A stretch of 64,000 bases of DNA from a bacterium A37T11 (GTDB taxonomy: Bacteria; Bacteroidota; Bacteroidia; Sphingobacteriales; Sphingobacteriaceae), in contig FOBR01000003.1 in NCBI GenBank assembly GCA_900109895.1, forward strand, positions 124,001 to 188,000, read 5' to 3'. Position numbers and translations under genes: made by a program. Under the pieces are notes generated by a model. The model was not told the origin of the DNA. It ran no database searches and saw only the letters and a list, made by a program, of their open reading frames with translations. This document shows, one piece after another, positions 1-64,000 of the stretch (positions are counted from its first letter, which is position 1; every line of letters starts with the position of its first letter).

Positions 1-1
1 A

Positions 2-262
2 GATACCGCATTGACGCTTGAAATGAAGCTGCTGGAACGCTATCAAATAGACTGGGCCTTCCTTCCCATTGGCGGGCACTATACCATGGACGTCGAGGAT
101 GCCATTATTGCAGCAGATTTTATTCGCTGTAAAAATATTGTCGGCATTCACTACAATACCTTTCCGCCCATTACGATAGATACACAGTCCGCAGTTGCTG
201 CTTTCGAAAAGGCAGGATTGACGCTTCACCTTCCTGCCATAGGAGGCTCATTGAATTTATAG
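2..262 (+). CDS. UPF0173 metal-dependent hydrolase, C-terminal part
   Basis: This is the 3' end of a gene that begins before the window; the frame is open from base 2 and ends at TAG 260-262. The visible 86 residues contain LLPIGGHYTMD followed by DAIIAADF and GIHYNTFPPI, which matches the C-terminal third of UlaG/UPF0173 metallo-beta-lactamase-fold hydrolases. The His of GGHYTMD and the His of GIHYNT are in the positions expected for metal ligands of that fold. The physiological substrate of this family is generally unknown. The next gene is convergent, starting its 3' end 15 bases on. Confidence 0.85.
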   Translation, partial: DTALTLEMKLLERYQIDWAFLPIGGHYTMDVEDAIIAADFIRCKNIVGIHYNTFPPITIDTQSAVAAFEKAGLTLHLPAIGGSLNL

Positions 263-277
263 CCAGCAGGAGAAAGA

Positions 278-1414
278 CTATATGCCTTTCTCCCGCTTAA
301 TGCGCACGTTGTAAAACTCCAAAAGTCCCGAGTTGAGGGAAGGGAAGGCATCCGCTGAGATGGTAAACATATCCGTAATATATTCACCACTGCTGTAGGA
401 CGGGATCCAGTATGGGATAGTCCGAAAAGCCTGTAACAAGATATGGTCTGCGATTTTGTTGGCAAACGTGCTATCTGCGATGATTTCCAAAGGCAAGCCG
501 CTCTTGCTTACCTTTATCTTGACGATCACATGCTGGGGATCCAGCGACGTAGCATCGTAGCCAGAGAAAGAGACTTCTAGCCGCTTTCGCAGATATTCAT
601 TAAAACCTTCATGGTCATCCACATTGCAGTTTTTGCTTGTAAGTTCTTCCGCACGGGAGAATGACTCTGGTGGAATATAGCTAGTCCTCACCTTATCATC
701 ATATTCTTCCCCCGTATAATTATCAAAGCCATCCAGCATAATACCATTTTTAAATTGCTCATAACCGGCATCTTCTTTTTTCCCGCCAGGAAACAAGTAA
801 TCGATGTTCCAGAAGCCATTGGGTACGCCATCTTTAATCCGCCCTCTTGATTGGATGAAGGTGTAACCATACTCGTTGAAGTCGATAGCTTTAACAGCAA
901 ACTGGTATTTGCCATTCCCTTCGGTCACCTCTTTATTCCCGCGGTTATTCCAATAGCTTACCAAAGCAGCCTTATTATTCTCAAAACTGATTTCCTGAAA
1001 GGGACGGCCGTCCGGATAATAATAGCGCCAAAGGCCTGTGGGTTGATTGTTTTCAAAGGCACCTTCCCATTTGGTCTTGCCATTGTTGTGGTAAGCCTTA
1101 AAGGGGCCTGACTTAATTCCATGGGCGTAATTCCCTTCCAAAATCAGGTTGCCATTAGGTCCATAATCTTCAAAGTGGCCTTCAAATACCCGGTCCAGCG
1201 CATTAAAGTTTGACAAACGTTCAATTTGGGCATATTGACAGTTCTTATCTGCAAGATAATACTGTTCGTCATAATAGAAACGTGTTTTGCCACTATCAGC
1301 CGGTTCAAAATAAATAGGGGCAGGCAGGCTGTCAACCAGCGTGTCGGCCGCTTGCTGTATTGGCAATAGGTTGGCTGCTGTCAATATATATGAAAATAGC
1401 GTGGTTACAATCAT
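278..1414 (-). CDS. MORN-repeat exported protein with TonB-C-like tail
   Basis: The protein of about 378 residues starts with a hydrophobic signal peptide. Roughly residues 75-240 carry imperfect MORN/YwqK-type repeats (GPNGNLILEGNY, NNGKTKWEGAF, YPDGRPFQEISF). The last 110 residues resemble a TonB C-terminal-like domain (VIVKIKVSKSG). Such proteins occur widely in Bacteroidota and have no settled function; the YwqK 'antitoxin' label used for the repeat type says little here. The ATG at 1414 lies just after the polA stop (1417-1419); a TTG at 1420 overlapping that stop is an alternative start. Both genes are on the minus strand and probably co-transcribed. Confidence 0.7.
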   Translation of the reverse strand: MIVTTLFSYILTAANLLPIQQAADTLVDSLPAPIYFEPADSGKTRFYYDEQYYLADKNCQYAQIERLSNFNALDRVFEGHFEDYGPNGNLILEGNYAHGIKSGPFKAYHNNGKTKWEGAFENNQPTGLWRYYYPDGRPFQEISFENNKAALVSYWNNRGNKEVTEGNGKYQFAVKAIDFNEYGYTFIQSRGRIKDGVPNGFWNIDYLFPGGKKEDAGYEQFKNGIMLDGFDNYTGEEYDDKVRTSYIPPESFSRAEELTSKNCNVDDHEGFNEYLRKRLEVSFSGYDATSLDPQHVIVKIKVSKSGLPLEIIADSTFANKIADHILLQAFRTIPYWIPSYSSGEYITDMFTISADAFPSLNSGLLEFYNVRIKREKGI

Positions 1415-1416
1415 GA

Positions 1417-4230
1417 TCAATGGGCTTCCAGCCAGTTTTGTCCTTCGCCTATTTCTACCACGATAGGCACTTGTGTCTCAATAGCATGGCGCATACGCTC
1501 CCCGATGATCTCCTTAAAGGCAAGCACTTCCCCCTGTGGAACGTCAAACACCAGCTCATCATGCACCTGCATGGTCATATGGCCCTTTAGCCCTTGCTGC
1601 TTAATGTCGTCGTGGATGCGGATCATCGCGATTTTGATCATATCTGCAGCCGAACCTTGTATAGGCGCGTTGATCGCGTTACGTTCCGCAAAACCACGTA
1701 CGGTCATGTTGGCGGAGTTGATATCACGCAGGTAACGGCGCCGTTTTAATAAGGTCTCTACATACCCATGCTCTTTGGCAAAGGCAATCGTATCACTCAT
1801 GTACTGCCTGATACCGGCATATTGTGAAAAATACTGTTCAATCATATCGGCTGCCTCCTTTCGGGCAATTCCCAGGCTTTGCGACAAGCCAAATGCAGAC
1901 TGTCCATAGATGATGCCAAAATTCACCGCCTTGGCATTCCGCCGTTGCGAGGAAGTCACCTCTTCCAGCGCAATGCCATACACACGGGCAGCGGTTGCGG
2001 TGTGGATGTCCAGTCCTTTGCTGAACGCATCCAGCATATTGGCATCCTGACTGATTTCAGCTACCAGCCGCAGTTCGATCTGTGAATAATCGGCAGAAAG
2101 CAAAACATGGTCCTCATCCCGTGGGATAAATGCCTTGCGTACTTCACGACCCCGCTCGGTGCGGATCGGGATGTTCTGCAAATTTGGATTGGTTGAGCTG
2201 AGCCTGCCCGTAGCGGCAATGGCTTGGTTATAGGACGTATGCACGCGACCCGTCTTTGGGTTAATCAATGCAGGCAGCGCATCCACATAGGTTGACTTGA
2301 GTTTCTGTAGCTGCCGGAAATCCACGATGTTCTGTACAATATCGCTCTTGGGGGCCAGGGCCATCAATACATCCTCACCTGTCTGATACTGCCCCGTCTT
2401 GGTCTTTTTAGCCTTAGCGTCCAGTTGCAGTTTATCAAACAGTACTTCCCCCAGCTGTTTGGGAGAGGCTATGTTAAAGCGGACACCCGCTTTTTCATAA
2501 ATGGTCTGCTCAATCTGCAATACCTCGGTTTCAATGGACTTTGAAAACTCGGCTAACGCTTCAACATCAATGCGTACTCCTTGTTTTTCCATGGCCGCCA
2601 AAACCGGTACCAGCGGAAATTCCACTTCTTCTGCCAGTTTTTTAGCTTCCGCTTTCAAAAGCATCGGCTCAAATACCCGTTGAAGCTGCAAGGTGACATC
2701 GGCATCTTCTGCCGCATATTCCGTAATCTTTTCCAGCGCCACATCCCGCATATTGCCCTGGTTCTTTCCTTTGGGGCCGATAAGCTCGGTGATGGAAACA
2801 GGCGTATAGCCTAAGTAGTTTTCAGCCAGGATATCCATGCCATGCCGGGTTTCAGGGTCAAGCAGGTAGTGTGCCAGCATGGTATCAAACAGGGCTCCAC
2901 GTACCTCAATGCCGTACCATCCCAGAATAAGGATGTCAAATTTTAGGTTCTGACCGCTTTTGGCGATTGCTTCATGCGCAAATACCTCCCTAAAGATCTC
3001 CAGCACCAGCAGGCAACCCTCCTGGTCTGGGGGAACCGGCACATACCAGGCAATGCCAGGCTCAATGGCAAAAGAGAGGCCTACCAACTCCGAATGATTG
3101 GCATCCGTGCCCGTGGTCTCCGTATCAAAGCAAAAGCTGGATTGCTGCGAGAGCAAGGCTGCCAGTTCCTGTTGTTTTTCAGCCGTATCTGCACAGTAAT
3201 AGGTATGCGGTGTATTATGAATATTTTTAGCCGCTACCGGTGGGGTAGGAGCTTCTTCCCCCTCTACTGCATGAGGCAAGGCAGCAGGCGCATCGCTTGT
3301 GCCACCGAACATATCTATTTGCATGCCCGCTGTGGCTGCTTTCCCATCAGCCACGTTAAACTCATCGCCAAATACCCGGCGCCCGATCGTGCGGAATTCC
3401 AATTCAGCAAAGAGCGGCTCCAATAATTCACGGCTTGGCTTGCTGAGTAGCAAGGCTTCTTCATCCAATTCTACCGGCACATCCAGCAGGATAGTAGCCA
3501 GTTTTTTTGAAATGAGGCCCTGGGCGGCAAACTGCTCCACATTTTCCTTTTGCTTTCCTTTGAGCTTGTCGGTATTTTGCAACAGGTTTTCCACAGATCC
3601 GTATTGCTGAATGAGCAGCTTGGCCGTTTTCTCGCCAATACCCGGAATACCCGGAATACCATCCACCGCATCTCCCCATAGCCCCAGGATATCAATCACC
3701 TGCAATACATTTTCTATTTCCCATTTAGCCAGTATTTCAGGCACCCCTTGTATCTCGATGCCATTGCCCATGCGCGAGGGCTTGTAGATCCGGATATTTT
3801 CAGAGACCAGCTGGCCAAAATCCTTGTCAGGTGTCATGCAGTAGACCTGAAAACCTTCCAGCTCCGCTTTTTTTGCCAGCGTACCAATGATGTCATCGGC
3901 TTCATAGCCATCCAGGGTAATAAGGGGTATGTTAAAACCTTTGATGAGGCGAAAAACATAAGGTATGCCTGCAGCAAGATCCTCTGGCATCGCCTGCCGG
4001 TGTGCTTTATAAGCCTCAAATTCGGTATGTCTAGCCGTAGGGGCATCGGTATCAAATACGACCGCAATATGCGTTGGATGCTCTTTGCGGATCACCTCCA
4101 GCAGCGTATTGGTAAACCCCATAATGGCCGACGTATTGAGGCCGAATGAGGTAAACCGCGGGTTCTTGCTCAAGGCAAAATGCGCCCGGTATACCAAGGC
4201 CATCCCATCCAATAAAAAAAGCTTCTTCAC
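1417..4230 (-). CDS. polA: DNA polymerase I
   Basis: A full-length 937-residue family A DNA polymerase acting in Okazaki-fragment maturation and repair. The N-terminal FEN-like 5'-3' exonuclease domain starts at LLDGMALVYRAHFAL and contains the helix-hairpin-helix GIPGIGEKTAKLL. The 3'-5' exonuclease domain keeps the acidic FDTETTGTDA motif, so proofreading is probably active. The polymerase domain has motif A (DYSQIELR), motif B (RRNAKAVNFGIIYG) and motif C (QVHDELVFDVP). The start is a GTG at 4230; no in-frame ATG lies close upstream. A minus-strand promoter -7 match, CAAACTTA (reverse of TAAGTTTG), sits at 4255-4262. Confidence 0.97.
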   Translation of the reverse strand: MKKLFLLDGMALVYRAHFALSKNPRFTSFGLNTSAIMGFTNTLLEVIRKEHPTHIAVVFDTDAPTARHTEFEAYKAHRQAMPEDLAAGIPYVFRLIKGFNIPLITLDGYEADDIIGTLAKKAELEGFQVYCMTPDKDFGQLVSENIRIYKPSRMGNGIEIQGVPEILAKWEIENVLQVIDILGLWGDAVDGIPGIPGIGEKTAKLLIQQYGSVENLLQNTDKLKGKQKENVEQFAAQGLISKKLATILLDVPVELDEEALLLSKPSRELLEPLFAELEFRTIGRRVFGDEFNVADGKAATAGMQIDMFGGTSDAPAALPHAVEGEEAPTPPVAAKNIHNTPHTYYCADTAEKQQELAALLSQQSSFCFDTETTGTDANHSELVGLSFAIEPGIAWYVPVPPDQEGCLLVLEIFREVFAHEAIAKSGQNLKFDILILGWYGIEVRGALFDTMLAHYLLDPETRHGMDILAENYLGYTPVSITELIGPKGKNQGNMRDVALEKITEYAAEDADVTLQLQRVFEPMLLKAEAKKLAEEVEFPLVPVLAAMEKQGVRIDVEALAEFSKSIETEVLQIEQTIYEKAGVRFNIASPKQLGEVLFDKLQLDAKAKKTKTGQYQTGEDVLMALAPKSDIVQNIVDFRQLQKLKSTYVDALPALINPKTGRVHTSYNQAIAATGRLSSTNPNLQNIPIRTERGREVRKAFIPRDEDHVLLSADYSQIELRLVAEISQDANMLDAFSKGLDIHTATAARVYGIALEEVTSSQRRNAKAVNFGIIYGQSAFGLSQSLGIARKEAADMIEQYFSQYAGIRQYMSDTIAFAKEHGYVETLLKRRRYLRDINSANMTVRGFAERNAINAPIQGSAADMIKIAMIRIHDDIKQQGLKGHMTMQVHDELVFDVPQGEVLAFKEIIGERMRHAIETQVPIVVEIGEGQNWLEAH

Positions 4231-4336
4231 GTATGCTGCAATCTAGTTCAGCTACAAACTTAGGAATTATTTGGGATTATGCCCCGTCTGGCTGCCGGGA
4301 TTAGCTAGCTGTATCTTTTGCAAACCAAGTTTTGTA

Positions 4337-4783
4337 TCAACTTTTAAACTGACCGAAGTTGATATTTTGATAATAGCGGCTCTCTTTAGCAATCAAAAAT
4401 TCTTCCAAAAGAAATGTTTTATCGTTAAGCTCTGCTTGGATGATTTCTTCAATTTGTATTTTTAATACAGGCAAATCCTTTTTGATAATTTCAAATACTT
4501 TAAAGTTATCAAGGCCGGCATAGTTATGAGCCACCCTGTTCCTAAACTGTTTCATCACTTTCCAAGGGACTTTGGGATGTTTTGCTTTCAAAATGTTGTC
4601 AACTCTGGATGTTTGTTCACCTATATTAATAAAAAACATTAAACTAGCATTGAAGTCTTTTTGATCATTAGCAAAATAGAAATCAATTACTTCATCATAG
4701 CCTTTTGAATAAATGATGATCTTTTCAATAGACTCCAGAATACGAAGCAAATAGGTCAAGTCATTTTTAATGTCGGGTTGCAT
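4337..4783 (-). CDS. HepT-like (DUF86) ribonuclease toxin
   Basis: An all-helical 148-residue protein that matches the HepT/DUF86 family. It has the diagnostic R-x4-H-x-Y motif in RNRVAHNYAG, near residues 83-92, which is the RNase active site in characterised HepT toxins. HepT is normally neutralised by a neighbouring MntA nucleotidyltransferase that AMPylates the HxY tyrosine. Here the upstream partner overlaps the HepT start by 17 bases but is truncated (see 4767-4958). The toxin itself looks complete. The region is more AT-rich than its neighbours, consistent with transfer. Confidence 0.8.
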   Translation of the reverse strand: MQPDIKNDLTYLLRILESIEKIIIYSKGYDEVIDFYFANDQKDFNASLMFFINIGEQTSRVDNILKAKHPKVPWKVMKQFRNRVAHNYAGLDNFKVFEIIKKDLPVLKIQIEEIIQAELNDKTFLLEEFLIAKESRYYQNINFGQFKS

Positions 4784-4958
4784 AACGCATATCTTTCATA
4801 GCCCTATGAAGAATAATTGGTTCCACAAGCCCTTTGATCACAATGTCCACATGGGTATCCAGATCTTGTTCCATTTGGCTTTGTAGCTTAACCAGCGTTT
4901 GAAAAGGAATGGCGTCATCAATCATCAGGTCAATATCGTTGAACGATGTGACATGATG
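4767..4958 (-). pseudogene. truncated MntA-like nucleotidyltransferase antitoxin
   Basis: An open frame of 63 codons runs from just after TAG (4959-4961) to TAA (4767-4769). It reads NDIDLMIDDAIPF, then VDIVIKGLVEPII and a C-terminal HRAMKDMRYAT, which matches the second half of minimal nucleotidyltransferases (DxD then xVDIV). The N-terminal helix and the GS-x-R/Y-AR nucleotide-binding motif that should precede DID are missing and were not found in the other frames upstream. The first in-frame ATG is at 4925, inside the DIDLM motif. The fragment overlaps the HepT start as an intact pair would, so it is probably a 5'-deleted antitoxin gene. Confidence 0.65.
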
Positions 4959-5113
4959 CTAATATACGATCAAAATTTTAAATAACAAATATTATTCCTG
5001 AATACACTCTCAGTCTTTACCATCCCCCAGCATTCTCCAAGGACACATTAAACAATCATTTCCTAACCGATACAAAAAATGAAAAAATGTAATCGAAGGT
5101 TATGGGCAATTAT

Positions 5114-6352
5114 TTAAACCATCCCGATCACTCCCTGTAAATACGTCTCCACTAAACCCGCGCTGATGGTGTCATTGACATAACCAATGTGCATATCCGG
5201 CCGGATGATTATCATTTTAACTGCGTCTGGTTTCAACTCAAAAGCCCCGAAGACGGCATCATTGGCCGGGGAATAGGGGAGATAATAAAGTTGTAAGATT
5301 TCAGGATATTTATTCAGAACCCATTGGCTCAGTACAAACAGGCTGTTTTTGTTCAACGTACCCATTAACAGCAACACCAACCCTGGCTTGTTGCACCACT
5401 GTTGCAGAGAGGTATTCTTTTTTGTCTTTTCATCAAAAACGGTCAGATCTGGTAAGCGGTCACCCGCCATAAATTGGGTGCCATGGGCGTGGTGGTGGCT
5501 TAGCGGACTATGGCGATAAGAAATACCCAGTTGTGAAAGTTTCTCCCGGAAAGACCGCATCTTAGTAGGGTTGCGGAGTTGCCTTCTGAGCAGTGCATCC
5601 CGGAGAGTGCCCAACCAATTGTTACCCATAGGGGGCCTTTGCGGCACTAAAACTGCTTTTTCTTCCCAGACTAGCGGATCATTGGGAATCGCTTGCCTTT
5701 CTATTTTATAAGAATCTAAGAGCGCGGGTACCGCCTTACCACCAGCCACAAGCGCCAATTTCCAACCCAGGTTTACTGCGTCCTGGACATCTGTATTGAT
5801 GCTCTGACCCGGTTTAGTTAATATTCTGCCAGTCGCCCGACCGATATACATGCGGCGATGATCTGAAAATCTGGGGCTTGGAGTTTCCTTTCGCGATACA
5901 GGATCCGGGCAAGTATAGACCAGCCAAGAGATGTGCAGTTCGTGGCGGCGTCCATCCTGGTTTAATTGAATGATCAGGCCTTTTTTGCCCGCAGATACTT
6001 CGGCAATGGAGGTGTTCCAATAGATTGGGCATGCCTGGTCGCCTAACCTATGGAGTAAAGGACGTACAAGAAAAGATGGGTGAATAAGCAGGAAGTCATC
6101 CAGTGGCAGGTCTTGCTGCTCATTAGCAGCTATTGCTTTGGAGCGCAGTTCATCCTCCAGGCCCAATTGCCTGAAATATTCCAACGTGCGGGCCAGGATC
6201 ATCAACAAGCCAGCGTGGTTATATGTATCCGGACTTTCATCCAGGATGTATGGCCGGATGCCATAACGAAGTAATTGCACGGCCAGCATAAGCCCTGCAG
6301 GTCCGGCCCCAACGATCAGTACATCGGCTTGTTTATGTTCTTCATCATCCAT
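5114..6352 (-). CDS. shortened FAD-dependent aromatic-type monooxygenase
   Basis: A 412-residue protein of the p-hydroxybenzoate/phenol hydroxylase (TfdB/MhpA) family. The N-terminal Rossmann motif VLIVGAGPAGLMLA (residues 11-24) and the later NTDVQDAVNLGWKLALV (about 186-202) are clear. The C-terminal 110 residues look like the thioredoxin-like domain of this family (GDRLPDLTVFDE). Between residues 150 and 185 the normal DG motif, the central substrate-binding sheet and the GDAAH FAD motif are absent, so about 100 residues appear to be deleted in frame. The reading frame is intact. Whether it still binds flavin or acts as a hydroxylase is doubtful. It lies 8 bases upstream of the methylase gene and may share its transcript. 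Confidence 0.6.
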   Translation of the reverse strand: MDDEEHKQADVLIVGAGPAGLMLAVQLLRYGIRPYILDESPDTYNHAGLLMILARTLEYFRQLGLEDELRSKAIAANEQQDLPLDDFLLIHPSFLVRPLLHRLGDQACPIYWNTSIAEVSAGKKGLIIQLNQDGRRHELHISWLVYTCPDPVSRKETPSPRFSDHRRMYIGRATGRILTKPGQSINTDVQDAVNLGWKLALVAGGKAVPALLDSYKIERQAIPNDPLVWEEKAVLVPQRPPMGNNWLGTLRDALLRRQLRNPTKMRSFREKLSQLGISYRHSPLSHHHAHGTQFMAGDRLPDLTVFDEKTKKNTSLQQWCNKPGLVLLLMGTLNKNSLFVLSQWVLNKYPEILQLYYLPYSPANDAVFGAFELKPDAVKMIIIRPDMHIGYVNDTISAGLVETYLQGVIGMV

Positions 6353-6360
6353 CCCCGTAC

Positions 6361-7071
6361 CTAAAAGATCAAAAAAACGGTCGGCTTTTTATGTAAATCT
6401 ATCTGTCGCTTTCTCCATTGGCTAATGGGCTCACTAATGATCAGCTCATCCAGAGCAGTCAGGTTGCAGGCTACGCAAAGCCGGGTCTTCTGATCGGCGG
6501 TCTTTAAAATTTCTGCCAGCAGCTGGTTATTGCGAAAGGGGGTCTCAATAAAAAGCTGGGTTTGTTTTTCGCGCTGCGCACGTTTCTCCAGCTCTCTGAT
6601 CTTCTGGCTGCGTCCAGCGGGGTCTATGGGTAAATAGCCATGAAAGGTAAATCCCTGGCCGTTAAATCCAGAAGCCATCAGGGCAAGTATTAACGAACTG
6701 GGGCCAACCAGCGGAACAACTTTAATCCCCAATCGGTGAGCGTGGGCCACTATGTCAGCGCCAGGGTCTGCAATACCCGGGCAGCCCGCCTCACTCATTA
6801 AACCCACATCCCTGCCTGCCAGCAGGCCGTTGAAAAAGGTAGTAACGTCTTCCTGCAGGCGGTTGTGTTTACCATAGTCATGGAGGATAAGCTCACTTTG
6901 CGGCAGTTTCAGTCCTGCTTCTTTCAGAAATCGGCGGGCCGTTTTCTCATTTTCTACGATGTATTCCCGGATTTGATTGATAGTTTCTGATAGGAATGGG
7001 GTAAAAGATGCTGCCGCTGCTTCGGAAGCCAGCGGTACTGGTATTAAAAACAAGGTTCCCGGAGATGCCAT
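6361..7071 (-). CDS. RsmI-like SAM-dependent methyltransferase (tetrapyrrole methylase fold)
   Basis: About 236 residues with the tetrapyrrole methylase/RsmI fold. MASPGTLFLIPVPL opens the protein, and GRDVGLMSEAGCPGIADPG and VVPLVGPSSLILALMASG are the typical SAM-site segments. RsmI methylates the ribose of C1402 in 16S rRNA; Bacteroidota also carry this shorter paralogue, and which substrate it uses cannot be told from sequence. The ATG at 7071 is preferred. A TTG at 7086 lies inside the T-tract of a terminator and is unlikely to be the start. Confidence 0.8.
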   Translation of the reverse strand: MASPGTLFLIPVPLASEAAAASFTPFLSETINQIREYIVENEKTARRFLKEAGLKLPQSELILHDYGKHNRLQEDVTTFFNGLLAGRDVGLMSEAGCPGIADPGADIVAHAHRLGIKVVPLVGPSSLILALMASGFNGQGFTFHGYLPIDPAGRSQKIRELEKRAQREKQTQLFIETPFRNNQLLAEILKTADQKTRLCVACNLTALDELIISEPISQWRKRQIDLHKKPTVFLIF

Positions 7072-7084
7072 GTGGCAAATATGC

Positions 7085-7122
7085 AAAAAAAATCCCCGGT
7101 ATGCACAGATGGCATGCCGGGG
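7085..7122 (-). terminator. intrinsic terminator after the DUF1080 gene
   Basis: On the minus strand an 11-bp GC-rich stem (7122-7112 with 7104-7094, one G-U pair, 7-base loop) is followed by eight T residues (7092-7085). It lies 24 bases past the stop of the DUF1080 gene and just before the RsmI-like start. Confidence 0.85.
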
Positions 7123-7145
7123 GGACCTATGAAGGGCTGTTTGTT

Positions 7146-8525
7146 TTACAAATTTTTTAATTTAATGGAGCGAAAAGAAACACGGTTCCCGTGATCCTGT
7201 AACAGGATGTGTCCTGCTTTGGCCAGACCAAAGTCTTTCCACACTTTGTATTTACTGATCGACACTAAATGTTTAAATTCTGCCGACCCGCGTACATACT
7301 CGAGTACTTTTATACCATTGAGGTAGTGTTCTACCCGATTGTCCGGATACACGACCACCCGCCCACGGTTCCATTCGCCAATAGGATGTAGGAATCGTTT
7401 TTCCTTTTTGGAAGTGATCAGATCATATAGCGAGGCTAATGTCCGGTCGCCATCACGTCCCAGCTTGGCGTCCGGATGGCGCTCATCGTCCAACACCTGA
7501 TATTCCAGACCAATGGCTGAACCGTTGGTGTTTTCGTCCAAGGTTACAAAATATTTGACTCCACTATTGGCGCCGGGCGTAAGTTTAAACTCAAAAGACA
7601 AATCAAAAGCGCTATATTCATCATTGGTCACAATGTCTCCGCCGTTTGCAGCCTCTTTGCCGTCTGATGGGAGCACCGTGATGGTACCGTCCTTTATTTC
7701 CCATCCTTTAACAGGAAACGGTGCCGTTTTGGTTCGTGCACTTTTCCATCCAGCGCTGCTCTTTCCGTCAAAAAGTAATTTATACCCATTTTCCTTGTCG
7801 TAAGCAGAAAGATGGTTAGGAGCCAGATCTACCACATAGATCCCTTTAGGAAAAGAGGTAGGCTTCAGATTTTTTGTTTGGATACGGATGTTTTTAAAAT
7901 ATACTTTCTTACCATCCAATTCATCCTTGCTGATCGCATGTACTTGCAAACCAATGAAACCGGTCTGGTCCAAGGTATCGATCACATAGGCAGCCGGCAC
8001 GCCATTTACCCAAGTTTTGGTTTCATTTCCAATGGCTTCAATACGATAATGATTATATTCTTCCGGTTTGTAGGCTTTTTTGGCAGCGGTATCCAATTCA
8101 AGCGGATAGAGCCACATTCGCCTGGCTTCATCATAGATACCACCTGTCCATGCCCGGGGAGATGGATCAATCTCCATTTGCCGGCCGTAAACCCGTCCCT
8201 TTCCATTATCGCGTGTGGGGTCAAAATGGCTGCGTGTCTGGATACCTGAGTTGGTCTCTGTCCCTTCCAATTTAATGTCGGCCTCCAGTATAAAATCACC
8301 ATATTCCTTCTCAGTAACCAAAAAACTATTGGCAGAGCCTTTGGTCATAGTACCAACAATAGCTCCATCAGTTATCGCATAAGGGGCTTTGCCCACGATC
8401 TGTTTCCAACCATTCAGGGTCTTTCCATCAAATAAATTTTGCCATTTTCCGGTTTCCTGTGCCTGCAATGGTAAATAAGCAATGCTGGCAATCAGCAGTA
8501 AATGATAACTTTTTTTAAAGTTCAT
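7146..8525 (-). CDS. two-domain DUF1080 (3-keto-disaccharide hydrolase-type) secreted protein
   Basis: About 459 residues with signal peptide MNFKKSYHLLLIASIAYLPLQAQ. Two concanavalin-like DUF1080 domains follow, opening with WQNLFDGKTLNGWKQI and YKLLFDGKSSAGWKS. Each repeats the FDGK...GW start and an internal sequence of the type EADIKLEG/SFEFKLTPGANSG. Characterised DUF1080 members cleave 3-keto-glycosides, a pathway that pairs with Gfo/Idh dehydrogenases. The gene immediately upstream is such an oxidoreductase, 17 bases away, which supports a shared role in oxidative glycoside turnover. The ATG at 8525 directly precedes the signal peptide; an upstream start at 8567 would add an unlikely leader. 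Confidence 0.85.
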   Translation of the reverse strand: MNFKKSYHLLLIASIAYLPLQAQETGKWQNLFDGKTLNGWKQIVGKAPYAITDGAIVGTMTKGSANSFLVTEKEYGDFILEADIKLEGTETNSGIQTRSHFDPTRDNGKGRVYGRQMEIDPSPRAWTGGIYDEARRMWLYPLELDTAAKKAYKPEEYNHYRIEAIGNETKTWVNGVPAAYVIDTLDQTGFIGLQVHAISKDELDGKKVYFKNIRIQTKNLKPTSFPKGIYVVDLAPNHLSAYDKENGYKLLFDGKSSAGWKSARTKTAPFPVKGWEIKDGTITVLPSDGKEAANGGDIVTNDEYSAFDLSFEFKLTPGANSGVKYFVTLDENTNGSAIGLEYQVLDDERHPDAKLGRDGDRTLASLYDLITSKKEKRFLHPIGEWNRGRVVVYPDNRVEHYLNGIKVLEYVRGSAEFKHLVSISKYKVWKDFGLAKAGHILLQDHGNRVSFRSIKLKNL

Positions 8526-8541
8526 GGGGTTGTATACAAGG

Positions 8542-9900
8542 TTAGTATTTGAAAATTTTACCATCAACCATCACTTCTTGGGTCGCCTCATCAAAGGTTG
8601 CCTTACCTCCGGTGCGAATGGCGGCATTGGTCATAATGTTGGCAATGGAATGCGAATATCCGGCCTCTACGGGAGCATGTGGTATTTGCCGGCTGCGTAC
8701 GCATTCCATAAAATTGCGCACGTGTGCCGAGGTTAGCGGGTCTCCGCCTGTATTAGCGCTACTGGCTACCTCAATGGCGTCTTTAGATAAGTCAAATTCA
8801 GGCAATAAATTAGGCTGCATACCCATTTCTGCCGCTTCACCTTTGTGCAATCCGCCATTTGGCGAAACTTTATTGGTAATGAGGTTTAGCTCACCGCCAT
8901 TGGAATAATAAACTTCACCCGTACCGCCTACACTATTCTGCATACGGGAAGTGAAGGTTACCTGAAAACCATCTTCACTGTTGGCAGGCCCATAATCAAA
9001 CACAGCTACCAGGCTATCCCAATTGCGGCGGCCGTCTTTCCACGTATAAATACCCCCGTTAGCTACTACACTGCGCGGATGTTCCAATTTGGTAAACCAG
9101 TGCACCGTATCAATCTGGTGTGACATCCACTGGCCCGGCATACCGGATGAATAGGGCCAAAATAACCGGTACTCGAGGTATTTACGCGGGTCCCAGTTCT
9201 CATAGGGCCGGTAAGCAGTAAAACGCTTCCAATCTGTATCTTGCTCTTTTATCTTAGCCACCAGGTCGGGCCTGCGCCAACGGCCAGGCTGGTTGACGTT
9301 CCAAACCAGGTCAACCGCAGTGATGGGGCCAAATTTTCCTTCCTGAATAAATTTAGCGGCAGCGTGGTAGTTTGTCCCGCTGCGGCGCTGAGAACCGATC
9401 TGGATGATCCGGTCACTCGCCTTTACGGCTTTAAGTGCGGCTTTGTTATCGTCCATTGTTTCGGCAAAAGGTTTTTCAACATACGCATCGCAACCCGCTT
9501 TGACGGCCTCAACCGTAGCGAGCGCATGCTGAAAGTCGGGCGTACTGATGAAAACCGCATCAATTTTATTGGCAGGGTTGTAAAGCTCTTCATTATTACG
9601 ATATCCCTTTACCGCATGCCCCATTTTCTGAGTCAAAAGGGCTGTGCCTTCTTCCCTCCGTACGTTCCAAAGGTCTGAAAGACCAACGATATCGAAATTC
9701 AATTCCTTGTAGTGGTTTAAAAAACTGGGTAGATGAGCCTGCCTGAAACGGTCAGAAAAGCCAACGACCCCAACCTGAACCCGGTCATTAGCGCCAATGA
9801 TGCGGGCATAACTTTTGGCACTCATACCCATGGTGCCTGCATAAACACCGGTAGCCAGCATAGCTGACTGCTTGATAAATGTTCTTCTGGAATTATCCAT
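8542..9900 (-). CDS. exported Gfo/Idh/MocA-family oxidoreductase
   Basis: A 452-residue NAD(P)-dependent oxidoreductase. The N-terminus SRRTFIKQSAM is a twin-arginine-like signal, as is common for periplasmic members in Bacteroidota. The Rossmann part contains VQVGVVGF, and the family signature AYVEKPFAETM is near residue 140. The C-terminal alpha/beta domain has the LFWPYSSGMPGQWMSHQIDTVHW region typical of the glycosyl-hydrolase-like subgroup. With the downstream DUF1080 gene it probably forms an operon for 3-keto-glycoside formation and cleavage. The substrate is not evident. Confidence 0.85.
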   Translation of the reverse strand: MDNSRRTFIKQSAMLATGVYAGTMGMSAKSYARIIGANDRVQVGVVGFSDRFRQAHLPSFLNHYKELNFDIVGLSDLWNVRREEGTALLTQKMGHAVKGYRNNEELYNPANKIDAVFISTPDFQHALATVEAVKAGCDAYVEKPFAETMDDNKAALKAVKASDRIIQIGSQRRSGTNYHAAAKFIQEGKFGPITAVDLVWNVNQPGRWRRPDLVAKIKEQDTDWKRFTAYRPYENWDPRKYLEYRLFWPYSSGMPGQWMSHQIDTVHWFTKLEHPRSVVANGGIYTWKDGRRNWDSLVAVFDYGPANSEDGFQVTFTSRMQNSVGGTGEVYYSNGGELNLITNKVSPNGGLHKGEAAEMGMQPNLLPEFDLSKDAIEVASSANTGGDPLTSAHVRNFMECVRSRQIPHAPVEAGYSHSIANIMTNAAIRTGGKATFDEATQEVMVDGKIFKY

Positions 9901-10064
9901 TGTTAAATTATACTGGTTTTATAATGTACTCATATTGGTTTATTCGATCAATATTAGGGCTTTTAGTTTAATTTGAATGTCAATGATTGGTATTTTTTTA
10001 CGATAACGTTGTAGAACGCCATCCTAACTTGTATTATTGTCAACGCTGTTGAGGAATATTGTTT

Positions 10065-10418
10065 ATGGCTAAAGTTGAGGAGTTATTTTGCAGGCAAGTA
10101 TATGAAGTAGTTCGCCACATTCCAGAGGGGCGTGTCACTTCATACGGTGCAATTGCAAAGGTTCTGGGGCTCGAGCGCGGTTCAAGGATGGTAGGTTACG
10201 CCTTGCGTGGATGCGGTTCCGTTCATCCACCGGTGCCCGCGCATCGCGTGGTGAATAGTAATGGTGTATTAAGTGCCAAAGCTGCTTTTGGCGGTTCCTT
10301 AATGCAACAGTTACTGGAAAACGAAGGCCTTATTATTGTCAATGACCGGGTGAACGATTTTAAAACTGTGTTTTGGGATCCATTATTCAATGCTTACGGT
10401 GAGCCCTTCACCCTTTAA
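10065..10418 (+). CDS. alkyltransferase-like protein (MGMT family, no active-site Cys)
   Basis: A 117-residue protein matching the DNA-binding domain of O6-alkylguanine transferases. RQVYEVVRHIPEGRVTSYGAIAKVLG leads to the helix-turn-helix, and the active-site segment reads VPAHRVVN. The catalytic Cys of PCHRV is therefore Ala, which places it with the alkyltransferase-like (ATL) proteins that bind O6-alkylguanine and recruit nucleotide excision repair instead of removing the lesion. The ATG at 10065 is preferred over the TTG two codons upstream. Its last 36 bases overlap the 3' end of clpS on the opposite strand. Confidence 0.88.
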   Translation: MAKVEELFCRQVYEVVRHIPEGRVTSYGAIAKVLGLERGSRMVGYALRGCGSVHPPVPAHRVVNSNGVLSAKAAFGGSLMQQLLENEGLIIVNDRVNDFKTVFWDPLFNAYGEPFTL

Positions 10419-10664
10419 GATTTTTCGGTAGATGTCTACCTCGGTATAGGAGCCTTCCAATACAATACATTTTCCCTCATTATGAACAGTCCAGGCAATT
10501 CTTTCTGCCTGCTTTTCGGAGTAATCCAGGTAGGTGATCAAACAATGGATCACGTGCTCAAAGGTGTTTGTATCGTCATTCCAAAGAACAAGGCGGTTGG
10601 TTGGTTTCACAGACGCCAATATTTCTTCTAATGTAAACGTTTCTTCCTGAGTTTCTACAGACAT
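10383..10664 (-). CDS. clpS: ATP-dependent Clp protease adaptor ClpS
   Basis: A 93-residue N-degron adaptor that delivers substrates with destabilising N-termini to ClpAP/ClpCP. The sequence shows RLVLWNDDTNTFEHVIHCL, the conserved NDD motif and the HNEGKCIVLEG segment that form the ClpA-binding and N-degron-binding surfaces. The ATG at 10664 gives the usual length; the longer frame to 10706 adds a non-conserved leader. The gene converges on and overlaps the alkyltransferase-like gene by 36 bases. Confidence 0.93.
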   Translation of the reverse strand: MSVETQEETFTLEEILASVKPTNRLVLWNDDTNTFEHVIHCLITYLDYSEKQAERIAWTVHNEGKCIVLEGSYTEVDIYRKILKGEGLTVSIE

Positions 10665-10722
10665 ACTTTTGAATTTGTAAATTGAGCCCCCAAAGATAGT
10701 AAACAATACCGTCTATCGTACT

Positions 10723-11484
10723 TTATCCTTTCCTCAAATTATTGATAATTGTATTAAGAATAGACCTTGTTGAAGGTGCCCACCATTGTTTAAGAATGGC
10801 CGCTACCACTTCATCCTGGTTCATACTAAGCTGTGCCACTAACGCTTTCCGCAAATTCCGCTTACTTTGCCGCCAGGTATTACTTTCCAAGTGCATGTAT
10901 TTTTTCAATTGCCGTTCGGCAGTCCCGCGCAAATATTGCATTTCGACCACCTCATCCACCAAATGGCAGGCCAGTGCCTCTTCGGGTCTCAACAGCCGGC
11001 CTTCTAATAAATAGTGGTAAGCAACCCGTTGACCCAGCCAAAAGCTATACAGATGGAAAATGGAATCAGGCACGATGATACCTACAGCTAGTTCATTCAG
11101 CCCAATGATGTATTCACCTGCCGCCATGATCCGGTAATCGCAGCAGAGTGCCAATATACATCCACCCGCAGGGCTGTGACCACTAATAGCCGCTATTGCC
11201 GGTTTATCAAAGGCAGTAAACGTTCTGATAAAATGAGTAAAATTTTGCCAGAAGTCAAGCATCTGCTGTTCATTGTAGTCATACAGTTCAATCAGGTCCA
11301 GGCCCGAACTAAAAAAGCCCTCATGCCCATGAACAATAATCCCTCTCACGTTATCATCTTTTTGAAGAATGTCAACCGTATCCACCAATTCCTGCAACAT
11401 GCCCATATTTATCGCATTTGACCGGCCCCTGTTTAAGGATACGTAAGCCATATGCTCATTTGGGGTTATTTTTATAAATTCCAT
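10723..11484 (-). CDS. enoyl-CoA hydratase/isomerase family protein
   Basis: A 253-residue crotonase-fold enzyme. The first oxyanion-hole segment is HEGFFSSGLDLIELY and the second is GHSPAGGCILALCCDYRIMAAG. The GHSPAGGC form and the following LNELAVGI with one glutamate resemble delta3,delta2-enoyl-CoA isomerases of the ECI1 type more than hydratases with two catalytic Glu residues. A role in unsaturated fatty acid oxidation is plausible. It is transcribed towards clpS with a 58-base gap. Confidence 0.8.
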   Translation of the reverse strand: MEFIKITPNEHMAYVSLNRGRSNAINMGMLQELVDTVDILQKDDNVRGIIVHGHEGFFSSGLDLIELYDYNEQQMLDFWQNFTHFIRTFTAFDKPAIAAISGHSPAGGCILALCCDYRIMAAGEYIIGLNELAVGIIVPDSIFHLYSFWLGQRVAYHYLLEGRLLRPEEALACHLVDEVVEMQYLRGTAERQLKKYMHLESNTWRQSKRNLRKALVAQLSMNQDEVVAAILKQWWAPSTRSILNTIINNLRKG

Positions 11485-11558
11485 GTACCTGTATTTGATG
11501 GTTTATCACAATAATGCATCTAAGTTATGTAAAATTTACGGTATTGACCCTGCAATTA

Positions 11559-11588
11559 TTGTCACTTAACAGCCAAGACTTACTTTTG
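11559..11588 (+). promoter_or_regulatory. Bacteroidota-type promoter for the universal stress protein gene
   Basis: A TTG at 11559-11561 and TACTTTTG at 11581-11588 are separated by exactly 19 bases. This fits the Bacteroidota sigma consensus (-33 TTG, -7 TAnnTTTG). The -7 element ends 20 bases before the ATG at 11609. Confidence 0.75.
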
Positions 11589-11608
11589 TAACAATTAAAA
11601 ATCACTAC

Positions 11609-12430
11609 ATGAATACAATAATTGTCGCTACCGATTTTTCAAAAGAAGCCGAAAATGCCGTGGAATATGCCGCTGCAATTGCAAAAACCATTCAGGCCGA
11701 TATCGTATTGTTTAACGGGTATCCCATTCCAGTCCATGCATCAAATGCCCGTTTGTCTGCAGACCGTATTCAAGAAATGATTGACTCAAACAATGAGCAT
11801 TTAAAAGAAAGAGCCGATGATATTAAAACGCGATATGGCATCACCGTTTTATATGAAACAGCCATGTTAGATGTTTTTGAAGAACTAACTAGTTTGATAC
11901 AAAAATACGATGCCAGGGCAGTTGTTATGGGTACTGCCGCCAAATCTATTGAACAGGATTTGTTAGGAAATACCACCACCTTTGCAATTTCAAAGGTAAA
12001 GATTCCAGTATTGGCCATTCCCTTAGGAGTCACCTTTTCCGGCATAAAAAAGATACTCTTTGCCTGTGATGTGTTAAGAGGAGTTCATCAACGTATTCTG
12101 GAAAGGGTAAAAGAAACGGCTTCCAGATTTGGAGCCGAAGTGGAAGTTTTTTATGTAAGTAAGGTCATTAATGAGATCATTGAAAATGAAGATGGACAAT
12201 CTCCAAGCAATGCCATTGATGAAAGCCTTGAAGGGGTGACCTATTATTACAAGAATGTACAGTCAAATGCCATTATCCATGCCATTGAAGATGAGATCAA
12301 AGAAATTGGAGCAGACCTCTTAATAATGGTTCCCAATAAATACGGCTTTTGGAAATCATTGATTCACCGTAGTAAAACACGAATGATGGCTTCCCGTACA
12401 GAAATACCGCTGCTTTCTATCAATATTTAA
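11609..12430 (+). CDS. universal stress protein, tandem UspA domains
   Basis: A 273-residue protein with two UspA domains. The first begins TIIVATDFSKEAENAVEYAAAIA and ends near AVVMGTAAKSIEQDLLGNTT, giving a G-x2-G-x9-G-like nucleotide loop. The second starts at KKILFACDVLRGVH and ends LLIMVPNKYGFWKSLIHRSKTR, where the loop is degenerate. Such proteins bind ATP or AMP and act in stress survival. Its stop overlaps the 3' end of the kinase-like gene on the other strand by 4 bases. Confidence 0.9.
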   Translation: MNTIIVATDFSKEAENAVEYAAAIAKTIQADIVLFNGYPIPVHASNARLSADRIQEMIDSNNEHLKERADDIKTRYGITVLYETAMLDVFEELTSLIQKYDARAVVMGTAAKSIEQDLLGNTTTFAISKVKIPVLAIPLGVTFSGIKKILFACDVLRGVHQRILERVKETASRFGAEVEVFYVSKVINEIIENEDGQSPSNAIDESLEGVTYYYKNVQSNAIIHAIEDEIKEIGADLLIMVPNKYGFWKSLIHRSKTRMMASRTEIPLLSINI

Positions 12431-13269
12431 CCCGCATGGTAAGCCGCCAGATCGGTGATCAACGAAGGGATAATTTTTCCGGTGTTCATTCCATATCCTG
12501 CGGCTATTTCCTTTAGAATGTCGCGGAACGTATAGCCGATAGAACCGATGCAATTGAGGTCGTAGCGGTCATAATTTGGATAGGCGCTTACCAGATTGGC
12601 AAAAAATAAACCGAAGGCCTTTCTTACCACTTCATCCTTGTAAGCAGGATCAGTCCCTTCCATGGTAAGAAATCTTGTAAATCCGGCGCAATAGCGGTTG
12701 GGCAATTTCGACGCATAGGCTTGGCTCATCAGTTCATGAGGAGTTAATTGATAAGTGTCATAGAAAAGCTCCCTAATGGGAGCAGACATCCTTCCGCGAA
12801 TAAAGTCAGTCAGGATAAGCTTTCCGATAAATCCACCACTTCCTTCGTCTCCAAGAAGAAATCCCAAGGAATCGATGTTATGGGTTATGCGCTGGCCATC
12901 ATAGATACAAGAATTGGTACCAGTGCCTAAAATAGCTACAAATCCTGCATTATGCCCCAATAAGGCCCTGGCGGCCGCTAATAAATCACCCTCAACGGCT
13001 ATTTCCGGCGTGCGTGTAAAAATGCTTTTCAGCGTGTTTTGCATAATAGCTATCTTGTCTCCCTGGCAGCCGGCACCATAAAAATAAACCGAAGAAACCG
13101 ATCGTGGATCAAAATCCGAAGGAAAGCTTTTGTTTAATGATTCTTGCACATATTCAGGGCTAACAAAAAAAGGATTGTATCCTTCACTGTCAAAATAGAA
13201 TTTTTTGTCTGGCTCTTCAATGGCACACCAGGCTGTTTTGGTTGAACCGCTATCCGCAACTAATATCAT
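12427..13269 (-). CDS. BadF/BadG/BcrA-family sugar kinase-like ATPase (N-acetylglucosamine kinase type)
   Basis: A 280-residue ASKHA-fold protein. The phosphate-1 loop is LVADSGSTKTAW near the N-terminus, the phosphate-2 region contains ILGTGTNSCIYDG, and GFLLGDEGSGGFIG follows. This matches the Bacteroidota 'N-acetylglucosamine kinase' branch of the BadF family. The substrate is inferred from the family, not shown here. It is transcribed away from the PUL1 cluster end and is separated from the 84-residue gene upstream by 141 bases. Confidence 0.82.
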   Translation of the reverse strand: MILVADSGSTKTAWCAIEEPDKKFYFDSEGYNPFFVSPEYVQESLNKSFPSDFDPRSVSSVYFYGAGCQGDKIAIMQNTLKSIFTRTPEIAVEGDLLAAARALLGHNAGFVAILGTGTNSCIYDGQRITHNIDSLGFLLGDEGSGGFIGKLILTDFIRGRMSAPIRELFYDTYQLTPHELMSQAYASKLPNRYCAGFTRFLTMEGTDPAYKDEVVRKAFGLFFANLVSAYPNYDRYDLNCIGSIGYTFRDILKEIAAGYGMNTGKIIPSLITDLAAYHAG

Positions 13270-13358
13270 CTTGTTTTAGAAAAAATATTATCTGGGGTAA
13301 AATTACGATTTTTTTCTAAATTTTCAGATGCATTAGGCCTTTTTTACTAGATATGGAT

Positions 13359-13398
13359 AAGTATGCCGGATTTTTTTTGAACTTTCTCCAGCATACTT
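13359..13398. repeat. 12-bp inverted repeat, possible terminator stem
   Basis: Arms at 13359-13370 and 13387-13398 pair over 12 bases with one G-U and enclose a 16-base loop containing a T8 tract. It begins 12 bases beyond the stop of the 84-residue gene on the minus strand. No U-tract follows the stem directly, so termination is possible but not certain. Confidence 0.5.
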
Positions 13399-13410
13399 AA
13401 ACGTAAATTG

Positions 13411-13665
13411 TTAATTGCCAAACATGCCTTTAAGCTTGTCAACTAAGCCCGAATCATCATTACCGCCTTTTTCATCACTACCACCCGTCAATCCGCTAAG
13501 TAATGAGCTAAAGTCAAATTTTCCATTCAACAGATCTCCAGCCTTATCCTTTACAGATTCGGGAAGGTTTTTCTGTACAAATTCCAATACGACTGTGGTT
13601 GCTTTTTGTGCGACTTCGGGCGAGAGCCCTACTTTCTGCACCAATTCATTAATGAGATTTTCCAT
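13411..13665 (-). CDS. small conserved protein, DUF2267-like N-terminus
   Basis: An 84-residue soluble protein. The first 45 residues (ENLINELVQKVGLSPEVAQKATT) form a helical pair like those in small DUF2267/DUF937-type proteins. The rest is a Gly/Ser/Asp linker and a terminal DKLKGMFGN helix. No catalytic residues are apparent and the function is unknown. It sits 28 bases beyond the GH3 gene on the same strand. Confidence 0.65.
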   Translation of the reverse strand: MENLINELVQKVGLSPEVAQKATTVVLEFVQKNLPESVKDKAGDLLNGKFDFSSLLSGLTGGSDEKGGNDDSGLVDKLKGMFGN

Positions 13666-13693
13666 ACCTTAATCTTACAAAAAACGGGCCTTT

Positions 13694-15982
13694 TTATTTG
13701 AAGCTAAAACCGGCCTCTTTAACGTCGCGCGAATTTCCGCCTATGAATACCTTAAAATCACCTGGCTCCGCAGCATACGTTAACTGTGCATTATAAAATT
13801 TTAAATCAGCTTCTGAGATCCTAAAAGTCACTTTTTTACTTTCTCCCGGGGCCAGGCTGATCTTCTGAAATCCTTTAAGTTCCTTCACCGGACGGGTAGT
13901 GCTCCCCACCAAATCCTGGATATACAGCTGCACAACTTCCTTTCCCGCTACTTCTCCTGTATTCCGTACCGTCACACTGGCGCTAAGGTATCCGCCGCGA
14001 TTAAATACAGGAGCGCTCAGCTCCACACTACTGTATTCAAATTGGGTATAGCTCAACCCAAATCCAAAAGGATATAACGGGTCATTGTCTACATCCAGAT
14101 AATTTGATTTGAATTTTTGGAACCATTTTCCTTCCTCCAGGGGCCTCCCCGTATTTTTATGGCTGTAATATAGTGGGATTTGACCCACATTCTGTGGAAA
14201 CGTAGCTGTAAGTTTTCCGGACGGGTTTACCGCTCCGAAAAGTACATCGGTGATGGCTTGTGCTGCTTGGCTTCCTCCAAACCAGGCATTCAGTATAGCG
14301 GGGACATGATCATTCTCCCATTTTAATGTTAAAGGCCGACCGGCAAATAGCACTAATACCACAGGTTTTCCTGTGTTCAGTAAGGCTTCCAGCAGTCTTC
14401 GCTGCACTGCAGGAATGTCCAGATTCGTACGGCTGGAACTCTCCCCTGTCATTTCAGAGCTTTCCCCCAACGCGGCTACCACCACATCCGATTGATTTGC
14501 CGTGGCTACAGCTTCGGCGATCATATCTGCTTCAGGCCGGGTATCCCTTGGGATGGTTCGCCCAAACATCGTAGCTCTTGTTTGGTAGGTGGAGTCTTCC
14601 AATAAATTGGCTCCCATTGCGTGAAGTATCTTTACCTGTTTTCCCAATACCTCCTGCATGCCCTCCAGCAGCGAAGGAGTTTTGTCCAGTTCAGCGCTAA
14701 CGCTCCATGTACCAGGCATATTGCTGCCCGTATTGGACAAGGGGCCTATTAGGGCCACTGTACCACTTTTTTTGAGTGGCAACAGGTGGTTTTCATTTTT
14801 AAGCAGCACGAAAGACTGTCCTGCCACCTGCCGTGCAAACGCCAGGTGTTCTTGAGACAAGATTTCGGTTTTTGCACGGTTCTCATCACAATAACGAAAT
14901 GGATCATCAAACAACCCTAATTTGTACTTTGCCTCCAGAATCAGTCTGCAAGCCCGGTCAATATCCACCTGAGAGACCTTTCCTTCGGTCAACGAATTCT
15001 TTAACGTGGTTAGGTATCCTTCCCCCACCATGTCCATATCGGCCCCGGCCTTAATAGCCAACGCCGATACCTCCTGCAAATCTCCAAGCCCATGGGCAGT
15101 TAGTTCGTTTATAGCGGTATAATCAGTTACGACCATGCCCTTAAACCCCCATTGTTTGCGAAGTACATCATCCAGCAGCCATTTATTGGCCGTTGCAGGC
15201 ATTCCATTAATGTCGTTAAACGAAGCCATTACCGTTGCCGCACCCGCATCGATACCGGCTTTGTATGGTGGGAAGTACTCGTTATACATTCTGGGTAAAC
15301 TCATGTCCGTTGTATTATACTCCCGGCCGGCCTCCACTGCTCCATATAACGCAAAGTGTTTAATGCAGGCCAGGATGGTATTGTTCTGTCCAAGGTCATT
15401 TCCCTGATAGCCCTTTACCATGGACGCAGCTATTTGTGATCCCAAATAGGGGTCTTCACCGCTCCCTTCAGAAATGCGCCCCCAGCGTGGGTCACGGGAA
15501 ATATCCACCATCGGTGAGAAAGTCCAATTCAGCCCATCGGCACTTGCCTCAATAGCAGCTACGCGAGCCGTCTGTTCAATAAGTCCCATGTCCCAGGTAC
15601 AGGAAAGTCCAAGAGGGATAGGGAACATGGTTTTATATCCATGGATCACATCCATTCCAAAGATCAGTGGGATCTTCAGTCGTGTGTGGTTCACCGCCAG
15701 TTCCTGTGCTTTGCGTATGCGTCCGGGGGTACTCATACTAAATATGCCTCCTACCTGGCCATTTTTAATTTTGGCCTCCATATCGGTACTGACTACTGAA
15801 CCAGTGGTGGCCTCTCCACCGGTGAGCAAATTAAGCTGCCCGATCTTTTCATCGAGCGTCATTTTTTTTAAAAGTCCGTCTACAAAGGCATGCATTTGTC
15901 CCTGGCGGGTCGAGGTTTGGGCATTAGCATATACCACTGCAAACAACAACAGCACGATAAAAGGTGGTATTTTCTTATTCAT
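13694..15982 (-). CDS. bglX: GH3 beta-glucosidase, last gene of PUL1
   Basis: A 762-residue BglX-type enzyme. The signal peptide is MNKKIPPFIVLLLFAVVYANAQ. The (beta/alpha)8 domain follows, with GMDVIHGYKTMFPIPLG, KHFALYGAVEAGREYN and the nucleophile Asp in GMVVTDYTAINEL. The alpha/beta sandwich domain contains GESSEMTGESSSRTNLD, and the C-terminal fibronectin-like domain begins near SAPVFNRGG. It releases glucose from the non-reducing end of beta-glucosides. Two GH144 genes sit directly upstream, and in Bacteroides a GH3 paired with GH144 is known to act on beta-1,2-linked sophoro-oligosaccharides, so that specificity is the best inference here. Confidence 0.93.
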   Translation of the reverse strand: MNKKIPPFIVLLLFAVVYANAQTSTRQGQMHAFVDGLLKKMTLDEKIGQLNLLTGGEATTGSVVSTDMEAKIKNGQVGGIFSMSTPGRIRKAQELAVNHTRLKIPLIFGMDVIHGYKTMFPIPLGLSCTWDMGLIEQTARVAAIEASADGLNWTFSPMVDISRDPRWGRISEGSGEDPYLGSQIAASMVKGYQGNDLGQNNTILACIKHFALYGAVEAGREYNTTDMSLPRMYNEYFPPYKAGIDAGAATVMASFNDINGMPATANKWLLDDVLRKQWGFKGMVVTDYTAINELTAHGLGDLQEVSALAIKAGADMDMVGEGYLTTLKNSLTEGKVSQVDIDRACRLILEAKYKLGLFDDPFRYCDENRAKTEILSQEHLAFARQVAGQSFVLLKNENHLLPLKKSGTVALIGPLSNTGSNMPGTWSVSAELDKTPSLLEGMQEVLGKQVKILHAMGANLLEDSTYQTRATMFGRTIPRDTRPEADMIAEAVATANQSDVVVAALGESSEMTGESSSRTNLDIPAVQRRLLEALLNTGKPVVLVLFAGRPLTLKWENDHVPAILNAWFGGSQAAQAITDVLFGAVNPSGKLTATFPQNVGQIPLYYSHKNTGRPLEEGKWFQKFKSNYLDVDNDPLYPFGFGLSYTQFEYSSVELSAPVFNRGGYLSASVTVRNTGEVAGKEVVQLYIQDLVGSTTRPVKELKGFQKISLAPGESKKVTFRISEADLKFYNAQLTYAAEPGDFKVFIGGNSRDVKEAGFSFK

Positions 15983-16006
15983 TGTTTTTTCTAATTTTTA
16001 AACTTC

Positions 16007-17419
16007 TTATTGGATAGCCGGACTTTCAAAGTTCAGCGTTTTCAGCCCCTTTTGAACATTTTTGTTCTGCATGAACAACTTCCACAGCAAGCCAGAACGT
16101 CCATTTTCAATCATAACCGGTATAGGCCCCTGGTCGATGGCCAGGTAACGTTGCGGATACCAGTTGGCCGTTTCACTAAATGCATCATAAAATCCATATT
16201 TACCCCATACCTTGTTGCCTAAGTCCTGATACAGGTGACGAATAACTTCCATGCTAAATTCAGGGGTATACGGATAAGAAGATAAGGCGGCCGTAGGCGA
16301 AATAACCCCCAGGTCTTCGGTAGGACTATGTGCTGCATACCCATTAACCGAATAACTGGCCGTCAAGCCCCAATTATGGGGGCCATAGCCTTTAAATTTC
16401 TTCGGGTTTTCCAGGCAATAAGCACGACAGATAAGGGTCTGATTCTTATTCAAGTCCCAATAGCTGGCATATTTATCTTTTAATCCACGCGGATCTAAAC
16501 CAAGGTATGAGTAGTGGGCCCAAAAAAGCGGGCCAATGTTGCCATGCTGTCCGTTAAAATTCAAAATAACGGGCATACCAAACTGTTTTGCATTCGAACG
16601 GATCGTACCATTTTTGGCCCACCCTTCATGATACACAGCCGCCGGGATACCATGTGTAGGGGATGAGGCCGCTAACACGTACATGATGAGGCATTCATTG
16701 TAACCTGTCACTGGAAAATTCATTTCCCAACCGTATTCTGGGCTCCAATGCCAGTAGAGCACATTTTGTCCTCCCTTGCGATACCAGTCGAAGTCTATTT
16801 CGTGCCAGAGTTTCTGTGCTTTTGCAGCTAGTAAACGTTCTTTCTCGTCTCCCTTGGCAAAATATTCCTCTACACAAATCAGCGCCTGCGCCATAAAAGA
16901 AGTCTCTACCAGGTCACCCCCATTGTCTTTTTGACCAAAAGGCTTCACCTTTCCTGTAGGACCATAAAGCCAATGTGGCCATGCACCATGGAAACGGTCA
17001 GCCTTTTTCAGGTAATCAGCGATGTGTAACAAGCGATCCACCCCCTGCTGCTTGCTGATAAAGCCCCGATCTATCCCCACCAAAATAGCCATGATGCCAA
17101 AGCCACTGCCCCCCGTAGTGACTACATCCTGATCATGTGCAGGGTAGTCTCCATCCAGATGGATCCGCTCAGGGGCCATGCCAGAGATCTTTTCAGCCCC
17201 CTCCCAAAAGTAGTTAAAGGTCTGCTTTTGGACTAGGGTGAGCAGGGAGTCGTTTGAGAGGGTGTCTATTTTTGCTAAGATGCCCAATCTGCCACTTCTT
17301 GCCTCGCGTTTATTTTTGCCTGTAGGCTGCTGACAAGCGAAACATGCCGCCAGCAACCCAGGTAGGATAAGTTTCCATAAATACAGATGACCTTTAATTT
17401 TTATTAAAAATTCGCTCAT
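16007..17419 (-). CDS. GH144 endo-beta-1,2-glucanase-like lipoprotein (copy 1)
   Basis: A 470-residue protein of the 'glucoamylase' Pfam family that contains the GH144 endo-beta-1,2-glucanases first characterised from Chitinophaga. The N-terminus carries a lipobox (LLAACFAC). The (alpha/alpha)6 barrel begins LVQKQTFNYFWEGAEKISGMAPER and includes TGGSGFGIMAILVGIDRGF, NGGDLVETSFMAQAL and LYWHWSPEYGWEMNFPVTGYNE, ending in YLAIDQGPIPVMIENGRSGLLW. These segments line the substrate cleft in the family. It starts one base from the stop of the second GH144 gene, so the two are translated from one message. Confidence 0.87.
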   Translation of the reverse strand: MSEFLIKIKGHLYLWKLILPGLLAACFACQQPTGKNKREARSGRLGILAKIDTLSNDSLLTLVQKQTFNYFWEGAEKISGMAPERIHLDGDYPAHDQDVVTTGGSGFGIMAILVGIDRGFISKQQGVDRLLHIADYLKKADRFHGAWPHWLYGPTGKVKPFGQKDNGGDLVETSFMAQALICVEEYFAKGDEKERLLAAKAQKLWHEIDFDWYRKGGQNVLYWHWSPEYGWEMNFPVTGYNECLIMYVLAASSPTHGIPAAVYHEGWAKNGTIRSNAKQFGMPVILNFNGQHGNIGPLFWAHYSYLGLDPRGLKDKYASYWDLNKNQTLICRAYCLENPKKFKGYGPHNWGLTASYSVNGYAAHSPTEDLGVISPTAALSSYPYTPEFSMEVIRHLYQDLGNKVWGKYGFYDAFSETANWYPQRYLAIDQGPIPVMIENGRSGLLWKLFMQNKNVQKGLKTLNFESPAIQ

Positions 17420-17420
17420 T

Positions 17421-18773
17421 TTATAATCCCGGCCCGCTAAAGCCCAATGTTTTTAATCCTGTTTTCGTTTCTGGGGCACTCATGAATAAATTCCAAAGTA
17501 ATTGGCTACGGTAATTTTCAATCATGACAATGATAGGACCTTGGTCAATGGCCAGGTAAGATTCGGCAAACCAAGCCTGTGTAAGGGAAAATGCATCGGT
17601 AAAGCCATATTTGCCCCAAAGCTTATCGCCGATCTTATAATAAAAGAAATGAAGTGCCTTCATGGATTCTTCCGGTGTATATGGTAAAGAAGCCAGGGCG
17701 GCTGTGGGTGCGATGACCCCCTGGTCATTCGTTGGTGAGCTAGCCGTATATCCGTTGGGAATATCACTAGCGGTGAGTCCCCAGCAATCTGCACCGTACC
17801 CCTTATAGCCCTTCGGGTTAGCCACGGCATAGTTGTAATTAATGAGGCTGTGCGCCTTTGTTTGAATGTCATAGTCGGCATACGAATCTTTTAGCCCACG
17901 AGGATCAATGCCAAGAAAGGAATAATGTTCAAAAAATAATGGTCCCCCGGATGGGGACCCCAGAGGCAAGACAATCCCATTATAGGTTTGCCCATTCTTT
18001 AAAGCTCCGTTTTGCGCCCATCCCTGATCATATACTGATTTTGGAATGGCGTGTCCGGGCGAAGCAGCCGCCAGCACATAGACCACCAGTGCCTCGTTCC
18101 ATCCCTGGATGGGCAGGTTCATATCCCAATTATAATTTGGGCTCCAATGCCAATAAAGTACATTGCCGTTGTTCTTCCGAAACCAGTCCCATTCCACTGC
18201 GTTGTAGAGCTGAGTTATATCCCCCCGCAGCGTAACCTCAGTGGGCCCCTGGCTTGAAAAATACTGACGGGCAGTCAGCAGTCCTTCCATCAGAAAAGCA
18301 GTTTCAACCAAGTCGGCACCGTTGTCCTTTCCGCTAAAAGGCTGTACCTTTCCTGTATTTCCATTCAGCCAGTGCGGGAAGGCACCCTTAAACCGATCTG
18401 CAGTTTTTAAAAAATTCAAAATCTTTTGCAACCGCTCAACACCTTCTGCCTGAGTAATGAATCCACGTTCCACCCCTACTACCATAGCCATCAAACCAAA
18501 TCCAGTTCCACCAGTAGTTACCACATCACCCGACGTATTTCGCTCCCGGGCCATTCCGCTGATGGGATGTCCAAAATCCCAAAAATAGCGGAAAGTTTGT
18601 TTTTGAACCAATGTTAGTAGTTCTTCGTCAGGGATGCGTGGAAATTTATCCGTATCATTCTGGCTACTATCAGGCGGTGTAACCGTATTATCCGAAGATC
18701 CTTTTTTGCAAGAGATGACCCAAATCGACAACATCAAAAACCCAAATGCAAAAGATTTAAATGGATACTTCAT
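17421..18773 (-). CDS. GH144 endo-beta-1,2-glucanase-like lipoprotein (copy 2)
   Basis: A 450-residue paralogue of the adjacent gene, with the same order of conserved segments: TFRYFWDFGHPISGMARER, GGTGFGLMAMVVGVERGF, NGADLVETAFLMEGL, LYWHWSPNYNWDMNLP and YLAIDQGPIIVMIENYRSQ. The lipobox is VISCKKGSS, so it is probably anchored at the outer membrane. The start codon overlaps the LamG stop as TAATG. The pair may split endo- and exo-type attack on beta-1,2-glucan, but the sequence does not say which does what. Confidence 0.87.
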   Translation of the reverse strand: MKYPFKSFAFGFLMLSIWVISCKKGSSDNTVTPPDSSQNDTDKFPRIPDEELLTLVQKQTFRYFWDFGHPISGMARERNTSGDVVTTGGTGFGLMAMVVGVERGFITQAEGVERLQKILNFLKTADRFKGAFPHWLNGNTGKVQPFSGKDNGADLVETAFLMEGLLTARQYFSSQGPTEVTLRGDITQLYNAVEWDWFRKNNGNVLYWHWSPNYNWDMNLPIQGWNEALVVYVLAAASPGHAIPKSVYDQGWAQNGALKNGQTYNGIVLPLGSPSGGPLFFEHYSFLGIDPRGLKDSYADYDIQTKAHSLINYNYAVANPKGYKGYGADCWGLTASDIPNGYTASSPTNDQGVIAPTAALASLPYTPEESMKALHFFYYKIGDKLWGKYGFTDAFSLTQAWFAESYLAIDQGPIIVMIENYRSQLLWNLFMSAPETKTGLKTLGFSGPGL

Positions 18774-19612
18774 TACTCTTTGTTGAGATAAAATGATTTG
18801 ATATCTGTATCGCTGAGAGCCTTGGCATAAACTCTGAATTGATCAAGCATACCCGTATATCGCAGCATCCAGGTTTCTGCTGCCCCACTGGTTCCTATAT
18901 GTTGCTGATATGCTCCAATTACAAATCTTGCTGGATTACTGAATGTCAATTTTCCTAAAGGGGCTCCATCTTTCATCCGGTCTGTAACGGAATTAGGCAA
19001 ACTGATGGGTTCGCCATTCAGGAATGCGGCAAACTTAGAATTTTTTTCGTCATAACGAAATGCCAGGTGCCGCCATTTACCATACATATCAGGTAAACGA
19101 TCAACACCATTATTCCCACTAAACTCAACCCAGTTACCTGCGAAATTAAATTTAAGCAACATGGAGTTATCATTGGCATTGGTATTACCTTCAATAGTCG
19201 CAAATAAGTTACCCCAAAAGTCTCCGGTATTAGGTAACATAAAAATACATTGTGCGCCTCCATCGTGTTTTTGCGTATTTATCCAGAAAGAGACTGTGAA
19301 ACTTCCTGCATTAGCAAGCACCGGAGTAAGCGGAAAGTTAATCTGTGCATTGGTGGCTCCTTGATAAGCCTTTCCCCGCACTCCTTCGGCATAGCTGATG
19401 GTGCCGCCAGGTATCCCTTTTTGATATTGGGCACTGTCTGTTATTGTATTTTCAAATGGTAGGTATAATTGTAAAGGACCATTAATCCGGGCCGTATCGT
19501 CCGGTATAATATGCAGTGCAGGCCGATCCATTTTTTGGCAGGAATTTAATCCCGATATCATAAAGGCAAACAGGATACCTACAACGAATATATTAAACAT
19601 ATTTCTTTTCAT
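18773..19612 (-). CDS. LamG/concanavalin-like surface lipoprotein of PUL1
   Basis: A 279-residue lipoprotein (lipobox SGLNSCQK). A LamG-like jelly-roll starts near PLQLYLPFENTITDSAQY, with GSFTVSFWINTQ and MYGKWRHLAFRYDEKNSKFAAFLNGE, and ends FRVYAKALSDTDIKSFY. It lies where PULs encode surface glycan-binding proteins, between susD and the glycosidases, and probably binds the glucan. No catalytic residues are recognisable. Confidence 0.75.
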   Translation of the reverse strand: MKRNMFNIFVVGILFAFMISGLNSCQKMDRPALHIIPDDTARINGPLQLYLPFENTITDSAQYQKGIPGGTISYAEGVRGKAYQGATNAQINFPLTPVLANAGSFTVSFWINTQKHDGGAQCIFMLPNTGDFWGNLFATIEGNTNANDNSMLLKFNFAGNWVEFSGNNGVDRLPDMYGKWRHLAFRYDEKNSKFAAFLNGEPISLPNSVTDRMKDGAPLGKLTFSNPARFVIGAYQQHIGTSGAAETWMLRYTGMLDQFRVYAKALSDTDIKSFYLNKE

Positions 19613-19664
19613 GACGCTTTGATTTAGTACTAATAGTTAGAGCATAATTTTATTCCTGTCTTTT

Positions 19665-21164
19665 TTAATAGTCAGGATTTTGAATCAGCACACCACCTGA
19701 CTTGTCAATTTCTGGCTGGGGTATGGGTAGATATCGGTTTTTAGTCTGGTAATTTGTTTTTCCTGCGGCATGCAAGGTATCTTCATCTATCCCCCAACGC
19801 ACCAAATCAAAGAAACGTTCATTTTCCATACCCAACTCAACTTGTCGCTCATGACGGATGGCTGTCCGTACGGTGCTCTGGTCGCGGGAAGTTACCTTAG
19901 GAAGTATTCCTGCATTACTGCCCCGTGCACGAGACCTAACTGATTCCAGATATGTTAGCGATAAATCAATATTACTGTCACCACCCAATTCATTTGCCGC
20001 TTCTGCTGCCAATAACACAATATCTGCATAACGGATTACCCTAAAATTAAACCATTCCCCTTGCCGGCTTCCATATTGTTTGCGCAAGTCTGGACTGGTA
20101 TACACTTTTTTATTCCAATATTGTCTGGGTAAGCCCGTGGGGACAACTTCGCCATACGGTGCATTTATCCTTCCAGAATACAAAACAGTCACATCTTTGC
20201 GCGGATCCCCGTCTTCAAAAGCATTGATCAAACGGGTGTTAGGTACATTCCAGCCCCATCCAAGATCCCAATCGCCAGAGCCTCGTACACCTTGCCTACT
20301 GGCATACGTAATTCCATATTCAGTTTGTGATTGATTATAAAGCGCCTGTATTTCAAAGATAGATTCTTTACTGTTTTCACTTTCTTCTCTAAATATCCGG
20401 TCATAGGATACCGAAAGATCATACTGACCTGAAGAAATGACTGCTTGGGCCGATGACAACGCTTGTCCGTACATGCGGCGGGCAATGTAGGCCTTCGCCT
20501 GAACAGCTAATGCCATACATTTGGTAGCTCTTCCCGGATATCCATCCCAGGAAAGAGGAAGTACTGATACTGCACTTTGTAAATCCGCATCAATCAATTG
20601 ATAAATAGCAGATACGCTCGACTTTGGCTTATTGGCCGAAGCCTGGTCCGTAATCCTAAAATCAATTAACGGTACTTCACCGTACGCACGCACCAAGTTA
20701 AAATAGGCCCAGGCACGTAAAAACTTGGCTTCTCCCACATTCTCTGCCGTTGTAGAAGTGGGGTTTTCAACAGAATCTGCAGCAGCAATGACTATATTGG
20801 CTAAATTGATCAGTTTGTAATGATCAGCCCAATAATTATTCATAAGCCAATAGTCCAACGGATAGTTAAAGTTGTCAAAAATGGGTCCGCCCGAGGCTTC
20901 ATCTCCTGCGCTGCTTCCCAGATCTGCATCATCAGACCGGATATTGTGTATGGCCACATAGGGAAGCCCACTAGTGCCTTCACTCCGAAGACCGGAATAA
21001 GCTGCAAATACCTGGGATTCCAAAGACCCTTTTGGCAGATCATCTTCTGTAAACCGGCCTTTGGGTTTGATGTCCAACCAGCTTTCTTTACAACCAGAAA
21101 AAAAGAACATCCCCAAAACAAGTATGTAAAATAGGGGAATGCTTTTATATGTTATTGGTTTCAT
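19665..21164 (-). CDS. SusD/RagB-family glycan-binding lipoprotein (PUL1)
   Basis: A 499-residue outer-membrane lipoprotein (lipobox FFSGCKES). The TPR-containing SusD fold shows DDLPKGSLESQVFAAYSGLR at the N-terminus, FLRAWAYFNLVRAYGEVPL for the first TPR pair, and RHERQVELGMENERFFDLVRWG near the C-terminus. It caps the SusC barrel and captures oligosaccharide. The gene follows susC after 18 bases. Confidence 0.95.
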   Translation of the reverse strand: MKPITYKSIPLFYILVLGMFFFSGCKESWLDIKPKGRFTEDDLPKGSLESQVFAAYSGLRSEGTSGLPYVAIHNIRSDDADLGSSAGDEASGGPIFDNFNYPLDYWLMNNYWADHYKLINLANIVIAAADSVENPTSTTAENVGEAKFLRAWAYFNLVRAYGEVPLIDFRITDQASANKPKSSVSAIYQLIDADLQSAVSVLPLSWDGYPGRATKCMALAVQAKAYIARRMYGQALSSAQAVISSGQYDLSVSYDRIFREESENSKESIFEIQALYNQSQTEYGITYASRQGVRGSGDWDLGWGWNVPNTRLINAFEDGDPRKDVTVLYSGRINAPYGEVVPTGLPRQYWNKKVYTSPDLRKQYGSRQGEWFNFRVIRYADIVLLAAEAANELGGDSNIDLSLTYLESVRSRARGSNAGILPKVTSRDQSTVRTAIRHERQVELGMENERFFDLVRWGIDEDTLHAAGKTNYQTKNRYLPIPQPEIDKSGGVLIQNPDY

Positions 21165-21182
21165 TGCTTAAGTTTTAATAAG

Positions 21183-24100
21183 TTAAAAATTCAGGTTTAG
21201 TCCAAATGTATAAATAGCGGGTACAGGATAGGTAGCCGCATCCACCCCAAATTTTGTCGCGCTTCCCCCAATTTCAGGAGTAAATCCTGTATTATGAGAC
21301 CATGTAAACGCATTTTGGGCATTCAGATATATACGCAAACCTTTAATCCGCATGCGCTTTATAACCTCCGTTGGAAACGTGTATCCAAGCGTTACATCCC
21401 TCAACCTAAAAAAACTGCCGTCTTCAATATAGTACGATGAATTTTGACGGTTATTAGACCTTCCCTCATTTAAAATTGGCTCCCAGTTGCTGGTACCTAC
21501 GCCGTTCCACCGATTAAGTCGGTCTGTGAGGAAATTAAAAGTAGCATACTGATTCTGATTCCACGTCCTGAAAATTTCATTACCATATACTCCTTGAAAA
21601 TCGAGTCCTAAATCAAAGTTTTTATAATTCAATCCTAATGAAACGCCATAATAAAAGTCTGGGGTAGGGTTGCCAATGATAGTTCTGTCTTTGACATCAA
21701 TAACACCATCATCATTAATATCCTTATAACGGATGTCTCCGGGCAGAAAATCGCCACCACCTAATCCGTTAGTTGGGGCTAATCTAATTTCTTCCTGTGT
21801 TTGAAATACTCCTTCTTCAATCAAGCCGTAGAAATAGCCAATCGGCTGGCCAGCCACTGTACGTGAAGGGCCATCAACTATATCATATCCAGCTGAAGAT
21901 AAAGAAAGAACTTTATTGTCCACTGTAGTAATATTTCCTCCCAGAGAAACTGAAAAATCTTTTCCCATTTGTTGTGTCCAACCTGTTGAAATCTCCAACC
22001 CTTTATTTTCGATCTGACCAAGATTGCCAAGACCAGGCACACTTCCCGCTATTCCAGGTACTGTAACGAGTACTCCGTCCGTTTTTTTGTGATAATATAC
22101 AGCATCCAGATTTAATCGGTTTTTAAAAGCTCTCATTTCAAAACCAGCTTCCCACGATTTTACGACTTCCCAGTGCAAATTGGGATCAGGGATATAAGAT
22201 TGTCCGTATGAGGGAATGAGCCTATCACCGAATACGGCCGAATTTCCTGCCTGCAGTTGTGGGTACATTGGATATTTATCTCCTCCCACATTTTGGTTAC
22301 CCAAACTACCCCATGATCCTTTTACCTTCACTAAGTCAAAAATCTTTTGATCGTTCATAAAATTTTCCTTGGTCACGTCCCATGCGCCACCAAACGCATA
22401 AAACGATTGCCAAGGCTTACCGCCTTTTGCAAATGCAGAACTGCCATCCAACCTATAGGAAGCATTAAATAAATATTTACCGTCATAATTGTACATCGCC
22501 CTGCCCAGGTAAGATAGGGTTCGGTATTCGGAGGCAGTACCATCATTGGTTTGGGTATTGGCATCACCAATACCTGCATACCAGTAATCTGGGTCATTTG
22601 GTATCTCCAGTCCATCACCCTGGGTACGTTTTGCTACGGTAGATTCTACTCCCTGGATATAGGTCGTATAACCAGCAGTTGCATTGATATTGTGCTTCCC
22701 AAAACTATTTTTATATGATAATAACCAATCCGTTTGATATTTATAATACGTATTTTGTTCTTGTTGCACACTGGTTAAAAGGTTGCCTATAGCTTCTGCC
22801 TTATTGTCACCGTCTAAGTCTGGATTATAAACAGACACTAAGCCCTGGTAATTACGGAAAGTATTAAACCCATAATCACCCGATAAATTGACCCTGAATG
22901 TAAAATTTTTGAAGAAATCGACCTCAGCATACACATTTCCAACTGCCCGGTAATTAATGTTAATAGCGGTATTTTTCCGTTCCTCTATATCAACCAGGGG
23001 ATTGCCAACCTGCGCCCGCTGAAAATCGGGCATGCTGTAATAAAGGCCATAGTCATCATTGTATACTGGGGCAATAGGTGCTGCCAGAACGGCCCCAAAA
23101 ACATCTCTATTAACAGGCAATTTAGCACGATAACCGTTAAAGACAATCCCAGTCTTAAAATGATCAGTTATCTTCAATTCATCACTAAAATTTAATGAAT
23201 ACTGACTTTGTTGTTCGTGGTTTATCACTCCTTGATCGACCATATTTCCCAGCCCCATCCGGAAGCTATTGCGCTCTGTAGCCCCACTTACACTGATATT
23301 GTTATAATTTATTATACCATGCCTAAAGATTTCATTTTGCCAATCGGTATTTCCTGTCCAGTTATCATAGTTATAGGGCGATGAGCCTTGGTTACGCAAT
23401 TGCTCATCATACAATTCTTTAAACTGGGTGGCATCTGTTAAATCCATGCGATGGTTTACATCTTTCATGCCTACCTTTGTACTAAATTCAAAATTCAGCT
23501 GTCCTTGAACGGCTCTTTTTGTAGTGATCGCAATAACCCCATTGGCTCCCCTAACTCCAAATATGGCCAATGAAGACGGGTCTTTAAGAATGTCTATGTG
23601 ATCGATATCATCGGGGTTTAGGAAGTTAATATTGTCATTTAGCATCCCATCCACTACATAAAGAGGCTTTGCGCCATTTATAGAATTTGTACCTCTAATG
23701 CGGATATCAGGTTCCTGCCCAGGCCGACCCGAGTTTGTTACCTGAAGACCGGATACCTTACCCTGTAGGTTTGCTACAGGATTGGTACCAGGTTTATTGA
23801 CAATATCAGCTCCCTTGACTTGGGTGATGGATCCTGTAAGGTCGCGTTTTTGAGCAGTACCATATCCAATAACGACTACTTCATCCAGTGCACTGGATTC
23901 TTCCTTTAAACTTACATTAACTATAGCCTGACCATTTATAGGTATTTCCTGCGTGGAGTAAGTTATGTAAGAAAACGACAGCGTACCATTACCAGGAATC
24001 TTAATCGTGTAATTGCCACTTTCACTGGTTTGCGTACCCCGCGTTGTCCCTTTCAGGATAACAGATACCCCTGGCAGGGGTGCTCCAGCTGCATCGGTTA

Positions 24101-24194
24101 CTTTTCCGCTAACGGTGATGTCCTGCCCCCGGGCAATATTAGCCGAGAACAAAAGACATCCTACCACCAGGCAGCTTGTAAATAGATTTCTCAT
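21183..24194 (-). CDS. SusC/RagA TonB-dependent transporter (PUL1)
   Basis: A 1003-residue outer-membrane barrel. The signal peptide ends near ANIARGQ. A carboxypeptidase-like regulatory domain follows (VSGKVTDAAGAPLPGVSVILKGT), then the TonB box DEVVVIGYGTAQKRDL, the plug (NPVANLQGKVSGLQV; RGTNSINGAKPLYVVDG) and the barrel, which ends in aromatic Phe (TFGLNLNF). There is no STN domain, so control is through the adjacent propeller-HTH protein and not an ECF sigma/anti-sigma pair. It is the first gene of the minus-strand PUL transcript. Confidence 0.95.
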   Translation of the reverse strand: MRNLFTSCLVVGCLLFSANIARGQDITVSGKVTDAAGAPLPGVSVILKGTTRGTQTSESGNYTIKIPGNGTLSFSYITYSTQEIPINGQAIVNVSLKEESSALDEVVVIGYGTAQKRDLTGSITQVKGADIVNKPGTNPVANLQGKVSGLQVTNSGRPGQEPDIRIRGTNSINGAKPLYVVDGMLNDNINFLNPDDIDHIDILKDPSSLAIFGVRGANGVIAITTKRAVQGQLNFEFSTKVGMKDVNHRMDLTDATQFKELYDEQLRNQGSSPYNYDNWTGNTDWQNEIFRHGIINYNNISVSGATERNSFRMGLGNMVDQGVINHEQQSQYSLNFSDELKITDHFKTGIVFNGYRAKLPVNRDVFGAVLAAPIAPVYNDDYGLYYSMPDFQRAQVGNPLVDIEERKNTAININYRAVGNVYAEVDFFKNFTFRVNLSGDYGFNTFRNYQGLVSVYNPDLDGDNKAEAIGNLLTSVQQEQNTYYKYQTDWLLSYKNSFGKHNINATAGYTTYIQGVESTVAKRTQGDGLEIPNDPDYWYAGIGDANTQTNDGTASEYRTLSYLGRAMYNYDGKYLFNASYRLDGSSAFAKGGKPWQSFYAFGGAWDVTKENFMNDQKIFDLVKVKGSWGSLGNQNVGGDKYPMYPQLQAGNSAVFGDRLIPSYGQSYIPDPNLHWEVVKSWEAGFEMRAFKNRLNLDAVYYHKKTDGVLVTVPGIAGSVPGLGNLGQIENKGLEISTGWTQQMGKDFSVSLGGNITTVDNKVLSLSSAGYDIVDGPSRTVAGQPIGYFYGLIEEGVFQTQEEIRLAPTNGLGGGDFLPGDIRYKDINDDGVIDVKDRTIIGNPTPDFYYGVSLGLNYKNFDLGLDFQGVYGNEIFRTWNQNQYATFNFLTDRLNRWNGVGTSNWEPILNEGRSNNRQNSSYYIEDGSFFRLRDVTLGYTFPTEVIKRMRIKGLRIYLNAQNAFTWSHNTGFTPEIGGSATKFGVDAATYPVPAIYTFGLNLNF

Positions 24195-24511
24195 GTGTTA
24201 ATACTTGGTTAAAAATTGTTAAAAGTTTATAATGAGTTCGGGAAAATAACAATGGTTACCCGCCATAAGTTTTATTCCCGATAGGGCAAAGCTGCAGTGA
24301 ATAGGGCAGATGCAGAAATATTAAACCTCAACATCCATACATCACACTAACACATACCTGCTCATAAGAGAATGCGCGTAAATTTAATCATCAATTATTG
24401 AGGTACTTATAATTCTAATTGCTTTCACAAAATTTTTTCCAATGTGTAAATAATACACGCTATACATGATGTAGTGATGATGTAGTGATTTTTTAACAGA
24501 AAGGCAGGCAT
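24195..24511. promoter_or_regulatory. PUL1 control region between susC and its regulator
   Basis: This 317-base stretch has no convincing gene and is AT-rich. It contains a perfect 5-5-5 palindrome, GTGTA-N5-TACAC, at 24444-24458, and an 11-bp unit beginning GATGTAG repeated in tandem at 24468-24489. A clear TAnnTTTG -7 element for susC was not found. The palindrome and repeat are candidate binding sites for the neighbouring HTH regulator; this is inference from position only. Confidence 0.45.
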
Positions 24512-27382
24512 TCAAAGTTCTATCAGAAACTCTGCAAGGTTCTTGTCGTGTGGTAAATCCAGTTTTTTGCGCATGCGATACCGCCTAATTTCCACTCCAC
24601 GCGTAGTAATATTAAGCAAAGAAGCAATTTCCTTACTACTCATGTTCATTCGAAGATAGGCGCACAATTTTAGGTCATTGGGCACAAGGGCCGGATATTG
24701 TGATTTCAGTTTTTTAAAGAAATTCTCGTGGGTTTCATTGAAGCTATTTTCAAAAAGGTTCCAATCGCGGTCATCGCTTCGCGCATCCTCGATGATGTAG
24801 TTTACTTTTTTTAGCTGATCGCCCGTTAGTCGTTTTCCCTGCTCATCCTTCAGCTGGGTCAATTCTTCCCGAAGGTTACTTAGCAATTCATTTTTGTAGA
24901 CCATATTCATGGCAGAATTGGCCAATTCACGATTCTTGTGGGCCAATTCTTTCTCCAATTGCTCATTTTTCAGTTTTACCAATCGTTGGTCATTCAGCAA
25001 AGTTTCCTGCTTTAGTTGTTCAGTATGGTCATGTTGAAGTTTTTCCCGCACCAAGCGCTGGTGTTTGGCTAGCTTATGCCGATACCAAGCGCGCAATCCC
25101 AACAGCAGTCCTATTAACAACAGGATGTATACGGCCCAGGCCCATATTGAGGCGTACCATGGGGGAAGTACCTTAAAGCTAAATATGGCCTTCGGCGATA
25201 AAATCCCTCCAACTGTACGGGCCTGAACTAAAAAGCGGTAATTGCCCTGTTTTAAATTTGTAAAGTCTTTTTGCGGTATTTGGCTCCACGCAGACCAGCT
25301 GTGAGAATATCCTTCCAGGCAGTATCGGTATTGTATAGCCCCAGCACCATAAAACGGCAGCGCATACGAAAAACGAAGGTTATTGCGATCATAATCGATG
25401 ATAACCCCATCTTTGTGGTTGGTGATCGACTGGACCACACTATCTGTAATATCTTCTACAAAACGCACTAACGGCGTTGGCACCTTAAATGATGTAGCAT
25501 TGGATGCTGTCTGCCGGTAAAGCGCAAATCCGTCGTCCATACTGATCAAATAAAGATTGGGTTTTACGCGGCTTGCGCTTTCATAAAAGGGTAGCATCCG
25601 CCCGTTAAGGGCAGCAAAACGGATAGAATCTACTACGATATGACCATCCGGATGGAGCGTTACCAAGGCCAGATGCCCTCTTTTAAAAAACCAGTAACGG
25701 TTATTGCCGGCCGCGGTTACTTTGTTCGAATTCGAGAAAGACCCCAGATGGATGTTTAACTGTTCGTAGGCAGAAAAACGGTCAGCAATTTCATCATACC
25801 GGTAAAATCCACTATCAGTGGCGAACACGATGTTACCATTCAGGCTAAAAACATTTACAAAAGGGCTTTTCGGCAACCCTTGCGATGGGCCGTAACTTTT
25901 TACCCGAATAACTTTAGTCAGGCTTGCATCTAGGTTAAGCTTCCGCAATCCCGTATAGCTGCCTGACCAAAGCTGTCCACTTTTTCCCATCTCCAAATAT
26001 TGGGTCGGCTGGTCAAAACCTTCCAGCATTTGGTATTGCCAGCCACCTATTGTCCGTTCAAGACTAGCCACGCCATTATAAGTTCCCAGCCATAAGCCAC
26101 TCGAATTTCCCGATAATGGGCGAAAACACCAACCACCCGTATGATTACTTATTTTGATGAACCGATCGCCGATCACTTGGTAGGTGCCATCGTTATGTCC
26201 GCAGAGCAATTCGCCATTTACCACTGCCAGATCCCAAACCTGTCCTTGTGAATTGGCTATCAGTTTAAATTCAAATTGGTTGCCTCCCCATATGCTCCGG
26301 AAAAGGCCTTGATTGGTGCCTATATAAATATAATTGTCAAAAATGACAGCCGCGTAAACCGTACCAATGCTACCCGTCTTATCCGCGTAATAATACAATG
26401 GTGACTGAATTTCGATGCGGTCGATACCGTTGTCGAGGCCTGCCCAAATATTGTGTTCGCGATCCAGTTTAAGGCTCAATACCGTATTATTTTGCATTCC
26501 GTTTCCCTTATGGATATGCTGTACCAGCTGCCCCTGTTCATTAATAATGAAAACACCGCTTAGGATGGTACCAAAGGCATAATAACCATTTGGCAGTTTC
26601 AGCCCATTATTCAATTGGGCACTTTTTAGCAAATCATTGGCCTCATTAGCCCATGGTGATACGGTACCAGTACTATCCATGATAAATAGGCCCCGTTTGG
26701 AGGTGCCGATAAGCGTTTTGCTACCCACAAATGGCAACATGGCCAGCGTGCGGCTTCCCTTGAGTAAGCCGTGGTCATTCAGGGGCATCAATTGGCCATC
26801 TTTTGTCAATTCGTGCACACCCTTATCTAATTGTTCCAAGTAAAAACGGTCATTTACGTGATGCAAGAACAAGTATGGCGCGCCCGCGCGAACGCTGCGG
26901 ATGGTGTTGTTTTCAAAAATGTATACACTGGAAAAGGATTGGAATAGTACCCGCTTACCATCCGGATAAATCTTCCAAATCTCATCCTTCGGTGCATCTG
27001 TCCCTTTAAGTAATTTACTCACGGAGTGATAATGCAAATGGCCAAAACCGGCATCTTCCCAATAGCCGAATTCTGCAAAACCTCCCGTATAGATCCGGTT
27101 GTGTTCATCCATTGCAATGGCGCGAACTACCACCCCGTTGGGCATGCCGTATCTTCGCCAATATTGACCATCAAAAGCCAGCAATCCCTCCGCGTTGGCC
27201 GCGTAGATCATGCCGTTGCTGCCACAAGCCAACCCCCAGTTTTGGTTGCCGGCGCCATAGGTTTCCTTGCTATAATTTTGAACATGTGGTACGCCGATGT
27301 GTGGGATACTATCCGCCCGTGTATGCTGCAAGTAAAAACTTGACAATATAAAACACAGTAACCAACATTTTCGCAACCTCAT
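24512..27382 (-). CDS. propeller-sensor membrane regulator with LuxR-type HTH (PUL1)
   Basis: A 956-residue one-polypeptide regulator. After the signal peptide (to about residue 23), roughly residues 40-640 form a two-component-regulator-like beta-propeller (WGLACGSNGMIYAANAEGLL; NIWAGLDNGIDRI; IYIGTNQGLFRS). A Y_Y_Y-type domain ends in GNYRFLVQARTV. One TM helix (WAWAVYILLLIGLLLGL) leads into a coiled coil. A terminal helix-turn-helix reads MNMSSKEIASLLNITTRGVEIRRYRMRKKL. No histidine-kinase or receiver domain is present, so periplasmic ligand binding is probably coupled directly to DNA binding. It is next to susC and is the likely activator of the locus. Confidence 0.85.
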   Translation of the reverse strand: MRLRKCWLLCFILSSFYLQHTRADSIPHIGVPHVQNYSKETYGAGNQNWGLACGSNGMIYAANAEGLLAFDGQYWRRYGMPNGVVVRAIAMDEHNRIYTGGFAEFGYWEDAGFGHLHYHSVSKLLKGTDAPKDEIWKIYPDGKRVLFQSFSSVYIFENNTIRSVRAGAPYLFLHHVNDRFYLEQLDKGVHELTKDGQLMPLNDHGLLKGSRTLAMLPFVGSKTLIGTSKRGLFIMDSTGTVSPWANEANDLLKSAQLNNGLKLPNGYYAFGTILSGVFIINEQGQLVQHIHKGNGMQNNTVLSLKLDREHNIWAGLDNGIDRIEIQSPLYYYADKTGSIGTVYAAVIFDNYIYIGTNQGLFRSIWGGNQFEFKLIANSQGQVWDLAVVNGELLCGHNDGTYQVIGDRFIKISNHTGGWCFRPLSGNSSGLWLGTYNGVASLERTIGGWQYQMLEGFDQPTQYLEMGKSGQLWSGSYTGLRKLNLDASLTKVIRVKSYGPSQGLPKSPFVNVFSLNGNIVFATDSGFYRYDEIADRFSAYEQLNIHLGSFSNSNKVTAAGNNRYWFFKRGHLALVTLHPDGHIVVDSIRFAALNGRMLPFYESASRVKPNLYLISMDDGFALYRQTASNATSFKVPTPLVRFVEDITDSVVQSITNHKDGVIIDYDRNNLRFSYALPFYGAGAIQYRYCLEGYSHSWSAWSQIPQKDFTNLKQGNYRFLVQARTVGGILSPKAIFSFKVLPPWYASIWAWAVYILLLIGLLLGLRAWYRHKLAKHQRLVREKLQHDHTEQLKQETLLNDQRLVKLKNEQLEKELAHKNRELANSAMNMVYKNELLSNLREELTQLKDEQGKRLTGDQLKKVNYIIEDARSDDRDWNLFENSFNETHENFFKKLKSQYPALVPNDLKLCAYLRMNMSSKEIASLLNITTRGVEIRRYRMRKKLDLPHDKNLAEFLIEL

Positions 27383-27417
27383 AATCAGATTATCTCAAGC
27401 GGATAATGCGAATATAC

Positions 27418-27425
27418 AAACTTAG
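27418..27425 (-). promoter_or_regulatory. -7 element for the PUL1 regulator
   Basis: CAAACTTA on the plus strand is TAAGTTTG on the minus strand, an exact TAnnTTTG match, 36 bases upstream of the regulator ATG at 27382. It overlaps the last bases of trhO. No good -33 TTG was seen. Confidence 0.45.
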
Positions 27426-28378
27426 ACGAATTTTTTATGTTTACGTTTGCTTAAGTTAACGGGTTGTGGTACCTTTAGGTAATAACCCGTTCCATTGTAT
27501 GGGCGCTTTCGCGGATGCTCCATACAGGTATTCGAACAGCAGCCTTCCATCTTCCATCCACATGCTTCACATTGGGTAAAATGCTCGTTGCACTCCGGGT
27601 TAGCACAGTTGATCATACGTGAGGTGGTGTCTCCACAATTAAAACAGCGGGATACTACGGTCGGGTTAACCTGGTTCACGTCAACTGTGAGCCGATTGTC
27701 AAATACATAGCACTTCCCTTCGAAATCTTTACCACCTGTCTCTTTACCGTATTTGATAATCCCGCCATGCAGTTGGTAAACTTCTTCAAATCCTTCTTTG
27801 AGCAGCAAGGCAGAGGCCTTTTCACATTTGATACCGCCTGTACAATAAGTCAGGATCTTTTTGTCCTTATACTTCGCCAGCTCGTTGATCTTTTCCGGAA
27901 ACTCTCTGAAATTCTCGATATCGAGCGTCACGGCATTTTTAAACCTACCCACGCTGTGCTCATAATTGGAACGAACATCCAGCACCACTACATCCTCCCG
28001 ATCTTTCATTTCCAGAAATTCTGCCGGTTCCAAATGTTTTCCTGTCTGTTTGTTAGGATTAATAATTTTGGGGTCGCGAAGGCCTGAGTGAACAATTTCC
28101 GCTTTGTACCGGCAGTGCATTTTAATAAAAGAAGGTTTATCTACCTCATCCACCTTAAAATCCGTTTTGGAAAAGCGTGGATCCGCATGTATGGCCTCCA
28201 TATAAGCACTACAAGACTCAACCGTCCCGCTTACCGTTCCATTCAAGCCTTCATCGGCGACAATGATCCGACCTACTAGTCCTAAAGACTTACAAAATTC
28301 CAGATGCTTTGCGGCAAACTCTTCCGCATTTTCAATAAAGCTGTAGCAATAGTACAGCAACGTCTGATACGTATTCAT
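27422..28378 (-). CDS. trhO: tRNA uridine(34) hydroxylase, rhodanese-like TrhO
   Basis: A protein of about 318 residues (YceA/UPF0176 family) that forms 5-hydroxyuridine at tRNA position 34. It shows the N-terminal acylphosphatase-like part (GLVGRIIVADEGLNGTVSG), the rhodanese loop ILTYCTGGIKCEKASALL with the catalytic Cys, and a C-terminal cysteine-rich segment (CFNCGDTT; CEACGWKMEGCC) that may bind zinc. The ATG at 28378 is the family start; the frame continues upstream to 28495 without conserved sequence. A TAnnTTTG match on the minus strand (28425-28432) supports transcription from just upstream. Confidence 0.92.
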   Translation of the reverse strand: MNTYQTLLYYCYSFIENAEEFAAKHLEFCKSLGLVGRIIVADEGLNGTVSGTVESCSAYMEAIHADPRFSKTDFKVDEVDKPSFIKMHCRYKAEIVHSGLRDPKIINPNKQTGKHLEPAEFLEMKDREDVVVLDVRSNYEHSVGRFKNAVTLDIENFREFPEKINELAKYKDKKILTYCTGGIKCEKASALLLKEGFEEVYQLHGGIIKYGKETGGKDFEGKCYVFDNRLTVDVNQVNPTVVSRCFNCGDTTSRMINCANPECNEHFTQCEACGWKMEGCCSNTCMEHPRKRPYNGTGYYLKVPQPVNLSKRKHKKFV

Positions 28379-28446
28379 ATGTGCATTGATACCGCTGCAA
28401 ACGGCGTTTAATGTTTGATTTGCGCAAAGGTAAGGTTTTTTAAAGA

Positions 28447-28581
28447 ATTTGGCTTTATGGGTTAAATTTCGTTGGACTGCTCCCGGCGGGAACAAGCCGG
28501 CTACGGGCCCCGGTCCATCCGCCTATTATTCCCATGCCTGTCGCATGCCCAACGAAATTTAAATGAGCGCATAAGCCAAAT
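28447..28581. repeat. intergenic hairpin element, copy A
   Basis: A 14-bp perfect inverted repeat at 28462-28475 and 28549-28562 encloses a core starting GAACAAGCCGGCTACGGG. An outer 9-bp stem pairs 28447-28455 with 28573-28581. Inside the core, CATGC-N5-GCATG forms a smaller hairpin. The core is about 85% identical to copy B at 35.4 kb in the same orientation, while the stem arms differ at two pairs that keep pairing. It lies between the 3' end of the LytTR gene and the 5' end of trhO. Confidence 0.8.
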
Positions 28582-28602
28582 CTGGTTGGCAAGGAACAGA
28601 CA

Positions 28603-29319
28603 CTAATTTACCCGTCTGAAGAAATCATCCCGGTAGGTATCCCCGATAGGGATCACTTTATCACTGATAAAGATACGGCCGCGCTCAATGCTAGCGATCT
28701 TATCCATGGCAACAATGTAAGACTTATGGACACGAACAAAACGGTTTTCAGGCAACGTATCCTCCATTCTTTTCATATTTTGGAGCGTGATTACGCGTTC
28801 AGTTACCGTGAATATAGAAATATAATCCTTTAAACCTTCAATGTAAAGAATGTTGTCAAGGTCTACACGCTGAATCTTGTGTTCCGTTTTGACAAAGATA
28901 AAATCAGTTGGCTTATGTTCGGGTTGGGCATGCTGTAAAACTGGATGTTGAATTGGAGCTGATGAAGGCCAACTTTGTAATACTTTTTGCACCGATTTAT
29001 AAAAACGATCAAACGCGATTGGTTTAAGTAGATAATCCACCACGTTCAGGTCATAGCCATCCAAGGCATATTGAGGGTAAGCTGTGGTCAATATTACCGG
29101 GCATTTTCCATTGATTATTTTCAGGAACTGGATGCCCGTTAATTCTGGCATTTGCACATCTAAAAAGACAAGGTCGGCCTCACCACCCTGTACCTTTGTC
29201 AACGCCTCCAGCGCACTGGTAGTAGTGCCAGCCAAAACCAATCCAGGTACCTTCTGTATATAGTCTGCTACAATATCCAGCGCCAGCGGCTCATCGTCAA
29301 CAACTAAACACCTTACCAT
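28603..29319 (-). CDS. LytTR-family response regulator
   Basis: A 238-residue two-component regulator. The receiver domain has the acidic pair VVDDEPLALDI, the phosphoacceptor Asp in DLVFLDVQMPELTG, and the KPI Lys in YLLKPIAFDRFY. The C-terminal LytTR DNA-binding domain begins FIFVKTEHKIQRVDLDNILYIEGLKDY and ends RFVRVHKSYIVAM. LytTR proteins bind paired direct repeats spaced two helical turns apart; such a pair is found upstream of the kinase gene at 30476-30506. The cognate kinase is encoded 32 bases upstream. Confidence 0.93.
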   Translation of the reverse strand: MVRCLVVDDEPLALDIVADYIQKVPGLVLAGTTTSALEALTKVQGGEADLVFLDVQMPELTGIQFLKIINGKCPVILTTAYPQYALDGYDLNVVDYLLKPIAFDRFYKSVQKVLQSWPSSAPIQHPVLQHAQPEHKPTDFIFVKTEHKIQRVDLDNILYIEGLKDYISIFTVTERVITLQNMKRMEDTLPENRFVRVHKSYIVAMDKIASIERGRIFISDKVIPIGDTYRDDFFRRVN

Positions 29320-29351
29320 GTTCTATTTTGTCCTTCATAACCCATCTATAG

Positions 29352-30368
29352 TTAACGATCTAAAGATAAAGATAAATCTGAAAAATAAAAGTCTTCGGTT
29401 TCATTTGTATATAACGTATGACTGCTCGGATAACCCAGTTCAAGTCTGCGCCTTAAATTTGCCAGTCCGATGCCCCGTGTTTTATCCTTGTTTCCCTTGC
29501 TGATTCGGTTTTTAGCTGTAAAATGAAGCAGTCCATCCTTAATGTCAATGTTTATTTGGATGGGATGTTCCGGATCAGTTGCCACACCATGCTTAAATGC
29601 ATTCTCTAAAAAAGATATCAACAGCAAGGGCATAATACGGTATTCCCGGTTATTAGTATCAATATGCAGATCAAGGAAAACTTCTTCTTTAAAACGCAAT
29701 TTCTGCAGGTCAATATAATTTTTTAGGTAATTTATCTCCTCATCTAAAGATACCAGATGATCATGGCTGTCGTGCAGCATGTAACGCATAATTTCTGATA
29801 ATTTCAAAATAGCTTCCGGAGCCTTATCCGATTTCTGGTAGGCCAGTGAGTAGATATTATTGAGTGAATTGAATAAAAAATGTGGATTGATTTGCGACTT
29901 GAGGAATGCGAGTTCCGCATTGAGTTTTTCCGTTTCGAGGGTCTCCCGAAGTTTTTCGTGCCGGTAAGTATTTAGGATGAGGCGAAGTGAGGTGCTCATT
30001 AATATGAAGAAAGTACCCACGATGATGTTGGAAGTTACATATTGCCCCCAAGTGAGGGTTTTCTCCAAATGATCCCCGTATCGCATAATACTATCCATAT
30101 ATAGAAAGGCAATCATGCATTTTAGGCCCGTGGATACGATCAAAATGATCAATAATTTAAGAATGGCACGTCCATAGCTGCGGGTCAGAATCAAATCGTC
30201 AGCTATCCAAAAATAGCTGACATAGAAAAGAGAAATGTTTATGGCACCATAGGGAACCGTTTGGATTGTACGATCTTTCCATCCGCTCTTATCGCTAAGA
30301 AAAAAAATAAGAGCGGTTAATAGCAGCCAGGTAAATACATGTACAAAAACATTGCGGGACTTCGGCAT
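29352..30368 (-). CDS. LytS/YpdA-type sensor histidine kinase
   Basis: About 338 residues. Four N-terminal TM segments (for example VFTWLLLTALIFF and AILKLLIILIVSTGL) are followed by a short coiled coil and the PF06580 kinase core with LKSQINPHFLFNSLNNIYSL, where the His is the autophosphorylation site. The ATPase part has FLENAFKHGV and GIGLANLRRRLE. No extracytoplasmic ligand domain is present, so the signal is probably sensed in or near the membrane. The ATG at 30368 is preferred to the one at 30398, because an exact minus-strand TAnnTTTG (30375-30382) lies between them. Confidence 0.9.
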   Translation of the reverse strand: MPKSRNVFVHVFTWLLLTALIFFLSDKSGWKDRTIQTVPYGAINISLFYVSYFWIADDLILTRSYGRAILKLLIILIVSTGLKCMIAFLYMDSIMRYGDHLEKTLTWGQYVTSNIIVGTFFILMSTSLRLILNTYRHEKLRETLETEKLNAELAFLKSQINPHFLFNSLNNIYSLAYQKSDKAPEAILKLSEIMRYMLHDSHDHLVSLDEEINYLKNYIDLQKLRFKEEVFLDLHIDTNNREYRIMPLLLISFLENAFKHGVATDPEHPIQINIDIKDGLLHFTAKNRISKGNKDKTRGIGLANLRRRLELGYPSSHTLYTNETEDFYFSDLSLSLDR

Positions 30369-30475
30369 AAGGCACAAATATACTTGTTCAGTAAGCATAC
30401 TTTAGCCAAAGCTATACCAATCGGCATAAATAACCTGCCAATACCTTATTTAGTCCGACAAACCAGCGATGGTTA

Positions 30476-30515
30476 TTCGTCTAAATTATTATCCCGTTCG
30501 TCTAAAATATTTTAG
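30476..30515. promoter_or_regulatory. candidate LytTR operator: direct repeats 21 bp apart
   Basis: TTCGTCTAAA occurs at 30476-30485 and again, perfectly, at 30497-30506, giving a 21-bp period. LytTR regulators characteristically bind two direct repeats at this spacing. The second copy overlaps a perfect 14-bp palindrome (CTAAAATATTTTAG, 30502-30515). The site lies in the divergent region between the LytS gene and the small membrane protein gene at 30581. Confidence 0.6.
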
Positions 30516-30580
30516 CAGGCCAATTCTGAATGCTTTCTTTGTGTAAAAATAAAAGGAATAGATCAAAAAAATTAAAAGCA

Positions 30581-30763
30581 ATGGAAAAGTCAAACAACAT
30601 CATCCCCAAAGTTTCTCCCTTCTTATTATTGCTGATCCCGTTTTTTATGGCCATTCTTTTTACCATAGTCACGACAGACCTAAACCAATCCCAGGAGCAG
30701 GTGGCTGCCAAGGCGTCTTTATTTAAGCTGCCTGACTTTTTACAGGCTATTGGAGGGATGTGA
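30581..30763 (+). CDS. small single-TM membrane protein
   Basis: A 60-residue protein starting at ATG 30581 (MEKSNNIIPK). Residues 12-29 form one hydrophobic helix (PFLLLLIPFFMAILFTIV), followed by a polar helix QSQEQVAAK and a short KLPDFLQAIGG tail. It matches no family I recognise. Its position 75 bases downstream of the candidate LytTR site suggests it is the target of the neighbouring two-component system. Its last 17 bases overlap the GH130 3' end on the other strand. Confidence 0.6.
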   Translation: MEKSNNIIPKVSPFLLLLIPFFMAILFTIVTTDLNQSQEQVAAKASLFKLPDFLQAIGGM

Positions 30764-31787
30764 GTTGGGCTAGAACTTCCCTGATTGAAAACTGTGCGGC
30801 ACAGACAAACATATCGGCAGCGCCATAGTATATGGTCAGCTTATCTCCTTCAACCACATGCCCATTCGTAAAGACAACTTGTCCCAAAAAGCCATTTAAT
30901 TCATAAGCGGTCGTTGGTGTCATGATGGGCTCCATGCTTCTAGCCAAAACCTTGTACGGATCCTGAAGATCCAGTAATAAAGCACCAAGGCAATAACGAT
31001 TCTGGCTATCAGCACCATGATAAATGCAAAGCCAGCCCGCTTCAGTTTTGACAGGAGCTCCGCCTCCACCTATCCTGGCACTATCCCAGCTGCCTTTTCG
31101 GGTAGTCGCCAGCAGTTTGTGGCCTCCCCAGTGCAGGCTATCAGGCGATCTGGCAAGCCATATATAATTGCCGCCCAGCTCTACACTACTTGGCCGGTGT
31201 AGCGCATAATAGTAGCCATTGATTTGTTCTTCGAAAATTGCGCAATCCTTATTGTGGGGAGGCAGGATCAACCCGTGTTTTTCAAAATGAAGCCAATCGC
31301 CTGTGGTGCGCAGGCCAACGCCGACACCATTGGATGAAACAGCCGTATAAGTTAAATAATAGCGCCCCTTAATTTGAGCTACGCGGCAGTCTTCTATGCC
31401 ATAAGCTTCCAAATCACCATCTCCTACAAGTTTTGGATAGCCTTTTGGCTCGCTAAAGTGAACCCCGTCATCGCTGCAGAACAGCCGGAGATGCGACAAG
31501 GTCGTGAGGTAGTCAGCTCCTTGATAATTAATAACGCGGGGGTCACTGAGGTCTAATGTTGGATCTCCCGTAGGCAATTCAATGATCGCTATACTGCCTT
31601 CAGGTTTTAAAATGGGAAACGAAATAAAGCCTTCGCGCTGTGGTGGACGTTCGGCCACACGAACGATCAACCAGATCTTACCCTGGTAACGAAATACTCC
31701 CGGATTCAATAGGCAGGCAATCTCCAGCCCCTCCTGAGAAGGATTTAGGTCTGATGGACTCAATAAAGGATTTTCGGCAAAACGCAT
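30747..31787 (-). CDS. GH130 glycosidase/phosphorylase
   Basis: A 346-residue five-bladed beta-propeller enzyme of GH130, the family of beta-mannoside phosphorylases and beta-1,2-mannosidases. Conserved segments include CLLNPGVFRYQGKIWLIVRVAER, YGIEDCRVAQIKGRYYLTYTAVS (with the catalytic Asp region EDCR), NKDCAIF and LCIYHGAD. No signal peptide is seen, so it acts in the cytoplasm. Whether it is a phosphorylase or a hydrolase depends on phosphate-binding residues that cannot be assigned with confidence here. It is followed upstream by the TPM operon. Confidence 0.88.
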   Translation of the reverse strand: MRFAENPLLSPSDLNPSQEGLEIACLLNPGVFRYQGKIWLIVRVAERPPQREGFISFPILKPEGSIAIIELPTGDPTLDLSDPRVINYQGADYLTTLSHLRLFCSDDGVHFSEPKGYPKLVGDGDLEAYGIEDCRVAQIKGRYYLTYTAVSSNGVGVGLRTTGDWLHFEKHGLILPPHNKDCAIFEEQINGYYYALHRPSSVELGGNYIWLARSPDSLHWGGHKLLATTRKGSWDSARIGGGGAPVKTEAGWLCIYHGADSQNRYCLGALLLDLQDPYKVLARSMEPIMTPTTAYELNGFLGQVVFTNGHVVEGDKLTIYYGAADMFVCAAQFSIREVLAQLTSLQ

Positions 31788-31793
31788 GCGACC

Positions 31794-32591
31794 CTACCAC
31801 CTCCCGCTGGCACCACCGCCACCGAAACCGCCGCCGCCAAAGCCGCCAAAGCCGCCACCTCCTCCACCGAAGCCACCCCCTCCACCGAAGCCGCCGCCGC
31901 TATTTCCACGTCCCAGGCCATTAAACAAACCCCACCACAACAGGTCAGACGCACCACCGCGGCCTACAATTTGACCGCCATTGCCGCCACCCCCGCGGCG
32001 CGAAAATATAGCGATCAGTACGACAATGACTATAACAATTAAAAAAAAGCTGATGCCACCGCCACCTTTTGGATTTTGTTTGGGGGCCTTGTATTCTCCC
32101 TTGGTATAGCTGATAAGGGCATCCGTCGCTTTATTAAGCCCAGCATAGTATTCGCCACGTTGAAAGGCAGGTTTGATCTCTTCATCAATAATACGGTGGG
32201 CAATGACATCCGGAACGGCACCTTCAACGCCATAACCAGTTTGAATGGTAACGGCACGATCGCCAATGGCTACCAAAAGCAGAATACCGTTGTTGTTTTC
32301 TTTTCCGCCGATACCCCATTTTTTTGCCAATCGCACTCCATAGTCAGCTATGTCATAATCACCCGTTGAGGTCATTAATACCACTGCAATCTGCGTACTG
32401 GTAGAATCATCAAAGGCAACCAGTTTGTTTTCCAGTTTTTGAAGATCTCCGCTACTAAGCGTTTTTGTATAATCAGTAACCAGTTTATTCGGTTTGTCAG
32501 GAAGATCCTGTGCAAAAGCCTGCAAAAAAAGTAAGCCACCAAATACGGCCGCAAAAATGAAACGGTTAAAGATTTTCATGTTGTTGATCAT
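31794..32591 (-). CDS. TPM-domain membrane protein with Gly-rich tail (YgcG type)
   Basis: A 265-residue protein: signal peptide, TPM domain (DKPNKLVTDYTKTLS; GIGGKENNNGILLLVAIGDRAV; IIDEEIKPAFQRGEYYAGL), one TM helix (ISFFLIVIVIVVLIAIFS), then a tail of about 70 residues made mostly of Gly and Phe. The ATG at 32591 overlaps the upstream stop as ATGA; an ATG at 32579 is also possible. TPM proteins of this class are linked to membrane-protein quality control and are found with LemA. Confidence 0.88.
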   Translation of the reverse strand: MINNMKIFNRFIFAAVFGGLLFLQAFAQDLPDKPNKLVTDYTKTLSSGDLQKLENKLVAFDDSTSTQIAVVLMTSTGDYDIADYGVRLAKKWGIGGKENNNGILLLVAIGDRAVTIQTGYGVEGAVPDVIAHRIIDEEIKPAFQRGEYYAGLNKATDALISYTKGEYKAPKQNPKGGGGISFFLIVIVIVVLIAIFSRRGGGGNGGQIVGRGGASDLLWWGLFNGLGRGNSGGGFGGGGGFGGGGGGFGGFGGGGFGGGGASGRW

Positions 32592-33019
32592 TGGCTGTCA
32601 CCAAAAAACACCTCATCAGGTAATTCATTGATATCGTCATCTTTACGTGGGAAAAAGGTTTTAAGTTGTTGCCCAGCTGAATCAATACCAGCTTCCAATC
32701 CTTCCAGAAGCCTGTTATTCTGAAAATGTTCAAGCATCAGGTTTTTAGTTTCATCCCAAAAACGTTCGCCAACCTTTTGATCAATTCCTTTATCTCCAAT
32801 GATAGCAAATTTGTGGTCTTCGGTTGCCAGATATATTAATACCCCATTTCGAAGAGCCGTTTTTTCCATGTTTAACCGGTGGAAATAGTTTACAGCACGA
32901 TCCAGCACTTCGCCCGGACAATGCTTTTCTACACACAAACGTATCTCACCCGAAGTTTTGTTTTCAGCCTTGTTAATGGCGTAGGCCAGTTTCGCCTGTT
33001 CCTCGCTATTAAAGATCAT
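32588..33019 (-). CDS. TPM-domain protein without signal peptide
   Basis: A 143-residue TPM-domain protein. It begins MIFNSEEQAKLAYAINKAE and contains LIYLATEDHKFAIIGDKGI and FWDETKNLMLEHF, matching the TPM fold. It lacks both the signal peptide and the Gly-rich tail of its neighbour. It lies in the middle of a LemA-TPM-TPM operon, and the start of the next TPM gene overlaps its stop. Confidence 0.85.
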   Translation of the reverse strand: MIFNSEEQAKLAYAINKAENKTSGEIRLCVEKHCPGEVLDRAVNYFHRLNMEKTALRNGVLIYLATEDHKFAIIGDKGIDQKVGERFWDETKNLMLEHFQNNRLLEGLEAGIDSAGQQLKTFFPRKDDDINELPDEVFFGDSQ

Positions 33020-33045
33020 GTCTTAGCAATTAGGTAACGCTTAAA

Positions 33046-33624
33046 TTAAAACGCTACAGTGGGAGCTTTGTCAGATCCGGCAGCAGCCTTAAAATAACCT
33101 TTTTCTTTAAAACCAAACCAGCCCGCCGTGATGTTTGTCGGAAAGGACCGCAACTTTGCGTTAAATTCCTGGGTTGCTTCATTGAAAGCCCTACGCTCTG
33201 TGGATATGCGGTTTTCGGTCCCTTCCAATTGAACCTGCAGGTCACGGAAGTTTTGGTTAGCCTTCAAATCCGGATACTTTTCGACAACGACCATCAGTTT
33301 GCTAAGCGACTGGGACAAACCATCCTGAGATGCCTGGAATTTTTCAATGGCTTCAGGGGTTAAGTTGCTAGGGTCTATGGTTGTAGAAGTAGCCTTTGCG
33401 CGCGCTTCAATCACTGCCGTCAATGTTCCCTTTTCAAAATCAGCCGCACCTTTTACCGTATTAACCAAGTTAGGGATGAGATCAGCGCGACGCTGATAAG
33501 CATTTTCGACCTGTGCCCAGCTTGATTTTACATTTTCATCCAATTTTACCAGGGTATTGTAACTGCAAGAGCTTAAAGATGCTACTGCAAACAGGCAGAT
33601 AACGCCAAATAGGATTCTTTTCAT
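33046..33624 (-). CDS. LemA family lipoprotein
   Basis: A 192-residue LemA protein. The N-terminus has a lipobox (ASLSSCSYN), then the long four-helix core: WAQVENAYQRRADLIPNLVNTVK, FQASQDGLSQSLSKLMVVVEKYPDLKANQ and FNEATQEFNAKLRSFP. It is the first gene of the LemA-TPM-TPM operon. The molecular role of LemA is unsettled, but the three-gene association is conserved. Confidence 0.93.
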   Translation of the reverse strand: MKRILFGVICLFAVASLSSCSYNTLVKLDENVKSSWAQVENAYQRRADLIPNLVNTVKGAADFEKGTLTAVIEARAKATSTTIDPSNLTPEAIEKFQASQDGLSQSLSKLMVVVEKYPDLKANQNFRDLQVQLEGTENRISTERRAFNEATQEFNAKLRSFPTNITAGWFGFKEKGYFKAAAGSDKAPTVAF

Positions 33625-33728
33625 GTTTTTTTTATCGTTTATTTATTTGATGCTATTTATAAAATATTCTAATAAAATTAACAACCATCATTATGGTCAT
33701 TGTGTTTGACAAATCTAGTCTTTTTTAG

Positions 33729-35330
33729 ATGACAAAATCCATACCTTTGTTACGCTTCGGGATAAAAACCCGGCCATACCGTATGCAAAAAGAAATTGAA
33801 CTGGCAGTACTGCCAGAGCAGGCTCAACAAAAAGAAGTCTTATTGTCCTTGGCCGCTAAACAGGAAAAAGTGGCTACAAACCGCATAAATGGGCTCAAAA
33901 TTAGAAAAAGATCGATTGATGCACGCGGTAAGCAGGCGCTTTTCCGCTTGCGTATTACCTTATTTATTGATGAGCCTGAACAGGATATTTTATTTTCTCC
34001 ATCCTATGCCAATATTGCAGATTCCAAACCTGTCATCATTATCGGGGCGGGGCCGGCCGGTTTATTTGCCGCACTGCAATGCATTGAGCACGGCCTAAAA
34101 CCTATTATTGTAGAGCGGGGTAAGCCTGTGCAGGAACGCCGCCGCGACCTTGCAGCCTTGAATAAGGAAGGTTTGGTTAACTCCGATTCTAATTATTGCT
34201 TTGGGGAAGGGGGAGCAGGCACCTATTCAGATGGAAAACTTTACACCCGCTCCAATAAGCGCGGAGACGTGCAAAAAGTGCTGGACATATTGGTAGCTCA
34301 TGGGGCACCGGAAGATATCGGAATAGATGCACGGCCGCACATCGGCACTAATAAATTGCCCCACATAATTAAAAACATTAGGGAGCATCTGCTTCAATTA
34401 GGGGCTGAAATCTACTTCGAGAGTCGGGTAACGGATGTTTTGACGGCTTTTGGCGCAGTAAATGGCGTCCTGATAGCAAACGGTGTCACGATTGAAGCAA
34501 CCCAGGTAATTGTCGCCACCGGGCACTCTGCACGGGACATCTTTGAAATTTTCCATCGCAACGCGTGGCAGTTAGAAGCCAAACCTTTTGCGTTGGGAGT
34601 GCGTATTGAGCATCCGCAGGAAATCATTGACCGTGCGCAGTATCATTGTGCGGTGCGCAATGAATACCTGCCTCCAGCGTATTATAGCTTAGTAGAACAA
34701 ATAGGGAACCGTGGCGTTTTCTCATTCTGTATGTGCCCGGGAGGTATCATTGCTCCTTGTGCAACTGATGATGGGGAAGTAGTGGTAAATGGCTGGTCGC
34801 CCTCCAAACGCAATAATCCATACGCTAACTCGGGCACAGTTGTTCAGGTAAGCCTAACAGATATCCGAGGAAATACAAGCGACCCATTTGCGTTACTTCG
34901 ATTTCAGCAAGAAGTAGAACGCCAGGCTTTCCGTGCAGGAGGCGGGCTTTTAGTAGCCCCTGCGCAGCGGATGGTAGATTTTGTGCAGGGCAAACTGTCT
35001 GCAGACCTGCCGGTAAATTCCTATAAGCCTGGCCTTGCTTCAGCTGACCTGAAAGCGGTACTGCCAGAATTCATCCATACCGCTTTGCAGAAGGCTCTCC
35101 CTGTTTTCGGTAAAAAAATGAAAGGATATTATACAAATGAAGCAGTGTTAGTAGGCGTAGAGTCACGCACATCGTCACCCGTTCGTATTTCCCGTGACAA
35201 AGAAACGCTGCAGCATCCACAGGTAAAAGGGTTGTATCCCTGTGGTGAAGGGGCCGGTTATGCCGGAGGGATCGTTTCAGCAGCTATTGATGGAATGAAT
35301 TGCGCAGATGCCATTTTCAGAAATCTGTAA
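33729..35330 (+). CDS. FAD-dependent oxidoreductase (COG2509 type)
   Basis: About 515-533 residues. The dinucleotide-binding motif is VIIIGAGPAGLFAALQCIEHG, with the second sugar-binding element IIVERGKPVQERRRD, followed by NYCFGEGGAGTYSDGKLYTR, a signature of this uncharacterised flavoprotein group. The C-terminus has GLYPCGEGAGYAGGIVSAAIDGM, the FAD-ribityl segment. The start is uncertain: ATG 33729 or ATG 33783 (MQKEIELAVLPEQ). A TACCTTTG match at 33744-33751 lies between them and favours 33783. Substrate and partner are unknown. Confidence 0.88.
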   Translation: MTKSIPLLRFGIKTRPYRMQKEIELAVLPEQAQQKEVLLSLAAKQEKVATNRINGLKIRKRSIDARGKQALFRLRITLFIDEPEQDILFSPSYANIADSKPVIIIGAGPAGLFAALQCIEHGLKPIIVERGKPVQERRRDLAALNKEGLVNSDSNYCFGEGGAGTYSDGKLYTRSNKRGDVQKVLDILVAHGAPEDIGIDARPHIGTNKLPHIIKNIREHLLQLGAEIYFESRVTDVLTAFGAVNGVLIANGVTIEATQVIVATGHSARDIFEIFHRNAWQLEAKPFALGVRIEHPQEIIDRAQYHCAVRNEYLPPAYYSLVEQIGNRGVFSFCMCPGGIIAPCATDDGEVVVNGWSPSKRNNPYANSGTVVQVSLTDIRGNTSDPFALLRFQQEVERQAFRAGGGLLVAPAQRMVDFVQGKLSADLPVNSYKPGLASADLKAVLPEFIHTALQKALPVFGKKMKGYYTNEAVLVGVESRTSSPVRISRDKETLQHPQVKGLYPCGEGAGYAGGIVSAAIDGMNCADAIFRNL

Positions 35331-35347
35331 TTTCTTATTAAAACAGT

Positions 35348-35503
35348 TAAATTCCATTGGACAGCTCCATGCTTGAACAAACCGGCTACGGGCCTCGGTC
35401 CCTCCGCCTATTGTTCCCATGCCGCTCGCAGGCCAATGGAATTTATTTAGTGCGCGAATCAAATCTGGTTGGCCAGACGCCTAAGCGCTATCCAGATTTG
35501 ATT
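35348..35503. repeat. intergenic hairpin element, copy B
   Basis: A perfect 13-bp inverted repeat (35348-35360 with 35433-35445) encloses the same core as copy A (AACAAACCGGCTACGGG onward). A second perfect 13-bp inverted repeat follows at 35456-35468 and 35491-35503 (GAATCAAATCTGG and its complement). The element sits between two converging genes, so one function could be bidirectional termination, but core conservation goes beyond what a terminator needs. Confidence 0.8.
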
Positions 35504-35520
35504 CCAAAAAATTAGAACTA

Positions 35521-36345
35521 TTATTTCTTAACGGCAGGTGGTTTACGAAATAAGAGAAAAACCCCCAGCAGCATAAACGGTATGCTGAGCAGTTGCCCCA
35601 TGTTATATTGCATGCCATTTTCAAAGTCTTCCTGATTTTCCTTTAGGAATTCCAGTCCAAAACGGGCTCCAAATAGTAGTATCAGGAATATTCCGAAGAT
35701 CAAACCGGGTTTGAGATTCTTCCGGGTATTATACAACCAGTAAAGCAATATAAAGATACATACATAAGCCAGTGCTTCATACAATTGTGCCGGATGCCGG
35801 GGCTGCATATCCACTCGGGTAAAAATGACTGCCCATGGCACATCTGTCGGCCGGCCAATGATCTCTGAATTAAAGAAATTGCCCAAGCGTACAAAAGCAC
35901 CCGCAATGGCCACCACGATCACAATGCGGTCGGTAATCCACAAAAAATTGGTTTTGGTTTTCCGGCAAAACAGGAAAAGTGCCGTGAGTATCCCAATGGC
36001 CCCGCCATGGCTGGCCAAACCCTGAAAGCCGGTTATTTGGATACTGCCATTTTTGAATTGGATGGGGAGCACCATCTCCAGGAGGTGGTTTTTATAGTAA
36101 TCAAATTCATAAAAAAGGCAGTGCCCAAGCCTTGCTCCAATCAGGGTGCCCAGAAAAATATAGATCGTTAACTGATCCAGCAATTCCTGCGGCTGGTGCT
36201 CTTTCTTAAAAATGCGCAGCATAATCACATAACTGCTGATAAACGCCAGTAGAAAACAGAGCGTATAATAACGCATGGAATAGCTGCCCAGGTGAAAAAT
36301 TACCGGATCAATCCCCCAAGTGATAAATGACAATATAGCCGACAT
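35521..36345 (-). CDS. lgt: prolipoprotein diacylglyceryl transferase
   Basis: A 274-residue polytopic inner-membrane enzyme that adds diacylglycerol to the lipobox Cys of prolipoproteins. It shows about seven TM segments, the Lgt region GARLGHCLFYEFDYY, GFQGLASHGGAIGI, and the signature around VRLGNFFNSEIIGRPTDVPWAV. The many lipoproteins in this window are its likely substrates. The OmpA-type lipoprotein gene begins directly upstream on the same strand, one base away. Confidence 0.95.
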   Translation of the reverse strand: MSAILSFITWGIDPVIFHLGSYSMRYYTLCFLLAFISSYVIMLRIFKKEHQPQELLDQLTIYIFLGTLIGARLGHCLFYEFDYYKNHLLEMVLPIQFKNGSIQITGFQGLASHGGAIGILTALFLFCRKTKTNFLWITDRIVIVVAIAGAFVRLGNFFNSEIIGRPTDVPWAVIFTRVDMQPRHPAQLYEALAYVCIFILLYWLYNTRKNLKPGLIFGIFLILLFGARFGLEFLKENQEDFENGMQYNMGQLLSIPFMLLGVFLLFRKPPAVKK

Positions 36346-36346
36346 C

Positions 36347-36886
36347 CTAGTGGATTACTTTGATTTCAACACGACGGTTTAACGCCCTCCCTGCTTCTGT
36401 ATCATTGCTGCTGACGGGTTTGGTCGCTCCAAAACCTTTGGTGGTCAGGTTTGCTGGATCGATGCCAGCATTGACCAAGTATAATTTGACCGAATTGGCC
36501 CTGTCTACTGATAATGACATGTTGTGCTCTGCTGATCCTTCCAGGGAAGCATGCCCGTCTATTTCGATGCTGACCGAAAGATCCTTTTTCAATTCCCTGG
36601 TTATTTGATCAAGGATCGTGTAAGAATCAGTTTTTAACACACCTGAATCAAACTCAAACAAAATGTTTTTAAATTGATAGTTTGGTTTTTCAGCCATTGG
36701 GGCCGGTTCTTCCTTTTTTTCAACCGGGGCAGGTGGAGGAGGAGCTGGTGCTGGTTTTGGTTCCTCTTTAACAGTTTCTACCTCAGCACTGGGTTGAATG
36801 GCAAGTTTTTTTGATTTACAAGCTTGTAAGAAAACACCAAAAAGCACCATTAGGGCTAAAAGTGACCGGAATTTGTACATGTTCAT
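36347..36886 (-). CDS. OmpA-family peptidoglycan-associated lipoprotein
   Basis: About 179 residues. The lipobox is FLQACKSKK, then a Pro/Glu-rich linker (KEEPKPAPAPPPPAPVEKKEEP) that spans the periplasm. The OmpA-like domain has NILFEFDSGVLKTDSY, IEIDGHASLEGSAEHN, LSVDRANSVKLYL and ALNRRVEIKV, with the Asp and Arg that bind diaminopimelate. The start is ATG 36886 or 36880. It anchors the outer membrane to peptidoglycan. Confidence 0.9.
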   Translation of the reverse strand: MNMYKFRSLLALMVLFGVFLQACKSKKLAIQPSAEVETVKEEPKPAPAPPPPAPVEKKEEPAPMAEKPNYQFKNILFEFDSGVLKTDSYTILDQITRELKKDLSVSIEIDGHASLEGSAEHNMSLSVDRANSVKLYLVNAGIDPANLTTKGFGATKPVSSNDTEAGRALNRRVEIKVIH

Positions 36887-36951
36887 TAAATAAAATTTTT
36901 TGTAAACATAAGGAATATTCATCAAAATAAAGGTTAGTTTTGTTTCTGATT

Positions 36952-37707
36952 ATGGAAAAATTAATCCTTAAAGAGTACCCGAATGCCAGGCCCGGTGAGG
37001 AAGTAACCGATACCTACCTTAATTTTTTGGCCGATAACCATCATTGTGACTTGAAAAAGGTGCTTTTTGCCACATCTCTTTGTTGTGATGACATCAATGT
37101 TTCCACTGATTTTCGCCGCGTACTTGCCCGGCCATTTAATCTGGGCGGATTAGGGGGCCTTCCTTACGCCGGCTTTACGGGTTTGGTGGCCTATGGTCAT
37201 CACATACCTGATGGAGGGGATGCCTTTATTTTTTACGGTCCACATATCGGCATTACAGAAGAAGGCGAGTTGGGCAAAATGCGCAGGCCAGGCCAAAAAG
37301 GGCTTACTAACAGTTGCGGAGCGCTTATGCTTGCCTTGGACCGATTGACACGAACCGATGAAGTTTATATACCGGTAGGGGATGAGTATGACCACCAACA
37401 AACTGTATTAGAGCGCACGTTAATGCCCTTTAAACAGCAGATTCTTTCAGCCGAAAATCCGGTTAAGGAAATCACCGAGGTTGCATATCTGGTCATCGAG
37501 CGGCAGATCCGGTATTTGCTGGAGCGCACCATAACAGAATTTAATTGCGAACGGGTTTTTCTGCTTGGGGGCGTGATCGTCAATAGTAGCCCCGAGTATC
37601 CGGATTATGTAGAGATTAGGAACTTTGAAAAAATTGAGGTGGAAAGTATGCGTACAGTGACTTCCCAAACAGCTATTCTTAGTAATCAGGCGTTCAAAAA
37701 CCTATAA
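36952..37707 (+). CDS. LCIB-type (limiting CO2-inducible) beta-carbonic anhydrase-like protein
   Basis: A 251-residue protein. CCDDIN (residues 44-49), NLGGLGGLPYAGFTGLVAYGHHIPDGG (63-89), FYGPHIGI (94-101) and LTNSCGALM (118-126) match the LCIB/LCIC carbonic anhydrase family first described in algae, which uses Cys and His residues to bind zinc. Bacterial homologues are poorly studied, and not all LCIB proteins show activity. The start at ATG 36952 follows a -7 match TAGTTTTG (36935-36942) closely, so the leader would be very short. It is divergent from the OmpA lipoprotein gene. Confidence 0.8.
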   Translation: MEKLILKEYPNARPGEEVTDTYLNFLADNHHCDLKKVLFATSLCCDDINVSTDFRRVLARPFNLGGLGGLPYAGFTGLVAYGHHIPDGGDAFIFYGPHIGITEEGELGKMRRPGQKGLTNSCGALMLALDRLTRTDEVYIPVGDEYDHQQTVLERTLMPFKQQILSAENPVKEITEVAYLVIERQIRYLLERTITEFNCERVFLLGGVIVNSSPEYPDYVEIRNFEKIEVESMRTVTSQTAILSNQAFKNL

Positions 37708-37708
37708 C

Positions 37709-37739
37709 TTGCACCAATCAACAAGCTTAACTAATTTTG
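37709..37739 (+). promoter_or_regulatory. Bacteroidota-type promoter
   Basis: TTG at 37709-37711 and TAATTTTG at 37732-37739 are 20 bases apart, close to the -33/-7 consensus spacing of 19. The -7 element lies 9 bases before the ATG at 37749 and overlaps the end of the LCIB-type gene region. Confidence 0.55.
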
Positions 37740-37748
37740 TATCACGCT

Positions 37749-38648
37749 ATGAATAAAGCAAGATCACTTAAAAATATACGTTTTATCGTACAGTCAGGCT
37801 TGGCCATAGTTGTATTAATTTACGCCTATGTCCTTTATAACTTTTTTCAGATGCCCTCACCAGGTATCCTGATCCTTATCCTGATCATTGGCTTATTGCT
37901 GTGGTGGGGTACAAAGCGCTATAAAAAATGGAATGAGAATATTGCCTTCAATATTTATGTGTATGAGACCGGCCTGGACGTAATGCCCGCGGATGAAGCA
38001 GTCAGTTATATGGAAAACTTGGTTTTTGATGGCGAAATCGATGCTAAACAGCGAAAACTGATCGTCAAATACATGCTGGGCGTAAGAGGAATAAAATATA
38101 CCCATCCTACCCAGGAAACCCTTGAATTGAACTGGCCTTCTGATGAGCGTTGGGAAAAGATTTTTGGTATGGTGCTAAACCAGATCGTTACGTCAAACTG
38201 GCAGAGAAAAGACATTGAAGAAAATCAACAACGTGAAAAACCCCATGAACATTTGGTGGAAATTAGCAGCTCAGCCCTGCAAAACCACAGCACAGCCCTT
38301 GCTGACATGCCAGAGAGCAGGCATAACAAGTGGGCCATGGAAGATGATCAAAGCTTCTATACCGTCATTTTTGAAAAAGAAACTGAAAGAGGCAAAAGTG
38401 TCTGTTTTAAATCTGAGCAACCCAATGATCCCGCTGCTTACGAAGATCCGGAAGACTTTGACTATGCCTTTTCATCCCTGAATTTTGTGTTAGATACTGA
38501 CCGTAGCCGCCATACCGTCTTTATATCCGTTAGTGGGCCGCAAGTGTCGCGCAGCATCGAAGATAAATGGATTAAGGCATTTGAAACCGCACGGATCATT
38601 CCCCGTAAGGTTCCCAAAAAAAATGTGGAATTCAAGCCTCCGTTTTAA
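37749..38648 (+). CDS. hypothetical membrane protein
   Basis: A 299-residue protein I cannot assign to a family. Two TM helices lie at the N-terminus (FIVQSGLAIVVLIYAYVLY and SPGILILILIIGLLLWWG), followed by a cytoplasmic or periplasmic region. That region has a helical part (MPADEAVSYMENLVFDGEID) and a C-terminal beta-rich part (VNFVLDTDRSRHTVFISVSG-like). The ATG at 37749 fits the promoter placed just upstream. Confidence 0.7.
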   Translation: MNKARSLKNIRFIVQSGLAIVVLIYAYVLYNFFQMPSPGILILILIIGLLLWWGTKRYKKWNENIAFNIYVYETGLDVMPADEAVSYMENLVFDGEIDAKQRKLIVKYMLGVRGIKYTHPTQETLELNWPSDERWEKIFGMVLNQIVTSNWQRKDIEENQQREKPHEHLVEISSSALQNHSTALADMPESRHNKWAMEDDQSFYTVIFEKETERGKSVCFKSEQPNDPAAYEDPEDFDYAFSSLNFVLDTDRSRHTVFISVSGPQVSRSIEDKWIKAFETARIIPRKVPKKNVEFKPPF

Positions 38649-38651
38649 TTT

Positions 38652-40043
38652 CTAAAGCGAGTTAAGAAAGGCGAGCAAGGCCTCCCGGTCAGAAGCACTC
38701 ATTTTCCGTACGGTCTCTTTCGAAGATTCCGCTTCGCCGCCATGCCATAAAATAGCCTCAAGCAAGTTGCGTGCACGTCCATCATGCAGAAAATTAGTAT
38801 GGTTATTCACCTTTTGGGTCAGGCCAATTCCCCAAAGTGGCGCCGTGCGCCATTCGCGGCCGCTGGCCAGGTAATCGGGCCGGTTATCGGCCAGGCCTTC
38901 GCCCATATCATGGAGCAACAGGTCGGTATATGGATGGATCAGTTGATTGCTAATGGGCGGGAAAGCCGTATTCACGGCCGTACGTTGGTCCGGGATATGG
39001 CATTTAGCACAGTCAGCCTGCAAGAACAGCGCCTTGCCTTGCAACACCTGCGGCTGGTCGGCATTACGCCGGCCGGGCACAGCCAGTGTCCGTATATAGA
39101 ATTCGGTACTGTACATAAGGCTGTCCTTCAACTCGGGAGGGGTTTTTTCGTCACTTGTCTGCTGGGTTTGGCTACCGTTGTTCTCATCGCGGAAAATGCT
39201 GTTGGTGATCCCCATATCCGATACATAAGCGGCAGCCGTTTGCTGAATCAGCGAAGGCTGGTTGGCCTTCCAGCCAAAGCGGCCCAGGGTCTTTGCCTGT
39301 TTCAGGATATTCCAAACATAGTTGGCTTTTCCGCTGATGCCGTCGCCGTCCCGGTCGTCCGGGTCCTCGCGTGCAAGGATCGCCTCATCGGGTATCGCTT
39401 CCAGTAAGCCAACACCGAAAATAGGGACCGCCACCCGGGGTGACAGCATCACGCCTCCGGGCATTGCCGTGTAAGGTTTAATAATGGTATATTCCGGTTT
39501 TCTTAAACTGTAGGCTGACCCGTCGCTAAATGTATAAGCCTCCTCTGTGTAAGCGATGGAAACATCGGCTTCGGGCTGGTAGTCGCGTAAGGCCCTGTTC
39601 CCTATCTGGTCACCATAACCTGGTACCGGTACCGGATTACCATGTTCCCCTTCACCCGGTAAACTAATGCGGAATAACATATTCGCGGCACTTTCGCCAC
39701 GCCCCGGGATCTTGCCCCGACCATCGTTAATATGGCAGGAAATACATGACACATTGTTAAATATCGGTCCCAGCCCCGGATTAAGTGGGGCCGGAGCCGA
39801 TACAAAAGTGGCATTAAACTGGGCATCTCCCACCTCATGAATCCGTTCATAATAGTCAGACAGATTGTTGAAAGCATGGGAAAAAGCCCCGCTGCCCTGG
39901 TCAAATACGGTTTGCGAACCACCACTCCGCCATTCGTCATCAGGGGTTGAATAGTCGGGGTTATATTTTCGGCAGCCCCATTGCAGGGCCACAAACGAAA
40001 ACACCATGAACAACGTAGCTTTTGTGGTGCGGCGCAAATGCAT
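38652..40043 (-). CDS. di-heme c-type oxidoreductase lipoprotein (DUF1111 / thiol oxidoreductase-like)
   Basis: A 463-residue periplasmic or outer-membrane cytochrome. The lipobox is ALQWGCRKY. Two c-type haem motifs are visible, CISCH near residue 105 and CAKCH near residue 345, plus NFLHDGRARNLLEAILWHGGEAE, a conserved distal segment of di-haem oxidoreductases. Family members are usually encoded with imelysins, as here. The gene is the last of a four-gene operon with imelysin, Rieske and porin genes, which points to iron or redox metal handling. Confidence 0.9.
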   Translation of the reverse strand: MHLRRTTKATLFMVFSFVALQWGCRKYNPDYSTPDDEWRSGGSQTVFDQGSGAFSHAFNNLSDYYERIHEVGDAQFNATFVSAPAPLNPGLGPIFNNVSCISCHINDGRGKIPGRGESAANMLFRISLPGEGEHGNPVPVPGYGDQIGNRALRDYQPEADVSIAYTEEAYTFSDGSAYSLRKPEYTIIKPYTAMPGGVMLSPRVAVPIFGVGLLEAIPDEAILAREDPDDRDGDGISGKANYVWNILKQAKTLGRFGWKANQPSLIQQTAAAYVSDMGITNSIFRDENNGSQTQQTSDEKTPPELKDSLMYSTEFYIRTLAVPGRRNADQPQVLQGKALFLQADCAKCHIPDQRTAVNTAFPPISNQLIHPYTDLLLHDMGEGLADNRPDYLASGREWRTAPLWGIGLTQKVNNHTNFLHDGRARNLLEAILWHGGEAESSKETVRKMSASDREALLAFLNSL

Positions 40044-40069
40044 GAATGGGCAGTCCTTTTACCTTGATT

Positions 40070-41137
40070 TTATTTTACAAATTGTTGCACAAACCTGGTC
40101 AGGTCATTATTTAGTAAATCGGCCAGCGTATTGATTTTTTCCATTGCATTCTTGATATCTGATTCCCGCGTTTTAATGGCTGTGCCAAATGGTACATCGC
40201 CGAAACTTTCCAATGCCGATATCGCTGCTGCATGAGCTGATTTGATCTGTCCATCCAGCGTGCCATTATACTGTTGCACCAGGTCTTCAAGCCCTTTGCC
40301 GTCCGCGCTGAATTGGCCTTGGTACATTAAGAGGATACCCCGGATGTTGTTCGTAAAATCGGTAAACGAATTTTGGGCAAAGGGGCTCTCTTCCTGGCTG
40401 GCATCCCCCGATTCAAAAGGCTCTTTTATCTTGCTGTTGGCTACTTCATCGCAGATGCCGGCCATACCGTCTACCAATTGCAGAAAAGCGGCTTGTTGGG
40501 AAGGGAATTCCTGGTTGCCTGACCCTGCGTTGGCCAATTGCTGCGTATACCCACCTTGCCAGGTATCTTTGGCGTCCTGGGCTAAATCAACCAGGTTGCT
40601 CACGAGTGCACTTAAGTATTCTTTTTCACGACTCGTCAGGGCCGAGGCCGTTTTGTTGCCATTTTGTCCCCACAGCAGGTACTCGATGGGGTGAAATCCT
40701 TTTTGTCCGTCTTCCAGACTGTTAATATACTCTTCAGTGAGTGGTTGATCGCTATTGAGGATCCCGTTCAGGTCATTGAAATCGACCGGCCAGGTATCAA
40801 TCCGCGGGTCGATGTTGTCGGCTTCCACCGGGCCGAATAACCAGGCTTCTGACCGTTCCCAGGTAACACGGATCTCCTGCCAGGCAGCCTGTGCAGCGGC
40901 AAGGTTTTCATCATTAGTAGTGGTGTTTAGCGTCGTAATGGCAGTTTGCAAGGCTACCGCCTTGTTATACATATCCACGTATGAAGCTTCGCATACGTTC
41001 TTTGCCACATTAGCCAGGATATCCGTCTGGAGCTGGGCGTTGTTTATGGAGTTGTTGTCGTCATCATCGCTGCACGAACCTAGCGCAATTGCTGCTGGTA
41101 TAAGCAGGCTTAAAAGGTGTAATTTATTAATTTTCAT
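40070..41137 (-). CDS. imelysin-family (M75) lipoprotein
   Basis: A 355-residue helical protein. The lipobox is AIALGSCSDDDD. The GxHxxE motif is GFHPIEYLLWGQNG near residue 150. The early part has AWQEIRVTWERSEAWLFGPVEADNIDPRIDTWP, typical of imelysins. Imelysin-like proteins are iron-regulated and related to EfeO; protease activity of the family is doubted. It lies between the Rieske and di-haem genes. Confidence 0.92.
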   Translation of the reverse strand: MKINKLHLLSLLIPAAIALGSCSDDDDNNSINNAQLQTDILANVAKNVCEASYVDMYNKAVALQTAITTLNTTTNDENLAAAQAAWQEIRVTWERSEAWLFGPVEADNIDPRIDTWPVDFNDLNGILNSDQPLTEEYINSLEDGQKGFHPIEYLLWGQNGNKTASALTSREKEYLSALVSNLVDLAQDAKDTWQGGYTQQLANAGSGNQEFPSQQAAFLQLVDGMAGICDEVANSKIKEPFESGDASQEESPFAQNSFTDFTNNIRGILLMYQGQFSADGKGLEDLVQQYNGTLDGQIKSAHAAAISALESFGDVPFGTAIKTRESDIKNAMEKINTLADLLNNDLTRFVQQFVK

Positions 41138-41144
41138 TTTATAG

Positions 41145-41570
41145 TTAACTTATGTGAATTAAAATTTCATTGTTACTAAGTTCTGCCTTAAACTGTTTCA
41201 GGGGGTCTGTGGCAGGATCCTGGACCACCTGGCCGTCGAGGTTGAATACACTGCCATGGGCATGGCAAAAAATTTTTTCGGGTGTAGGGGTTAAGGCGAC
41301 GCCTTCGTGCGTACAATGCAGGTACAGGGCTTTGTAACCATCGGCTGTTTTTCGTAACAGGATATCATTTTCCAGTGTTTTACTGCGTACGATGATCATG
41401 TTGCTTTCCGGAAGAAAACTGGTTAGCGGCACATGGATCATTTGATCTGCTGAAGGGGTAAGTTTCACTAGGGGGAAACGGCTTGCGCAGGCTTCCAATA
41501 AGAGGCCGGAACCCATCATACCTATGCAGGCTGCACAGCTGGATTTAATAAATTTTCTTCTTGTGACCAT
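41145..41570 (-). CDS. Rieske [2Fe-2S] protein
   Basis: About 141 residues. The N-terminal VTRRKFIKSSCAACIGMMGSG has an RR-x-F-I-K twin-arginine-like pattern, as expected for a Rieske protein folded before export. Cluster ligands are seen in LHCTHEGV and IFCHAHGSVF (C-x-H and C-x2-H). The following FNLDGQVVQDPATDPLKQF is the usual end of the domain. The ATG at 41570 is chosen over the upstream start at 41591 because it begins the signal. It probably passes electrons between the porin-operon partners, for example to the di-haem protein. Confidence 0.88.
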   Translation of the reverse strand: MVTRRKFIKSSCAACIGMMGSGLLLEACASRFPLVKLTPSADQMIHVPLTSFLPESNMIIVRSKTLENDILLRKTADGYKALYLHCTHEGVALTPTPEKIFCHAHGSVFNLDGQVVQDPATDPLKQFKAELSNNEILIHIS

Positions 41571-41574
41571 CGTA

Positions 41575-42822
41575 TTAAAAGTTATAAGCAACCCCCAGGT
41601 CTACAAATCCGTCGTTTTTAAAGTACGGGACCTGCTGCGGAAATGGGGTCACGATGAGTGCCTGATTAAATTCACCGGTAATTCGCTGTACGTAGTCAGC
41701 CTTGATGGCCACTCCACGGATGGGTTTATAGGTAAATCCACCAACAAGGTATTGTTTCCGATTGGCGGGGTTATCAATGCCATTACTGGGTGTTTTAGCA
41801 GACAGATCCATCCATTCATACCGGAAAAAAATATTAAACGTCTTTTGCTTTCGGTAGCGTCCATAAAGGATGTCGTAGGCGAGTTCTCCATAGGCCCCGT
41901 AGAGTTCCTGGGGAGTATTATTAGCATACGCACGGTTAATGTCTTTGGCGTTGCTTACATGGATATAGGTTCCAATCGCACGCGCGTCCCAGGCACCCAG
42001 GTGGTATTCCACGTTAAATTCACCCAGCGAAACCGGATTGCCAAACGGACCTGCATTTAGCTGAAGGCTGTCGGCCACCCGTTTTTCTGCAGCGGTGGTA
42101 CCTCCAAAGTAGCCGGATGCCTGTATCCTGAAATTGTTGATATAATACAACAACGATCCGCTGACAGCCAAATTGACGCCATTTGTTGTTTGTCCTAATT
42201 GACGGCCACCCCCAATCCCTGAGCTGCTGCTAAAATTGGCTGAGTTAAGGCCATTGGTAAGCGATAAGCTGTAATTTAAACCTGGAACATCCCGAAACTG
42301 GCCAAACAAGCCTACACCAATTTCCCGCCAAACGGACGGAATTACCTGTGTTTCTAAAAATGGCCTGTCTACGCCATTGAAGGTGGTGGGCAAGTGATTC
42401 TCATTGATAAACCCGATGCGTGGAATAAATAAACCGGCTACCAGGTAGGTATTTGGCGTAAAATTGAATTTTAGAAAAGCCTGCTCCATGGAAATATCGC
42501 CCCTTCCTCCGGTAGTGGATTCATCGCTACCACTACTGGCGACCAGCGCGTTTTCCAACTCCATTTCAGTAAACAGGGAAATTTTATTGTTGAACTTATG
42601 ACCAACAAACAATACTACCCGGGTCAGTTGGGCTACGGAACTTTGCCTTTTGGTATCTAAACCATATTTAGCCTCTCCATACCCTGAAAGTACTGTACTT
42701 TGGTCTCTCCTAACCAATCCGGATGACAAAGAGTCTTCCGGCGTCAGCACTTGGCCCTTTAGGTTGGCAGTGCATATAATTGTCAAGGCACCCGCGGCTA
42801 CAAAACGTAAAAACGTATTCAT
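41575..42822 (-). CDS. outer-membrane porin-like beta-barrel
   Basis: A 415-residue exported protein (signal to NLKGQ). Strong alternating beta strands run through it (LTRVVLFVGHKFNNKISLFTEMELENA; GVAIKADYVQRITG), ending VDLGVAYNF with the terminal Phe of outer-membrane barrels. It resembles Bacteroidota phosphate/O-selective-type porins. It is the first gene of the porin-Rieske-imelysin-di-haem operon, 4 bases ahead of the Rieske start, downstream of two Fur-like boxes. Confidence 0.8.
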   Translation of the reverse strand: MNTFLRFVAAGALTIICTANLKGQVLTPEDSLSSGLVRRDQSTVLSGYGEAKYGLDTKRQSSVAQLTRVVLFVGHKFNNKISLFTEMELENALVASSGSDESTTGGRGDISMEQAFLKFNFTPNTYLVAGLFIPRIGFINENHLPTTFNGVDRPFLETQVIPSVWREIGVGLFGQFRDVPGLNYSLSLTNGLNSANFSSSSGIGGGRQLGQTTNGVNLAVSGSLLYYINNFRIQASGYFGGTTAAEKRVADSLQLNAGPFGNPVSLGEFNVEYHLGAWDARAIGTYIHVSNAKDINRAYANNTPQELYGAYGELAYDILYGRYRKQKTFNIFFRYEWMDLSAKTPSNGIDNPANRKQYLVGGFTYKPIRGVAIKADYVQRITGEFNQALIVTPFPQQVPYFKNDGFVDLGVAYNF

Positions 42823-42898
42823 TAAATCAGTTAAATTTTCTTTCTCTCAAGAACCAGCATGGAGTCTGAAAACCAGGGGGCGGCAAGCCAGTTCCTCT

Positions 42899-42948
42899 TT
42901 AGAATTATTCTAATCGCTGCAAATGTATAAATAATTCTTATTTAGAAT
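42899..42948. promoter_or_regulatory. two Fur-like 7-1-7 palindromes
   Basis: TTAGAAT-T-ATTCTAA at 42899-42913 is a perfect 7-1-7 inverted repeat. A second box at 42934-42948, ATTCTTA-T-TTAGAAT, matches at 6 of 7 pairs. Their centres are 35 bases apart. The geometry matches Fur boxes. They lie 77-126 bases upstream of the porin operon and just before the divergent dehydrogenase gene, so an iron-responsive repressor could control either. Confidence 0.6.
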
Positions 42949-42994
42949 AAATACATGGCTAAAAAATTTTAAAAAGTTTAGTAGTTTTACCTCG

Positions 42995-43954
42995 ATGAAG
43001 GTATTTATAACACGTGAAATTCCAGAAGAAGTCAGGGAGAAATTAATCGGGCACGATATAACGGTTACCGAATGGACGGAAAAAAGGGATCTGAAGCCTG
43101 AGGAACTTATACAATATTGTAAAAGTCACGATGCTTTGCTCAGCGTGGGCCCAAATAAAATAAACCGGCCATTTTTAGGAGCTTGCCCGCACCTCAAGGT
43201 CATTGCGTTAAACAGTGTCGGGTATGACAATGTAGATGTGGCCGCGGCCAAAGAATTGGCCATTCCCGTTTCCAATACGCCCGATGTACTCAGTAAGGCA
43301 ACAGCTGATACAGCCTTTATGTTGATGATGATGGTGGCTCGAAAAGCCCTTTACTGGCATAAAACCATTATGGATGGGGAATGGGGCTTTTTTGAACCGA
43401 TGAAAGAAACAGGTATCGAACTTCAGGGAAAAACGTTAGGCATATTTGGATTAGGGCGGATCGGGTTTGAATTGGCCAAAAGTGCGAAAGGTGCGTTTGA
43501 TATGCCTATTATTTATTATAACCGGCATCAAAATGAAGAGGCGGAATCTAAATTGGGTGCAAAGCTGGTTTCATTCGATCAACTGCTGGCGCAAAGTGAT
43601 GTGCTGAGTATACATGCTAACCTGAGCAAAGAGACCATGGGCCTTTTTAATAAAAAGACCTTTGCCAAAATGAAAAAGGAGGCTATTTTTATTAATACTG
43701 CGCGCGGAGGGTTACATAACGAAGATGACCTGCGGCAGGCGCTGGAAAATGGCGTCATAGCCGGAGCGGGGCTGGATGTGACCAATCCGGAACCGATGGT
43801 ACCTAATAATCCGTTATTGTTTATGAAAAATGCCACTGTGCTTCCACATATTGGTTCGTCTACCTTTGAAACGCGCATGGCCATGATCCAATTGGCAACC
43901 GATAACATCATAGCCGGGCTGAAAGGGGAAAAATTGTTGACCCCAATTTGGTAG
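42995..43954 (+). CDS. D-2-hydroxyacid dehydrogenase (glyoxylate/hydroxypyruvate reductase type)
   Basis: A 319-residue NAD(P)-dependent dehydrogenase. The dinucleotide motif is GKTLGIFGLGRIGFELAKSA, followed by the catalytic Arg region FINTARGGLHNEDDL, Glu in GAGLDVTNPEP and the His in LPHIGSSTFETR. It reduces a 2-keto acid such as hydroxypyruvate or glyoxylate; the exact substrate cannot be set from sequence. It is divergent from the porin operon across the Fur-like boxes. Confidence 0.92.
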   Translation: MKVFITREIPEEVREKLIGHDITVTEWTEKRDLKPEELIQYCKSHDALLSVGPNKINRPFLGACPHLKVIALNSVGYDNVDVAAAKELAIPVSNTPDVLSKATADTAFMLMMMVARKALYWHKTIMDGEWGFFEPMKETGIELQGKTLGIFGLGRIGFELAKSAKGAFDMPIIYYNRHQNEEAESKLGAKLVSFDQLLAQSDVLSIHANLSKETMGLFNKKTFAKMKKEAIFINTARGGLHNEDDLRQALENGVIAGAGLDVTNPEPMVPNNPLLFMKNATVLPHIGSSTFETRMAMIQLATDNIIAGLKGEKLLTPIW

Positions 43955-43958
43955 CGAT

Positions 43959-44345
43959 TTGTATTTTTTAGCTTACCTCAGGCACCTTATTCTGGCCAAC
44001 ACACGGCATGGGACCCATTCGCCTTTTGTGTACCGGTTGTTGGAAGAGGTAGTGTATACCCATCGTCAAATTCCACTTCAGGAGCGATTAGTACATTATT
44101 TGGGGCAGGATAATGTGGTGGTTATCGGGCAAGAGAAGGACCAGTTACCTGCTCACTTGCTGGATACGGCCACCCACTCCCAAATCCTGCTGGTTCAGGG
44201 AATCTATAAATCAAAATCAACCAGGGTGATTTGGGGGGAAATCCGCAGGCACCCCCGTGTTACGGTCACGATCGATTTCTTTTTCCTGGGATTGGCATTT
44301 TTCAAGACAGATCAAGCTCCTGAAAATTTTCGAATCCGGGTTTAG
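43959..44345 (+). CDS. condensed methyltransferase-like protein, probable relic
   Basis: A 128-residue protein starting at TTG 43959. ANTRHGTHSPFVYRLLEEV at the N-terminus and TIDFFFLGLAFFKTDQAPENFRIRV at the C-terminus match the two ends of a Bacteroidota class I SAM-methyltransferase of about 230-260 residues (xxNRHGxHSPFVY...; TIDLFxxGLxFFR). The central SAM-binding Rossmann section with its GxGxG loop is missing. It appears to be an internally deleted copy; activity is unlikely. It overlaps the next gene's end by 4 bases. Confidence 0.55.
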   Translation: MYFLAYLRHLILANTRHGTHSPFVYRLLEEVVYTHRQIPLQERLVHYLGQDNVVVIGQEKDQLPAHLLDTATHSQILLVQGIYKSKSTRVIWGEIRRHPRVTVTIDFFFLGLAFFKTDQAPENFRIRV

Positions 44346-45484
44346 AAGGCTTCGCCAAGGGATAAATATAGTCCTGTTTGTCTTTTTTCGCCGGGGCGTT
44401 TTTCTCCTACGCCATAGTCGACCCGTATACTGCTGTTGTGCTCCAGGTCGAAGAAATAGCGCAGGCCACCTCCAAATGAGCCTTTGAGGGCTGTCAGGTC
44501 GGGTGTTTTGGGGTATACCGTACCCGTGGCGGCAAAAGCTGCCAAACCAAGGCGCGGGTGAAACCGCCATCGTAATTCGGCTTGTGCTGCCAGAAAATTA
44601 TTATCGCGGTAGCGTCCTTGGTAATACCCACGCATCATTTCGTCATAGCCTAGTTGTGGGGTAAGGTAAAAAGGAATAGCTTTATTAAAATACGTTTGGT
44701 ATTCGCTGTTCAGGCCCAGGGTCAGCGTGGGGGTCAACGGGAAAAAAGCGCGCAATTCTCCATCGAGGTGGCTGCCGCTAAAGTTTTGGCCGCCCCATAG
44801 GTTGGGGGAGTAGGTATATCGCCCCCTGGCATAAAATCCTTTGGTGGTATACGTATTGGTATTCCGGCTATCATACAGCTGGGATATGCCCAGGGCAATG
44901 TAATGGCCCCCACTTTTTCCTTGGAGGAGTTCTTTGTCAAAGATTCCGCCTGCTTCCTTGTCCTGATAGGTGTAGTTTTCAAACAGTGCAACAAGCCCTC
45001 CATAATAATGCGGTAGCCATTTTTTTTCGGCTTCGGCACGGATCCGGAACAATCGCTGTCTTAGGATGTCCTTGTCCTGATCCAAGGTCTGGTCTCCAAG
45101 TCCGTAAAAATTGAAGGGAAAATTTCTGAAACGGATCTCACCCAGGTAATGCCATTCGTTTTTTTTGGTCCAGATATCTGTGGTTAGTTTAACATCAAAC
45201 TGGCTTTTGGTGGTAAAAGAGGTTTGCAGGGCGGTGCTGGAGGTCCGGATGGTTGGGTCTGTTTTGTCTACGTAAAAGTTATAGATTCCAGCCAGGCCAA
45301 ATTCAAGCCCGGTTTCGGGTGCGCTCCCAAGTACCGGTAGCAATACAAAGCCTGCAGAGCGCGTACTGTCTTTCTTTGAAGAAATGAACCGTTGCACCAG
45401 TTTACTTTGTAACAATTTTTTCTGTGCTTTTGCTGGTATGCCTAACAGGAGTACCAATAGCAGCACAATGGAGTGTTTATACAT
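44342..45484 (-). CDS. Omp85/BamA-family outer-membrane protein (surface antigen domain)
   Basis: About 380 residues with signal MYKHSIVLLLVLLLGIPAKAQ. No POTRA domains are visible; the protein is mostly barrel, with YTYQDKEAGGIF, LYDSRNTNTYTTKGFYARGRYT and FYLTPQLGYDEMMRGYYQGRYRDNN, the last resembling the family's conserved RGY loop. It ends YLSLGEAF with the C-terminal Phe signal. The short form is common in Bacteroidota and is of unknown role. The start is taken as ATG 45484. Confidence 0.82.
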   Translation of the reverse strand: MYKHSIVLLLVLLLGIPAKAQKKLLQSKLVQRFISSKKDSTRSAGFVLLPVLGSAPETGLEFGLAGIYNFYVDKTDPTIRTSSTALQTSFTTKSQFDVKLTTDIWTKKNEWHYLGEIRFRNFPFNFYGLGDQTLDQDKDILRQRLFRIRAEAEKKWLPHYYGGLVALFENYTYQDKEAGGIFDKELLQGKSGGHYIALGISQLYDSRNTNTYTTKGFYARGRYTYSPNLWGGQNFSGSHLDGELRAFFPLTPTLTLGLNSEYQTYFNKAIPFYLTPQLGYDEMMRGYYQGRYRDNNFLAAQAELRWRFHPRLGLAAFAATGTVYPKTPDLTALKGSFGGGLRYFFDLEHNSSIRVDYGVGEKRPGEKRQTGLYLSLGEAF

Positions 45485-45524
45485 GCAATCTGTCAATCAA
45501 AGGGTGCTAAATTATCGTTTTTAA

Positions 45525-45671
45525 TTAAAATTCCGGACACGGATCACAAGCCGAGCCGGCGGAGCAAATCACTCCCAATTCAAAATCGTAATTCGTTCCC
45601 GATCCGCTTCGCTCTATCGGGATCTCCACTCCGTTCCGAAAATCGAAATCAATTCCTATCTTTGGCCCCAA
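45525..45671 (-). other. intergenic repeat-like segment with a 48-codon reading frame
   Basis: Between the Omp85 gene and the DHS gene the minus strand is open for 48 codons from TTG 45671 to TAA 45525. It ends in a Cys-rich tail C-SAGSA-C-DP-C-PEF. The same DNA contains a stem, CCCGAT-N12-ATCGGG (45597-45620), around the codons for EIPIERSG. Segments of this kind look like dispersed Bacteroidota intergenic repeats rather than genes. Its 5' end overlaps the candidate DHS promoter. I cannot decide between a repeat and a small peptide gene. Confidence 0.35.
45657..45664 (+). promoter_or_regulatory. -7 element upstream of the DHS-family gene
   Basis: TATCTTTG is an exact TAnnTTTG match, 40 bases before the ATG at 45705. 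The -33 position holds TTCCG, a weak match to TTG/TTTG. Confidence 0.45.
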
Positions 45672-45704
45672 CTATCCAAAAGAGAGTATTACATTAAAAA
45701 ATAG

Positions 45705-46688
45705 ATGATGAGCACAGAAAGAGGCCCTATATCCAAGTTTATCGAGAAAAATTATTTGCATTTCAATGCAGCGGCACTGATGGATGCGGCAAAGGGTTAT
45801 GAAGCCCACATTGATGCCGGGGGGAAGATGATGATCACACTCGGGGGCGCTATGAGCACTGCTGAGTTGGGGATTTCGTTGGCAGAAATGATCCGTCAGG
45901 ATAAAGTTTCTATTATAAGCTGTACGGGAGCTAATCTGGAAGAGGACATTATGAACCTCGTGGCTCATTCACATTATAAACGGGTACCCCACTACAGAGA
46001 TCTAAGCCCCCAGGATGAGTGGGACTTGCTTGAAAACCATTACAACCGGGTCACCGATACCTGCATTCCCGAGGAAGAGGCGTTCCGCCGTCTTCAACAG
46101 CACATCCATAAGATTTGGAAGGATGCAGACACCGCCGGTGAGCGCTATTTTCCGCATGAATTCATGTACAAAATGTTGCTGAGTGGGGTACTCGAGCAAT
46201 ATTACGAAATTGACCCAAAAAACTCATGGATGCTGGCTGCAGCTGAAAAGAACCTGCCTATCGTCGTACCGGGGTGGGAAGATTCGACCATGGGCAACAT
46301 CTTTGCATCTTATGTGATTAAAGGGCAATTGAATCCGACCACTACCAAAGGAGGTATCGAGTATATGGCATGGTTGGCAGATTGGTATGTTAAGAATTCT
46401 GAGGGTCATGGTATTGGTTTTTTCCAGATTGGCGGCGGGATATCCGGCGATTTTCCCATTTGTGTGGTTCCCATGCTTTATCAGGATATGGAGATGGAAA
46501 ATATCCCTTTCTGGGCTTATTTCTGCCAGATTTCTGATTCAACCACTTCGTATGGTTCTTACTCAGGAGCCGTACCCAATGAAAAGATCACCTGGGGTAA
46601 ATTGGATGTAAACACACCCAAATTCATTGTAGAAAGTGACGCCACGATCGTAGCGCCACTCATTTTTGCTTGGTTATTGAAGCAATAG
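45705..46688 (+). CDS. deoxyhypusine synthase-like protein
   Basis: A 327-residue homologue of deoxyhypusine synthase. MMITLGGAMSTAELGISLAEMI, ISCTGANLEEDIMN and GFFQIGGGISGDFPICVVPML form NAD and spermidine-site segments. NEKITWGKLD carries the Lys at the position of the catalytic Lys of eukaryotic DHS (SWGK). Bacteria lack eIF5A, and bacterial DHS homologues have been linked to polyamine chemistry such as homospermidine formation, so the real reaction here is uncertain. The gene stands alone. Confidence 0.85.
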   Translation: MMSTERGPISKFIEKNYLHFNAAALMDAAKGYEAHIDAGGKMMITLGGAMSTAELGISLAEMIRQDKVSIISCTGANLEEDIMNLVAHSHYKRVPHYRDLSPQDEWDLLENHYNRVTDTCIPEEEAFRRLQQHIHKIWKDADTAGERYFPHEFMYKMLLSGVLEQYYEIDPKNSWMLAAAEKNLPIVVPGWEDSTMGNIFASYVIKGQLNPTTTKGGIEYMAWLADWYVKNSEGHGIGFFQIGGGISGDFPICVVPMLYQDMEMENIPFWAYFCQISDSTTSYGSYSGAVPNEKITWGKLDVNTPKFIVESDATIVAPLIFAWLLKQ

Positions 46689-46699
46689 GTGTCTATAGG

Positions 46700-47191
46700 T
46701 TAGCTTATTGGCTTACGAATCCATTTCCAGTATAACCACAACAGGACCAACAGTGGTAATATGAGCCACCAGCTATTTGTGCCCAGGCTACGGCTGGTTT
46801 GGCTGGTGTGCTGAGTTGATTGTTCTTGGTGCTGGAGGTTTTCCTGCAAAGAATCACGCGCGGTAAATAGGACGGATTGGCTGCTGTCCCTAATGACAAT
46901 CTGATGTTGTCTTCGCCCTGATAACAGGATCTGGGCATTACTGCCACGGATCCCGCTATCTGGAGAAATGCTGTATGGTCCTTCGGATAGGATCAGTATT
47001 TGGAAAGAGAGACTGTCAGTTTGCAACTGTTGCTTCCATCGGATAGCTTGCTCTTCGGCACGCAGGCTAGTAAGTTGCCGCTGCACAGTCGATGAAGCCG
47101 ATTGTTGGGTAGCTGTCTTCAGCCGTTTGCTTTTATATAGACTGCAGCTGCATAACAGCAGGAACAGACAAGGTGTTATTTTTCGAATCAT
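46700..47191 (-). CDS. lipoprotein with C-terminal TM helix, unimolecular-spanin-like
   Basis: A 163-residue protein starting at ATG 47191, which overlaps the CHAP stop as ATGA. The N-terminus is a signal with lipobox (FLLLCSCS; modified Cys at residue 16). A Gln/Ser-rich middle section with helical potential follows. Near the C-terminus is one TM helix (WWLILPLLVLLWLYWKW, about residues 140-157) and a short basic tail KPIS. Outer-membrane lipid anchor plus inner-membrane TM in one chain is the topology of phage unimolecular spanins. I recognise no sequence family. It is the last gene of the cassette. Confidence 0.6.
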   Translation of the reverse strand: MIRKITPCLFLLLCSCSLYKSKRLKTATQQSASSTVQRQLTSLRAEEQAIRWKQQLQTDSLSFQILILSEGPYSISPDSGIRGSNAQILLSGRRQHQIVIRDSSQSVLFTARDSLQENLQHQEQSTQHTSQTSRSLGTNSWWLILPLLVLLWLYWKWIRKPIS

Positions 47192-47712
47192 TTGTTTATC
47201 CAATTAGCTACTTTATAAATACTATGCACCGACCTTCGTTTTCGGATCACCGCATTATCGGCGTTTCCTTCTACGGTAATGATATAGTCATCGGTCCTTG
47301 TGTCGATAAAACCCACATGACCAATTCGTTTGAGTGATGGGAAATAGATGCCAAAAATATCGGCCCTGGAGATATGACTCATTGCGTCTCCCCGGCACCA
47401 CACGACCCGTTTATCTGGAAACAGGGCCGGACACCAAGGATTGCGGGGGTTGTCCACCCCTGCTTTTCCCAAGGTCCAGCAAACAAATGAGGCGCACCAA
47501 TTATGGCCGGGACCCAATTTTGTATACCGTAGGTATTCCTCTACCCGGGGCCCGTCATTATGCCCAGATGCCTCTTTCACACCGAGTTCTGCAAGGTATA
47601 TTTGTGGGACCACAGCACGCTTATCCGGGCTTAAAGTACCGCGCTTAGTGTAGCCACAAAAGCAAACAGCAAAGACAGGTACAAGCAGAGGTAAATAACG
47701 ACTTTTTGCCAT
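47188..47712 (-). CDS. CHAP-domain peptidoglycan hydrolase (endolysin-like)
   Basis: A 174-residue exported protein with a short hydrophobic N-terminus (LPLLVPVFAVCF). The CHAP domain shows AELGVKEASGHNDG, catalytic Cys73 in HNWCASFVCW, His132 in IGHVGFID, and the polar residue in VEGN (148-150). These are the Cys-His-Asn/Glu residues of amidase or endopeptidase CHAP enzymes. The gene overlaps the holin-like gene by 82 bases and the spanin-like gene by 4. The position suits a phage endolysin or a domesticated cell-wall lytic enzyme. Confidence 0.8.
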   Translation of the reverse strand: MAKSRYLPLLVPVFAVCFCGYTKRGTLSPDKRAVVPQIYLAELGVKEASGHNDGPRVEEYLRYTKLGPGHNWCASFVCWTLGKAGVDNPRNPWCPALFPDKRVVWCRGDAMSHISRADIFGIYFPSLKRIGHVGFIDTRTDDYIITVEGNADNAVIRKRRSVHSIYKVANWINK

Positions 47713-47996
47713 GATAAGAGGGTTTTAAAAGTGTGTTCAAAAAATATTTCCTGATAGGTGTCCAAGACCGGCCATTGCTGGCGAATGATGGGCCCGGTAA
47801 GAGCCATGAAGGTTAATACCGCCAACACGGTTAATGGAATAGCTGACAGTACGCCCGGGTCGATGGGTGCTGACGTGACGTCGAGTCCCCGCAACACATA
47901 CTGAGAGGCCCAGTATAAAAGTAAGCTTATGCCCAAGGCGAGCGTCAGCACATATTTCCTTAAAAAATCTGAAATTTGAATGAACCAATACATCAT
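47631..47996 (-). CDS. three-TM holin-like membrane protein
   Basis: A 121-residue protein with three predicted TM helices at about 15-34 (YVLTLALGISLLLYWASQYV), 48-68 (VLSAIPLTVLAVLTFMALTG) and 97-121 (VVIYLCLYLSLLFAFVATLSAV). Size and topology are those of class I holins. There is no recognisable sequence family. Its 3' end overlaps the CHAP gene start by 82 bases, an arrangement typical of compact lysis genes. An ATG at 47993 is an alternative start. Confidence 0.55.
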   Translation of the reverse strand: MMYWFIQISDFLRKYVLTLALGISLLLYWASQYVLRGLDVTSAPIDPGVLSAIPLTVLAVLTFMALTGPIIRQQWPVLDTYQEIFFEHTFKTLLSWQKVVIYLCLYLSLLFAFVATLSAVL

Positions 47997-48065
47997 TGAA
48001 AAAATTTAAAATTTATGGATGAAGAAAGGATGGTCGCCACAAAAAGACAACCATCCCATTTCTAA

Positions 48066-48713
48066 TTAAAGTATAACCACAGCACTTACATACGTACTAT
48101 TGGCCAATTTACTGCCATCGCGCCTCACAAAACTGATGTACACGTGCACGGTATCGCCCGTAAAATCGGTAGGCAACGTCATTTCCTGCTCGGCGGTTTC
48201 GCGTATCGTATCTCCCACCGTATACAGGTAGCGGCTTTTGGCTTCGTTGTAGACCAGCAATATTACCTGGTCGTCCCCCATGGCGTTGGTCTCCGTCAAG
48301 GCATTGTTAACCCAGGTTACATGCAGGGTTGCCGCAGCCGTAGATTCCGCCGCCGCATTGGTGGATGGCGGCACTGGCCCCTCACTGATCTGCACTTTTG
48401 GATAATCGATCACAAAATCGGGGAAAACGCCCGTGATTGCTTTTTTGATCGTGTACTGCACAGCTACGTTATAGCCAGTGAGCCGTTGTTTGGCCTGGTT
48501 CTTAAAACCAAGGTTGACCAAAGAACTGATCGGTTTCATAAAATTGACCGCCAACGCAAACTTCAGCTGTTGTTCCTGCTGCGCCTGGCTAAAACTACGG
48601 TTGCCCTTTCGCGGCAAGCTCCGCATGTAATCGATGCCACGCCAGTGGCTGCCAACTACACTTCCAACTTTTCCGGAGAATGAACCTAAGATTCCCCTTT
48701 CATAACTTCCCAT
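48066..48713 (-). CDS. DUF6266 family protein
   Basis: A 215-residue protein of the Bacteroidota-specific DUF6266 family, recognised from the N-terminus GSYERGILGSFSGKVGSVVGSHWRGIDYMRSLP and the middle FKNQAKQRLTGYNVAVQYTIKKAITGVFPDF. The C-terminal 90 residues look like a beta sandwich (ATLHVTWVNNALTE; DTVHVYISFVRRDGS). No signal peptide is seen. The function of the family is unknown. Here it precedes a holin-like/CHAP/spanin-like trio on the same strand with a 69-base gap, so it may be a secreted or released cargo or a structural protein. Confidence 0.75.
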   Translation of the reverse strand: MGSYERGILGSFSGKVGSVVGSHWRGIDYMRSLPRKGNRSFSQAQQEQQLKFALAVNFMKPISSLVNLGFKNQAKQRLTGYNVAVQYTIKKAITGVFPDFVIDYPKVQISEGPVPPSTNAAAESTAAATLHVTWVNNALTETNAMGDDQVILLVYNEAKSRYLYTVGDTIRETAEQEMTLPTDFTGDTVHVYISFVRRDGSKLANSTYVSAVVIL

Positions 48714-49020
48714 AAAAAATAATTAAAAAGTAACGCCATCAACGGGTGGTTTTTCCTTGGCCACGCTACGCCTTTGGCTCTACAAACGTAGGGTTGATTT
48801 TTGTAAAAACATATAGATCAAATGATTATATCTGGTTATTGCCGGACTTTGCCGGAGATTGCCGGTACCTGGCTCACCCTTGCAGCTGCGTCATTTTACA
48901 AACTGACTATGGAATATTTAACCTGACTTAAGATAAATGTAGGAAACGCGACGGCAACATGCAGGAAAATCGCAGGCCAGTTGACGGGGAGATGAGGGAA
49001 AAGATAAAAATTAGGAAAGG
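48714..49020. promoter_or_regulatory. intergenic region with TTGCCGG iterations
   Basis: No gene is evident in this 307-base divergent region. TTGCCGG occurs three times at exactly 10-bp steps (48839-48845, 48849-48855, 48859-48865), which places the copies on one face of the helix. This is a candidate binding site for a regulator of the DUF6266 cassette or of the sigma gene. No promoter was assigned. Confidence 0.4.
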
Positions 49021-49464
49021 ATGACGATTACAAATACACCAAATATTACTTACCTTAGCGGCATGGAACCGCGCACAGATGAAGAACTCTTGTCAGCTAT
49101 CGGTGAAGGACAGTATACTGCCTTTACCGAGTTGTACAACCGTTATTGGCGCAAGCTGTTTGTAGTGGCCAGCAATAAATTAAAAGACAGCGCTGTGGCG
49201 GAAGAACTCACGCAGAATATTTTTGCCGATATTTGGGCGCGACGTGAAAACCTGCAAATCCACAACAATTTCCAAGCATATCTGGCCGTAGCGTTGAAGT
49301 ATAAAGTTATCGAGCTGATGCCCGAGAACAGCATTGACGCCGTTATACTGAACAAGAAAGCTCCCACAATCAAGAATGGGATAATTCCATTAAACAATGT
49401 ATTGATTATGAAGTATTTATTTGGAAGAGATCGCTATACGGCTGTCGCTGTAAACAATGATTAG
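49021..49464 (+). pseudogene. truncated ECF (RpoE-type) sigma factor gene
   Basis: An open frame of 147 codons. From ATG 49063 it reads MEPRTDEELLSAI, then AFTELYNRYWRKLF and AEELTQNIFADIWARRENLQIHNNFQAYLAVALKYKVIE, which is sigma region 2 as in Bacteroidota PUL sigma factors. After KVIE the sequence changes to unrelated, low-similarity residues and stops; region 4, needed for -35 recognition, is absent. No FecR-like anti-sigma gene follows. The gene was probably broken by deletion or recombination upstream of PUL2. Confidence 0.75.
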
Positions 49465-50181
49465 CAAGCCCAAATTCGTGCTACTCCAGGACAAAGTCTT
49501 TTTCTGGAGATCGGTATGAAAACTTGCGTTAATCAGTTGGATGAGACAGTGGTCCAGGGTTTGTCTACGTCCCGAAGAATGAGTACAGGCTGCATTACCA
49601 CTGTATAGAGCAAATATTTAGCAAATCAACCCGTCATGAATCCACTGCTGGCCCTAAGAGGGGTTGGTCCCGGGCCTGGATGCGGCAGCAATCGTGTTAG
49701 GCGACCCGAAAGCAATCGTGGTATTTAAACGCCTCTTGATTATCGGATTTTTGATCTGGTATTTTGTATGGGGAGTATTCAAGCAAACAAAGGACTGCTA
49801 GAATAAGGTCGTCTAAATAGTTATTATTTTTAGTCTTTTTTTAATCTATTAGTGTATTTAAAGGTCATCCGCCATATGACCTTTAAATGATAATTTTGTC
49901 TATGTTTTTGTAAGATTCGTCCATTTATAATAAGCTGGATGGCCATTACTTTTGTTTCGTTAATTATGTGTAACCAATTAACCTAGTTTGCAATTAAGTA
50001 TGTAATAATGAGAGAGAAAAAACTGGATGCTCTTGTCCCGAAAGCTTGAATATAAATGATTTATTTCTTTATAAACTTTTTATAGAACCTGTTAACTGCA
50101 ACTTTTAAAATTGGATATGCCTGACGGTTGGGCTTCCGGATACTTTTTTGGCCAGATTTATGACCCTTTATACTAAATTAC
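49465..50181. other. PUL2 upstream region with gene remnants and a strong stem
   Basis: There is no intact gene in these 717 bases. 49636-49801 holds a frameshifted small ORF (ATG AAT CCA, then, in the next frame, LDAAAIVLGDPKAIVVFK and a TM-like IIGFLIWYFVWGVF, stop 49801). A perfect 13-bp inverted repeat (49856-49868 with 49876-49888, 7-base loop) is probably a terminator. TACTTTTG at 49947-49954 is an exact -7 match and would give the susC message a leader of about 220 bases. Confidence 0.5.
49856..49888. terminator. 13-bp inverted repeat, probable bidirectional terminator
   Basis: A perfect 13-bp stem with the 7-base loop CCGCCAT, arms ending in A/T tracts. It separates the sigma remnant from the PUL2 promoter. 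The weak U-tract makes the terminator call moderate. Confidence 0.55.
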
Positions 50182-53100
50182 ATGAAAATAAAGCTTATTC
50201 ACTATGACGGATGCATTGAAATACAGCCTTTTTTGACGAGTAGGATCTTACTGTATGCACTGATGGTTTATTTGTGCTTATTCAAGTCAACTGTTACGTA
50301 TTCACAGCAGGCCTCCGAATTAACAGTTACCGGATCCGTAAAAGATACATCCGGAACGGTATTGACAGGCGTAAGCATTTCTGCATTGAATAAAACAGGG
50401 TCAAAAACGCAGACTGACGAAAAAGGATCATTCGCAATTATCGTTCCTGCCGGTACGGTATTACAATTTACGTATGTGGGTTATGCAGAACAAAAGATAG
50501 CCGTTAGTGCCGGTAAGCAGCGCCTGGATGTATTGATGGTCCCTGAGTTGACCGCGGTGGATGAAGTCGTGATTACCGCCTACAGCCAGAAGCAACGCAA
50601 AGAGGCCATTGTTGGGTCAGTCACCTCGGTCAAACCCGCCGATCTGAAGATACCGGCCAGCAACCTGACCAATGCATTGGCGGGACAGATCGCTGGCGTA
50701 ATCGGTTTTCAGCGCTCCGGACAGCCCGGACAAGATAATTCACAGTTTTTTATTCGCGGTGTCACCACGTTTGGATATAAGCAAGATCCCTTGATCCTCA
50801 TTGATAACGTCGAGCTTTCTACCAATGATTTGGCCCGTCTCAATGTGGATGACATTGCAAGCTTCGTGATCCTGAAAGACGCCAGTGCCACTGCACTTTA
50901 TGGCGCCCGAGGAGCTAATGGGGTTATCCTGGTGAGTACCAAAGAAGGGAAGGAGGGGAGCGCCAAAGTAAATGTACGGTCGGAGGTCTCCTCGTCAGAA
51001 TCTGCCCGTACGCTCGATTTAGTCGATCCGATTGAATACATGAACCTCTATAACGAGGCTTCGCTCACCCGCAACCCGCAGCTACCCTTGCCTTTTTCGC
51101 CCACCAAGATCCGCAATACGCAGGCCACCATCGCCGCGGCACCCGGCAGCAACCCGTACGTATATCCAGCCGTAGACTGGCTGGACCTGTTGTTTAAGAA
51201 ACGGGCAATGACACAGCGTAACAATATGAGCATCAGTGGTGGCGGCTCGGTGGCCCGGTATTTTATTGCCGGTGCCTACAATGTAGACCAGGGTGTGCTG
51301 AATACAGATGTGCGCAATAACAATGAGAACAATGTCAACTTTAAGAATTACCAGCTGCGCTCCAATGTCAATGTGAACCTTACCAAAACTACGGAAGTGA
51401 TCATCCGGCTTTCTGGCAATTTCAGCGAATACAATGGACCCATTACGACCGATGGTTCTTTTGCTTCAGACCTCTATAACATTGCGATCCACACCAGTCC
51501 GGTCTTATTCCCGGCTTATTATCAGCCCGATGAAGCCAACCTGAATGCCCGACATATTTTATTTGGGAATAACGGAACCGCAGGTGGGACCAGTAGTAAC
51601 AACATCTTGTACAACAATCCCTATGCGTCGTTGCTGAGAGGGCACAAAAATTATTCGGAGTCGCGTATGTCTGCACAGTTTGAACTCAACCAGGACTTGA
51701 ACTTCGTGACCGATGGGCTTAAGTTTAAAGGGATCTTTAATACCAACCGCTACTCGTATTTTGATTCGCAGCTCGCATACAATCCATTCTATTACAACAT
51801 TAACAACTACGATGAGCAGACAGGCCAATATTCGCTACTGTGGCTCAACCCAATGCCAACTGGCAATAATGTGGCCACCGAGTATCTTAATTACAGGCGG
51901 AGTGAACCCAACGCCAATACGTTTTTATACTTACAAACGGCACTGGATTATGGCCGCACGTTTGGCGACCATACGATTAGCTCCACACTGATCGGTACCA
52001 TGCAGTCAACGCTCTATTCCAGTGCAAAAGACCCGCAGCTCGGCATTACCACGCTGCCTTATTCATTGCCTTTCAGAAACCTGGGTCTGGCAGGACGGCT
52101 GACCTATTCGTATAAGAACCGGTATTTTGTCGAAGGTAATTTTGGATATAACGGCTCCGAGCGCTTCTCAAAGGAGCATCGTTTTGGGTTTTTTCCGACC
52201 ATTGGAGCTTCATGGGTGGCTAGTAACGAAGATTTCTGGGATAAAGACAGCTGGTTTACCAAACTGAAGATCCGCGGCAGCTATGGGCTTGTCGGAAATG
52301 ATGCGATCGGCGCCCAACGGTTCTTTTATCTGTCAGATGTGAACCTGGCAGACGGTCCAAACTATGCTCAGTTTGGATTTGGTAACCAATATGAACGCAA
52401 AGGGGTATTCATCCGAAGTTATGCCAATGACAACATCACTTGGGAAACTTCGCGGCAGACCAACGTGGCCGCGGAGGCGACGTTTTTTGGTAGCCTGAAT
52501 ATGGTGGCAGAATTTTACAAGAACCACCGTTATAACATCTTACGCGAACGGGATATTCCATCCAGCGAGGGTTTGGAATCCTCAGTGAGCACCAACCTGG
52601 GCTCGGTTGATTCCAAAGGCATGGATTTGTCGGCAGACTATAGCAAGAACTTCAGCAACGGGTTTTGGGCTTCATTCAGGGGCAACTTCACCTATTCCAC
52701 CAACCGGTACACCTACATTGAAGAACCCAACTATACGGAACCCTGGCGGCATTTTATCGGGCAGCCCATCGGCCGGCAATACGGCTACATTGCTGAGCGG
52801 CTGTTTGTCGATGATCAGGAAGCCCGTAATTCACCTTCACAGATCTTGAGCGTGACCGACGCCTGGGGTACCACCACGCAGGGGATCCTTCCGCAGGGCG
52901 GGGACATTAAATACCGTGACGTAAACCACGATGGGAAGATTGACAACCTTGACCTGGTATTCATGGGTTACCCTACTACGCCTGAAGTGGTGTATGGTTT
53001 TGGTTTCTCTACCGGGTATAAAGGGTTTGACTTTTCGGCATTCTTTCAGGGACAAGCCCGGGTGTCGTTCTTCATTGATCCCTGGAAAATGAGCCCGTTC

Positions 53101-53487
53101 GTACAAAGCCCGGAACAATACGTTTACGGAAATACACAGGTGTTGAGTGAGTTTGCCAATAGTCACTGGTCTGAGGAGAACCAGGATCTCTATGCTCAAT
53201 ATCCGAGAATGGGTGTCAACGTAGCTTCCATTGCCAATAACCTTCAAAATAGCACTTGGTGGTTGCGTGACGGCAGCTTTATGCGGCTGAAATCGTTGGA
53301 AGTTGGGTATACATTACCAAAATCCTTGTCCATGAAAATGAAACTGGAAACCTGCCGTATCTATTTGAATGGTCTTAATTTATTTACCATCAGTTCGTTT
53401 AAGCTGTGGGATCCGGAGCAGAGCGGCAATGGTTTTTCCTACCCGATACAGAAGGTATTTAACATAGGCCTGAACGTAAATTTATAA
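50182..53487 (+). CDS. SusC/RagA TonB-dependent transporter (PUL2)
   Basis: A 1101-residue outer-membrane transporter. After an extended N-terminus and signal (LYALMVYLCLFKSTVTYS), the carboxypeptidase-like domain (VTGSVKDTSGTVLTGVSI), the TonB box-like DEVVITAYSQKQRKEAI, the plug (LTNALAGQIAGVIGFQRSG; RGVTTFGYKQDPLILIDNV) and a long barrel ending FNIGLNVNL are present. No STN domain is seen, so it does not appear to signal to an anti-sigma factor, in keeping with the broken sigma gene upstream. It is the first gene of the PUL2 plus-strand cluster. Confidence 0.95.
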   Translation: MKIKLIHYDGCIEIQPFLTSRILLYALMVYLCLFKSTVTYSQQASELTVTGSVKDTSGTVLTGVSISALNKTGSKTQTDEKGSFAIIVPAGTVLQFTYVGYAEQKIAVSAGKQRLDVLMVPELTAVDEVVITAYSQKQRKEAIVGSVTSVKPADLKIPASNLTNALAGQIAGVIGFQRSGQPGQDNSQFFIRGVTTFGYKQDPLILIDNVELSTNDLARLNVDDIASFVILKDASATALYGARGANGVILVSTKEGKEGSAKVNVRSEVSSSESARTLDLVDPIEYMNLYNEASLTRNPQLPLPFSPTKIRNTQATIAAAPGSNPYVYPAVDWLDLLFKKRAMTQRNNMSISGGGSVARYFIAGAYNVDQGVLNTDVRNNNENNVNFKNYQLRSNVNVNLTKTTEVIIRLSGNFSEYNGPITTDGSFASDLYNIAIHTSPVLFPAYYQPDEANLNARHILFGNNGTAGGTSSNNILYNNPYASLLRGHKNYSESRMSAQFELNQDLNFVTDGLKFKGIFNTNRYSYFDSQLAYNPFYYNINNYDEQTGQYSLLWLNPMPTGNNVATEYLNYRRSEPNANTFLYLQTALDYGRTFGDHTISSTLIGTMQSTLYSSAKDPQLGITTLPYSLPFRNLGLAGRLTYSYKNRYFVEGNFGYNGSERFSKEHRFGFFPTIGASWVASNEDFWDKDSWFTKLKIRGSYGLVGNDAIGAQRFFYLSDVNLADGPNYAQFGFGNQYERKGVFIRSYANDNITWETSRQTNVAAEATFFGSLNMVAEFYKNHRYNILRERDIPSSEGLESSVSTNLGSVDSKGMDLSADYSKNFSNGFWASFRGNFTYSTNRYTYIEEPNYTEPWRHFIGQPIGRQYGYIAERLFVDDQEARNSPSQILSVTDAWGTTTQGILPQGGDIKYRDVNHDGKIDNLDLVFMGYPTTPEVVYGFGFSTGYKGFDFSAFFQGQARVSFFIDPWKMSPFVQSPEQYVYGNTQVLSEFANSHWSEENQDLYAQYPRMGVNVASIANNLQNSTWWLRDGSFMRLKSLEVGYTLPKSLSMKMKLETCRIYLNGLNLFTISSFKLWDPEQSGNGFSYPIQKVFNIGLNVNL

Positions 53488-53495
53488 ACTGAGCA

Positions 53496-55388
53496 ATGAT
53501 GAAACGATGTTATAAATGGATATGCGCGGCCCTATTGGGTGTCACGGCGCTTTCTTGTCAAAAATACCTCGATATTGTGCCGGATAATGTCGGCACGCTT
53601 GACTACGCGTTCCGCAACCGGAATGAGGCAGAGAACTATTTGTTCGGCTGCTATTCAACCCTTCAGCATTTGTCAGATGTGATCTACAACCCCGGTTTTA
53701 CGACTTCTGCCGAAATTGTATATCCAATACTGGATGTACATTTTTTTAATGAGGCTGGCTTTAACCTTATCCGGGGTACGCAGACTACCGGTAGCCCTGT
53801 GCTCAGCTCATGGAGCACCATGTATCAGGCCATCCGGCGGTGCAACATTATGTTGGAAAACATCGACCACCCCATTGACCTGAAAGAACCCGAGAAAACT
53901 CGCTGGATTGCCGAGACCAAGTTCCTGAAGGCCTACTATCACTATTATCTGATCAGGATGTATGGTCCCGTCATTCTGGTGAAGGAAAACAATCCGGTGG
54001 ATGTAGACATTGAGGCTACCAAACGTAAACGGGCCACCCTGGATGAATCCTTTGATTACGTCCTGCAACTACTGGATGAAGCGATCCCTGGCCTGCCGCC
54101 GGTCATCGAAAACCGTGCGCAGGAATTTGGGCGGATTACCAAATTCATAGCCATGTCTGTCAAGGCAGAGGTATTGGCCACTGCAGCCAGCCCACTGTTT
54201 AATGGCAACCCAGACTATGCCAATTTTAAGGATAAGGATGGGAGGAACCTGTTCCCTGCGTCTTACGATCCTCAAAAATGGGAGAAAGCGGCCGACGCCT
54301 GCAAAGCGGCCATCACCAAGTGCGAGGCACAAGGCCTGAAATTGGCAGAAGTCGTGCCCACCAATAACGTGGGTGATGTCTCCGACGAGATAAAGGAGGT
54401 GATAAAATTGCAGAACATCATCACGCAACGGTGGGAGGAGAGCTCTGAGTTGGTGTGGGGACTGAACTATGGCTTCAATTACCAGGGTTATACCATCCCT
54501 AAGCTGACTAGCAAGGCGGTGGGTATGGCCAATACGTACCCGTCCAACTGGGCAGTACCCCTGTCTGAGGCTGAGCTGTTCTATACGAAGAACGGAGTGC
54601 CGATCACCGAGGACAAGACCTTTGACTATACAAACCGCTACGTACCTCAGGAAGGCGACGAGGCCAATCAGCATTATATTAAACAAGGATATCAAACTGC
54701 TCAGGAACATTTTAACCGCGAGCGGCGCTTTTATGCGGCTATCGGTTTTGACGGAGGCATCTGGTTCGGCAACGGACAGCTGAATGAGGCCGATTCATAC
54801 TACGTACAGTCACGCGGCATATTTGCTACTTCCGGGCCCAAAAGCCTTAACTCGACCAATATGACAGGATACTGGCCCAAAAAACTGGCCAACTACCTGT
54901 CTGTCATGGATGAAACTTTTACTCCGGTGGACTTTAAGACTCCACTGATCCGGTTGGCAGGCTTATACCTATTATATGCAGAGGCACTCAACGAAGCGGG
55001 TGGACCATCCGATGAGGTGTATATGTATATTGATAAGGTCCGGGCCCGGGCTGGACTGCCCGGGGTGCGGGAAGCCTGGAGCACTTATTCGAAAACGCCG
55101 GCCAATGCTACCCGCAAAGAAGGGCTGGCCCAGATTATTCATCAGGAGCGCCGGATAGAGCTGGCCTTTGAGGAGCAAGCAGGTTGGGATCTCCGCCGCT
55201 GGAAGGAATTGCAGGGTGTGCTGAGCCGGCCACTGCTGGGATGGAACATACAAGAAGAGAATCCAGTCGATTATTACCGACCACAATCCGTCATTACACC
55301 ACTTTTTGGTCTTAAAGACTACCTCTGGCCTTTCAGTTCTTCGGATGTAGTCATTAACGAGAATTTAACCCAAAATCCGTATTGGTAA
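53496..55388 (+). CDS. SusD/RagB-family glycan-binding lipoprotein (PUL2)
   Basis: A 630-residue outer-membrane lipoprotein (lipobox VTALSCQK). Conserved SusD segments are YAFRNRNEAENYLFGCYSTL, RWIAETKFLKAYYHYYLIRMYGPV and IIHQERRIELAFEEQAGWDLRRW. The start is one of two adjacent ATGs at 53496 and 53499, 8 bases after the susC stop. It is longer than the PUL1 partner, with an extended middle region. Confidence 0.95.
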   Translation: MMKRCYKWICAALLGVTALSCQKYLDIVPDNVGTLDYAFRNRNEAENYLFGCYSTLQHLSDVIYNPGFTTSAEIVYPILDVHFFNEAGFNLIRGTQTTGSPVLSSWSTMYQAIRRCNIMLENIDHPIDLKEPEKTRWIAETKFLKAYYHYYLIRMYGPVILVKENNPVDVDIEATKRKRATLDESFDYVLQLLDEAIPGLPPVIENRAQEFGRITKFIAMSVKAEVLATAASPLFNGNPDYANFKDKDGRNLFPASYDPQKWEKAADACKAAITKCEAQGLKLAEVVPTNNVGDVSDEIKEVIKLQNIITQRWEESSELVWGLNYGFNYQGYTIPKLTSKAVGMANTYPSNWAVPLSEAELFYTKNGVPITEDKTFDYTNRYVPQEGDEANQHYIKQGYQTAQEHFNRERRFYAAIGFDGGIWFGNGQLNEADSYYVQSRGIFATSGPKSLNSTNMTGYWPKKLANYLSVMDETFTPVDFKTPLIRLAGLYLLYAEALNEAGGPSDEVYMYIDKVRARAGLPGVREAWSTYSKTPANATRKEGLAQIIHQERRIELAFEEQAGWDLRRWKELQGVLSRPLLGWNIQEENPVDYYRPQSVITPLFGLKDYLWPFSSSDVVINENLTQNPYW

Positions 55389-55405
55389 TTAAAAGCGATC
55401 TTATC

Positions 55406-56632
55406 ATGAAAAGAAGAATGAATATACGGCGTATGCAGGGGCGGGCATTGGTGGCTACCTTACTGATGCTGGGCACAGCAGGCTGCAAGAAAAGCGTCTC
55501 CCCGGTAGAGATCATCTCAGATGATACGGCAAAACCAGGCACAGTGACCGATGTGAAGGTAGAAAACCTCAACGGGGCTGCGCGTATCACCTATACATTA
55601 CCCTCTACCAAAAATTTGTTATATGTGCTGGCCAGTTACCCCATCAACGATGGCCAAATACGGGAGTCAAAGACCAGCTATTATACCGATACGATCATGG
55701 TAGATGGTTTTGCCCGTTCGCAGGATTACGAGGTGACGTTATATGCTGTGAGCAGGGCCGAAGTGAAGTCTGACCCGGTCAAAGTGACCGTCCATCCGGA
55801 AACGCCTAACTATATCTTGGTCAATGAGGGCCTGCAGATCAACCCCGATTTTGGCGGAGCCAATTTTTATGGGCAGAACCCCAACAAGGTGCCTTTGTCG
55901 GTGCATCTGTTATCTTTTAACGAGGCAAAAGGAAGTTACGATGAACAGGAACCTGAATATATAAGTGGCAATACCGTGGATCTTTCCATCCGGGGTTTTG
56001 ATGCCACCGAGCACAAATTTGGGATATATACCTCAGACCGCTTCGGCAACGTTTCGGATACCAGGTACGTAACCCTGATCCCCTTATTTGAAACCCTGCT
56101 CGATAAAAGTAAATTTTATGTATACCATTTAGCCAGCGATGCCCCGATCGGTTATGGGTGGGAATTTAAAAATTTCTTTGACGGCAGCCTCAATGATCCG
56201 GGCTGGCACACGGTGTCTGCACCCGTTTCTCAGGGCACATTTGGTTTGGGCGTCAATGCCAAGATAAGCAGGGTGGTGCTGTGGAACCGTCTGCCAGATA
56301 TGTATGGGTACCAGAACACCCGTCAATTTACGATCTGGGGTTCGGATAAAGACAATCCGCAGGACTCGGCCCTGCCTAACAATTCCCTGCCGGGGACAGT
56401 AGCGGGAGACTGGGTGAACATGGGCAACTTCGTCTATCCAAACCCACCATCAGGCCTGCCCACTAACCAGGCCAATGCCGCAGACATCGCATTTGCTGCA
56501 GCTGGTGTCAATTTTAAGATGCCCAGCACGGCCCCAAGTACCAAATATATCCGGTACGTCTGTACACAAACGTGGGGAGGGCTGGATTATGTCAACGCGA
56601 TGGAAATATCGGTCTATGGAAGTCCAGAGTAA
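55406..56632 (+). CDS. DUF4959/DUF5000-type surface lipoprotein (PUL2)
   Basis: About 408 residues. The lipobox is GTAGCKKS. A fibronectin-like DUF4959 segment follows (KPGTVTDVKVENLNGAARITYTLP), then a middle DUF5126-like part (KFGIYTSDRFGNVSDTRYVTL) and a C-terminal discoidin-like DUF5000 domain (GWEFKNFFDGSLNDPGWHT). It probably binds glycan at the cell surface. The ATG at 55406 is chosen because the earlier start at 55382 lies within the susD stop region. Confidence 0.82.
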   Translation: MKRRMNIRRMQGRALVATLLMLGTAGCKKSVSPVEIISDDTAKPGTVTDVKVENLNGAARITYTLPSTKNLLYVLASYPINDGQIRESKTSYYTDTIMVDGFARSQDYEVTLYAVSRAEVKSDPVKVTVHPETPNYILVNEGLQINPDFGGANFYGQNPNKVPLSVHLLSFNEAKGSYDEQEPEYISGNTVDLSIRGFDATEHKFGIYTSDRFGNVSDTRYVTLIPLFETLLDKSKFYVYHLASDAPIGYGWEFKNFFDGSLNDPGWHTVSAPVSQGTFGLGVNAKISRVVLWNRLPDMYGYQNTRQFTIWGSDKDNPQDSALPNNSLPGTVAGDWVNMGNFVYPNPPSGLPTNQANAADIAFAAAGVNFKMPSTAPSTKYIRYVCTQTWGGLDYVNAMEISVYGSPE

Positions 56633-56664
56633 GTGGTATCACCTCATAAAAGAAAAAAACAGCA

Positions 56665-57867
56665 ATGAAGATCTTATTTAAACATATCGCCTTTGCATCC
56701 CTGCTCCTGGAGATGCTGGGGTGCGAAAAATATGCTGACAATTATAAGCAATACCTGGGCAATGGTGAGGTCATATACCCGGGGCTCGCGCAGCATGTAC
56801 ACTATCAGGCGGGCAACCTCAGAACCGTCCTGATATGGAATCCTAGCCCCGATCCCAACATTAAGGACTATGTGATCCGTTGGAACAACGGTGCCGATTC
56901 ACTTCAGGTAGTTGCGGCCACCCACGATCCTGCCGATAGCATAGTCGTATCCATTCCCAATTTGAGCGAATATGTCTACACCTTTACCATCGTCGCATTT
57001 GACAACGACGGAAATGTATCGGTTGGTCAGGAGCTTAACAACGTGCGGATATACGGACCGTTATATCAATCGACCTTGCTAAACAGGTTGGTTAAATCGG
57101 CGGTGAAGAACGGTAATGATGCGCTGATTGAGTTTTTTGCAGGCAGCGAAGACTCACCTTATGCTAAAATAACCTATACTACATCGGCAAATGAACAAAA
57201 GGTGATCAACGTGACCAGCGATATGGCCCAGGTGGTATTGGCCAATTACAAAAGCCAGAGCCAATTTCAGCTTCAAACCTACTATTTGCCCGATTCAACA
57301 GCCATAGATACATTTCGTGTAGCTCCGGATACTTACGGCGTAGACGAAGATGTCACTGCGGCTTATATTAAAAACCCGGGCAAGCCGTTCCTGCGCGCTG
57401 ACGACGGCACGGGTAAGTGGGGGCTGCTAAAGGACTGGCTCTATAATGCCAATGTCGTGAACCAAAATGGGAGCACGGCAGGGGGCTGGTCTACAGACGA
57501 TGGCGGCGTTATCCATTTCGAGACCCAGGACTGGGGCGGAGCCGGCGTCACTAATGGGAAAATATACCAAACGGTTACGTTGCCGGCAGGCACCTACGCA
57601 CTTGAGGTTGAAACGGGTAACTATGGCGGCGACATGCAGGTTAATGAGGTTGTCGCCCTAGGGGAAACACTTCCGGACATGGGCGACCTGAGTAATGCCC
57701 TTGCCAGTTTTAGTGGCAATGAAGGGAATATTGGCGGTACTCATACCCTTAATTTTACGTTGCAGGCGCCCACCACGGTAGCGATCGGATGGGTAGTCAA
57801 CACCGGGCAATATACCTACCTTCAATTTAGGGGAGTAACGTTAAAAAAACTGAATAGTACAAATTAA
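56665..57867 (+). CDS. DUF4998/DUF5013-type surface lipoprotein (PUL2)
   Basis: A 400-residue lipoprotein (lipobox LLEMLGCEK). The N-terminal half is a DUF4998 domain (LAQHVHYQAGNLRTVLIWNPSPDPNIKDYVIRWNNG) and the C-terminal part a DUF5013-like beta-sandwich with KIYQTVTLPAGTYALEV. The following gene starts 18 bases on. A glycan-binding role is inferred from position in the PUL. Confidence 0.8.
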   Translation: MKILFKHIAFASLLLEMLGCEKYADNYKQYLGNGEVIYPGLAQHVHYQAGNLRTVLIWNPSPDPNIKDYVIRWNNGADSLQVVAATHDPADSIVVSIPNLSEYVYTFTIVAFDNDGNVSVGQELNNVRIYGPLYQSTLLNRLVKSAVKNGNDALIEFFAGSEDSPYAKITYTTSANEQKVINVTSDMAQVVLANYKSQSQFQLQTYYLPDSTAIDTFRVAPDTYGVDEDVTAAYIKNPGKPFLRADDGTGKWGLLKDWLYNANVVNQNGSTAGGWSTDDGGVIHFETQDWGGAGVTNGKIYQTVTLPAGTYALEVETGNYGGDMQVNEVVALGETLPDMGDLSNALASFSGNEGNIGGTHTLNFTLQAPTTVAIGWVVNTGQYTYLQFRGVTLKKLNSTN

Positions 57868-57885
57868 TGGTAAGGACAAAAGCTT

Positions 57886-60093
57886 ATGCGCTTAAATCGA
57901 TTTGAGGTATGTGTTAGGATTATCGTAATCATGTGTTGTTTTTGTCAAATGGTCAGGGCTGCTGAAGGTGATACGGTAAGGAGGTTTGACCATAGATCCG
58001 GGCAGATTTGAGTAAACACCCGTACAGGCACCATTGATTATTACTTTAACAATGGCATAACCCTTTTTAATACGGTAGCGTATGCAGATTTGCTTGGTTT
58101 TGGGAAATTGGCAACCACCAATTTCAACCACCATACAGTTTCTGCAAAAAAGCTGGCAGACAGCCTTGGAGAGGGTATATTGCTGGGGTTACGACATAGT
58201 GGTGATAAGGGCGTACAGTTGGTCCAATACTTCACTATGTATAAAAATAGGCCGTTCCTGCTGCTGAGGACCGTGGCCGAACCGGTGAATGGCCAAGAGC
58301 TGGAAAGCCGTAATATCAGCTCGCTGTGTATGCAGCTAGCCTATCAGAGCAGAAGCACCATACCGGGCGACCGGCCGATGATCGTTGACCTTCCCTTTGA
58401 TAATGATAACTGGTTAAAGCTTCTGGCACTTCCTTGGCCTGAAGTGGGCGAAAAACCCTTAGAAGGTGTGAGTCACGAGCTGGCATATATATATATATAT
58501 ATATATGATCAGTCTACCTATAAAGGTATCGTGTTGGGTAGTTTGGAGCATGACTTCTGGAAAACCGGCATCGCTTATCGCACGGGGGTAGGTAACGGTG
58601 TGCTAGACTCCTTACTGGTATATGGGGGAGCTGCGCGGGCAAGCCTGGAAGATACCCACGACGTGGCTTTGCACGGGACCATGTTAGGTAAGCAAATCAC
58701 CTCTCCGCTCATCTACCTGGAGGCAGGGGAGGACTTTCGTGTTTCCAGTAAAAATTTTGGTATCCTTCAGGTCCCCATGGCAGGAACCCTTAAATGGCGG
58801 CATCCGGCCCCGGTGTATTGGAATAGCTTTGGTGTAGAAGGTGTGCTAGGTTATGAGCACATCATGATGCCGCCCGCTATGGATACGATCTCTGATTTCT
58901 TGCACAGCCTTACCAAATTTAGTGCCTATAGCAAACCGGTACTGAGCATCGACTCTTATGATCAGGGAATCTATTCCGTGCCCATACTGCAGTCCATCGC
59001 CATCTATGGTGAAAAAAACGGGCAGCAAATGGGCTTCTACTGCAGCCCATTTTCACTATGGACATGGAGCAACAACATCCAGAACGCCAAATTGCCAGGT
59101 ACAGATGTGCCGCTTCGGGAAGTCATCCTGAGGGACGAAAAAGGGAAGCCTATCCATTTTAAAGATGGCGAGTGGAGGGCCTATCCCATGGATCCTACCC
59201 ATCCGGCTACCCGGCAGGCGATGATCAACCAAATAGAAAAAGCAAAATTTGTGCACGCACGTTTCATTAAGATCGATTTTCTGACGGCAGGTTCGCTGGA
59301 GTCGGCGTCGCATTACGATAAAAACATACGCACCGGGATGCAGGCTTATAACTATGGGATGAAACTATTTAAACACCTCGTTGACTCCATCATGGGTCTC
59401 GATATTTTTGTCAGCATGGCCATTTCTCCCATGTTCCCCCATCAATATGCCCATACCCGGTTTGTATCCACCGATGTCCATTCTCACCTAAGGGACAGTC
59501 AGCCCGGCTTCCCCCACTATGGGAGCACGGCAGCCTCCATGATTACGGCTTCGTATATGACATGGGTACAAGGTACGCTGTGGCCCTATACTAATATGGA
59601 TGTGTTGGTCATGAATCATTTTCAGGGCCATCCGCCGCTCAGCGAAACAGAAGTAAAGGTCCGGCTTTTCTGCCTCATGACCATGGGCAGTATCCTGGGT
59701 GATGGATCTGATTATCGAGAGCCTTTGGCTGCATGGAGGGCCAGGAAATACCTGGATAACGCAGATGTAGCAAAGTTCTTTGCTGCGCCGCAAGCATTCA
59801 TACCGATCCGGATGGCAAGCGGGGAAAGCATGGATCAGCAGCTTTCTTTTTACCTTCCCGGAGATGGAAGGAGGATACTATTATCGGCCTTTGATTTTGA
59901 TGTTAAAAATGAGTTTAAAGAAACCTTTTACCCCGTCAAACTGGGGATGGAAAATAGTGCTTACCGGATTGTTGATTTTCTGAAAGGGGAGACCATTGGG
60001 AGAATAGCCCCAGGGCAATCTTCATTTTCGTTAAACGTACCGCCGGGCGATGCATTGATGGTGAGACTGGAAAAGTATCCGGATAAACGGTAG
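57886..60093 (+). pseudogene. alpha-galactosidase-like glycoside hydrolase, interrupted by in-frame TGA
   Basis: One frame runs from ATG 57886 to TAG 60091-60093 with a single internal stop, TGA at 58009-58011 (codon 42). Before it are a signal-like peptide (VCVRIIVIMCCFCQMVRA) and RRFDHRSGQ; after it VNTRTGTIDYYFNNGITLFNTVAYADLLG continues the same protein. The body is a TIM-barrel hydrolase with FIKIDFLTAGSLES (nucleophile Asp) and GSILGDGSDYREPLAAW, resembling GH36/GH27-type alpha-galactosidases. A frame starting at TTG 58090 would give a protein without export signal. The gene is probably dead or only expressed by readthrough. Confidence 0.7.
58485..58506. repeat. (AT)11 dinucleotide repeat inside the hydrolase gene
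   Basis: Eleven AT units encode alternating Tyr and Ile (YIYIYIY) in the hydrolase. Such tracts change length by slippage, and any change not divisible by three bases shifts the frame. Confidence 0.85.
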
Positions 60094-60109
60094 CGGTGCT
60101 GGAGCAAGA

Positions 60110-61006
60110 TCACCTTGCTTGCATTTTGCGGTAATTTGCCGGCGATATGCCAATTAGTTTTCTAAAAAGGCGGGAGAAGTAATATGGATCCTCAAATCCT
60201 AGTTCTATGCAAATTTCTTTAATGCTTCTATCTGTAAAATATAGGTATTGGCAAGATTTCTGAATTTTTAGCAGATTAAAGTAATATAAAGGAGAGTAGC
60301 CGGTTTTTTGTTTAAAGATGCGGCTTAAGTGAGAAGGCGAAATGTGCTGTTGATCGGCAAATTCCTGGAGACTTATTTGTTCTGTCAAATGATTGTTCAT
60401 ATAAGCAATAGAGCTGCTTACCATATCCATTCGTTGCAACGTCGGGTCGGTTTCCTTATAATAAATAAGGGAAGTGACGAAATGTAATAAGTAGAGGTTT
60501 AAAATCTCCATTTCATGTTCATGATATCCATGCTCGAGCAAATGGTAAATTTTCTCAAACAATTTTATGCGGATTTCTTCATACGGGATATAGTGTATGT
60601 CAGGTTTATCATTTATTAAAGACCTTGAATAAATATGCTCATCCAGATCGCCGGAGAAATGCACCCAATAGATGCTCCAAGGTTTCTTCTTGTCACTATA
60701 ATACCGGTGTGGTGATTTTTTTTGTATGATGAAGAAGTTGTTGGGTTTCAAAAGGAACGTTTTTTCACCTACCTCAATGGTACCATTTCCTTCTACACAA
60801 TAAATGAGTATATATTCCGGGCACCCGGATTTTCGTTCAATATCGTGAAAATTGGCGTGTGGATAGTAACCGATCGCCGTTAAATAAAATTTATGGATCA
60901 GTTTATTTTGGACAAATCTTTTTTTTACATTTGGCGGGATAACAATTCTTTTTTCACCAATAAATCCTTCTTCGATCTTTTTTGCACCCGATGAAGTACG
61001 CTCCAT
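60110..61006 (-). CDS. AraC-family transcriptional regulator
   Basis: About 298 residues. The N-terminal cupin-type sensing domain (CPEYILIYCVEGNGTIEVGEKTFLLKPNNFFII) is followed by a C-terminal double helix-turn-helix: EQISLQEFADQQHISPSHLSRIFKQKTGYSP and IKEICIELGFEDPYYFSRLFRKLIGISP. Start ATG 61006 (MERTSSG) or 61045. It is divergent from the epimerase gene and convergent with the hydrolase, so it is the likely sugar-responsive activator of galM-transporter and possibly PUL2. Confidence 0.92.
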   Translation of the reverse strand: MERTSSGAKKIEEGFIGEKRIVIPPNVKKRFVQNKLIHKFYLTAIGYYPHANFHDIERKSGCPEYILIYCVEGNGTIEVGEKTFLLKPNNFFIIQKKSPHRYYSDKKKPWSIYWVHFSGDLDEHIYSRSLINDKPDIHYIPYEEIRIKLFEKIYHLLEHGYHEHEMEILNLYLLHFVTSLIYYKETDPTLQRMDMVSSSIAYMNNHLTEQISLQEFADQQHISPSHLSRIFKQKTGYSPLYYFNLLKIQKSCQYLYFTDRSIKEICIELGFEDPYYFSRLFRKLIGISPANYRKMQAR

Positions 61007-61147
61007 ATGCCTTTGATGATTATATTTATTTATGCAAAAATGCATAATCTTTGTGAAATTACAGGTGTTATTGGTTTAATGCGTTTAATGATTGGATTGT
61101 CCATCTTTTTTGCTTGTTTATCCATTTCTGAAATGAGTCCTTACTTT

Positions 61148-61155
61148 TAGCTTTG
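61148..61155 (+). promoter_or_regulatory. -7 element for the epimerase/transporter operon
   Basis: TAGCTTTG is an exact TAnnTTTG match. TTTC, a 3-of-4 match to TTTG, lies 19 bases upstream. Transcription would begin close to the first ATG (61164), so either the leader is nearly absent or ATG 61185 is used. Confidence 0.5.
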
Positions 61156-61163
61156 TATCAACC

Positions 61164-62249
61164 ATGGCGTATGTTAACCAGTATATGAACAATGACACAA
61201 CAATAAGCAAAGGCTCTATTAGATTATGGGATATGCACCAGGGGAAAGAAATCTATCTTTTCCATTTGCTGAATAAAGAAGGACGCTTTGTGGTGCTGAC
61301 GAATTATGGCGCGTCCCTGGTAAGTGCTGTGGTTCCTGACCGTACAGGTTTGTTGGGGAATGTAGTGTTGGGTTTTGATAGCTTGGATGGCTATTTGGAC
61401 GATACTTGTTATGTGGGTGCTACCATTGGCCGGTTTGCTAACCGCATAGCCCACGCACGGTTCACGATGGATGGAAGACAAATACAATTGGATGCCAATG
61501 ATGGCCTGCACAGCAATCATGGGGGTTTCCATGGGTTTCACCGGCAGGTATTTGGGTATAAAGTACTGGAATGTGGGCTGTGCTTTGAATGGGAAAGCAA
61601 AGACGGAGAAGGAGGGTATCCGGGAGATTTGTCGCTGAGAGTATGCTATCAATGGACAGATGATAGTGAGTTGAAGATTGATTATACAGCCAGCAGCGAT
61701 AAAGATACAGTGGCTAATTTTACCAACCATGCCTATTTTAATTTAACAGCGGGCCACCAGCCGATCCTTGAACATTCGCTGACGATCTTTGCAGAGCAGA
61801 TACTGGAAGATAGCCCGGGTTATATACCGACGGGTGCCATTATTCCAGCTGGGGACAAGGCCTTCCGGGGAGGAAAGATCCGCGAGCAAATACCGGGCAC
61901 GGGCCATCCCATAGAAGGCATCAACCTGTGTTATGCATTGCCTGGTGGCGCGCAGCCGCGGCCACGCCTGGCTGCCGTCCTGGCAGACAAGATTTCAGGC
62001 AGGCGGCTGGAAATCTCTACTACTTACCCGGGTCTGTTGCTCTACACCGGCGATTTGCTGCAAAGCCGGTTATCAGGGCATCATGGTGTACCATATGGTC
62101 CATTTGACGGCCTTTGCCTCGAATGCCAGTATTTCCCCGATAGTCCAAACCATCCGACATTCCCCTCCACCATTTTAAAGGCGGGGGAGATCTATCATGA
62201 ACAGATTGTTTATAAATTTTGTATTGAACCAGTAGCCGCTGACAAATGA
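61164..62249 (+). CDS. galM: aldose 1-epimerase (galactose mutarotase type)
   Basis: A 361-residue GalM-family enzyme that interconverts alpha and beta anomers of galactose or related sugars. It has VVLTNYGASLVSAVVPDRTG, YVGATIGRFANRIAHARF (conserved Asn-Arg), LHSNHGGFHGFHRQ, FTNHAYFNLTAG with the catalytic His, and GLCLECQYFPDSPNHP with the catalytic Glu. It overlaps the transporter start by 4 bases (ATGA). An alternative start is ATG 61185. Confidence 0.93.
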   Translation: MAYVNQYMNNDTTISKGSIRLWDMHQGKEIYLFHLLNKEGRFVVLTNYGASLVSAVVPDRTGLLGNVVLGFDSLDGYLDDTCYVGATIGRFANRIAHARFTMDGRQIQLDANDGLHSNHGGFHGFHRQVFGYKVLECGLCFEWESKDGEGGYPGDLSLRVCYQWTDDSELKIDYTASSDKDTVANFTNHAYFNLTAGHQPILEHSLTIFAEQILEDSPGYIPTGAIIPAGDKAFRGGKIREQIPGTGHPIEGINLCYALPGGAQPRPRLAAVLADKISGRRLEISTTYPGLLLYTGDLLQSRLSGHHGVPYGPFDGLCLECQYFPDSPNHPTFPSTILKAGEIYHEQIVYKFCIEPVAADK

Positions 62250-63589
62250 AAAACTCGACACCTTTTAATTCAGGTTATATCATTGGTATTTCTTTCATCT
62301 CTGCGCTGGGTGGGTATTTGTTTGGTTTTGATTTTGCTGTGATTGCGGGCGCTTTACCTTTTCTGAGGCAAGAATTTATGCTTAGTCCCTGGTGGGAGGG
62401 TTTCCTGACTGGATCGCTCGGGCTGGGTTGTATAGCGGGCTGTATTGCCGCCGGAAAGATCGCGGATGGTTTCGGGCGGAAACCCGGGTTGATGCTGGCG
62501 GCACTTATTTTTGCAGTTTCGTCAATAGGGATGGCCTTGTCTCACGGTCTGATGTTTTTCGTATGCATGCGGTTTGCTGCCGGGATCGGCGTAGGGATGG
62601 CCTCCTTACTAAGTCCTATGTATATCGCAGAAGTGTCGCCTGCAGCAGTGCGCGGCCGGAATGTGGCCATTAACCAGCTAACGGTTGTCATCGGCATCCT
62701 AGTAACCAACGTGGTGAACTATTTCCTTGCAAATCTGGGCATCGATGCCTGGCGATGGATGTTTGGTTTCGGGGTAGTGCCGTCGCTCTTGTTTTTTGCG
62801 GGGGTGTTTTGGCTTCCTGAAAGCCCGCGATGGCTGGTAAAGGCGGGCTACGAAGAAAGGGCCAATGCGGTGTTGCAAAAGATCGGATCCGCTTCGTTTG
62901 CGGAACACACACTTTCTGATATTCATCGGTCCCTGCTGGGTGTGCGAAAGCAGCCATTCAGGGCCGTTTTTGAAAAAGGCGTAAGGCCGGCCGTCATCGT
63001 GGGCATTATCCTGGCACTTTTTCAGCAATTATGTGGCATCAACGTGGTTTTTAACTACACTTCTACCATCTTTGAATCAGTCGGGGCCAGCCTTGACCGC
63101 CAATTGTTTGAAATGATCTCCATTGGCGTGGTTAACTTAGTGTTTACTTTACTGGCCATGTGGCAGGTGGATAAATTGGGCAGAAGGCCGCTCATGCTGA
63201 TCGGTTCCTTGGGGCTCAGCCTGCTGTATGTCATACTGGCTTTGCTGTTGCAGGGAAACGCTTCAGCGGTACTGCTGTCTGTGTTTGTATTGCTCGCCAT
63301 TGCCACGTATGCCACTACACTGGCCCCGGTAGTATGGGTGTTGATCTCCGAGATCTTTCCGAATAAGATCCGGGGGACGGCCTCATCTGTCGCCATTGTA
63401 TTCCTATGGATCGGCTATTTTATCCTGGTGTTTACTTTTCCGGTATTAGCGGAAAAATTGGGCACTTATGGCCCTTTCTATTTGTATGCCGGGATCTGCT
63501 TGCTGGGTTTCTTATTTGTAAAAAACAAGGTAAAGGAAACAAAAGGCCAGACGCTGGAAGAGCTGGAACAAACCCTTGGTGGACATTGA
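62246..63589 (+). CDS. sugar porter family MFS transporter
   Basis: A 447-residue 12-TM transporter of the XylE/GalP type. Signatures include GYLFGFDFAVIAGALPFLR, ADGFGRKPGL, LPESPRWLVKAGYEERA, LFQQLCGINVVFNYT and VDKLGRRPLMLIGS. It is a sugar:proton symporter, probably for the monosaccharide whose anomers GalM interconverts. It is translationally coupled to galM. Confidence 0.95.
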   Translation: MKNSTPFNSGYIIGISFISALGGYLFGFDFAVIAGALPFLRQEFMLSPWWEGFLTGSLGLGCIAGCIAAGKIADGFGRKPGLMLAALIFAVSSIGMALSHGLMFFVCMRFAAGIGVGMASLLSPMYIAEVSPAAVRGRNVAINQLTVVIGILVTNVVNYFLANLGIDAWRWMFGFGVVPSLLFFAGVFWLPESPRWLVKAGYEERANAVLQKIGSASFAEHTLSDIHRSLLGVRKQPFRAVFEKGVRPAVIVGIILALFQQLCGINVVFNYTSTIFESVGASLDRQLFEMISIGVVNLVFTLLAMWQVDKLGRRPLMLIGSLGLSLLYVILALLLQGNASAVLLSVFVLLAIATYATTLAPVVWVLISEIFPNKIRGTASSVAIVFLWIGYFILVFTFPVLAEKLGTYGPFYLYAGICLLGFLFVKNKVKETKGQTLEELEQTLGGH

Positions 63590-63607
63590 TAATTGGATAT
63601 TGATAAT

Positions 63608-64000
63608 ATGATGACAACACAACAGAAGGAAATGGATGAATTTACGGTCAATTGCTGGCAGGAGCAGGTCACAATACCAACATATCCTGTGGGAAAGCCG
63701 GACAGAAACCCGATGTTTTTTGAGAAACGAGTATATCAGGGAAGCAGTGGGGTAGTGTATCCGAATCCAGTGATTGAAAAGGTGTATGATGAGAAGGAAG
63801 AAAAGCTTTATCAGGCCCTGTTCCTGGAAAACCACTACATAAAAATCATGATCCTGCCCGAACTGGGTGGACGCATACAAATGGCCTACGATAAAATAAA
63901 GCAACGTCATTTTATTTATTATAACCAGGTGATCAAGCCAGCTTTGGTGGGTTTGACCGGTCCATGGATATCCGGAGGCATCGAGTTTAACTGGCCCCAA
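63608..64000 (+). CDS. DUF5107-domain protein, N-terminal part
   Basis: The gene starts at one of two adjacent ATGs (63608, 63611) and stays open to the end of the window (131 codons). The visible part reads MMTTQQKEMDEFTVNCW, then PVGKPDRNPMFFEKRVYQGSSG, NHYIKIMILPELGGRIQMAYD and GPWISGGIEFNWPQ. This matches the N-terminus of DUF5107 proteins, large proteins with a mutarotase-like sheet and often TPR repeats, found in sugar-use loci. It follows the transporter gene by 18 bases and probably belongs to the same operon. Confidence 0.8.
   Translation, partial: MMTTQQKEMDEFTVNCWQEQVTIPTYPVGKPDRNPMFFEKRVYQGSSGVVYPNPVIEKVYDEKEEKLYQALFLENHYIKIMILPELGGRIQMAYDKIKQRHFIYYNQVIKPALVGLTGPWISGGIEFNWPQ

Follow-up and report, generated by a model that had tools for sequence, protein, structure and literature searches.

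A repeated phage-related lysis cassette with putative FnIII-domain cargo proteins and phased upstream repeats in Sphingobacteriaceae

The window analyzed here, a 64,000-nucleotide stretch of contig FOBR01000003.1 from the bacterium A37T11, contains four minus-strand open reading frames (46700–48713) in which a holin-like gene, a peptidoglycan hydrolase gene, and a spanin-like gene stand together outside a prophage as far as the scanned flanks show (the labels holin and spanin are given by analogy) and adjoin a gene for a DUF6266 protein. The locus raises the question of what a lysis-type trio does in such a setting and whether the DUF6266 protein is its cargo. A sequence-only reading had offered two answers, a domesticated release system or one decayed prophage end. 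The answer we favor, with a probability of about 55%, is a domesticated, phage-derived lysis cassette, similar to Type 10 secretion systems (T10SS), for which we infer release of FnIII-domain cargo; the gene order, the conservation of the families, the phage relatives, the absence of recognized virion genes in the scanned flanks, and a tie between phased arrays and cargo type are directly supported.

Organization and conservation of the cassette

The first gene of the window cassette (48066..48713, minus strand) encodes the proposed cargo, a 215-aa protein that matches PF19781 over model positions 3–197 of 198 (E 2e-51; 174.7 bits against a cut-off of 23.4). It is followed on the same strand by genes for a 121-aa holin-like multi-TM protein (47631..47996) with Asp39 and Asp46 conserved in a 14-copy family alignment, a CHAP peptidoglycan hydrolase (47188..47712) with Cys73/His132 and a hydrophobic N-terminus by which it is probably exported, and a unimolecular-spanin-like lipoprotein with a C-terminal TM helix (46700..47191 from an ATG start; a TTG start at 47203 is also possible). 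The TM and CHAP genes overlap out of frame by 82 nt (47631..47712, minus strand), and both the bacterial copies and many of those in phages keep this overlap. The letters ATGA at 47188–47191 belong to the stop of CHAP as well as to the start of the lipoprotein gene. The earlier description of four same-strand genes with these two overlaps is thereby confirmed.

Family assignments of the trio are uneven. The window CHAP protein scores 20.5 bits against PF05257, below the Pfam cut-off of 26, which makes this a weak label for this copy alone, and matches TIGR02594 with an E of 3e-9, yet under the family cut-off; 11 CHAP places in the A37T11 genome pass the Pfam cut-off. The window TM protein has no family match, and the lipoprotein no significant match, in Pfam, PHROGs, or NCBIfam scans. 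Holins are small TM proteins that form and time inner-membrane lesions, usually with a charged C-terminus; the window TM protein stops directly after its last TM segment and has no charged tail. A crude hydropathy rule gives it two TM segments and gives three in 11 of 14 A37T11 copies and 67 of 69 copies from relatives. The TM paralogs share a GPLLRxxDPT-like motif and two invariant Asp residues (14 aligned). Inspection of the window lipoprotein bore out the lipobox and C-terminal TM helix, with no Cys past that of the lipobox. This lipobox, LCSC, is one residue off the strict consensus quoted in PMC6139136.

With the CHAP protein as query, 25 places were found in the A37T11 genome (5.09 Mb, 60 contigs), and 27 stretches around these and around lipoprotein matches were examined. 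Nineteen loci, the window included, carry a full-length CHAP gene in an open frame at scattered chromosomal sites, and the Cys73 and His132 named in the sequence-only reading are invariant in all 19. The other places are fragments, two of them at contig ends; one fragment has two in-frame stops, and in one the CHAP end is fused to the lipoprotein. A lipoprotein follows CHAP in 18 A37T11 loci by profile, counting the CHAP-fused one found in the search; crude rules detect both lipobox and C-terminal TM in 12 of these 18 lipoproteins. The TM/CHAP overlap is exactly 82 nt in 12 of 14 A37T11 pairs. Each of the 18 non-window loci has a protein of ∼210 aa after CHAP; this protein is missing from the window copy, where DUF6266 lies upstream instead. 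The window cassette is thus one of about twenty copies of a repeated element.

Across Sphingobacteriaceae, the CHAP family occurs in 138 of 399 genomes and 13 of 25 genera (profile, E ≤ 1e-25), where at most seven candidates were scored per genome and copy numbers are lower bounds. At E ≤ 1e-10 it occurs in 15 genomes, A37T11 among them, of a 60-genome set and in none of the 23 other-family genomes of that set. The relatives belong mainly to Sphingobacterium, Parapedobacter, Olivibacter, and Pedobacter, with one each from Daejeonella and Sinomicrobium. Of 138 relatives found in the search for such loci the best 80 were compared, and with no CHAP ORF called at the Sinomicrobium locus, 79 loci resulted. 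These contain the TM gene in 72 cases and the lipoprotein in 70 (lipobox and C-terminal TM both detected in 41 of the 70 by crude rules), together with a DUF6266-like gene in 42, a second, FnIII-type gene in 28, and neither cargo in nine. One of the nine (L149) has DUF6266 when the view is slightly widened. The TM/CHAP overlap is 82 nt in all 69 relative cassettes with a TM gene called, which is far from chance. The commonest order is DUF6266-like, TM, CHAP, lipoprotein, as in the window. The proposed link between DUF6266 and the trio therefore stands insofar as the trio is conserved and has a DUF6266-like partner in 42 of 79 loci, but the linkage is not exclusive: either of two cargo families is present in 70 of the 79, and the second FnIII protein appears to take the same role in 28. 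None of the conditions that the sequence-only reading had named as refuting it was found. The DUF6266 profile drifted and also collected proteins of a ∼195-aa type whose N-terminal motif is similar; the single member of this type that was scanned has no Pfam match. By a text rule, the 44 "DUF6266" cassettes divide into 21 clearly PF19781-like, 13 of the ∼195-aa type, and 10 that fit neither rule, and the ∼195-aa type is included in all DUF6266 counts given for loci, HTH genes, lags, clusters, Mantel tests, and partial correlations.

The two cargo families have no evident sequence similarity. The window DUF6266 protein (pI 9.0) has no hydrophobic segment by hydropathy; a basic, Gly-rich N-terminus and two helices precede a predicted FnIII-like C-terminal domain (residues 112–215). 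Its AlphaFold model has a pLDDT of 87.2, with the first 40 residues at 50–69, and the list of its structural matches in practice covers residues 112–215. This predicted beta sandwich best matches FnIII domains (Foldseek E 6.9e-5; VIA-align Z 12.4, rmsd 1.9, 93 residues aligned), and against viral models the best matches are phage tail and other proteins (E 2.6e-4). We regard the C-terminus as a predicted FnIII domain, a common fold that gives no function for the cargo. The FnIII-type model (pLDDT 90.6) is helical in its N-terminal half and matches FnIII domains in its C-terminal half, and 17 of 18 A37T11 FnIII-type proteins have no hydrophobic segment, that of L061 being flagged at residue 15.

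Putative upstream regulators, phased repeats, and their association with cargo

The layout assembled across relatives consists of an HTH_17 gene, a phased array, a ∼210-aa protein without signal sequence (DUF6266 or the second type with an FnIII domain), the 3-TM protein, CHAP, and the lipoprotein. The earlier account had the genes of the locus right; the repeat arrays and HTH gene are absent from it and were found here. Of 98 cassettes (19 from A37T11 and 79 from relatives), 69 have by profile a same-strand HTH_17-like gene upstream: 38 of 44 DUF6266-like, 31 of 46 FnIII-type, and none of eight cargo-less ones, with 13 of the 19 A37T11 cassettes having one. The HTH_17 profile is over its cut-off in three of eight upstream HTH genes scanned, weaker in three, and without a match in two. 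At the window copy no trace of an HTH gene was found in 48601–50400, and a plus-strand sigma-factor-like ORF (49021–49464) sits upstream in its place; this copy may have been cut by rearrangement and, having no HTH gene of its own, would rely on another regulator or be misregulated.

In many loci a degenerate array lies between the HTH gene and the first cassette gene. We scored the 650 bp upstream of the first cassette gene for self-match at lags 8–30 against dinucleotide shuffles, taking z > 5 as array signal; 97 regions were scored, one cassette having no upstream sequence. The 44 DUF6266-like regions gave lag 11 in 29, lag 22 in six, lag 21 in none, and no signal in nine, and the 45 FnIII-type regions gave lag 21 in 20 (five of 18 in A37T11), lag 10 in two, lags 11 and 22 in none, and no signal in 23. 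Cargo-less regions (eight) gave lag 14 in three, lag 21 in one, and no signal in four. After similar regions were collapsed into 75 clusters, lags 11/22 against lag 21 stood at 21:0 for DUF6266 and 0:17 for the FnIII type (Fisher p 3.5e-11). No signal was seen in 57 of 60 locus ends or in 243 of 250 regions upstream of other genes, and among the ten control regions with a signal lag 21 or 22 came up four times. A new observation is thus that DUF6266 genes stand behind 11/22-bp-phased arrays and FnIII-type genes behind 21-bp-phased ones.

The window copy has a weak array (best lag 11, z 5.4). The DNA upstream of its first gene contains a degenerate period-11 stretch placed by eye (48925..48970, minus strand) and, nearer the gene, 2.8 copies of the 10-bp direct repeat CCGGCAATCT identified by TRF (48838..48865, minus strand). 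The latter lies upstream of TACGTTTG (48783..48790, minus strand; 77 bases upstream of the DUF6266 start), which has the TAnnTTTG motif that we take to be a Bacteroidota-type promoter element. In a number of loci, three to four direct repeats of period 10 likewise lie nearer the gene, in some just upstream of a TAnnTTTG-like element (assigned by eye outside the window). Seventeen DUF6266-type rows have a clear core word, L186 as a run of N and the rest in two orientations (eight) or one (eight); 11 FnIII-type rows have one, that of L166 being a run of N. We treat the arrays as presumptive DNA operators. Structured RNA was set aside as a common array function: for the L147 array, folding exceeds that of shuffles by a wide margin (z −8.1), which reflects two convergent halves, and L182 is weaker (z −2.6).

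We compared distances among HTH genes, cargo, CHAP, and arrays. The HTH–cargo partial correlation given CHAP is 0.87 and 0.72, and that of CHAP with cargo 0.09 and 0.29; HTH and cargo vary together, and CHAP apart from both. In a Mantel test on 69 cassettes the HTH gene correlates with the array (r 0.55; 0.53 given CHAP; 0 of 2000 permutations), and r is 0.19 among 1800 pairs with CHAP identity below 65%. The two cassette types differ: in the DUF6266 type, the array (0.40) and the proximal repeats (0.51) follow the HTH gene and not the cargo (0.10 and −0.09), whereas in FnIII-type cassettes the array follows cargo (0.47), not HTH. The HTH protein is thus not supported as sole array binder in the FnIII type (0.01 with cargo and CHAP held constant), and the correlations make the HTH protein the candidate binder for DUF6266-type arrays and the cargo the candidate for FnIII-type ones. 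Adjacent DNA is co-inherited, so such correlations alone cannot prove binding. A possible model for the HTH protein is BldC, of which each protomer binds one 9-bp repeat, head-to-tail on direct repeats, according to PMC5859096. Both are small MerR-like/HTH_17-type proteins, here beside direct repeats of varying number; unlike BldC, our candidate binder has repeats phased at 10, 11, or 21 bp, often more units, and an extra N-terminal part.

Both cargo genes and arrays also occur without the trio. Among 20 DUF6266 stretches in Sphingobacteriaceae (the first six come from four genomes in which the 60-genome search had no CHAP match), the trio is present in seven and absent in 12, with no DUF6266 ORF called in one; among the 12, an 11- or 22-bp signal exceeds z 5 in seven. 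Outside the family, no trio was found at any of 20 DUF6266 loci (16 genomes), of which L325 and L334 reach the contig end within 600 bases of the gene. Lag 11 scores highest at 11 of these loci and passes z 5 at five, lag 10 passes z 5 at one, and lag 21 is never best. Lag 21 does score highest at three of four FnIII-type genes from other families, with z 17.1 at one and values below 5 at the other two. In A37T11, two FnIII-type genes that stand alone have an HTH gene upstream and no array signal. The array appears to be a more constant companion of cargo than the trio, and since genes of both cargo families often stand without the trio, release by it cannot be their only mode.

These observations bear on the most serious competing explanation, that the DUF6266/FnIII protein is an intracellular regulator or sensor binding its own array, as a protomer on every 11-bp turn or a dimer on every 21 bp, and that the trio is a later-added suicide or abortive-infection output. 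This would account for array periods that track cargo where neither trio nor HTH gene was found (DUF6266 loci L275, z 10.7; L284, z 6.8; L292, z 8.2; and L337, z 5.8; and the FnIII-type L340, z 17.1), for FnIII-type arrays that follow cargo rather than HTH, and for the basic DUF6266 N-terminus, with a median charge of +7 over the first 40 residues. The DUF6266-type arrays and proximal repeats that follow HTH argue against it, as do the FnIII-type N-terminus, which is not basic (median +1), and the fold itself, FnIII not being a usual DNA-binding domain. A PADLOC scan of 10 proteins returned weak or generic HTH matches only, the best being mad1 (1.2e-8) for one HTH protein, with two weak matches for another, and a known defense system was rejected as an explanation. 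On balance we consider the regulator explanation unlikely.

Phage relatives and exchange of modules

The trio of the proposed release cassette has relatives in phages. CHAP relatives with 26–46% identity, belonging to the same TIGR02594/CHAP endolysin family, are found in 50 IMG/VR loci, part of which have the same TM–CHAP–lipoprotein order. Viral TM/CHAP pairs overlap by 82 nt in 10 of 20 cases and by 79 nt in six, and crude rules detect both lipobox and C-terminal TM in eight of 11 viral lipoproteins. Five trio-bearing contigs, from which 73 proteins were scanned, have terminase, tape-measure, baseplate-hub, and endolysin PHROGs between them among the 25 of 44 families listed. The CHAP protein matched 285 of 50,697 phage records, all below 60% identity and, among those listed, mostly tail-lysozyme domains at ∼31%; no relative was found in plasmid records at 1e-15. 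The 50 IMG/VR loci (up to 20 kb each, not whole contigs) contain no DUF6266 and no short FnIII cargo, one 611-aa protein matching the FnIII profile; single-protein scans of IMG/VR for close relatives of two DUF6266 proteins and one FnIII-type protein found none. We reject mobility on phages or plasmids, as no DUF6266 relative was found in 50,697 phage and 72,556 plasmid records.

In A37T11 the flanks of the cassettes tell the same story as the sequence-only reading, which saw no virion genes nearby. We scanned 86 of 133 selected proteins beside the 19 cassettes, with mainly the longest left out; five of the 86 come from the window copy, the remainder of the 64-kb window lying outside the scan. 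These proteins hit 23 PHROGs, among which there is no terminase, portal, capsid, or tail family; the hits are to sigma factors, regulators, one transposase, one DNA-binding protein, one modification enzyme, and families of unknown function. Pfam matches include FecR, sigma factors, SusD, and housekeeping enzymes (among 25 of 57 families listed). The trio thus recurs without recognized virion genes in the flanks scanned, and its recurrence does not extend to the other-family DUF6266 loci described above.

Comparison of cassettes at equivalent sites reveals exchange of modules. Thirty-nine locus pairs share at least two flanking genes, and in the 13 pairs with flanks at least 94% identical, CHAP identity is 45–100% (median 76). 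In these 13 pairs the HTH gene is 91–100% identical in seven, missing in three, and without a match though present in both loci in three (L130/L149, L124/L136, and L146/L172), and cargo is 88–100% identical in eight and 36% in L124/L136. Loci with 81–91% identical CHAPs can carry unrelated HTH genes and arrays. Either HTH/cargo or CHAP/lipoprotein is therefore replaceable at a site, CHAP and lipoprotein more often. Exchange of CHAP and lipoprotein with steadier HTH and cargo is expected if the trio is a generic release module.

Such turnover could also be read as an arms race, with CHAP as an exported toxin in interbacterial antagonism, the lipoprotein or TM protein as immunity, and the FnIII protein as an aid to delivery or adhesion; at the same site, with flanks 95–100% identical, CHAP identity falls to 45–55% and lipoprotein identity to 39–53%. 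We think this quite improbable given that the trio occurs with the same overlap in phage contigs, where CHAP matches endolysin PHROGs, and that no toxin-delivery system was noticed beside the A37T11 copies (among 25 of 57 Pfam families listed). The other answer of the sequence-only reading, that the window cassette is one decayed prophage end, fits the homology of the trio to phage lysis modules and the few flanking matches to unknown-function PHROGs and one to a transposase, but is very unlikely given 19 copies in one order, with frames and catalytic residues intact and no recognized virion genes in the scanned flanks, and a cargo with no DUF6266 relative in phage or plasmid records and no close IMG/VR relative of the three proteins scanned.

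A proposed release system with many switches

In the release cassette that we favor, which would normally have a single cytoplasmic FnIII-domain protein as cargo, expression would be switched on through the HTH_17 protein acting with the repeats that precede the promoter, and cargo would build up in the cytoplasm. The 3-TM protein would then permeabilize the inner membrane, the CHAP enzyme would leave the cytoplasm by means of its hydrophobic N-terminus and cut peptidoglycan, and the lipoprotein-TM protein would disrupt the outer membrane like a unimolecular spanin. A fraction of the cells would lyse and free DUF6266, much as Type 10 secretion cassettes free their cargo. Several findings count against this model: both cargo families often stand without the trio; nine of 79 relative loci have no recognized cargo; 23 of 45 FnIII-type cassettes have no significant array, and within A37T11 a 21-bp signal is seen in only five of 18 and an HTH gene in 13 of 19 cassettes; the window TM protein has neither a holin-type charged tail nor a family match; and crude rules detect lipobox and C-terminal TM together in only 12 of 18 A37T11, 41 of 70 relative, and eight of 11 viral lipoproteins.

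To our knowledge T10SS comprise one or two lysis cassettes per strain, whereas here there are about twenty copies per genome, in Bacteroidota. The cassettes described here, whose export function is a proposal, also differ in that the CHAP enzyme brings its own hydrophobic N-terminus, a single gene encodes the spanin-like protein, the cargos are FnIII proteins, and HTH_17 genes come with phased arrays. They resemble T10SS and related lysis cassettes (Yersinia entomophaga, PMC10847048; Salmonella ChiA, PMC10109510; PMC13284979) in combining a phage-type membrane protein, a peptidoglycan hydrolase, and a spanin without virion genes and in placing a protein without signal sequence next to the lysis genes. 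The lipoprotein resembles phage T1 gp11, which has an N-terminal lipobox, a C-terminal TM domain, and a periplasmic part without cysteine, periplasmic cysteine being absent from 58 of 58 unimolecular spanins (PMC6139136); it differs from gp11 in its Gln-rich periplasmic part with a PDSG motif, and the two are likened by architecture.

Taken together, we tentatively propose that two FnIII families, each with its own phased-repeat DNA code (one helical turn for DUF6266 and two turns for the second FnIII type) and often an HTH_17 partner, form units into which interchangeable phage lysis trios were recruited in Sphingobacteriaceae, so that one genome would have some twenty lysis-release switches, each addressed on its own. 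In the literature searched, mostly without subscription papers, DUF6266 is named nowhere, and nothing was found on Sphingobacterium with endolysin and tandem repeats or on Sphingobacteriaceae with CHAP domain and holin; no relevant title on 11-bp repeats in Bacteroidota was among the matches listed. Many separate release switches of the kind proposed here are not described in the papers searched.

DUF6266, a family whose role is unassigned, hereby gains a predicted fold, a set of genomic partners, and a regulatory signature. The pairing of each protein family with a repeat phase is a clean rule and is open to a DNA-binding test. If release is true, one bacterium would lyse part of its population by way of many separate switches, beyond known T10SS counts.

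Short elements in and beside the CHAP genes

Within the window's own genome, palindromic short elements of the form GTAGAGACGCA...GCGTCTCT lie in frame within loops of the CHAP genes or directly adjoin these genes. The exact form is present at loci L068 and L065, with variants at L064 and L069, and a search of the whole genome found the exact pattern at only three sites, all of them at two CHAP cassettes. A second element, translated as LTTYNLQRTT, is common to one loop position in six CHAP genes of this genome (those of L063, L065, L069, L070, L071, and L073).

Genes upstream of the cassettes

Directly upstream of the window cassette, at the usual place of the HTH gene, is a sigma-factor-like ORF (49021–49464, plus strand) that appears by eye to be shortened and that may be a rearrangement scar. 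Among the relatives' loci, two FnIII-type cassettes have a LytTR gene immediately preceding the HTH gene: L143 (3035–3487), whose protein matches PF04397, and L144 (2909–3361), whose protein is similar to that of L143 by eye.

Cassettes with neither cargo, and another protein type in the cargo position

Eight relatives' cassettes (L117, L119, L123, L125, L128, L132, L142, and L161) have neither a DUF6266 nor an FnIII cargo, and three of these (L125, L128, and L142) carry period-14 repeats close to the first gene. A protein type of ~195 aa, encoded at L118, L120, L141, L148, L156, L172, and L174, among others, occupies the cargo position and shares an N-terminal SGKxG motif with DUF6266. A Pfam scan of one member (L120) returned no match; this protein type is possibly a third cargo family.
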